Shown one piece after another: positions 1 to 34,450 of a stretch of 34,450 bases of DNA (positions are counted from its first letter, which is position 1; each line of letters starts with the position of its first letter). The stretch is from Hydrogenobaculum sp. Lineage in GTDB: Bacteria > Aquificota > Aquificia > Aquificales > Aquificaceae. The position numbers and the translations under genes were made by a program. The notes beneath the pieces were generated by a model. It was not told where the DNA came from, made no database searches, and saw only the letters and a program-made list of their open reading frames with translations. The stretch lies in contig PNJC01000148.1 in assembly GCA_002878215.1 (NCBI GenBank), forward strand, positions 1 through 34,450, given 5' to 3'.

Positions 1-1113
1 ATATAAATACCATCCTATTGCAAGCAATATACTCAAAGCACTTTCTATCTTAAAAGCCAAATACAAGTTTATAAAATGAGAGAGTATTCCTATTGTAAGG
101 TTTGCAAACAAAGTAGCGTTTGCTACGGAAAAGCCATATATTCCATAAGCTTTTGAGCGCTTTTTAACCCCGTAGAAACTTACTAAACTTCTACCTATCA
201 CATCGTAGAAAGCGTTGAAAAGACCAAACATCAAAAATCCTATGTAAAAGTTTAAACTTGCACTAAACTGAGCTATTGAAAGTATCAAAAGCGTAATGCT
301 AAACAAAGCATGTTTGTTTTTTACGCTATCGTAAAGCTTTCCCACAGGTATGCCAAAGAGCGTATATATAAGGTTAAAGAGTACATAGCCAAGGGATATG
401 TCAAAAAAAGACAAGTTTGAGGCTTTTCCTATCAATATATAAAAAGCATAGCTAAAGTTTGTGCTAAGGCATAAAAATATCACAAAAGAAAATATGTAAA
501 AATCTTTTGGTATAGCATCTTCTTTTTTTGTAAGCTTTAAATCTCTTTGAGGCTCAAAAACAAAAAATAGAGGCAGTATAGCCAAAAAAGCAGGTATAAG
601 AGCTATTATGATAAGGTGTTTTATAGAGCTTTCCGTGGAACCAAACTTGTAAAAAAACCAAAGCACAAAAAGACTTCCTACAAGAGCGCCAAAAGTATCG
701 GCAGTCCTGTGTATGCCAAAGGCAAGACCAGTTTTTTCTTTTTCTACAGACAAAGAGAGTATAGCATCTCTTCCGGGGCTTCTGATGGCTTTTCCCACTC
801 TATCTAAAGATCTTCCCAAAAGCACAAAAAACCACGTATTTAAAACTATGCTTGATATGTATAAACTTTTTGATATGGCAGATGTGAGATACCCTCCTAT
901 GATAAGGGGTTTTGCTTTTAGTTTGTCTGCCAAATCACCGCTAAAAATCCTTAAAAAATTTGATAAAAACTCAGAAAGCCCTTCTACAAGCCCTATATCA
1001 AAAGTAGATGCTCCTAATATTGTAAGAAGAAGGGGTAAAACGGGAAATATTATTTCAGAAGAAGCATCTGTGAGAAAACTCGTTAGGCTAAAAAGCCATA
1101 TGTTTTTGTTCAT
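1..1113 (-). CDS. MFS transporter (3' end runs off window)
   Basis: Minus strand reads MNKNIWLFSLTSFLTDASSEIIFPVLPLLLTILGASTFDIGLVEGLSEFLSNFLRIFSGDLADK..., multiple hydrophobic helices, open to window edge; ATGA overlap with the nadA stop. Confidence 0.85.
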   Translation of the reverse strand, partial: MNKNIWLFSLTSFLTDASSEIIFPVLPLLLTILGASTFDIGLVEGLSEFLSNFLRIFSGDLADKLKAKPLIIGGYLTSAISKSLYISSIVLNTWFFVLLGRSLDRVGKAIRSPGRDAILSLSVEKEKTGLAFGIHRTADTFGALVGSLFVLWFFYKFGSTESSIKHLIIIALIPAFLAILPLFFVFEPQRDLKLTKKEDAIPKDFYIFSFVIFLCLSTNFSYAFYILIGKASNLSFFDISLGYVLFNLIYTLFGIPVGKLYDSVKNKHALFSITLLILSIAQFSASLNFYIGFLMFGLFNAFYDVIGRSLVSFYGVKKRSKAYGIYGFSVANATLFANLTIGILSHFINLYLAFKIESALSILLAIGWYLY

Positions 1114-2081
1114 TTAGATAATTCTAGCATACGTTCTATAGGTTTTCTAGCTTTTATGATAATATCCTCTGGAAGCGTTACTTCGTTTATCTCATCTTTT
1201 AAGGTTGTATAAAGGTTTGCAAGGGTTACTCCTTTCATGGTGCAGCAATATACCGGCGAACCGCAATAATGCATTGCCTCTGGGAAAATATAAGTTTTGG
1301 TGGGGTCTTTTTTCTGAAGTACGTATTTTAAACCTACTTCCGTTATTACTATGATTTCTTTATGAGGGGTTGATGTGGCAAAATTGATTATCTGGCTTGT
1401 GCTTCCTATAAAATCAGCGTGTTCTAAAACTTTTGGATTGCACTCAGGGTGAGCCGCCACAACGGCATTTGGATAGCGCTCTTTTAGGGCTTTTAAATCA
1501 GATAACCCAAATTCGTAATGAGGTGGACAAAAGCCTTTCCATATGATAATCTCTTTGTCTGGCACGTTTTTCTTTACCCAATTGCCAAGACCCATGTCTG
1601 GCACAAATATTATACGTTTTTCTTCTAACTTTGAGACTATCTTAACAGCGTTTGCAGAGGTTACACATATATCAGATACCGCTTTTACATCAGCGGATGT
1701 GTTTACATAGCTTACTACGGCAGCATCGGGATATTTCGCTTTTAACTCCAAAACCCCTTGTACTGTAGCCATGTCAGCCATAGGACAGCCAGATTCTGGG
1801 TTTGGATGTAAAACCTTTTTATTGGGATTTAGGATTTTTGCAGTTTCACACATGAACCTCACACCACAAAAGACTATAATATCTTTATCGGTTTGTTGGG
1901 CTTTTCTGGAAAGTTCCAAAGAGTCTCCTACAAAATCCGCCAAGTCTTGTATCTCTGGTCTTTGGTAATAATGAGCCAATATCACAACACTTTTTTTGGC
2001 TTTTAGCTCTTTTATCTTTTCTATATAATACTCGCTGGGCAGTTCTACTGAAACTGGTTTTTCAATAGTTAACGTTTCCAT
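1110..2081 (-). CDS. nadA: Quinolinate synthase A
   Basis: 323 aa; VILAHYYQRPEIQDLADFVGDSLELSRKAQ, FCGVRFMCETAKILNP, HPECNP, GSTSQI motifs. Confidence 0.96.
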   Translation of the reverse strand: METLTIEKPVSVELPSEYYIEKIKELKAKKSVVILAHYYQRPEIQDLADFVGDSLELSRKAQQTDKDIIVFCGVRFMCETAKILNPNKKVLHPNPESGCPMADMATVQGVLELKAKYPDAAVVSYVNTSADVKAVSDICVTSANAVKIVSKLEEKRIIFVPDMGLGNWVKKNVPDKEIIIWKGFCPPHYEFGLSDLKALKERYPNAVVAAHPECNPKVLEHADFIGSTSQIINFATSTPHKEIIVITEVGLKYVLQKKDPTKTYIFPEAMHYCGSPVYCCTMKGVTLANLYTTLKDEINEVTLPEDIIIKARKPIERMLELSK

Positions 2082-2084
2082 AGT

Positions 2085-2149
2085 AATAACCTATTCATAT
2101 AAAAGTTTATTTACAATAACCTATCTCATAATCATAAAAATTTATTTGG
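2085..2149. repeat. Imperfect tandem duplication in the divergent nadA/prs intergenic region
   Basis: AATAACCTAT at 2085-2094 and exactly again at 2115-2124, each followed by a similar ..TCATA..TAAAA.TTTATTT segment. Confidence 0.65.
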
Positions 2150-2151
2150 TT

Positions 2152-2157
2152 TATAAT
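2152..2157 (+). promoter_or_regulatory. Candidate -10 box for prs
   Basis: TATAAT upstream of prs; RBS ATAGGAG before ATG 2191; no convincing -35. Confidence 0.45.
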
Positions 2158-2190
2158 ACTAAAATCCTGAAACTTTTATAGGAGTTTAAA

Positions 2191-3129
2191 ATGGGTATAC
2201 CGATTAAGCTTATAGCCGGTTCATCAAATATGAAGTTAGCTCAAGAGATATCAGAATATCTTGACATACCATTATCAAAAACGCTTCTAAGCAAATTTAG
2301 CGACGGTGAGATAAGAGTCCAAATAGAAGAATCTATGAGGGGTGGGGATATATTTGTTATACAATCGTTATCGGCTCCTATAAACGACCACATCATGGAG
2401 CTTGTGCTTCTTTTAGATGCTATTAAAAGAGCTTCTGCCTATCGTATAACGGCAGTTATACCTTACTTTGCCTACGCAAGACAAGATAGAAAAGACAAAC
2501 CCAGAGTCCCCATAAGCGCTAGAGTGCTGGCTGACATGATTACAACAGCTGGAGCCCAAAGGGCTGTGATAGTTGATTTACACTCCCCTCAAATCCAAGG
2601 TTTTTTCAATATACCAGTAGATAATCTATTGGCATTGCCAGTGTTGTATGATTATGTAAAGTATAAAGTAGATCCTGCCAGTTCTGTGGTTGTATCTCCA
2701 GACGCCGGTGGTGCTGAAAGGGCAAGGCAGCTTGCCAATAAGCTTGGGTGCAACATAGCTATCATATATAAGAGAAGACCAGAGCCCAATAAAGCAGAAG
2801 TCTTTGATGTAATAGGAAACGTAGAGGGTAAAGATGCCATTATAATAGACGACATTATAGACACAGCGGGCACGCTGGTGGCAGCTACCAATATGCTTAT
2901 AAACAAAGGGGCAAAATCTGTCAGAGCCCTCACAACCCATGGTATATTTTCTGGACCGGCTTTGGAGCGTATAAACAACTCAATTTTGGATGAAGTGGTG
3001 GTAACAAACACCATATGCCAGCAGGGCAAAGAGTCTAGCAAAATAAACATAGTAAGCATAGCGCCAATAGTGGGTGAAGCTATAAAACGTATATACGAAA
3101 ACTCTTCTGTAAGTTCTTTATTTGTATGA
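2191..3129 (+). CDS. prs: Ribose-phosphate pyrophosphokinase
   Basis: 312 aa; KLIAGSSNMKLAQEISEYL, FSDGEIRVQIEESMRG, DLHSPQIQGFFNIPVDN, PRPP loop VEGKDAIIIDDIIDTAGT. Confidence 0.97.
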   Translation: MGIPIKLIAGSSNMKLAQEISEYLDIPLSKTLLSKFSDGEIRVQIEESMRGGDIFVIQSLSAPINDHIMELVLLLDAIKRASAYRITAVIPYFAYARQDRKDKPRVPISARVLADMITTAGAQRAVIVDLHSPQIQGFFNIPVDNLLALPVLYDYVKYKVDPASSVVVSPDAGGAERARQLANKLGCNIAIIYKRRPEPNKAEVFDVIGNVEGKDAIIIDDIIDTAGTLVAATNMLINKGAKSVRALTTHGIFSGPALERINNSILDEVVVTNTICQQGKESSKINIVSIAPIVGEAIKRIYENSSVSSLFV

Positions 3130-3147
3130 TATAATATAAAACTCTTA

Positions 3148-3240
3148 GGATGGGTGGCCGAGTGGTCGAAGGCGCACCGCTGGAAACGGTGTGAAGGGTG
3201 ATGAGCTCTTCCGCGGGTTCGAATCCCGCCCCATCCGCCA
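3148..3240 (+). tRNA. tRNA-Ser (GGA anticodon)
   Basis: Acceptor GGATGGG/CCCATCC, GGTTCGAATCCC T-arm, long variable arm, anticodon stem CACCG-CTGGAAA-CGGTG, encoded GCCA end. Confidence 0.95.
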
Positions 3241-3249
3241 CTTAAACTT

Positions 3250-3969
3250 TTAGGCTTTATATTGCAAAGCTTCAAATAGAAGTTTTACTTCGTTTGGTTT
3301 TAAATGTCTCCACTTACCTTTTGGTAGATTGCCAAGAGAAATAGGGCCTATTGCTGTTCTTATAAGATGTTTTACAGGTTTTTTAAAAGCTAAGAAAAAC
3401 CTTTTTACAAGATGATTTTTCCCTTCATGAAATGTTATTTCTATGTTTGCACCATTTTTAAACCTTTTTAAAAGCTTTAAGCTATCAGGCTTTACAAACC
3501 CATCTTCTAGCTTTATGCCCCTTTTCATCTTTTCCAATATCTCGTCGTCTATCTCACCTTTTACAGTAGCTATATATACTTTTGGTAGCTTGTATCTTGG
3601 ATGTATTATTCTGTTTGCCAATTCCCCGTCGTTGGTAAGTATCAACAGCCCTTCTACGTTGTAATCTAACCTTCCTGCTGGATAAACTCTAACACCAACA
3701 TCTTTTATTAGTTCTTTTATAGTTGGTTTTTCTTCCTTTTCCCCCAAAGATGTAAGATAGCAGCATGGTTTATTTAGCATTATGTAGACAGGTTTCTGAG
3801 CTTTTACTATGCGTCCTTTAAACTCTACTATATCTTCATCTGGGTCTATAGTAGTACCAAGCTCTTTTACTATCTTGTTGTTTACCTTAACGTAGCCTTT
3901 TTCTATATACTCATCTGCCTTTCTTCTAGAACACACCCCAGCCAAAGATAAAAATCTATTTAACCTCAT
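3250..3969 (-). CDS. rluB: 23S rRNA pseudouridine synthase, RluB/RsuA family
   Basis: S4 domain [66 protein letters not shown]. Confidence 0.92.
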
Positions 3970-4514
3970 TGTCTTATAAGTTTAAAAAACTCCTCCTTGG
4001 TTTTCATATCATTTAAAAAACTGCCTCTCAAAGAAGATGTTATAGTAGAATGTCCTGGTGATCTCACCCCTCTCATAGACATGCAAAGGTGTTCAGCCTC
4101 TATAACGACGCCTACTCCTAAAGGTTCTAATTCTTTTTGGACTATATCGGCTATTTCTTCTGTAAGTCTTTCTTGGACTTGCGGTTTTAAAGCCATAGCC
4201 CTTACTGTTCTTACAAGTTTAGACAATCCACATATCTTTTTGTTTGGTATATAGGCTATATGAGCTTTACCAAAAAAAGGTAGAAGATGATGCTCACACA
4301 TACTATAAAAAGGTATATCTTTTACTATAATCATCTCAGAATAGTTGCTGTATTCTTCGAAAAGCTTAAAATCAAAAGTCCTTTCTTTTTCAAACTCCTC
4401 CCACATTCTAGCGACTCTTTCTGGGGTTTCTTTTATACCTTCCCTTGTGATATCTTCTCCTATGCCTTCTAAGAAAAGCTTTATACCTTCCACAATTTTT
4501 CCTTTGTCAATCAT
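3966..4514 (-). CDS. folE: GTP cyclohydrolase I
   Basis: [55 protein letters not shown] at 4514 has SD GAGAGG (track start 4529 is a GTG). Confidence 0.95.
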
Positions 4515-4592
4515 TTTAAAACCTCTCACTAAAATTTCTGCTAAATATATTAGATCTTAATATCACTATCAATGGGTTATCTCATGAAAGAA

Positions 4593-5390
4593 TTAGTAAA
4601 TATGTTCTTCTGATGGAAACACCTTGTCTTCAACTTCTTTTTTATAGCTTTTTATAGCTTCTAAAAATATCTTATAGCCGTTTGTATATCTTTTTACAAA
4701 TTTAGGCTTCATAAAATCCACAAGACCAACAATGTCTTCAAACACGAGGACCTGTCCATCTGTGCTTGATCCAGCCCCTATTCCTATTGTTATAACACTT
4801 TCAGAGTATAGCTCTTTTGCTAAAGAATTTGGTATGCTTTCAAACACTACCATAAAAGCTCCAGCTTCTACAACGCTTTTGAAATCCTCTTTTATCATAT
4901 TTTTCTCTTCTTCGGTTTTACCCATAAATCTAAACTTTCCTATAGTATTTATCCATTGAGGCGTAAAGCCTATGTGAGCACATACGGGGATACCTACCTT
5001 TGTTAGCTTTTCAATAAGAGGCGCAAAATAGCTTCCGCCTTCTATTTTTACGGCATCTGCTTTTGTCTCTTTTATTACAAGGCCACAATTTTTAATAGCT
5101 TCTTCCACGGAGCTTTGATAACTCATAAAAGGCATATCCACTATAGTAAAAGTATTTGGCGCTCCTCTTCTTACGGCCTTAGCATGGTATATCATCTCTT
5201 CTAGTGTTACGCCCAAGGTGTTTTGCTCTCCTTTAAACACCATTCCAAGAGAATCTCCCACCAAAATGGTATCAATACCCGCCTCTTCGCATATTTTAGC
5301 GGATATGTAGCTACTTAGAGATACCATTGTGATTTTTTGATTGTTTTTCTTTTTTTTAAATAAAAGCTCTATGTTTAATTTATTGGTCAT
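4593..5390 (-). CDS. panB: 3-methyl-2-oxobutanoate hydroxymethyltransferase
   Basis: [81 protein letters not shown] at 5390 preferred over TTG at 5405. Confidence 0.95.
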
Positions 5391-6507
5391 CTTCTTGGTT
5401 TTCAAAAGAAAGCTGATTGAGAGCTTTCTTCCTTAGGTAAGCTTCTATAAAATTATCTATTTCACCATCCATCACAGCTTCTATGTTGCCAGATTCTTCA
5501 CCTGTTCTTAAATCTTTTACAAGCTGAGATGGTTGGAAGATGTAAGACCTTATCTTATAGCCCCATCCTATATCTGTTTTTGGTCCTTCTAAACTTTTTT
5601 TCTTTTCTTCTATCTTTTGAAGTTCCAATTGATACAGTCTTGCTTTTAGCATTTCTATAGCTTTTCTTCTGTTTTGAATTTGAGAGCGCTCTTGCTGACA
5701 GGCTACCACTATACCAGTTGGTATATGGGTTATTCTAACGGCTGTGTCTGTTTTGTTTACGTATTGACCACCGGCACCAGATGCTCTGTAGGTATCTATC
5801 CTTAAGTCCTCTTCTTTTATTTCTATATTTACATCTTCGTTAACCTCTGGGACTACAAGAACAGAAGCAAAAGATGTATGCCTTCGGGCGTTGGCATCAA
5901 AAGGAGAAATTCTTACAAGCCTATGAACGCCGTTTTCAGATTTTAAATAACCGTAAGCGTATGGTCCTTTTATATAAAGAGTGGCGCTTTTTATACCGGC
6001 TACATCGTCTGGATTTATATCTGTAAGCTGTACTTCATAACCATGTTTTTCAGCCCATCTTGTGTACATTCTAAGAAGCATGTTTGCCCAATCGCAGGCC
6101 TCTGTCCCACCAGCACCAGCTTGTATGGTAAGGTAAGCGTTGTTTATATCCATTTCATCAGAAAGGTAGGTCTCAAGCTCAAACTTCTTTAAATCTTTTT
6201 CTACAGCTTCTAACTCTTCGCTTATTAGTAGCGTTGTGTCTAAGTCTTCCTCTTTTAGTTCGCTTACCATCTCATCCAAATCTTTTATACGGCTTTTAAG
6301 AGATGTGTAGGTATTTAACTTATCCTGAAGGGCTTTTCTTTTTTGGCTTATGCTTTTGGCTTTTTCTTGGTCAGACCAAAAATCAGGTTCTGACATCATC
6401 TGGTCATACTTTTCTATCTCTTTTTTTATCTTTTCCTCGTCTATAGACGAAGATAATTCTTCAAAGCGCTTCTTTATATCAGAAAAATTGCTTACTATTT
6501 CTACCAT
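5380..6507 (-). CDS. prfB: Peptide chain release factor 2
   Basis: GGQ motif [54 protein letters not shown]; single uninterrupted frame. Confidence 0.95.
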
Positions 6508-6508
6508 A

Positions 6509-6721
6509 TTATTTTATATCTACTACTTTGTATCCCCATTCTTCAATGGCAGATTTTATGTCTGCTTCCGAGAGTTTTGTCTCGTCGTACTCTACATCTG
6601 AGTATTTTTTATCTAGCTTTGTGTCGAAGCTTTTAACACCTTCCAAAGCTCCAAGCGCTTTGTTTACCGTATTAACGCAGTGCATGCAAGTCATGCCTTC
6701 TATGTAAAATATCTTTCTCAT
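6509..6721 (-). CDS. Heavy-metal-associated (CopZ-like) small protein
   Basis: [32 protein letters not shown] motif GMTCxHC; ATG at 6721. Confidence 0.88.
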
Positions 6722-6728
6722 AATATAT

Positions 6729-6734
6729 ATTATA
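6729..6734 (-). promoter_or_regulatory. Candidate -10 (TATAAT) 7 nt before the HMA gene ATG
   Basis: Minus strand: TATAAT-ATATATT-ATG; no SD visible; weak -35. Confidence 0.5.
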
Positions 6735-6829
6735 ATCTTAAAAGCCAAACAAATGTATAAAAACTATCATAATATAAGCAGTTTTAGTAAAACATGTTGA
6801 AAACTTTTATAAATATTGATATAAAGCAC

Positions 6830-6858
6830 TTGACAATAATACACTAATATTTTATAAT
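6830..6858 (+). promoter_or_regulatory. Consensus sigma70-type promoter of dnaJ
   Basis: TTGACA (6830-6835), 17-bp spacer, TATAAT (6853-6858); ATG at 6866 lies 7 nt after the -10. Confidence 0.88.
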
Positions 6859-6865
6859 ATTAAGT

Positions 6866-8020
6866 ATGAAGAAAGATTACTACGAAATATTAGGGGTTAG
6901 TAGAAACGCTACTCAAGAGGAGATTAAAAAAGCGTATCGTAGACTGGCTAGGAAGTATCATCCAGATTTTAACAAAGAGCCAGGGGCCGAAGAGAAGTTT
7001 AAGGAGATAAACCAAGCTTATCAAGTACTCTCCGATGAAAACAAGAGAAAAATCTACGATCAATTTGGAGAGGAAGGTTTGTCTGCTAGCATGGGTCAAC
7101 AAGGTGGGCAAGACGCGTGGACAAGAGTAAACGCTGATTTTGGAAACTTAGAAGATTTGCTAAGAGATGTGTTTGGCTTTGGAGATTTGTTTTCTGAAGA
7201 TATATTTACTGGTGGTAAAAAATCAAGAGGTTCTTCAAGGCAAAGGCCTATAAACGGAGAAGACATAGTAAAAACTGTAGAGATGACTTTAGAGGAAGCT
7301 TACACTGGGAAAAAGGTAAATTTGGAGATAGAAAAGGGTGTACCTTGTGATGTATGTGGGGGCTATGGATACGATAAAAACTCTGAAAAAGTGTGTCCTA
7401 CTTGTAAAGGGACTGGGAGCGTTAACCAAAGGGCTATGTTTTTCTCTATATCTACCACCTGTCCTCAATGTGGTGGTAGCGGTTACATAAGGGAAGCTTG
7501 TAAGAAGTGCAAAGGACAATCGTATATCTTCAAAAAAGAAGTTATACCTGTAAACATTCCACCTGGTGTCGACAACGGTACAAAGCTTGTAGTAGACGGC
7601 AAGGGACACGCTGGGCTATTTGGCGGAAGACCCGGCAACCTCTATGTAATAACCAAAATATTACCCCACGAAATATTTAAAAGAAAGGGCGATGATTTGT
7701 ATATAGATGTAAACATTACTTATCCAGAAGCTGTTATGGGTACTACGATAGATATAAAAGATCTAAAAGGGGACAATATAAGCGTAGAAATACCACCTGG
7801 CACAAAAGAAGGAGAAAAGATAGTTGTTGCTGGCAAAGGTATGCCAAAATTAAAAGGTAGCGGTTATGGTAACCTTGTTGTAATACCTCATATAGATGTA
7901 CCTAAGTTTAACATGCTTTCAAAGATTATGGGCGATGGTAAAAAAGCTGAAAAACTCTTGAAAGAACTAGAAAAGCTTTTACCAAAACCAGAAAGGGTGG
8001 TGAAAAACTATGAGCGCTGA
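6866..8020 (+). CDS. dnaJ: Chaperone protein DnaJ
   Basis: [39 protein letters not shown]; zinc modules [33 protein letters not shown]. Confidence 0.97.
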
Positions 8021-8405
8021 AAGAAGAGCCAAAGCGGTATTTACTATAGGCACCGTAGCTAAAATGTATAAAATTCATCCTCAAACTCTTAGACTTTACG
8101 AAAGAGAAGGTCTTTTGAAACCATCAAGAACAGAAGGCAACACAAGGCTTTATACAGAAGAAGACCTTGAGCAGCTAGAGTTTATCCTTATGCTGGCAAG
8201 GGATTTAGGGGTAAACATAGCTGGTATAGATGTTATATTAAACATGAAAAAACAAATGGAAGAGATGCAAAAAGGTATAGAGCTTTTAATAGATATAATA
8301 AAAAGATTAAGAACTGAAAACGTAAAACAAGAAGACGTAGACAAAGCAATAGTACTTATGAATGGTTTAAACAAAGGGGTAATTAAAATTACTAAAAAAA
8401 CCTAA
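8010..8405 (+). CDS. hspR: MerR-family heat-shock repressor HspR-like
   Basis: [49 protein letters not shown]; overlaps the 3' end of dnaJ. Confidence 0.85.
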
Positions 8406-8698
8406 TCCTTGCTTCCGCAAACGTATCTTACGCCTTTTTCCGTCTTAGCCCAATGAGGAGTATCTGGTGCCAAAATTATTTTATCTCCTGGTAAAAGCTT
8501 AAAAACTTTATCTCCAACCCCTATCTCCACTTCACCAGAAACCACCCATCTAACTTCTTCGTGTTCGTGGGTATGCCAAGGGTAGTGCGTGCCTTTACCA
8601 TCTTGCCACGTATAAACATCGTAGCCTTCTTGTTTTAATATATCTTTTATTGTTTCTTCGTCTTTTATGCCAGTTTTTTCAAAGATAACTTCACTCAT
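8402..8698 (-). CDS. Cupin-domain protein
   Basis: HYPWHTHEHEEVRWVVSGEVEIGVGDKVFKLLPGDKIILAPDTPHWA. Confidence 0.88.
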   Translation of the reverse strand: MSEVIFEKTGIKDEETIKDILKQEGYDVYTWQDGKGTHYPWHTHEHEEVRWVVSGEVEIGVGDKVFKLLPGDKIILAPDTPHWAKTEKGVRYVCGSKD

Positions 8699-10076
8699 CT
8701 TTTACTTTTGACTTATCTTCAAGTATTTTTAAATCTGCCCTTTCTACCGCCAAAGCTTTTGGTGGTATATCTTTTGTTATTACAGAACCACCAGCTATAA
8801 AGGCAAAGTCCCCTATGTTTCTTGGGGCTATTATGAGCGAATTGCTTCCTATAAAAGCTTTTTGTCCTATGTAAGTTTGATACTTTTGTTTGCCGTCAAA
8901 GTTTGCTATCACAGTCCCAGCTCCTATGTTGGCTTTTTTGCCTATATTTACATCTCCCAAGTAAGAGAGGTGTTTTGCCATTACATCTTCTTGAAGTTTT
9001 GCATTTTTTAGCTCTACAAAGCTACCCACGTGAGAGCCTTTGCCTACTACAGAGTTGTCTCTTATATGACACATAGGACCTACTGTGGCTTCTTCTTCTA
9101 CGGTTGAGTTTTTTATGTAGCTCATGGGAAGCACGGTGGCTTTTTCTTTTATCGTAGCGTTTTCAAGATAGCTTCCGTTCATAACCTTTGCTTTTTTGTG
9201 TATAACGGTGTTACCTTTTAAAACCACGTTTGGAAATATTTCAGCGTCTAACTCTACTTGCACGTCAGGTTCTATATAAACAGACTCTGGTGAGTGTATG
9301 GTAACACCTGATCTTGCAAGGTTTTCCAATATTCTCATCTTCATTACACTTTCTGCAAAGCTAAGTTCCCACCTATCGTTTACACCAAAAATTTCTGTAA
9401 TCTCAGAAGCCATAAAACTTCTACACGTATAACCAAGATTTGTCATAATCTCTACGATATCTGTAATATATAACTCGTTGGTTTTTTCGCTGGGTTTTAA
9501 GTGTTTAACGGCTTCTTTTAGATACGGTACATAAAACATGTAAACACCGCCGTTTACTTCGTTTATCTGCTTTTCTTCATAAGTAGCTTCTTTTTCTTCT
9601 ACTATTTTTATTACGTCTCCTTTACCATCTTTTACTATCCTCCCATAACCTGTGGGATCTGGTAAGAAAGAAGACAATACCAAAGCTCCTACTTTTATTT
9701 TCTCATATTCTTCTACCATGTGTAAAAATCTTTGCATACCTTTTAGGGTATCTGGTTTTACCAAAGGAGCATCTCCGTTTGTCACAAGGATGTAGTCATC
9801 CATAGCTTCAAAAAAAACTTTTGCCGATAAAAGAGCATCGGCTGTACCACCTTTTGGGTTTTCTTGCTCGAAAAATGATACGTTTTCATGTTTTAAAGCT
9901 TCTATTATACTTTCTTTTTTGTGGGATACAACTAAAGCTATATCTACTATATTTGCTTTCTTTATATAATCTAAAACATACCAAATGATAGGTTTACCAA
10001 GCATTTCATGTAATACTTTGTGTTTTTCGCTTTTAAACCTAGTACCTAAGCCAGCTGCCAATATTATCGCCTTCAT
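8691..10076 (-). CDS. glmU: Bifunctional UDP-N-acetylglucosamine pyrophosphorylase / glucosamine-1-phosphate N-acetyltransferase
   Basis: MKAIILAAGLGTRFKSEKHKVLHEMLGKPIIWYVLD; C-terminal left-handed beta-helix repeats; HVGSFVELKNAKLQEDVMAKHLSYLGD. Confidence 0.96.
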   Translation of the reverse strand: MKAIILAAGLGTRFKSEKHKVLHEMLGKPIIWYVLDYIKKANIVDIALVVSHKKESIIEALKHENVSFFEQENPKGGTADALLSAKVFFEAMDDYILVTNGDAPLVKPDTLKGMQRFLHMVEEYEKIKVGALVLSSFLPDPTGYGRIVKDGKGDVIKIVEEKEATYEEKQINEVNGGVYMFYVPYLKEAVKHLKPSEKTNELYITDIVEIMTNLGYTCRSFMASEITEIFGVNDRWELSFAESVMKMRILENLARSGVTIHSPESVYIEPDVQVELDAEIFPNVVLKGNTVIHKKAKVMNGSYLENATIKEKATVLPMSYIKNSTVEEEATVGPMCHIRDNSVVGKGSHVGSFVELKNAKLQEDVMAKHLSYLGDVNIGKKANIGAGTVIANFDGKQKYQTYIGQKAFIGSNSLIIAPRNIGDFAFIAGGSVITKDIPPKALAVERADLKILEDKSKVKDE

Positions 10077-10085
10077 ACCTATATT

Positions 10086-10988
10086 TTAACCCACAACTCC
10101 CATCTTGGTAGCGTAAAAATAAAATAATCTTTCTATACCTATTGAATATCCCGCATAAGGAAAATCGTTGTGATAATCTTTAAAAAGTTTTTCTTTATCT
10201 TTTATAGGTTTGTAGGAAGATGCGTTTTCTATGATGTCTCTTATTTTATCCTCGCTTGTTTCTTCTACCCAGCCGTTTGCTATTTCAATTCCATCTATAA
10301 AAAGCTCAAAACGTTTTGATATACCGTCTTTGCATGTTGACAATACACCAAGTTTGCATGGGAAATCTGTTAAAAACTCTATTTGGCTTTTACCAAGATA
10401 AGGTTGCATATGCACCATCATTTTATCTATGAGCTCTTCCCATGTATCGTTATCGTCAAACTCATATCCAAAAGATATAAGGTTGTTTTTAAGTATGTCT
10501 TCATCTTCAGAGAAGATAATTCCAAGGTACTCCTCAAATGCCTTTTCAAAAGGCGTTAGTTTTGGTTTAGTCGAAATATCTTTTATATTTTCTCCGAAAA
10601 GCTCAAAAACAAGATCTGATATCTCGTTTATTGCATCAGTATTCTCAGTGTTGTAGCACTCTAACATGGTAAACTCTACGCTGTTTAAATTACCGCACTC
10701 TTCATCTCTAAAGACTTTCGCTATTTGGAATATATTTGATTTGTAGGTTTTTAGAAGCGCTTTCATAGATCTTTCTGGGGATGTGTGAAGATACGCCTTT
10801 TCTTTTTTACCGCAATGGGTTATCTCTATTTCTACTGGTTTTATGTATTTTTCTAAGTTTGGCTCATCTTGGATATATGGTGTGAAAACTTCTGTATAGC
10901 CTTTTGTTTTGTAAAAGTTTCTTATCTTGTCTATAAACTCTTCATAAAGTTTTGGGGCTTTTAAAGGAAGTGAAAAAATATCTATCAT
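10086..10988 (-). CDS. EpmA/GenX-type truncated lysyl-tRNA synthetase paralogue
   Basis: Class II motif 2 FRDEECGNLNSVEFTMLECY, LHTSPERSMKALL, motif 3 GIERLFYFY; no anticodon-binding domain; ATG at 10988 forms ATGA with the queC stop. Confidence 0.8.
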   Translation of the reverse strand: MIDIFSLPLKAPKLYEEFIDKIRNFYKTKGYTEVFTPYIQDEPNLEKYIKPVEIEITHCGKKEKAYLHTSPERSMKALLKTYKSNIFQIAKVFRDEECGNLNSVEFTMLECYNTENTDAINEISDLVFELFGENIKDISTKPKLTPFEKAFEEYLGIIFSEDEDILKNNLISFGYEFDDNDTWEELIDKMMVHMQPYLGKSQIEFLTDFPCKLGVLSTCKDGISKRFELFIDGIEIANGWVEETSEDKIRDIIENASSYKPIKDKEKLFKDYHNDFPYAGYSIGIERLFYFYATKMGVVG

Positions 10989-11635
10989 AAAACACCTTCT
11001 AACGCTTCTTTTCTTTGTATGCAAGTAGCACATTCTCCGCAAGGGGGTTCTGTACCTTCATAGCAGCTGTAGGTTTTATCAAAGGGTACGCCAAGAGTTT
11101 TACCAAGTTTGGCTATATCTTTTTTTGAAAAGCCTAAAAACGGGGCATAAACATGTATTCTTTTTTTGGTTTTTACTACAAAAGAAGAACCGGCATTGAT
11201 GGCAGCTTCAGCGGAAGTTATAAACTCTGGTCTACAATCTGGATAAGGAGCATCTACGGCATGGACTGCTATACCTATATTCTCTATACTTAGTTCGTCT
11301 GCTATTCCTGAGGCTATAGCTAAAAAAGTAAGATTTCTCATTGGCACATAGGTTATAGGTACATCGGTAGGATAAGCTTCCTTTGGTATATCTTGACTAG
11401 AAACGCTTAAAAGTGCTGAGCTGAAGTTAATCTCTTTGTAATGTGGTATTTTTACAATAAAATGTTTTTTTACACCTACCATATTTGCAAGTTCTTTTGC
11501 ATATTTTACCTCTATTATGTGTTTTTGACCATAATCAAAAGATATAGCGTAAATATCTTTAAACTTCGCCTTTGCTTCCCATAAAAGCGTAGCAGAATCC
11601 ATTCCTCCAGACAAAAGCACTAAAATGTTAGACAT
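10985..11635 (-). CDS. queC: 7-cyano-7-deazaguanine synthase
   Basis: VLLSGGMDSATLLWEAK; YVPMRNLTFLAIASGIAD; CYEGTEPPCGECATCIQRKEA. Confidence 0.96.
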   Translation of the reverse strand: MSNILVLLSGGMDSATLLWEAKAKFKDIYAISFDYGQKHIIEVKYAKELANMVGVKKHFIVKIPHYKEINFSSALLSVSSQDIPKEAYPTDVPITYVPMRNLTFLAIASGIADELSIENIGIAVHAVDAPYPDCRPEFITSAEAAINAGSSFVVKTKKRIHVYAPFLGFSKKDIAKLGKTLGVPFDKTYSCYEGTEPPCGECATCIQRKEALEGVL

Positions 11636-11638
11636 AGC

Positions 11639-13261
11639 CTATACCTTAAACTTTTTAAGCGTGTTTCCTAGGTTGGCACTTGCGTTTGCCATTTCTTCTA
11701 TGCTTTCCGATAGATCGTTTATAATCTTGTTAATATTGGAAGATATTGTATTTAAAGAGTTTACAGAATTTTGAATTTCTTTTATAGTTTGAGCTTGCTC
11801 TTCTGTGGCATTTGCTATTTTGTCGGATATCTCAGCGGATAAACCTGATATGTGTAATATATTCTCATATTGTTTTACTAGGTTTTCCACTTGCTCAGCG
11901 CCTGTTTTTATAGCTTCTGCTATTGATGTGGTAAGATTTGATATATTTTTAGCAAAACCGCCGGTCCTCTCTGCTAATTTTTTCACCTCATCTGCCACCA
12001 CTGCAAAGCCCCTACCTTGTTCTCCTACTCTTGCTGCTTCTATTGCCGCATTTAAAGCTAGCAGGTTTGTTTGTTCTGCTATAAAAAGGATATTTTCTGT
12101 GATTACATCTATTTGTTTTCCCATCTGTTCTATAGTTTTTACAGCTTCTTGGGTTTTTAAAAGCTCTTCCTTTCCTATTTCTAAACTATTTATTACTTCT
12201 TTTGTAATGTTTTTAGCTTCTTGGGTATTTTCAGCTATAGAATTTATAGCTATAGATGTCTGGTCGGTGGCATTTTTGATATGCTCTACTTGATCTGTTA
12301 GAAGCGCCTTTGAATCATCTAAATCCATACTTATACCAAATATTTGGGCTTGTACCTCTGCCATGTGTTCTACGCTATTTTCTATATTCTTAAATGCCTC
12401 TCTTAACTTGTCCATAGATATGTTTACAAACTCTATAAGGTCTTTCACGTCACCTTTGGATTCCAAATCTATCTTTTTTGTCAAATCTCCCTCAGATATA
12501 TTGTAAAAAACTTCTTTGATGCCAGATATAGCTTTGTTTATCTCATCTATAAAAATAGCCAAAGACTTTGCGATAATTTGTATTTCACCTTTAAACTTGT
12601 TTATATCAAAAGATACGTTTAGCTCCATTTTATCCGTGGTTTCCTTTATGAGCTTTTCTAGATTCTCTACGTCGTTTTGGATGCTTTTCTCCATAAAATA
12701 ATTAAAAATAACTAAAAATGCTACCACGCTCATTATAGCGAAAAATATGTATTTTGTAATAGAATCTATATGATTTTTAATGTATACCTCTTTCTCTAAT
12801 ATAGAAGAAGCATTAGCTTTTATAAGCATGTCAAAGCGTTTTCTCAACGGAACCCATATCTTACTTTGAACCTCTATGCTTTTTCCTATGTAGTAGTTTT
12901 GATTGTTGGTGTTTATGTTGTTAACAACTTCGTTTGTAAAAGCTATAAAATTGTTTAGATAGTTCTTCAGAGTTTCATCTTGAATCAGCTTAATCTTGGT
13001 GTTTATATTCTTTAAAGCGTTGTTGTACATGTTGTGCGCTTTTTGGTCTGAAGGGTTTAGCATTATAGTGGTATAGGCATTTTTTAAAGTAAGGACATCT
13101 GTCAAAAGCTTATATAAATCGGTCTCAGAATGAGACACCTTCATATAGATATCTATGTTTTGCTTTATATTGTTATCTAATATATACAATATACCTTGAG
13201 CCACAAAAGCTCCCAAAATCATAAAAATCTGTATAATCCATAGCTTAGCTTTAATGCTCAC
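11639..13261 (-). CDS. Methyl-accepting chemotaxis protein
   Basis: Two TM segments around a periplasmic helical domain; hairpin [40 protein letters not shown]. Confidence 0.93.
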
Positions 13262-14138
13262 TGGCTACCTCTTCTGAAAATATATTTTGTTGTATAGATT
13301 TTGCCAAACCTTCAGCACCTATTTGATTTGCCAACGTTAAAGCTTTTTGATAATATAGTATGGCTTTGTCCCTTTTATCTTTATTGTCGTAATACCAACC
13401 CATATACTGATAGCCTACCGCTTCCCAGTACTTGTTGCCATTTACCAAGCTTAAACCCTTTTGTATATACGTTTTTGCATCTTTGAAATCTAAAAGCTTA
13501 AGATACAAAACACCCATATTTAGGTAAGTGGCACCTTCGTGAACTTTATCGCCTTTTTCGGCAAAAGCTTGAGAGGATTTTGCGTAGTAATTAAGAGCCT
13601 TGTGAGGATGGTTTAAATCTGCATAACAAAGAGCTATATTATTTAATATTGTGGGGCTGTTGGAATCCTGTTTTAGCGCTTTTTTATAAAATCTTATTGC
13701 GGAATCGTAATAGCCTTCTGAATAAAATATATGAGCTATGTTTGAAAGGTTGTCCACCATGCCTTTGGTATCTCCAATAGACTTTGCTAATTTGTAAGCT
13801 TTTGTATAGTTGTCTAGCGCTTTTGATTTGTTGCCAGCCATATCGTAGCTAACGCCCATGTAGTTGTAAAGTGCCTCTTTTTGATAGCGAGTGTTTGCGT
13901 TTTTTGTGGCATTTTTCAAATAAGGTATAGCATACTTTGGCTCTCCTAAGGAAAGGTAAGACATTGCTGCGCACATGTTGTAGTTAAAATCGTATTTGTT
14001 CCATCTAAGAGATTTATTAGCCAGGTCTATGGCTTTTTGATAGTCTTTTGACTGAAGCAAGTTTATGCATTGCTCAGCATCGGCGTAAGATATACCAACA
14101 AAAATAGCCATTATAATTGCGAGTTTATATAACTTCAT
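13251..14138 (-). CDS. Tetratricopeptide-repeat protein with signal peptide
   Basis: N-terminal signal-like [21 protein letters not shown]; repeated YYNLG-type TPR units. Confidence 0.88.
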
Positions 14139-14202
14139 AAAAATATTTTAACAGTAAAGGCTTTGTTATATTATGATTTTAATTGTAGATTAAGCATGAA
14201 TT

Positions 14203-14637
14203 ATGTTTATAATAAATTTTATGATAGGGGTTGTTGGTTTTCCTATTTTATCTAAAAGTTATAAACCTTCAAACCAAAGAAGCATCCAAACGCAGCAAGA
14301 GATAAATCAACTAAAAGCTATAGACCAAGACGTTAGGGCTCATGAGATGGCTCATAAAATAGCCGGTGGAGATTTGACAGGCCCAGTTAACTATAAATAC
14401 GTAGTAGGGCCCAACGGCAAGAAGTATGCAGTAGGCGGAGATGTAAGCATAGATGTATCACCTGGCCCTACACCACAAGATACGATAAGGAAGATGGAAA
14501 GAGTGATAAAAGCTGCTTTAGCACCTGTTGACCCTTCTGCTCAAGATAGAGCCGTAGCTGCCCAAGCTCAAATGATGTTGGAACAAGCTCAAATTGAGTT
14601 GCAAAAAGAAGGTTCTAATATATCTGTTTACGCTTGA
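14203..14637 (+). CDS. SprA-related putative metalloprotease family protein
   Basis: DVRAHEMAHKIAGGDLTGPVNYKYVVGPNGKKYAVGGDVSIDVSPGPTPQDTIRKMERVIKAALAPVDPSAQDRAVAAQAQMML; start may be ATG 14221. Confidence 0.75.
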   Translation: MFIINFMIGVVGFPILSKSYKPSNQRSIQTQQEINQLKAIDQDVRAHEMAHKIAGGDLTGPVNYKYVVGPNGKKYAVGGDVSIDVSPGPTPQDTIRKMERVIKAALAPVDPSAQDRAVAAQAQMMLEQAQIELQKEGSNISVYA

Positions 14638-15452
14638 CATGCTTCCACTTTTTGATGTTTCCTTTCCGATAAAGAATTAAAAAAGGTGATTGTTTCACCT
14701 GAGACTATATCTTTTTCATTGTCCATGGTTACAATGTGGTAGCTGTTTGAAAGTTCTACAAATTTTTTAACCTTGCTTGGGGCCTTTTCATATATAAATC
14801 TTGCACCCTTTATGGAAGACAAATCGTCCTCCTTTGAATGAATTAAAATAAACGGTGCTTTTAAGAGGTTTATGCGCTTTTTAATATACTTAGCCATTCT
14901 TTTTAATTCTACTATAGTAGGTGCTGGTATCTTGTCGTAAGCCATGGTCTCATTTTTTTCAGATTTCATCATCTGCATAATCTTTTTTCTCATGGCTTCA
15001 TTTTTTATACCAAAGGGTTCTTTTTCTTTCCAGTAATATATATGTTTAAGTGGTGTATAAAGTCCAAGGGGTAATAAAAATCTATACCAAGGTATTGCCC
15101 AACCGTCTATTCCCATGGCAGGTGCCCAAGAGCCAACACCGTCTATGTCTGGGAATTCCATACCGAGCATCAGAGAGAGCATGCCGCCTACACACAAACC
15201 AGCCACAAACACTTCGCTGTATTTGGCTTTTAAATTAAGGTAAAAGTTTTTGGCAAACTCGTAAAGCTCTTCCCATTTGGTTTTTTTGAGCTCTTCTAAG
15301 CTGGAGCAGTGCCCAGGCAATATTGGAAAATATACATCGTAATTTGCTTTGGCAAAATCTCTGGCCACCCATCTTAGCTCTAACGGTGTGCCGGTAAGCC
15401 CATGAAGAAGTAAAACAGCCTTTTCGTTGTTGTTTTTTATAGAAAGCTCCAT
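14628..15452 (-). CDS. Alpha/beta hydrolase (carboxylesterase-type)
   Basis: VLLLHGLTGTPLELRWVARDF; nucleophile elbow GLCVGG; His in SNSYHIVTMDNEKD. Confidence 0.88.
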   Translation of the reverse strand: MELSIKNNNEKAVLLLHGLTGTPLELRWVARDFAKANYDVYFPILPGHCSSLEELKKTKWEELYEFAKNFYLNLKAKYSEVFVAGLCVGGMLSLMLGMEFPDIDGVGSWAPAMGIDGWAIPWYRFLLPLGLYTPLKHIYYWKEKEPFGIKNEAMRKKIMQMMKSEKNETMAYDKIPAPTIVELKRMAKYIKKRINLLKAPFILIHSKEDDLSSIKGARFIYEKAPSKVKKFVELSNSYHIVTMDNEKDIVSGETITFFNSLSERKHQKVEACQA

Positions 15453-15453
15453 A

Positions 15454-16815
15454 TCACATCGCCCTTTTGAAAAGTTGGTCTAAAAGCTCTATAGCCATAT
15501 CTATTTCTTCATCTGTAATTTCTAAAGACGGTGCAAGAGTAAAGACGTTTTTATAATATCCACCTACATCCAACACTAACCCATATTTCTTACCTTTGTA
15601 ATCAAGGTCTCCTTTTAGCCCTTCTTCTAATATCCTATCTGTTAGAGCTTTTGAAGGTGTAAAACCATCGCTTTCACATACTTCTATTCTAAGAGCAAGC
15701 CCTATACCATCTACATCTCCTATATTTTTGTATTTTTTCTTTAGGCTTTTAAGACCTTCTAAAAACTTTTTACCTTTTTGAGCCACTATGCTTTCATAAT
15801 CTTTTTCTTCTATTATGTTCATGACTTCTACTCCGGCTCTTACTCCTATAGGATTTGAAGAAAATGTGGAATGAGTAGAGCCAGCTGGCCATATTTTGGG
15901 ATTTATCAGATCTTCTTTTGCCCAAAGACCTGATAAAGGATTCATGCCGTTTGTTAAAGATTTACCAAACACAATGATGTCTGGCTTCACATCGTAATGC
16001 TCTATGCTCCACAATTTACCAGTTCTGTAAAATCCCATCTGAATTTCATCGTCTACCAAAAGTATGTTGGCTTGGTCTAGGATTTTCTTCAACCTTTTAA
16101 AGTATTCTGGTGGGGCTTTTACATAACCGCCGGTGCCTTGAATGGGCTCTATATAAAAGGCTGCATATTCACATTCGTTGGTTTTTGGATTGTATATAGA
16201 GTAATATTCTGATTCAAAAAGCTTTTCAAACTCTTTTACACAATAATAATCACAGCTATCCAAGTTCTTTCCGTAAGGACATCTAAAACAGTAAGGAAAT
16301 GGTATAAAAAGCGCCCTATCGCCAAAATGCCCAAACCTTTCTCTATACCTATAGCTAGATGTAATAGCAGTAGCACCTAAAGTCCTGCCGTGGTATCCTC
16401 CCATAAAAGCAAAGTTTAAATTTTTCTTTTTGTAATTTCTCACAAGCTTTAAGCTATCTTCTATGGCTTGAGAACCACCTACGTTGAAATGCACTCTACC
16501 TTTTAGATTAAATCTTTTTAAATTAGCGTCTACTATCTTCTTTGATAAGACTACTTTTTCCTCAAAAAGAAATTGAGAGGCAAGCTGTCCCATTTTGTCC
16601 ATCTGGTCTTTTATAGCGTTGTTTATACGCTCGTTTTTGTATCCGAAATTACAAGCGCTGTACCACATTTGTAAATCTAAATATGGTTTGTTTTCCTCGT
16701 CGTAAAGGTAAGACCCTTCAGAAGCTTTGAAAATTTTTGGAGGGTTTAGATAATGTACCGTATCACCCCAAGAGCAAACTTCGCTTTCTATCGATAGTAT
16801 TTCCTCTTTCTGCAT
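15454..16815 (-). CDS. Class III (PLP) aminotransferase
   Basis: PLP Lys region IIVFGKSLTNGMNPLSG; VGGSQAIEDSLKLVR; YIEPIQGTGGY; ATG 16815 has SD GGAG. Confidence 0.9.
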   Translation of the reverse strand: MQKEEILSIESEVCSWGDTVHYLNPPKIFKASEGSYLYDEENKPYLDLQMWYSACNFGYKNERINNAIKDQMDKMGQLASQFLFEEKVVLSKKIVDANLKRFNLKGRVHFNVGGSQAIEDSLKLVRNYKKKNLNFAFMGGYHGRTLGATAITSSYRYRERFGHFGDRALFIPFPYCFRCPYGKNLDSCDYYCVKEFEKLFESEYYSIYNPKTNECEYAAFYIEPIQGTGGYVKAPPEYFKRLKKILDQANILLVDDEIQMGFYRTGKLWSIEHYDVKPDIIVFGKSLTNGMNPLSGLWAKEDLINPKIWPAGSTHSTFSSNPIGVRAGVEVMNIIEEKDYESIVAQKGKKFLEGLKSLKKKYKNIGDVDGIGLALRIEVCESDGFTPSKALTDRILEEGLKGDLDYKGKKYGLVLDVGGYYKNVFTLAPSLEITDEEIDMAIELLDQLFKRAM

Positions 16816-17455
16816 GCAATTTCTCCAATACAAAAGGTAATTGATTTATTATATCTTCAAAATATGAAAAGCTAGTGAAGTGACTAACGTTTTGAGCTTT
16901 TAGAAAGTTTAACAGTTTGCTTTTAGCAAATATAAAATCAGCGTTTTTGGAGGCGCAGAAATCAGACATACCATCTCCTATATATATAGCCTTACCATCT
17001 TTTAGTTTTTGCACAAGATGGCATTTACAAACACCAAGCTGGCAGTCTTTTTGTGAATATCTGTAAAGGGTTTTAAATTTTTTGTTTATAAAGTAAAGGT
17101 TGTTGGCATATATTCCATCTATTTTTTCCAAATGATCTTTTAATATTTTTTTTATAAAAAGCCTAAAACCATCGCTTAAAATGTATACTTTAGCGTTAAA
17201 ATTTGATTTTACATAATCCAAAAATTTTATGAAGCTTTTATCTATATGTACGTTGGATAGAAAATTCTCCAGCTGATCTTTTGTTATGTTTACCAAAGAC
17301 ATTTGAATATCAAGGCATTCTTTTGAAGTTATCTTGCCCTCTTTCCACAGCTTCTCAGCTTCTAACCATTCTTTAGATGCGAAGCGCTCCAAGAGCGCAT
17401 CTACAGTATCTTGGAGCGTTATAGTGCCATCAAAATCACAAAAAAACGTTGTTAT
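16763..17455 (-). CDS. HAD-superfamily phosphatase (MtnX/SerB-like), probable AUA start
   Basis: Minus strand from ATA 17455: (I)TTFFCDFDGTITLQDTVDALLERFASKEWLEAEKLW...; HAD motif I lies upstream of the track start (TTG 17392); later motifs ILSDGF and YIGDGMSDFCASKNADFIFA. Confidence 0.78.
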   Translation of the reverse strand: MTTFFCDFDGTITLQDTVDALLERFASKEWLEAEKLWKEGKITSKECLDIQMSLVNITKDQLENFLSNVHIDKSFIKFLDYVKSNFNAKVYILSDGFRLFIKKILKDHLEKIDGIYANNLYFINKKFKTLYRYSQKDCQLGVCKCHLVQKLKDGKAIYIGDGMSDFCASKNADFIFAKSKLLNFLKAQNVSHFTSFSYFEDIINQLPFVLEKLHAERGNTIDRKRSLLLG

Positions 17456-17958
17456 TTTAGACTCTCCAGAGCTTTTAATACGTCGTTATAGTCTGGTTCT
17501 GAGGTGATTTCTGGTACTAGTTGGAAATATTTTATAGTGCCGTCTTTGCCAACTATAAATATTGCCCTAGCCAAAAGCCCTTGTAATGGACCTTCCGCTA
17601 TAAGTATGCCGTAAGCTTTGCCAAAATCTTTGTTCCTAAAATCTGAAGCTACAGCTATGTTTTCCACTCCTTCAGTGGAACAGTATCTTTTTGATGCAAA
17701 AGGTAAATCCATAGATACAACCGTGGTATCTACATCTTGCATTGAGCCAACAGCTTCGTTAAACTTACGGGTTTCGGTAGCGCAAACAGGCGTGTCCAAG
17801 GACGGAACAGCTATTATAAGCTGTACTTTGTCTTTGGCTCCACCTATCTTTTTGGTGGATAAATCTGTTAGCACGACTTCTACTTCAGGAGCCTTGTCTC
17901 CTACTTTTATATCACCTGAAAGTGATACATCGTTTCCTTTTAATTTGGTTTTGAGCAT
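17452..17958 (-). CDS. tpx: Thiol peroxidase (Tpx-type peroxiredoxin)
   Basis: VPSLDTPVCATETRKFNEA; LPFASKRYCSTEGVENIAVASDFRNKDFGKAYG; SD AGGAGG. Confidence 0.95.
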   Translation of the reverse strand: MLKTKLKGNDVSLSGDIKVGDKAPEVEVVLTDLSTKKIGGAKDKVQLIIAVPSLDTPVCATETRKFNEAVGSMQDVDTTVVSMDLPFASKRYCSTEGVENIAVASDFRNKDFGKAYGILIAEGPLQGLLARAIFIVGKDGTIKYFQLVPEITSEPDYNDVLKALESLK

Positions 17959-18034
17959 GTTTTACCTCCTAAGGTTTTGCCTATAAATAGTAAGTTTTTT
18001 GGCTTTTATTACAATGATTAGAAGCAGTTTTAAT

Positions 18035-18934
18035 TTAAAAAAGCGTTTTTTGAATTCTTTTTCCAGAAGATTTTTCTTTAAATATTGTATTTAAATCCTT
18101 TATTAAGCTTTTCATATTAAAAGCCATAAAAAACTCTTCTACCTTTTGTAGGTCTATATTGTAAGATATTTTTAAATCCTCTAAATGTATATTTATCATA
18201 TTTAGTATCTCTTCTGTGTTTAATTTAATAAGCTTGTAAGCCAACTCTAAATCTTCTTTTGAAGCTTCTTTAAAAGTTTTTTGTATTTCTTCCCAGTGAT
18301 TTAATATGTTTTCTATAGAACCGTATTTTTCTAAAAGCTCAACAGCCTTTTTAGGACCAACACCTTTTATGCCTTTTATATTGTCTACGCTATCTCCGAT
18401 AAGGGCAAGGTAATCTGCCAGCTTTGAAGGTGGTACGCCAAATTTCTCTATTACCGCCTCTTCGTCAAAGACCTTGTTGGTGATAGGGTTTATTACAATT
18501 ATTCTTTTGTCTTCCACAAGTTGCATTAAATCTTTGTCTGGTGTGTAAATTGTAAGATTCTTGTTCCATTCTTTTGATTTATAAGCAATGTAGGCTATTA
18601 TATCATCCGCTTCTAAACCTTCTTTTTCTAAAAGCCTTATACCAAGCAAATTTATCGCTTGTTTTACAAGGGGTATTTGTGAAACAAGCTCGTTTGGTGT
18701 TTCTTTTCTAGTAGCCTTATACTCTTTGTATATTTTATCTCTAACTGTCGGAGCAGGTAAATCAAAAGCTATAGCAAAGTACTCTGGTTTTTTAGTTTTT
18801 AGTATAGAAAATACGGCTCTTATAAATCCATAAAAAGCACCAGTCTCTAAGCCATTTTCAGTTTTTAAAGAAGGTAAAGCATAATAACTTCTATACAAAA
18901 ATGCAGAGCCATCTAAAACGTAGATTGTATCCAT
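18035..18934 (-). CDS. Stand-alone 5'-3' exonuclease (PolA N-domain/FEN family)
   Basis: MDTIYVLDGSAFLYRSYYALP; GLEADDIIAYIAYKS; TPDKDLMQLV; GDSVDNIKGIKGVGPKKAVELLEKYGSIENI; no polymerase domain. Confidence 0.94.
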   Translation of the reverse strand: MDTIYVLDGSAFLYRSYYALPSLKTENGLETGAFYGFIRAVFSILKTKKPEYFAIAFDLPAPTVRDKIYKEYKATRKETPNELVSQIPLVKQAINLLGIRLLEKEGLEADDIIAYIAYKSKEWNKNLTIYTPDKDLMQLVEDKRIIVINPITNKVFDEEAVIEKFGVPPSKLADYLALIGDSVDNIKGIKGVGPKKAVELLEKYGSIENILNHWEEIQKTFKEASKEDLELAYKLIKLNTEEILNMINIHLEDLKISYNIDLQKVEEFFMAFNMKSLIKDLNTIFKEKSSGKRIQKTLF

Positions 18935-19429
18935 TTAAATGTTTTTCTCAAAATCCTCTGGTTTTATGTTTTCAATCCAGCTTCTTAAATCTTCTTCTGT
19001 TATGTTTAAGTCATCTTGAATCTCTACATCAGCGCTGTTGCTAAATAGCTCTTTGTTTACATATATTGGTGCGTCAAATCTAAGAGCTATATTTATAGCG
19101 TCGCTTGGTCTTGAATCTATGGCTAGTTCTTCAGTAGGAAGTTTTGAGTTTTGCAAGTGGATTGTTGCTATATACGTGTTGTTTTCTACTGAATCTATTG
19201 TTACCATCTTTACCGTATACCCTGTGCTTGTTAAAATATTTCTTATAAGGTCGTAAGTCATAGGTCTTGGAGAATCCATACCTTGCATATTCATTACGAT
19301 GTTGTTGGCTTCAAAAACACCTATCCATATGGGTAAAGCCAGATTGTCATCCTCTTTAGATTTCAAAACCACTATAGGCATTTGAGATATAGGATCTATT
19401 CCCATACCGCTAACGTAAACCTCTACCAT
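18935..19429 (-). CDS. Bifunctional nuclease (BFN/DUF151) family protein
   Basis: LPIWIGVFEANNIVMNMQGMDSPRPMTYDLIRNIL; IDSRPSDAINIALRFDAPIYVNKELF. Confidence 0.9.
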   Translation of the reverse strand: MVEVYVSGMGIDPISQMPIVVLKSKEDDNLALPIWIGVFEANNIVMNMQGMDSPRPMTYDLIRNILTSTGYTVKMVTIDSVENNTYIATIHLQNSKLPTEELAIDSRPSDAINIALRFDAPIYVNKELFSNSADVEIQDDLNITEEDLRSWIENIKPEDFEKNI

Positions 19430-19507
19430 TTTTAAAAACCTCCTTATTGAAAATAATAGTTATTTTTTGATAAAAATCAAGTGGGATTAAAGATAAAAGA
19501 CTTTGAT

Positions 19508-19535
19508 AAGGTGGCTGCCCTGTCGGACAGCCTTT
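19508..19535 (-). terminator. Hairpin, possible terminator of the POR operon
   Basis: Minus strand GGCTGTCC-GACA-GGGCAGCC 8-bp stem (one G-U), 11 nt after the 89-aa ORF; weak T-tract. Confidence 0.5.
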
Positions 19536-19545
19536 ATATGTTATT

Positions 19546-19815
19546 TTATTCTCCGCTATACTCTACTGAATCTATTTCTTCCATGAACTGTTCTGTTTGG
19601 AATACTATAAAATTTGCTATTTCATCGTCTGACTTATCTGATAACTCTTCCATTATGTCTATAGTCTTTTGATGTTTTGAACCATTTTCAGTGGTATATG
19701 TTACTTTTACACAAGGGGGATTTGCTCCCTCCTCGCATACTTCCATGTCAAGAGATGGGTCAGAAAGCATCTCTGATACTTTAAATACTATGTTTTCTAT
19801 TCTTTTTTTATCCAT
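19546..19815 (-). CDS. Conserved small acidic protein of unknown function at the 3' end of the POR operon
   Basis: 89-aa ORF 4 nt after the ferredoxin subunit gene, same strand, followed by a hairpin. Confidence 0.75.
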   Translation of the reverse strand: MDKKRIENIVFKVSEMLSDPSLDMEVCEEGANPPCVKVTYTTENGSKHQKTIDIMEELSDKSDDEIANFIVFQTEQFMEEIDSVEYSGE

Positions 19816-19819
19816 ACCA

Positions 19820-20044
19820 TCAATCCCCCGTTGTCATCATTACCATTTCTATACAATTTCTCTTGAGAAGGTCTGAGCACACATAAACACATACAGCGCA
19901 TCCTTTACACCTGCTATAGTTAACCCATGCAACGTGTTTTTCGGAGTTATACATAAGTGTGTTTGGTTCTGGACAAAATAGTACGCATTGTTTACAGTTG
20001 TATTTAGCGCACTCAGACTCTTTAACATCAGCTACGTAGTACAT
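19820..20044 (-). CDS. 2-oxoacid:ferredoxin oxidoreductase delta (2x[4Fe-4S] ferredoxin-like) subunit
   Basis: Cys clusters CAKYNCKQCVLFCPEP and CKGCAVCVYVC; in POR operon. Confidence 0.88.
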   Translation of the reverse strand: MYYVADVKESECAKYNCKQCVLFCPEPNTLMYNSEKHVAWVNYSRCKGCAVCVYVCSDLLKRNCIEMVMMTTGD

Positions 20045-20054
20045 TTATGCCTCC

Positions 20055-20735
20055 TTAAACAGTGATTTCTTCCAATACCCATCCATTCTCTTCAGCCATT
20101 CTGAAAGCTTCTTTTATAACTTGCATATTCTTTTCCAAGAGTTCTACCTTTTTCTTAAACTTCTTTTCTATGGCGCTGTCCAAAGAAGCTGTACCACCAG
20201 AAGCTACAAACGTATTACCCAAAAATCTTTCTTTTACAGCTTGCTCTATATACTCGAAATCCACAAGCCTTGTTATTCCAAAGAAAAGACCAATCATAGC
20301 CATATTTGTGGCAAGCTCTGTCCCTGCTATATCAAGAGCTATTTTCGTAGCTGGAAAGTTTATAACTTTTGTATTGAGTTTTTCCAATATGGCATGGTCT
20401 TCTTCGGGTATTATATCAACATCTGTATTTATAATAACAAGTCCATCGGGTTTTAGACCAGAGTAAAAAGGCATTGTATAAGATTTTCCGTGTGTTATAA
20501 CTTGCGGATGGTAAATCATGATTACGTTTGGATAAACAACTTCACCTACTTCGTATATAGGTTGATCAGAAGCTCTAACGTAGGCCTCTACCGGTGCCAT
20601 GCGTTTCTCAGAACCGAAAAATGGCACTAAAGAAGCATATTTGCCGGCAGCTGACATAGCGTTGCCTAAAATGTGAGCAGAGGTCACAACCCCTTGACCA
20701 CCAACACCAGCTATACGCATGTTGTATCTTTTCAT
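20055..20735 (-). CDS. 2-oxoacid:ferredoxin oxidoreductase gamma subunit
   Basis: MRIAGVGGQGVVTSAHILGNAMSAAGKYASLVPFFGSEKRMAPVEAYVRAS. Confidence 0.93.
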   Translation of the reverse strand: MKRYNMRIAGVGGQGVVTSAHILGNAMSAAGKYASLVPFFGSEKRMAPVEAYVRASDQPIYEVGEVVYPNVIMIYHPQVITHGKSYTMPFYSGLKPDGLVIINTDVDIIPEEDHAILEKLNTKVINFPATKIALDIAGTELATNMAMIGLFFGITRLVDFEYIEQAVKERFLGNTFVASGGTASLDSAIEKKFKKKVELLEKNMQVIKEAFRMAEENGWVLEEITV

Positions 20736-20744
20736 ATATCCTCC

Positions 20745-21611
20745 TTAGGCTTTTGTTTCTGCCATTTTCTTTTCTTGTTCTTCTATGTATTGTTTGGCTT
20801 CGTCTGTCATCCATTCATAAAATCCAAAATCGTTCTTTTCTCTTTCTTTTGCATCTGCTAGCACTCTTTCTGTGGGTATCGAGTATTCTATGTTGCATGA
20901 GGTATAAATATGTATAAAGGTAGGTCCTATTTCCCTAGCTGCTAGTATTGCTCTTTTAATGGTTTTGGCTATCCTCTTGGGATTTGTAGGTGCCAACTTC
21001 GCTACATAAACACAGCCTGCAATTTTTGCTAATTCGACTGCGTTTATTTTGTCAAACTTTTTACCTTTAGGAGCCATCTTAAGTTGTACCCCTTTAGGTG
21101 ACATACCGCTTTCTTGCCCACCGGTGTTACCGTAAACCTCGTTGTCAACCATTATAGTGGTAAAGTTTTCTCTTCTAAACCAAGAGTGCATCGTCATGCC
21201 AAAACCTATATCCATTAGACCACCGTCGCCGGCCATAACTACGACGTCCTTTACCTTATCCGGAAATCTTATGTTAAGAGCGCGCTTTAATCCAGATGCA
21301 ACAGCGTTTGTATCTCCGTAGTTTCCATAGATAAACGGCACAGCAGCTTGGGAAAGTGCTAACCTAGCGCATCCAGCAGTACCAAGGACTATGGTGTCTT
21401 CTGGTTTTGGTAAAGATGCGTAGAATATTCTTACAAAGTAAGCCATATAGCATCCTGCACACATTGGATGCTCTTCAACCAACTCTTTTATTTGGTCTAT
21501 CTGTTGTACATCAATTTGTCTGCCAAACTGACCATACTTAACAAGGTCTACATAGTCCTTTGGCATGTATTTTTCAAATCCAGGTGATATTTTAACGTAT
21601 TCTAAACCCAT
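20745..21611 (-). CDS. 2-oxoacid:ferredoxin oxidoreductase beta (TPP-binding) subunit
   Basis: HPMCAGCYMAYFVR; TAGCARL; VVMAGDGGLMDIGFGMTMHSWFRRENFTTIMVDNEVYGNTGGQ. Confidence 0.94.
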   Translation of the reverse strand: MGLEYVKISPGFEKYMPKDYVDLVKYGQFGRQIDVQQIDQIKELVEEHPMCAGCYMAYFVRIFYASLPKPEDTIVLGTAGCARLALSQAAVPFIYGNYGDTNAVASGLKRALNIRFPDKVKDVVVMAGDGGLMDIGFGMTMHSWFRRENFTTIMVDNEVYGNTGGQESGMSPKGVQLKMAPKGKKFDKINAVELAKIAGCVYVAKLAPTNPKRIAKTIKRAILAAREIGPTFIHIYTSCNIEYSIPTERVLADAKEREKNDFGFYEWMTDEAKQYIEEQEKKMAETKA

Positions 21612-21641
21612 AACTTACCTCCTTAGGTTTTTAACATAATA

Positions 21642-22811
21642 TTAAACAAGCACCGTCTTGTCTTTTTTGATGCCAAGAGCGGCATATATTTCATCCATTA
21701 TGAGTTCTACTGGAAGCGTCATACCTCCGTAAACTCTAGGTCTTCCTATAACATTATCGCTGTTTGGTATATTGGCTTTTATTTCTTTAGCAAGCCATCC
21801 TACTATGTTGTGTTCTGGCACTATAATAGCCTTTGCGTTTTTCAAAGTTTCCCTTACTTCTTTAGATGGGAAAGGAACTATAGATTTTATTTTTAAAAGA
21901 CCGACGTTTAAGCCTTCCATTTGGGCGTATCTTACAGCTTCTCTAGCTTGGGCTGCTGCACAACCAGAAGCTGCTACAAATACTTCAGCGTCTGGATTTA
22001 TGACTTCTATAGGACCGTTTAGATATTTATATATGTATTTCATAGCTCTCATGTTTGAAGACCATACTTCTTGTTGCCATACTTGGTGTATTAGATAGCT
22101 CATGAAGTTTGACTTTTGAACAGGAGCGTCTCTTTGTATTCTTGCTGGTGGTATTTCGCAATCTGTAGGTGGGACTGGTGCTTTGTATGGATCTCTTGGT
22201 GGAAGCTTCATGTCTTCTGGAGTCATATTTACATAGCCTTTGGCATGGGTTACAAAGAACCCTTCTGTACACACGGCTATTGGTAGATATACATCCACCA
22301 TCTCTGATATAGCAAAAGATGCAAGCGTAAAATCGAAAACGTCTTGTTGGTTTTCAGCGTGTAATACAACCATTCCACAGTTTAGAAGATATGATATCTC
22401 TACGTTGTCTGGTTGTATAGAAAGAGGAGCGTTTACGACCCTTGTTAAGACACCTAAGACCGCTGGTATTCTGTGTCCTGGCCATGAAGCTATTGCCTCT
22501 AAACCTCTTAAAAGACCTGGTCCAGATGTGGCTGTGAAAGCTCTAGCTCCACCTCTTACCGCACCTGCTATAGCCGACATGGCTCCGTACTCTTCTTCGG
22601 CTCTATAGTAATCTTTTAGATAACCTTGAGCCCATAAATCGCCCACCAAGTGCATGGTTTCTGATTGCGGGGTTATTGGATAGGCTATAGCTATATCTGC
22701 ATTGGCTCTTTTTACAGCTTCAGCCATGGCTTGTGAGCCAGTTATAAATTTCTTCTCCCTTGGAGCTTCCAAGAGAAGATAATCTGTTTCGACAACTTTT
22801 TGTTCTGGCAT
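21642..22811 (-). CDS. 2-oxoacid:ferredoxin oxidoreductase alpha subunit
   Basis: ADIAIAYPITPQSETMHLVGDLWAQG; EEYGAMSAIAGAVRGGARAFTATSGPGL; ATG 22811 has SD GGAGG. Confidence 0.94.
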   Translation of the reverse strand: MPEQKVVETDYLLLEAPREKKFITGSQAMAEAVKRANADIAIAYPITPQSETMHLVGDLWAQGYLKDYYRAEEEYGAMSAIAGAVRGGARAFTATSGPGLLRGLEAIASWPGHRIPAVLGVLTRVVNAPLSIQPDNVEISYLLNCGMVVLHAENQQDVFDFTLASFAISEMVDVYLPIAVCTEGFFVTHAKGYVNMTPEDMKLPPRDPYKAPVPPTDCEIPPARIQRDAPVQKSNFMSYLIHQVWQQEVWSSNMRAMKYIYKYLNGPIEVINPDAEVFVAASGCAAAQAREAVRYAQMEGLNVGLLKIKSIVPFPSKEVRETLKNAKAIIVPEHNIVGWLAKEIKANIPNSDNVIGRPRVYGGMTLPVELIMDEIYAALGIKKDKTVLV

Positions 22812-22826
22812 AAAAACCTCCAAAAA

Positions 22827-23540
22827 TTACTCGGTTTCTTCTACAGTTTCACCCTTCCTTGGGTGTAATAAGTAAGCATAGTCTCCGTAATCTGCTATGT
22901 TTAACGTTTCAAAATGTTCTTTTGGTAGAGATGGGTTTTCTGGTGGTAGTTTGGGTTCCCACTTTATACCAAGCTCTTCTCTTACTTTTACGACTACATC
23001 TCTAAATTCTAGTATTTTTTCAGCGTGAACATCCCTTATAGATACCATAGCGTCTTCATGACCCATCTCTGCGCAAAGGGCTATTGTAAAACAGTTTGTA
23101 CCAGCTCTTATCATTCTTAGAGATAAGTTGGCATAATGACAGTGAACTCCTACAAATATGCAAGCCTCTATTTTGTTGTGAAGTATGGTAAGGTTTGGGT
23201 GGTTTGGATTTATCTCAGCTTCTGGATCTATCTTAGGATATTTTGGCCTATAATCTGGCATTGGTATTATACGGCAATTAGGTATTTCTTTTGCAAGTTC
23301 TAATACTGCTTGAGCTTTTTCTATGGCAGAAGCGTTGTATCCCCACAACACTAATGGCCCAGGAAATATAGTAGGATTTTTTCTTGTGAGCATTGCCAAT
23401 GCCGCTTCTCTCATAGCTGTTTCTTCGTCTACCCATTCACCGTACAAAAGAGCTTTACCTGGAGGAGTTATTTGAACACCTTCAAAAACTGCAGGCGTAG
23501 GTACATAACCAGATGGACCTGGCGTGATAATCTTTGCCAT
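22827..23540 (-). CDS. 2-oxoacid:ferredoxin oxidoreductase epsilon (PorE/ForE-type) subunit
   Basis: First gene of the POR operon; IEACIFVGVHCHYANLSLRMIRAGTNCFTIALCAEMGHEDAMVSI; ATG 23540 has SD AAGGAGG. Confidence 0.75.
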   Translation of the reverse strand: MAKIITPGPSGYVPTPAVFEGVQITPPGKALLYGEWVDEETAMREAALAMLTRKNPTIFPGPLVLWGYNASAIEKAQAVLELAKEIPNCRIIPMPDYRPKYPKIDPEAEINPNHPNLTILHNKIEACIFVGVHCHYANLSLRMIRAGTNCFTIALCAEMGHEDAMVSIRDVHAEKILEFRDVVVKVREELGIKWEPKLPPENPSLPKEHFETLNIADYGDYAYLLHPRKGETVEETE

Positions 23541-23571
23541 AATATGGCTACCTCCTTGAGATGATTTTAAA

Positions 23572-23599
23572 AAGATATGCAAAGAAATTAAATTGTCAA
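23572..23599 (-). promoter_or_regulatory. Candidate promoter of the POR operon
   Basis: Minus strand TTGACA (23599-23594), N16, TATCTT (23577-23572). Confidence 0.6.
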
Positions 23600-23603
23600 G
23601 ATT

Positions 23604-23639
23604 ATTACACATGATAAATAGCAATGATAAATTACACAT
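23604..23639. repeat. Interleaved direct repeats directly upstream of the POR promoter
   Basis: ATTACACAT at 23604-23612 and 23631-23639; GATAAAT at 23613-23619 and 23626-23632. Confidence 0.65.
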
Positions 23640-23741
23640 TAGTATTATGAAATTGTATTTACTAACTTTAAAATATAAAAATCACACCATTAAAATCTTC
23701 GTAAATACTTACTGATGTTATTTATATCATATTATCATATT

Positions 23742-24497
23742 TTAATCGAGAGAGTTTTTAAATATTTCCAATTTAAACTCTAGGTATTTAAGCCATTTTT
23801 CTAAATGTTCCTTGGTTTTTGTAGAAAGCGTTATTATATCTGCTTGTGGATTTACTTCCTTAACATAGTTTTTGGCTTTTTGCAGGTCAAAATCAAGATA
23901 TTGAATTAGATCTATCTTGGTTATCACGACTAAGTTTGCGCTTTTAAACATAACAGGATATTTTACAGGCTTATCTTCTCCTTCAGTGGTGGAAAAAAGC
24001 ACAACGTTCATGTGAGCCCCCACATCATAAGCGGCTGGGCATACCAAATTCCCTACGTTTTCTATAAAAACTATATCTAAATCTTCTATGCCTAGGTTAT
24101 GTATACCATCATGCACCATAAAAGCATCAAGATGACAAGCTTGTCCTGTGGTAATCTGATAGCTTTTTGCCCCTTTTGCTTTTATTCTCATAGCATCGTT
24201 GTTGGTTTCTAAATCTCCTTCTATGACGCCTATTCTTATCTTATCTTTTAAGGCTTCTATAGTAGCTTCAAGTAAAGATGTTTTACCAGATCCAGGAGAG
24301 CTCATCAAATTTATACAAAGCACTCCATGCTCTTCAAAGTGTTTTCTATTTGACATAGCTTGTTTATCGTTTTTATCCAGTATGTTTTTGATAACATCCA
24401 CCACTTTTTTATCTTTTATTTCCTGCTCGTGATGGTTATGATGATGGTGCTCTTCGTGATGGTGTTCTGTTATTGAACATCCGCAGTCTTTACACAT
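23742..24497 (-). CDS. hypB: Hydrogenase nickel incorporation GTPase HypB
   Basis: MCKDCGCSITEHHHEEHHHHNHHEQE His-rich N-terminus; SSPGSGKTSLLEATIEAL; GVIEGDLETNNDAMRIKAKG. Confidence 0.97.
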   Translation of the reverse strand: MCKDCGCSITEHHHEEHHHHNHHEQEIKDKKVVDVIKNILDKNDKQAMSNRKHFEEHGVLCINLMSSPGSGKTSLLEATIEALKDKIRIGVIEGDLETNNDAMRIKAKGAKSYQITTGQACHLDAFMVHDGIHNLGIEDLDIVFIENVGNLVCPAAYDVGAHMNVVLFSTTEGEDKPVKYPVMFKSANLVVITKIDLIQYLDFDLQKAKNYVKEVNPQADIITLSTKTKEHLEKWLKYLEFKLEIFKNSLD

Positions 24498-24879
24498 GGC
24501 TTTTACCTCCTAAATTGTTTAAATCTTTTAAAATATCTTTTAACCTTCTAACAGAATCTTCCATATCTTCTTTTGGGGCTTGCAACATAAATGGAAACGA
24601 ATTTATCTCTAAAATCTCAAGAATTGGCTTTTTCTCAACGTCGTGGACTACACCGAGCCAAACGCCTATTAACGACGTTTCTTTAAAAGTTATGTATTCT
24701 CTTTTGGTTTTGTATTCTATCTTTATGCTACCTTCTCCAAGCACACCCAGTAGAAATTCTTTATCCTCTTCGGAAAGAGGTATTTTGTTTGTATAAATTA
24801 TATGGTTTTCTCCCGTTTTTATAAAATCTTCAAGAGCTTTTGTTATTTCATATAATATAGGTACAGCGTTCATCAACAT
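24490..24879 (-). CDS. HupH/HyaF C-terminal-domain-like hydrogenase expression protein
   Basis: LLGVLGEGSIKIEYKTKREYITFKETSLIGVWLGVVHD...INSFPFMLQAPKEDMEDSVRRLKDIL; between hypF and hypB with overlaps on both sides. Confidence 0.65.
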   Translation of the reverse strand: MLMNAVPILYEITKALEDFIKTGENHIIYTNKIPLSEEDKEFLLGVLGEGSIKIEYKTKREYITFKETSLIGVWLGVVHDVEKKPILEILEINSFPFMLQAPKEDMEDSVRRLKDILKDLNNLGGKSHV

Positions 24880-27071
24880 AAGATACCTCCATAAAATGCT
24901 TGTCCAAAAGATATGCCACCATCGCCGGTGGGAATTTTCTTATTGTAAAACAAATTTATGCCGTCAACGGCTTTTAGCTTTCTCATCAAAGGTCTGTTGT
25001 AAAACACACCTCCAGATACCACAACGTTTTTGGCTTTTAAAAGCTTGATAACAGACACAATGATTTCAAACAACGTGTTTATAAATTTAGAAGCCATTTT
25101 ATCTATATCTTTTTCTTTAAATATATCTTCAAAAGATATGATTATTTCGTTGTTTGATATTTGAAAATCGTAGTACTCTGCTGACTCCACATACTTATCT
25201 TCTACCATCATAGCCCCTTTTGCTTCGTAATCTACTTTCTCTATTAGCCCCATAAGATATGCCACCATATCAAAAAGCCTTCCTATAGATGATGTTTTTG
25301 TAGTGTTTATGTCGTTTTTCCACATTTTATAAAGGGTTTTTAACTCTATTTCTTCAAAGTCAAGCTTTTCTATCAAAGGATGGTTAAATGCTTTATCTTC
25401 TAAAAGCTCAAAAAGTAAGCTTAGCACTATTCTTCTTGGGTCTTTTATTGCTGCTTCATTTCCAATGAGTTTGTAGGGCTTTATAAAAAATCCCCTTCTT
25501 AAGTTATAAGCGTTACCTATAAAAAATTCACCTCCCCAGATAGTCCCATCTTCCCCATACCCTGTCCCATCCCACGCTATACCCAATATTTCTTGATCTG
25601 GAGAGATGTTGTGCTCTGCTATTACCGAGAGTATGTGGGCCTTGTGATGTTGAAGGGTGATAACATTTGAAAATCTGCTTTTAGCGTAAATGCTACTAAA
25701 AAAGTTCGGATGCATATCACATACTACGATATCTGGTTTTACATCGTAAAATCTCAGAAAATCTTCTAACGTATGTTTGTAATGCTCTACGGTTTCTACA
25801 CTATCTAGATCCCCTATGTGAGGACTTAATACAATGGTATTGTTTTTGAAAATGCTTATTGTGCTTTTAAGAAAAGCTCCCATACCAAGAGATACGGCTT
25901 TTGCGTACGTGTTTACATATATTGGTTTTGGAGTGTAAGATCTGGCGCATCTTATTATCGTTAAATCATCATCTATTAGCTTTACTACAGAGTCATCCAC
26001 TGGTCTTTTTATGTTTCTATTGTGCATAAAAAAAGCATCCGCTATATCTTTTAGCTTGGTTTTTGCTTCTTCGTTGTCTTTGCAAATAGGAGTATCCGAT
26101 ACGTTGCCAGAGGTGGCTATTATAGGAAAATCTATAAAATCAAAAAGCCTTAGGTGAATGCCCGTGTATGCTAAAAATGCCCCTACGCTTGAGAGTCCTT
26201 TACAAGCTTCTTCAAAGTATGGGTGTCTTCTTTTTATGAGTACTATGGGTTTTTGAGCTGATGTTAAGGCCTTTATCTCATGCTCTGTAGGTTCTAAGTA
26301 TTTTAAAGCCTCTTCTAAAGATTTAAACATAACCGCAAAGGGTTTTGAAGAGCGTTTTTTTCTACGTCTTAATTTTTTAACGGCTTCATCATCCAAAGCG
26401 TTGCATATAAGATGAAATCCTCCCAGACCTTTTAGGGCTATTATCTTTGAATCTCTTAAATCTTTTGCCATTGTTTCAAATACGTTTTCTTTTAGAACAT
26501 TGCCTTCTTTTTCATACCAATAGACTGGCCCACAGCTAGGACAGGATATCGCCTCTGCGTGAAAACGCCTATCTTCTTTGTTTTCATACTCCTCTTTGCA
26601 TTTTTGACACATAGTAAACACGTTCATGGTGGTGTTTTTTCTATCGTATGGAATATCTAAAACTATGCTAAACCTCGGGCCACAATTTGTGCAATTTATA
26701 AAAGGATATTTGTACCTTCTGTCGCTTGGGTCGTTAAACTCTTTTAAACAATCTTCGCAAAGTCCCATATCCGGTGGCACGCTTGGATTTTTGTCGCCAA
26801 AGGCTTCTGACTCTTCTATTTTAAAATCCTTAAAACCAACGTAATCAAGTGTATTTATGTTTATTTCCTCAATTTCTGAAAGAGGAGGTTTTTTGGCTTT
26901 TAGCATATTGATAAATTTATCTATATCTACATTTTCTACTTCTATTATTACTCCGGTTGCAGTATTTGATACAAATCCTTTTGCACCAAGAGACTTTGCT
27001 AAGTTGTAAACAAAAGGTCTAAAACCTACTCCTTGGACTGTACCTTTCACTAAAAGCCTAAAACGTTTCAT
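24873..27071 (-). CDS. hypF: Carbamoyltransferase HypF
   Basis: Acylphosphatase VKGTVQGVGFRPFVYNLA; zinc fingers CEDCLKEF..CTNCGPRFS and CQKCKEEY..CPSCGP; LQHHKAHILSVIAEH. Confidence 0.97.
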   Translation of the reverse strand: MKRFRLLVKGTVQGVGFRPFVYNLAKSLGAKGFVSNTATGVIIEVENVDIDKFINMLKAKKPPLSEIEEININTLDYVGFKDFKIEESEAFGDKNPSVPPDMGLCEDCLKEFNDPSDRRYKYPFINCTNCGPRFSIVLDIPYDRKNTTMNVFTMCQKCKEEYENKEDRRFHAEAISCPSCGPVYWYEKEGNVLKENVFETMAKDLRDSKIIALKGLGGFHLICNALDDEAVKKLRRRKKRSSKPFAVMFKSLEEALKYLEPTEHEIKALTSAQKPIVLIKRRHPYFEEACKGLSSVGAFLAYTGIHLRLFDFIDFPIIATSGNVSDTPICKDNEEAKTKLKDIADAFFMHNRNIKRPVDDSVVKLIDDDLTIIRCARSYTPKPIYVNTYAKAVSLGMGAFLKSTISIFKNNTIVLSPHIGDLDSVETVEHYKHTLEDFLRFYDVKPDIVVCDMHPNFFSSIYAKSRFSNVITLQHHKAHILSVIAEHNISPDQEILGIAWDGTGYGEDGTIWGGEFFIGNAYNLRRGFFIKPYKLIGNEAAIKDPRRIVLSLLFELLEDKAFNHPLIEKLDFEEIELKTLYKMWKNDINTTKTSSIGRLFDMVAYLMGLIEKVDYEAKGAMMVEDKYVESAEYYDFQISNNEIIISFEDIFKEKDIDKMASKFINTLFEIIVSVIKLLKAKNVVVSGGVFYNRPLMRKLKAVDGINLFYNKKIPTGDGGISFGQAFYGGILC

Positions 27072-27412
27072 ATATCAAGCTCTAACGTCCTTAAAATAAG
27101 CTCATCACCTTTTGTAAGCTTTACCTTGAAACTTCCGCACTCTGGACATCTCATAGAGTATCTTTCCAAAGAAAATTCTTTTTGGCATTCCATACAGTAG
27201 ATGTGCGGCTTTTGAAATTCTAAAATAAGTTCTGCTTCCGATGCGACGGTATTTTCTTTGAAAGTATCGAAAGCTGTTTTTAAAAGATGAGGCTCTACTC
27301 CAGATACCTCGCCTACAACAATATATATTTTTGATACAGAGCTTGCGTTGTAATCTCTTGCTATATCTTCTACTTGCCCTAACAGCGCCTGGACTATTGA
27401 AAACTCGTGCAT
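27068..27412 (-). CDS. hypA: Hydrogenase maturation nickel metallochaperone HypA
   Basis: MHEFSIVQALLGQVEDIA; zinc site CMECQKEF..CPECGS; ATG 27412. Confidence 0.96.
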   Translation of the reverse strand: MHEFSIVQALLGQVEDIARDYNASSVSKIYIVVGEVSGVEPHLLKTAFDTFKENTVASEAELILEFQKPHIYCMECQKEFSLERYSMRCPECGSFKVKLTKGDELILRTLELDI

Positions 27413-27413
27413 A

Positions 27414-28400
27414 TTAGCATATCCTTGGTAATAGCTCACCGGGTGCTTCTTCTAAATATCTAACGCTTCCATAAAGAGTTTTTACATAGGCTCCTTCTTT
27501 GCCTTTTTTAATGACTTCTCCCACAACCTTTGCTTTTTCTGTTAGTTTGTGGCTTTTAAGAATATTAAAAGCTTTTTCAGCATCACTTTTTGGTATAGCC
27601 ATTATAAAAGTGCCTTCACAAGCCAAAGAGTATGGTTCTATACCAAGGATTTCACAAAAGCCTCTAACGGATTGTTCTATCGGTATATCTTCTTCGTTTA
27701 TTAAAATCTCCACATTTGAGCTTTTGGCAAACTCGTTTAATACACTTGCAAGACCACCTCTTGTTAAATCTCTCATGGCGTGAATCTCTATATCTTCTTT
27801 TAAAAGAGGCTCTATAACCTCCCACAAAGAAGCGCAATCAGAACTTATATCTATATCAAAATCGTTTCTAATAGAAAGTATTGTAGCGCCGTGATTGCCT
27901 ATAGGTCCTGATACAATCAAAATATCGCCCTCTTTTAAATTTGTAGAAGATATACCCTCTTTCAAAAGCTTTCCAATACCTGTAGCATTTATATATATCT
28001 TATCGCAAAAGCCTTTTGGGACTACCTTTGTGTCAGCCGTTATTAGCTTTATACCAGTTTTGCTGGCTTCTTCTTTTATAGAGATGACTATTTTTTCAAG
28101 CTCTTCAAAAGAAAGCCCCTCTTCTATAATAAAACCCATACTCATGTAAAGAGGCTTTGCTCCCATTACCGATAGGTCGTTTACAACGCCAGCCACACTC
28201 AACTTTCCTATATCACCACCTTTAAAAAATATGGGACTTACTGTAAAGCTATCTGTTGTAACGGCTACTTTACCTTCTAAGCTTAAAATAGTTGCATCTT
28301 CGTTTGTTAAAAGCTCATTTTTTAGATGTTTTAAAAAAATCTTTTCTATAAGCTCCCTCGTTTCTTTGGCACCACCACCGTGAGAGAGCTTTACATACAT
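27414..28400 (-). CDS. hypE: Hydrogenase expression/formation protein HypE
   Basis: MYVKLSHGGGAKETRELIEKIF; VAVTTDSFTVSPIFFKGGDIGKLSVAGVVNDLSVMGAKP; C-terminus ELLPRIC. Confidence 0.97.
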   Translation of the reverse strand: MYVKLSHGGGAKETRELIEKIFLKHLKNELLTNEDATILSLEGKVAVTTDSFTVSPIFFKGGDIGKLSVAGVVNDLSVMGAKPLYMSMGFIIEEGLSFEELEKIVISIKEEASKTGIKLITADTKVVPKGFCDKIYINATGIGKLLKEGISSTNLKEGDILIVSGPIGNHGATILSIRNDFDIDISSDCASLWEVIEPLLKEDIEIHAMRDLTRGGLASVLNEFAKSSNVEILINEEDIPIEQSVRGFCEILGIEPYSLACEGTFIMAIPKSDAEKAFNILKSHKLTEKAKVVGEVIKKGKEGAYVKTLYGSVRYLEEAPGELLPRIC

Positions 28401-29485
28401 AACTCTACCTCTTGATACTTGTAGTAAGCAGCACATGCTCCTTCAGAGGACACCATACAAGAACCTATGGGGTTTTCGGGTGTGCATAAGTTTCCAAAAA
28501 GCTTGCAATCTGTTGGTTTTGAAACGCCTGTTATAACCTTTGGGCATATGCAAAGAGGATGTTCTTTTGAAGCTGGTAATTTCACATCAAAGACTTTTTC
28601 TGCGTCAAATATCTCGTAATCGTCGTTTATCTTAAGAGCGCTTTTAGGCAAGCTACCTATCCCTCTCCAGCTAAAGCTATCCCTTGTATCTAAGGTTTCT
28701 TCTATTAGTTTTTGGGCCTCTTTGTTGCCTTCTTCTGTAACAGCCCTTGTGTAGGCGTTTTCTACTTTTCTTTCACCTTTTATATGCTGGTCCAAAAGCA
28801 TGTTTATGGCTTTTAATATATCAAAAGCCTCAAAACCAGATATAACTATAGATACATCAAACTCTTCATAGATTTTCGTGCCAGTTATAACGCTGACATG
28901 ACCAGGTCCTATGATACCATCTATATGAGAAATACCAGAGTTTAGTATATATCTTACGGCTGGCGGTGTCATCACATGGTTTGATACTACAAAAAGATTT
29001 TTCAATTTATGCTCCTTTGCTTTTTTAAGAAGCACTGCCGTTGGCGGAGTAGTAGTCTCAAAGCCTATAGCAAAGAATACAACGTTTTTATTTGGATTTT
29101 GAAGAGCTGTATCAAAGGCTTCCAAACAAGAATACACGCTTCTAACGTCGCATCCTAAAGCCCTCATGTCTAAAAGAGATTTTCTGTGAGAACCTGGCAC
29201 TCTTAACAGGTCTCCGTAAGTGGTAAATATGGTGTTTGGGATTTTGGCAAGCTCAATGGCCAAGTCTATCCTATCCATAGAAGCAACACAAACAGGACAT
29301 CCAGGACCGTGTATAAACTCTATGTATCCTTTTAAAAGCTTATCTATACCGTATCTCATTATAGCGTGGGTATGTCCACCGCAAAACTCCATTACCTTTA
29401 TAGGTTTTCCTAACTTTTCTACTTTTTTTATAATTGTGTCTTTGGCTTTTAATATAACTTCCTTAGAGTTCAAATTCGTTTTCAT
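28391..29485 (-). CDS. hypD: Hydrogenase formation protein HypD
   Basis: IKVMEFCGGHTHAIMRYGIDKLL; IEFIHGPGCPVCVASMDRID; FFAIGFETTTPPTAV. Confidence 0.97.
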   Translation of the reverse strand: MKTNLNSKEVILKAKDTIIKKVEKLGKPIKVMEFCGGHTHAIMRYGIDKLLKGYIEFIHGPGCPVCVASMDRIDLAIELAKIPNTIFTTYGDLLRVPGSHRKSLLDMRALGCDVRSVYSCLEAFDTALQNPNKNVVFFAIGFETTTPPTAVLLKKAKEHKLKNLFVVSNHVMTPPAVRYILNSGISHIDGIIGPGHVSVITGTKIYEEFDVSIVISGFEAFDILKAINMLLDQHIKGERKVENAYTRAVTEEGNKEAQKLIEETLDTRDSFSWRGIGSLPKSALKINDDYEIFDAEKVFDVKLPASKEHPLCICPKVITGVSKPTDCKLFGNLCTPENPIGSCMVSSEGACAAYYKYQEVELCM

Positions 29486-29702
29486 AATCTAACGCCTCTT
29501 CAAAAAGCTTAAGACTTTCTAAAGCATCCTCTTCAGAAAGCACTTCTATCGCAAAACCAACATGCAAAAGCACGTAATCCCCAACCTTTGGTTTTGGATT
29601 TAACAGTTCTAAAGAAGCTTTCCTTCTAACACCCATTGTATCTACTATGGCTATGTTGTTGTCTAATATCTCTACTATCTTAGAAGGTATGGCAAGACAC
29701 AT
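29463..29702 (-). CDS. hypC: HypC/HybG/HupF-family assembly chaperone
   Basis: MCLAIPSKIVEIL...VGDYVLLHVGFAIEVLSEEDA. Confidence 0.96.
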   Translation of the reverse strand: MCLAIPSKIVEILDNNIAIVDTMGVRRKASLELLNPKPKVGDYVLLHVGFAIEVLSEEDALESLKLFEEALDYENEFEL

Positions 29703-29712
29703 AAAGTCCTCC

Positions 29713-30225
29713 TTAGGAAGGAATTTTCTCTGAGATCTCTACACCTAAATTTCTTAACTCTTCCAAAACTACCTTTATCAAATCTTCTAATTTTGAAGCG
29801 GTTTTCTCGTGAAGTTCCAAAGACACCTCAAAGCTAATCGGTTCTATACCTACAAGCACAAGGTTTTGTCTGACAGGCTTTCCTATTACCTCTAAAAGCG
29901 CCAAGACTTCAGAAAAACCCACTTCATGGGCAGACAGTTTATGTTTTAAATAATATTTTTTCACCTCTTCGTTTTTAAAAATATATATAGTCCCGGGTGG
30001 CTTACCGCCCATCACAGCGTCCACCACCAACAAGTTATCAACACCGTCTTGCAATATATATAGTATTTCAAGACCGAGAGTCCCAGCATCTATGATTTCT
30101 ATAGAAGGATTAAAAGCATATCTTTTTTCTATAGCTCTTATGGTATGCACACCAACCCCCTCATCTTGCATGAGGATGTTGCCTATGCCCATTAGTATTG
30201 TTCTTAATCGTGGCATGCTTGTCAT
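29713..30225 (-). CDS. Hydrogenase maturation endopeptidase (HyaD/HupD-like)
   Basis: TILMGIGNILMQDEGVGVHTIRAIEKRY; DAGTLGLEILY; VVDAVMGGKPPGTIY; LSAHEVGF. Confidence 0.94.
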   Translation of the reverse strand: MTSMPRLRTILMGIGNILMQDEGVGVHTIRAIEKRYAFNPSIEIIDAGTLGLEILYILQDGVDNLLVVDAVMGGKPPGTIYIFKNEEVKKYYLKHKLSAHEVGFSEVLALLEVIGKPVRQNLVLVGIEPISFEVSLELHEKTASKLEDLIKVVLEELRNLGVEISEKIPS

Positions 30226-30917
30226 ATATCTGTTATATCCGCTGGTGTGTGTTCAAAAAATTTGTTGCCATTTACCATAGAAGACACTTCTCCGTCTTTT
30301 TCTAATATATCTTCTCTTATTACCATATAAACGTGTATCACTACAAAAAGTACTATAAGCCAGGCTACTATATGATGCCATCTGTGGACTTGATATTCTC
30401 CACCTAGCATCGGTATTATCCACCCAAAAAGCTTATCCCAAAACCCACCTGGATTTGACCTTCCATACATTGCAAACCCAGTTATCACTTCAAAAATCAA
30501 AAGTAGAAAAAGTCCAAGATAAGCTGTCCTTGCCAAAGGATTTCTTACGTATGGTCTGTGGCTTTTGGTAATAAAAAGATAGTTTTTTAAAGTATCAAAA
30601 GCATTTTCCCAATAAGCTTTTGTCCAAAATTTAGGTATTATAAGTCTATCGGCTTTTCTAAAAGGTATTATGCTAAACCTTAGAATAAGAGCTGCAAGAA
30701 GGATATAGCCAAAGCTAAAGTGCAAAAGTCTTATGTAGTTCATTGTAAGAGCGTGAAGGTCTCCAAAAGTGGCGCTATAGCCTACGTTTCCTATAAAAAA
30801 TGGGTTTCCTATGTATATACCAGTTATAAACAAAACACTTATAGCCAAAGCCCATACCCAGTGGGCGATTCTTAGGGATGGGCTAAATAGATAATATTTT
30901 TTGGTTTCTTTATCCAT
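30222..30917 (-). CDS. Ni/Fe-hydrogenase b-type cytochrome subunit
   Basis: RIAHWVWALAISVLFITGIYIG...LLHFSFGYILLAALILR...VHRWHHIVAWLIVLFVVIHVYMVIREDI. Confidence 0.94.
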   Translation of the reverse strand: MDKETKKYYLFSPSLRIAHWVWALAISVLFITGIYIGNPFFIGNVGYSATFGDLHALTMNYIRLLHFSFGYILLAALILRFSIIPFRKADRLIIPKFWTKAYWENAFDTLKNYLFITKSHRPYVRNPLARTAYLGLFLLLIFEVITGFAMYGRSNPGGFWDKLFGWIIPMLGGEYQVHRWHHIVAWLIVLFVVIHVYMVIREDILEKDGEVSSMVNGNKFFEHTPADITDI

Positions 30918-32811
30918 AACAAGTCCCTCCTATGTTAAAAGAAGTAACCTCTTCTCCTTTTGTGTTGTAAACGTGAGTAGAGCAAGCAAGACATGGATCA
31001 AAAGAGTGCACGCTTCTTAAAATCTCAAGAGGTTCTTTGGCTATAAGGACTATTGTATCTTGCATAGATCTTTCGAAAGCACCTTGCTGACCCTTTTCGT
31101 CCCTTGGAGAGCCGTTCCATGTGGTGGGCACTACCGCTTGATAGTTTTCTATCTTTGCATCTTTTATAATACACCAATGCCCTAAAGCACCTCTTGGGGC
31201 TTCAGATATACCCACTCCCTTTGTAGATTTTGGCCAAGTGGACGGTTCCCATTTTTCCATGTTTGCCACAGACGTATCACCAGCTTTTATGTTGTCGTAG
31301 AGCTTTTTAAGAAAATAGTTAGATGCGTTTGCTCCAAGCTGGCATTCTAGGGCTCTTGCCGCGGTTCTTCCTACGGTGGTGGGCATCCATACGTGAGGTG
31401 GTAAGTTTAAAAGCTTTGAAACGAGGTCTATTTGGTTTACCACCATTTCATCCATCCAGGAAGGTTTTATATGCCCTTGCTTTACGGCTGTATAGACTAT
31501 CATATACCTTGCCAAAGGCCCTACTTCAGCGGGTAAGTTCTTCCATCTTGGTGATTTTATCCAGGAGTATTTGCCGTCTTCGTTTAAATATTTCCAATGG
31601 GTTTTTGTGCCTTCTTTTGGTCCTGTATAGTAAGGGTCTGTTATACCGTTCCAAGGGTGTAAGCCCTCGCTGTTGTTTGGATATTGGTACCAAGAGTGTG
31701 TAACCCACTCCTGAATTATATCTGGATTTGTTAAATCTTCGTTGGTAATAGGATAATATTTGGCCTTTTCTACGCCTTGAGCAAAGTTTTCCACTACTCC
31801 GTTTGAATGATACAAGATCTTTTTATGATAATCACCGTTTTTTATGCTTTTATAAGGTTCATCTGGAAAATCTCCATATCCTAATACCCTTTCTTTGGAT
31901 AAGCCACCGCCGTAGGTCCAGCCTTTTTGGATGTATATTTGACCTATAGCAAGAAGGTCTATTAGATAGAATAAATTTGTAGCCTCAGCTTGGGTATAAA
32001 CAGCATCTTCCACCACTGCAAGGCGCTCCATATTTATGGGTGCATTCATATCGTTCATGGATATAGAACAGTTCATACCGCCTACTATGTAATGAGGATG
32101 TGGGTTTTTACCACCAAATACTACGTGTGGTATAACAAGCTCTCTTTGAACATCCAACATATTTAGATAATGAGCTATTGCTATAAGATGCACTTCTGGT
32201 GGCAACATCTTATAATCTGGATGGTCCCACCAATTGGCGGCAAATATACCAAGTTGTCCACTTTGCACTAAGTTTTTTATCTTATCTTGGAAGGTTTTAA
32301 AATAACCAGGGGTTGCTTTTGGAAATTTCCTCGGGTAAGCGTTGCCCCCAAGAAAATCCGTATACAAGGATATAATACCGCCGTAGGTTTGAAGTATTTG
32401 GTTTTGAAGAGCAGCCGTAGCTACAGGATCTGCTTTTATCGCCTCTAAAGGAGATACCCAATCAAGGGCGTGAAGGTGATAAAAGTGTACCAAATGGTCA
32501 TGTGAGTATAAAGTACCAAGCATTATGTTTCTTATGTAGTTTGCATTTTTTGGTATTTCTATATCAAGAGCATCTTCTATATTTCTCACAGAAGCTAAAG
32601 CGTGAATGGTAGTACAAACTCCACATATACGCTGTGTAAAAGCCCATACTTCTCTTGGGTCTCTATTTCTTACTATAAGCTCAATACCACGCCACATTGT
32701 ACCTGCTGATACAGCGTTTGTTACTTTATGAGACGATTCATCTACCTCTATCTCTAATCTTAAATGTCCTTCTATTCTAGAAACTGGGTCTATTACTACT
32801 CTTGTGCTCAT
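30910..32811 (-). CDS. [NiFe]-hydrogenase large subunit (membrane-bound uptake, group 1)
   Basis: VVIDPVSRIEGHLRLEIEV; RICGVCTTIHALASVR; SFDPCLACSTHV; ATG 32811 with SD AAGGAGG (track start 32817 is a TTG). Confidence 0.97.
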   Translation of the reverse strand: MSTRVVIDPVSRIEGHLRLEIEVDESSHKVTNAVSAGTMWRGIELIVRNRDPREVWAFTQRICGVCTTIHALASVRNIEDALDIEIPKNANYIRNIMLGTLYSHDHLVHFYHLHALDWVSPLEAIKADPVATAALQNQILQTYGGIISLYTDFLGGNAYPRKFPKATPGYFKTFQDKIKNLVQSGQLGIFAANWWDHPDYKMLPPEVHLIAIAHYLNMLDVQRELVIPHVVFGGKNPHPHYIVGGMNCSISMNDMNAPINMERLAVVEDAVYTQAEATNLFYLIDLLAIGQIYIQKGWTYGGGLSKERVLGYGDFPDEPYKSIKNGDYHKKILYHSNGVVENFAQGVEKAKYYPITNEDLTNPDIIQEWVTHSWYQYPNNSEGLHPWNGITDPYYTGPKEGTKTHWKYLNEDGKYSWIKSPRWKNLPAEVGPLARYMIVYTAVKQGHIKPSWMDEMVVNQIDLVSKLLNLPPHVWMPTTVGRTAARALECQLGANASNYFLKKLYDNIKAGDTSVANMEKWEPSTWPKSTKGVGISEAPRGALGHWCIIKDAKIENYQAVVPTTWNGSPRDEKGQQGAFERSMQDTIVLIAKEPLEILRSVHSFDPCLACSTHVYNTKGEEVTSFNIGGTCYG

Positions 32812-32813
32812 AA

Positions 32814-33884
32814 TCAATCCTCCTTCTTGCCAGAACGTATTTTACTTATTACACCGTGAGCTACTGCTCCAGCCGCTGCTGCTCCTACTGCTACCGCACC
32901 TACTTTATCTGCGTTTGATTCTGTACCTATAAAGGGTATATTTTGCTCTCTACTATAAAAGTTTCCATTGTCCCAAAATCCATCCGCTGAACATCCAATA
33001 CACCCATGACCAGATTGTATAGGATAAGAAAGACCGTTGTACCATCTTAGATTTCCGCAAGAATTATATGTAGTAGGACCTCTGCATCCCATCTTATAAA
33101 GACACCATCCTTTTTTAGCCCCTTCGTCGTCAAATTGCTCTACATACATACCTTCGTTGAAAAATGGCCTTCTATAACATGTATCGTGTATCCTATTTCC
33201 GTAAAACATTTTGGGCCTTCCTTGAGAATCCAGAGGTGGCAACTTTCCAAAAAGCACCGTATACATAATAGTTCCAGTCATTACTTCTGGTATTGGTGGG
33301 CATCCGGGTATTTTCACTATAGGCTTATCCGTTATTACTTTGTGAATAGGTACTGCGGTGGTGGGATTTGGCTTTGCCGCTTGCACACATCCCCAAGATG
33401 CACAAGAACCCCATGCTATCACAGCTTTTGCACCTTCTGCCGCTTTTTTAAGCCCCTCTAAAAAAGGTTTGCCTCCTACAACACAATACATTCCATCGTC
33501 TCCAAGAGGTGGATTTCCCTCTACTGCCAATATATATTCTCCGTGGTATTTTTTCATTATATCGTCTTTATGCTTTTCCAACGCTTCTCCTGCCGCTGCT
33601 GATAACGTATCGTCATACTCTAAAGATATCATAGTAAGAAGCACGTCGGATGCTAAAGGTGTGGCTGATCTTATGAAGGATTCAGAACAACAGGTGCATT
33701 CAAGCCCGTGCACCCATATTACCGGTACTCTCGGCTTGGTTTCCATGGCTTCTACTATTTTTGGTATCATAGCAGGTGGCAAGCCCATAAGACCAGTGAT
33801 AACTGCGGAGAACTTAAGGAACTCCCTCCTGCTGACCCCGTGTCTTTTAAGTGCTTCCCAAAAGGTCTCTTTTCCATCTATCAT
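32814..33884 (-). CDS. [NiFe]-hydrogenase small subunit, Tat-exported, six-Cys proximal cluster type
   Basis: Tat motif [70 protein letters not shown]-terminal TM helix. Confidence 0.97.
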
Positions 33885-33917
33885 AAAAGCCTCCTTATGA
33901 ATAAATATTCATTAATT

Positions 33918-33946
33918 ATGTTAACACTTTAGATGTTACTTGTCAA
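33918..33946 (-). promoter_or_regulatory. Candidate promoter of the hydrogenase operon
   Basis: Minus strand TTGACA (33946-33941), N17, TAACAT (33923-33918); SD AAGGAGG before ATG 33884. Confidence 0.65.
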
Positions 33947-33997
33947 TGATTTCTCTTTATAAAAGCATAAGACATATTTATAGGTTTATAACACCTC

Positions 33998-34391
33998 GAG
34001 TGAGAAATTAACCACATAACTCTAGGGACCGTTTCATCAATTGTGTAAACTATCTTACTAAACATTATTGCATCGCTCCTGGATAAAGGATTTCAAGTTG
34101 CTTATAGTGTTGGCCATTATAGTTCTAATGAGCTCTGAAAGCTCTTGGTAACCTCCTTAGAGTAAAGTATTTTAACACACATAAAGATTTACACAAAAGA
34201 GTAGACAGTCCCTCGTCTCTTTTAAAAACATTGCTGTAAATACTTGAATTTTCTTAAATACCCTGCTATAAAGCTTAAAATGATCTGAATGGGTGGATAT
34301 GCTTCTAAAATGTGGTGGGTAATATTATAACTCTGACCGTATTTTGGCTTTTTGAAATCAATATGATGTTTAAAAAATGAATTTCTCACTC
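33998..34391. repeat. Outer 12-bp perfect inverted repeat bounding a 394-bp non-coding block
   Basis: GAGTGAGAAATT at 33998-34009 and its exact reverse complement AATTTCTCACTC at 34380-34391. Confidence 0.6.
34025..34212. mobile_element. Miniature/internally deleted IS256-like element
   Basis: Ends GGGACCGTTTCATCAATTGTGTAAA (+) and GGGACTGTCTACTCTTTTGTGTAAA (-) match 19/25 as terminal inverted repeats incl. shared TTGTGTAAA; only 188 bp, no transposase; no clear target-site duplication. Confidence 0.7.
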
Positions 34392-34450
34392 AACGTATAT
34401 TTATAAATTATTACATAGACAACGAAAACGCAAACGTGTCTTTTGGTGTT

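Follow-up and report, generated by a model that had tools for sequence, protein, structure and literature searches.

A conserved AUA codon overlapping the tpx stop codon as the probable start of a HAD phosphatase gene in Hydrogenobaculum

Genes at the locus

The window analysed here is a stretch of 34,450 nucleotides of DNA from a Hydrogenobaculum sp., of a genus living in hot springs (contig PNJC01000148.1), in which tpx, a gene for a HAD phosphatase and a gene for a class-III aminotransferase form a tightly packed run on the minus strand (Table 1). The start of the aminotransferase gene overlaps the 3' end of the HAD gene by about 50 bases (window 15454-16845, 16763-16833), and the aminotransferase is 91% identical to that of Sulfurihydrogenibium across the aligned part. 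Just upstream of tpx lies a stand-alone open frame of 299 aa (window 18035-18934) that is 5'-3' exonuclease-like and, judged from its sequence alone, of the DNA polymerase I N-terminal type.

The HAD protein belongs to TIGR01489, against which it scores 113.3 bits (cut-off 81.55); it scores 50 bits against PF12710, and its closest solved structure is PDB 2fea (E 1e-20). It has in common with the MtnX-like HAD-IB phosphatases (TIGR01489; PDB 2fea) the fold family, motif I (DFDGT) and motif IV (GDGxSD), but at 91 bits against the 303.2 required by the MtnX equivalog TIGR03333 it falls below the curated cut-off for true MtnX.

Table 1. Features of the tpx-HAD junction and the adjoining genes, in window positions
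Feature	Position	Strand	Remarks
Proposed start codon of the HAD phosphatase, ATA	17453..17455	-	in 5 Hydrogenobaculum species; no in-frame canonical start upstream
tpx stop codon, TAA	17452..17454	-	T and A common to the ATA start (ATAA)
Shine-Dalgarno GGAGAG, within the C-terminal codons of tpx	17462..17467	-	GGAG kept in five species
MtnX-like HAD-IB phosphatase CDS, 230 aa if read from ATA	16763..17455	-	TIGR01489, PF12710, PDB 2fea
HAD catalytic motif I, DFDGT (nucleophile Asp)	17423..17437	-	absent from the product if the start is TTG 17392
TTG, first in-frame canonical start, rejected	17390..17392	-	CTG in UBA2488
T7 tract, HAD codons 4-6	17440..17446	-	unconserved: TTCTTTG in UBA2488
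tpx, thiol peroxidase, upstream partner in the overlap	17452..17958	-	NF001808 197.7 bits (cut-off 123)
Class-III aminotransferase, next gene	15454..16815	-	PF00202 252 bits; start inside the HAD 3' end

The junction and its reading frames

The tpx frame ends CTG GAG AGT CTA AAA TAA (stop 17454-17452). Read in the HAD frame, which is -1 relative to tpx, the junction runs GGA GAG TCT AAA ATA ACA ACG TTT TTT TGT GAT TTT GAT GGC ACT, and the ATA and the TAA overlap on one strand as ATAA (17455-17452). The first-pass annotation had held that motif I lies upstream of every in-frame ATG, GTG or TTG and that the frame is open back to a TAA with only ATA and ATT as candidate starts, and each of these features is present in the sequence. 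The frame is open just from 17485, following an in-frame TAA at 17488-17486; the codons preceding the ATA are CGA CGT ATT AAA AGC TCT GGA GAG TCT AAA, and the ATT and the ATA are the sole AUN codons ahead of motif I. No in-frame ATG, GTG or TTG precedes motif I, the first being the TTG at 17392-17390, beyond DFDGT. From the tpx stop to the T7 tract, the remaining frames hold no canonical start either. Translated from the ATA, the product is predicted to begin (M)TTFFCDFDGTITLQDTVDALLER.

Upstream of the ATA, GGAG stands at a distance of 8 nt and GGAGAG at 6 nt. The duplex predicted between this site and the 16S tail, at -6.9 kcal/mol (range -6.4 to -6.9), is close to the median for ATG starts backed by homology (-6.75; 96 starts), internal codons having a median of -2.9; the description of this Shine-Dalgarno (SD) sequence as a good one thus holds. 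Likewise, the ATGA stop-start overlaps that the ATAA was said to mirror are real, with four such junctions elsewhere in the window (stops at 3968, 10987, 27070 and 30224).

Conservation and alternative readings of the junction

The comparison set comprised five species, namely the window's genome and four relatives of its own genus, which include the MAG UBA2488 (G001), the complete genome G002, G003 and Hydrogenobaculum sp. KMB_Bin01 (G004). Alignment of the locus supports the AUA start as first suggested, given that all five species carry ATA ACA AC(A/G) behind GGAG, and that a canonical start in frame before the ATA is found in none of them. The most divergent species, UBA2488, is the most informative. 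Its junction reads TTTTGGAGAACATCCGATAACAACATTCTTTGTAGATTTTGATGG, and there tpx ends in ATC CGA TAA as against CTA AAA TAA, a break interrupts the T tract, and TTG 17392 aligns with a CTG, so that conservation extends to the ATA and its SD but not to the TTG, the T7 tract or the slippery A-AAA-TAA. Part of the conservation of the ATA is imposed by the stop codon of tpx. An A-to-G change would give an ordinary AUGA and leave Tpx unchanged; it is absent in all five species.

The segment between the ATA and the first canonical start evolves as coding sequence. Among four of the species, HAD codons 2-21 show synonymous differences only, and against UBA2488 there are 7.8-8.8 synonymous differences over 13.8 sites and 4.2 non-synonymous differences over 46.2 sites. 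Such strong purifying selection argues that the segment is a translated part of the HAD protein and is selected as such, which bears directly on the TTG at 17392, the first canonical start and the one that a gene caller would choose. Initiation there would leave a protein of 209 aa lacking motif I; alternatively, the gene would be in decay. As the first-pass annotation pointed out, the nucleophile Asp would then be lost; further, the TIGR01489 score is 113 bits for the full-length frame and 86 for the TTG-started one, purifying selection acts on the codons ahead of the TTG, which specify a conserved HAD motif, and the remainder of the protein is conserved, with its motifs intact, in all relatives. 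Since it removes motif I and is a CTG in the fifth species, the TTG is rejected as a start, and this reading of the gene is highly improbable.

An in-frame canonical start precedes motif I in 78 of the 80 wider homologous loci, the two exceptions being the two Hydrogenobaculum loci. The Sulfurihydrogenibium orthologues, 61-63% identical (45% in a second group), have a TTG at the aligned position behind an SD of their own (AAAAGGAGTTTTTAA TTG CTT ACA TTT TTT TGT), and they are stand-alone genes that tpx does not precede. A scan of viral contigs returned no relatives.

A programmed -1 frameshift would account for the same open frame in another way, with tRNA-Lys slipping from AAA to the overlapping AAA before a slow UAA, a Tpx-HAD fusion as the product and the ATA read as Ile. 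A mono-slippery A-AAA-TAA does stand at the end of tpx, in the right -1 frame, in four species, but the fifth has C-CGA-TAA with the ATA kept, and frameshifting is disfavoured for that reason. Moreover, neither a heptamer nor a stimulator is seen at the site, the open -1 stretch upstream varies from 33 nt to 93 nt across species, and the orthologues in Sulfurihydrogenibium stand alone with SD and TTG; we regard a frameshift as quite improbable. Initiation at some other non-canonical codon, either the ATT at 17479-17477 or the ACG/ACA at codon 3, is very unlikely. ATT is known to serve as a start in infC and pcnB of E. coli and is in frame in this genome, but it is ACT in G002-G004, and codon 3 alternates between ACG and ACA among species; the sole conserved near-cognate codon at SD spacing is the ATA. 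Finally, a miscall of A for G, or an indel in the T7 tract, might mask an ordinary start, and one of the assemblies is a 153-contig draft. Such errors are exceedingly unlikely, as independent assemblies of five species agree, two of them single-contig and one without the T7 tract. Transcriptional slippage or an indel at that tract was dismissed as well, the tract being unconserved.

Proposed initiation at the AUA codon

In light of these comparisons, the HAD protein is very probably translated from the AUA at 17455-17453, plausibly with SD-aided coupling to tpx termination and with an output that is low beside that of Tpx. Ribosomes ending tpx at the UAA would sit over the AUAA junction, where the internal SD GGAGAG would keep the small subunit; ordinary fMet-tRNA would then bind the AUA with two strong base pairs, mismatched at the third position, and the product, M-T-T-F-F-C-D-F-D-G-T..., would be made in small amounts compared with Tpx. 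We infer from the sequence, in other words, real initiation at the AUA, coupled to tpx termination, with the weak start keeping expression low. Of the coupled initiation first proposed, the overlap of the two codons as ATAA stands, as does the SD inside tpx, and together they make coupling to tpx termination plausible; the coupling itself we infer from that arrangement.

AUA is normally a poor start codon and is selected against by IF3. The absence of an A-to-G change from five species, together with the weak TTG used in Sulfurihydrogenibium, of the sister family, is a hint that expression is being held low deliberately, although a preference for TAA in tpx could be an alternative reason for the missing change. 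A dedicated AUA-reading initiator tRNA was considered and ruled out: in G002, ARAGORN finds three CAU tRNAs, the usual number, but no UAU anticodon and no special initiator tRNA.

Further AUA starts in the genus

A genome-wide enrichment of SD sequences at ATA over other codon types was not detectable, and because this all-codon test is too noisy, a strict criterion alone was used, namely that the homology with the other genome sets in five or more residues ahead of the first ATG, GTG or TTG. The complete genome G002 was surveyed in this way against 1.2 Mb (of 1.84 Mb) of Sulfurihydrogenibium G048, and the G002 cases were then filtered by inspection for mobile-element fragments, antisense-rRNA frames and cases with few identities. 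From 870 G002 genes four were left, HAD and three others, each of them with an ATA preceded by an SD. Given that ATA makes up only about 4% of codons in the surveyed regions (441 in roughly 11,000), four of four is unlikely by chance, small as the sample is; the pattern concerns less than 1% of testable genes. Among the cases discarded, hemA had been flagged at an ATA and was dropped for an ATG four codons upstream, and transposase-like, AAA-ATPase-like and other repeated fragments, like the antisense-rRNA frames, were judged by inspection to be pseudogenes or artefacts.

The first of the three is an MBL-fold gene (G002 855842-856624; GAAAGGAGATTTTCT ATA GAA ATA TAT TTT GTA GGC ACG), with the ATA in all five species. 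Its orthologue in Sulfurihydrogenibium (G048 780274-781080) has no canonical start and an ATT or ATA behind AAGGAGG, and the gene possibly retains, on this comparison, an old non-canonical start in two families. Across the five Hydrogenobaculum species the start of this hydrolase reads ATA GAA/GAG/CAG ATA, with no canonical start. The second encodes a C39-like peptidase (G002 917342-917857; AAAGAGGTGATTATAAG ATA AAA CG), with the ATA in four of five species and canonical starts in UBA2488. The N-terminus of this peptidase is signal-peptide-like, and in the four species the ATA stands behind GAGGTGAT. The third is a CheW gene (G002 1253420-1253881; AAGGAGGATTTT ATA GCA), in which the codon is ATG behind the same SD in G000, G003 and G004. 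The two forms are a natural ATG/ATA pair, and the ATA in G002 could be a lesion in one strain; between such close relatives the pair offers a natural gauge of the cost of AUA.

At least two genes in the genus beyond HAD thus appear, from their sequences, to use an AUA start likewise. That Hydrogenobaculum recurrently uses a working AUA, in at least three conserved genes (HAD, MBL-fold and C39-like) and in the ATG-to-ATA switch of CheW, and including a coupled AUAA junction, is a conclusion toward which we lean with moderate confidence. If true, it would mean a looser start-codon set in Hydrogenobaculum than annotation assumes.

The reverse survey, of 787 G048 genes, flagged the MBL-fold orthologue and recovered infC with its ATT, a good control indicating that the method works. 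An alanine racemase-like frame (G048 215608-216708) has its first canonical start 28 aligned residues inside the homology, with an ATT as candidate start.

Relation to known systems

Non-AUG starts of this kind are established elsewhere. In E. coli, infC and pcnB start with AUU, and infC is autoregulated by IF3. The HAD gene likewise has a non-AUG AUN start, which in the E. coli genes limits expression, but those genes have AUU and no overlap whereas HAD has AUA at an overlap. Initiation at AUA as such is already known: in S. aureus it has been shown experimentally for infC, ccpN and citZ, with AUA and AUU starts working at about 10-30% of AUG (PMC13009471). Those genes, too, have AUA with an SD close upstream, and just as the non-canonical start of ccpN is conserved with B. 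subtilis, the HAD ATA is conserved in its genus (PMC13009471). However, no stop-start overlap is described for the S. aureus genes, their extended SDs are stronger than that of HAD, which is moderate and lies in upstream coding sequence, and initiation was measured there whereas here it is deduced (PMC13009471).

The junction itself is close to a familiar type. In a study of 720 genomes, no group surpassed the Aquificae in the proportion of overlapping gene pairs, strong SDs serving there for reinitiation, and the ATGA or TGATG termination-reinitiation pairs described there, very common in Aquificae, likewise combine a four-base junction, an internal SD and co-directional neighbours (PMC6728339). 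The HAD junction differs from these known overlaps in being ATAA, a TAA stop with an AUA start; AUAA is not named in the passages on stop-start overlaps consulted in the same study, where only ATGA or TGATG appear (PMC6728339). Sensitivity to IF3 is shared in E. coli by reinitiation and by initiation at non-canonical codons, and in reinitiation it is eased by an SD (PMC2268962). A genome-wide re-annotation of Aquificales weighed ATT and CTG as alternative starts and left ATA unnamed (PMC4227106). Within the open-access literature, the AUAA overlap and the recurrence of AUA in one genus therefore look new.

This has implications for annotation. Gene callers normally allow ATG, GTG and TTG only, and proteins with AUA starts are therefore likely to be truncated or missed; a truncated call of the HAD phosphatase would lose the catalytic residue. 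If confirmed, the junction would establish that a TAA stop can join a four-base stop-start overlap, and it would provide a natural case in which to study how IF3 start fidelity is relaxed in reinitiation and in a thermophile. As for IF3 itself, infC starts with ATT in Sulfurihydrogenibium (G048 699440-699955) and with TTG in all five Hydrogenobaculum genomes. A non-canonical infC was thus set aside as a cause or companion of the AUA starts, and the TTG implies that the very genus with AUA starts may lack the classic feedback of IF3 through its own start codon.
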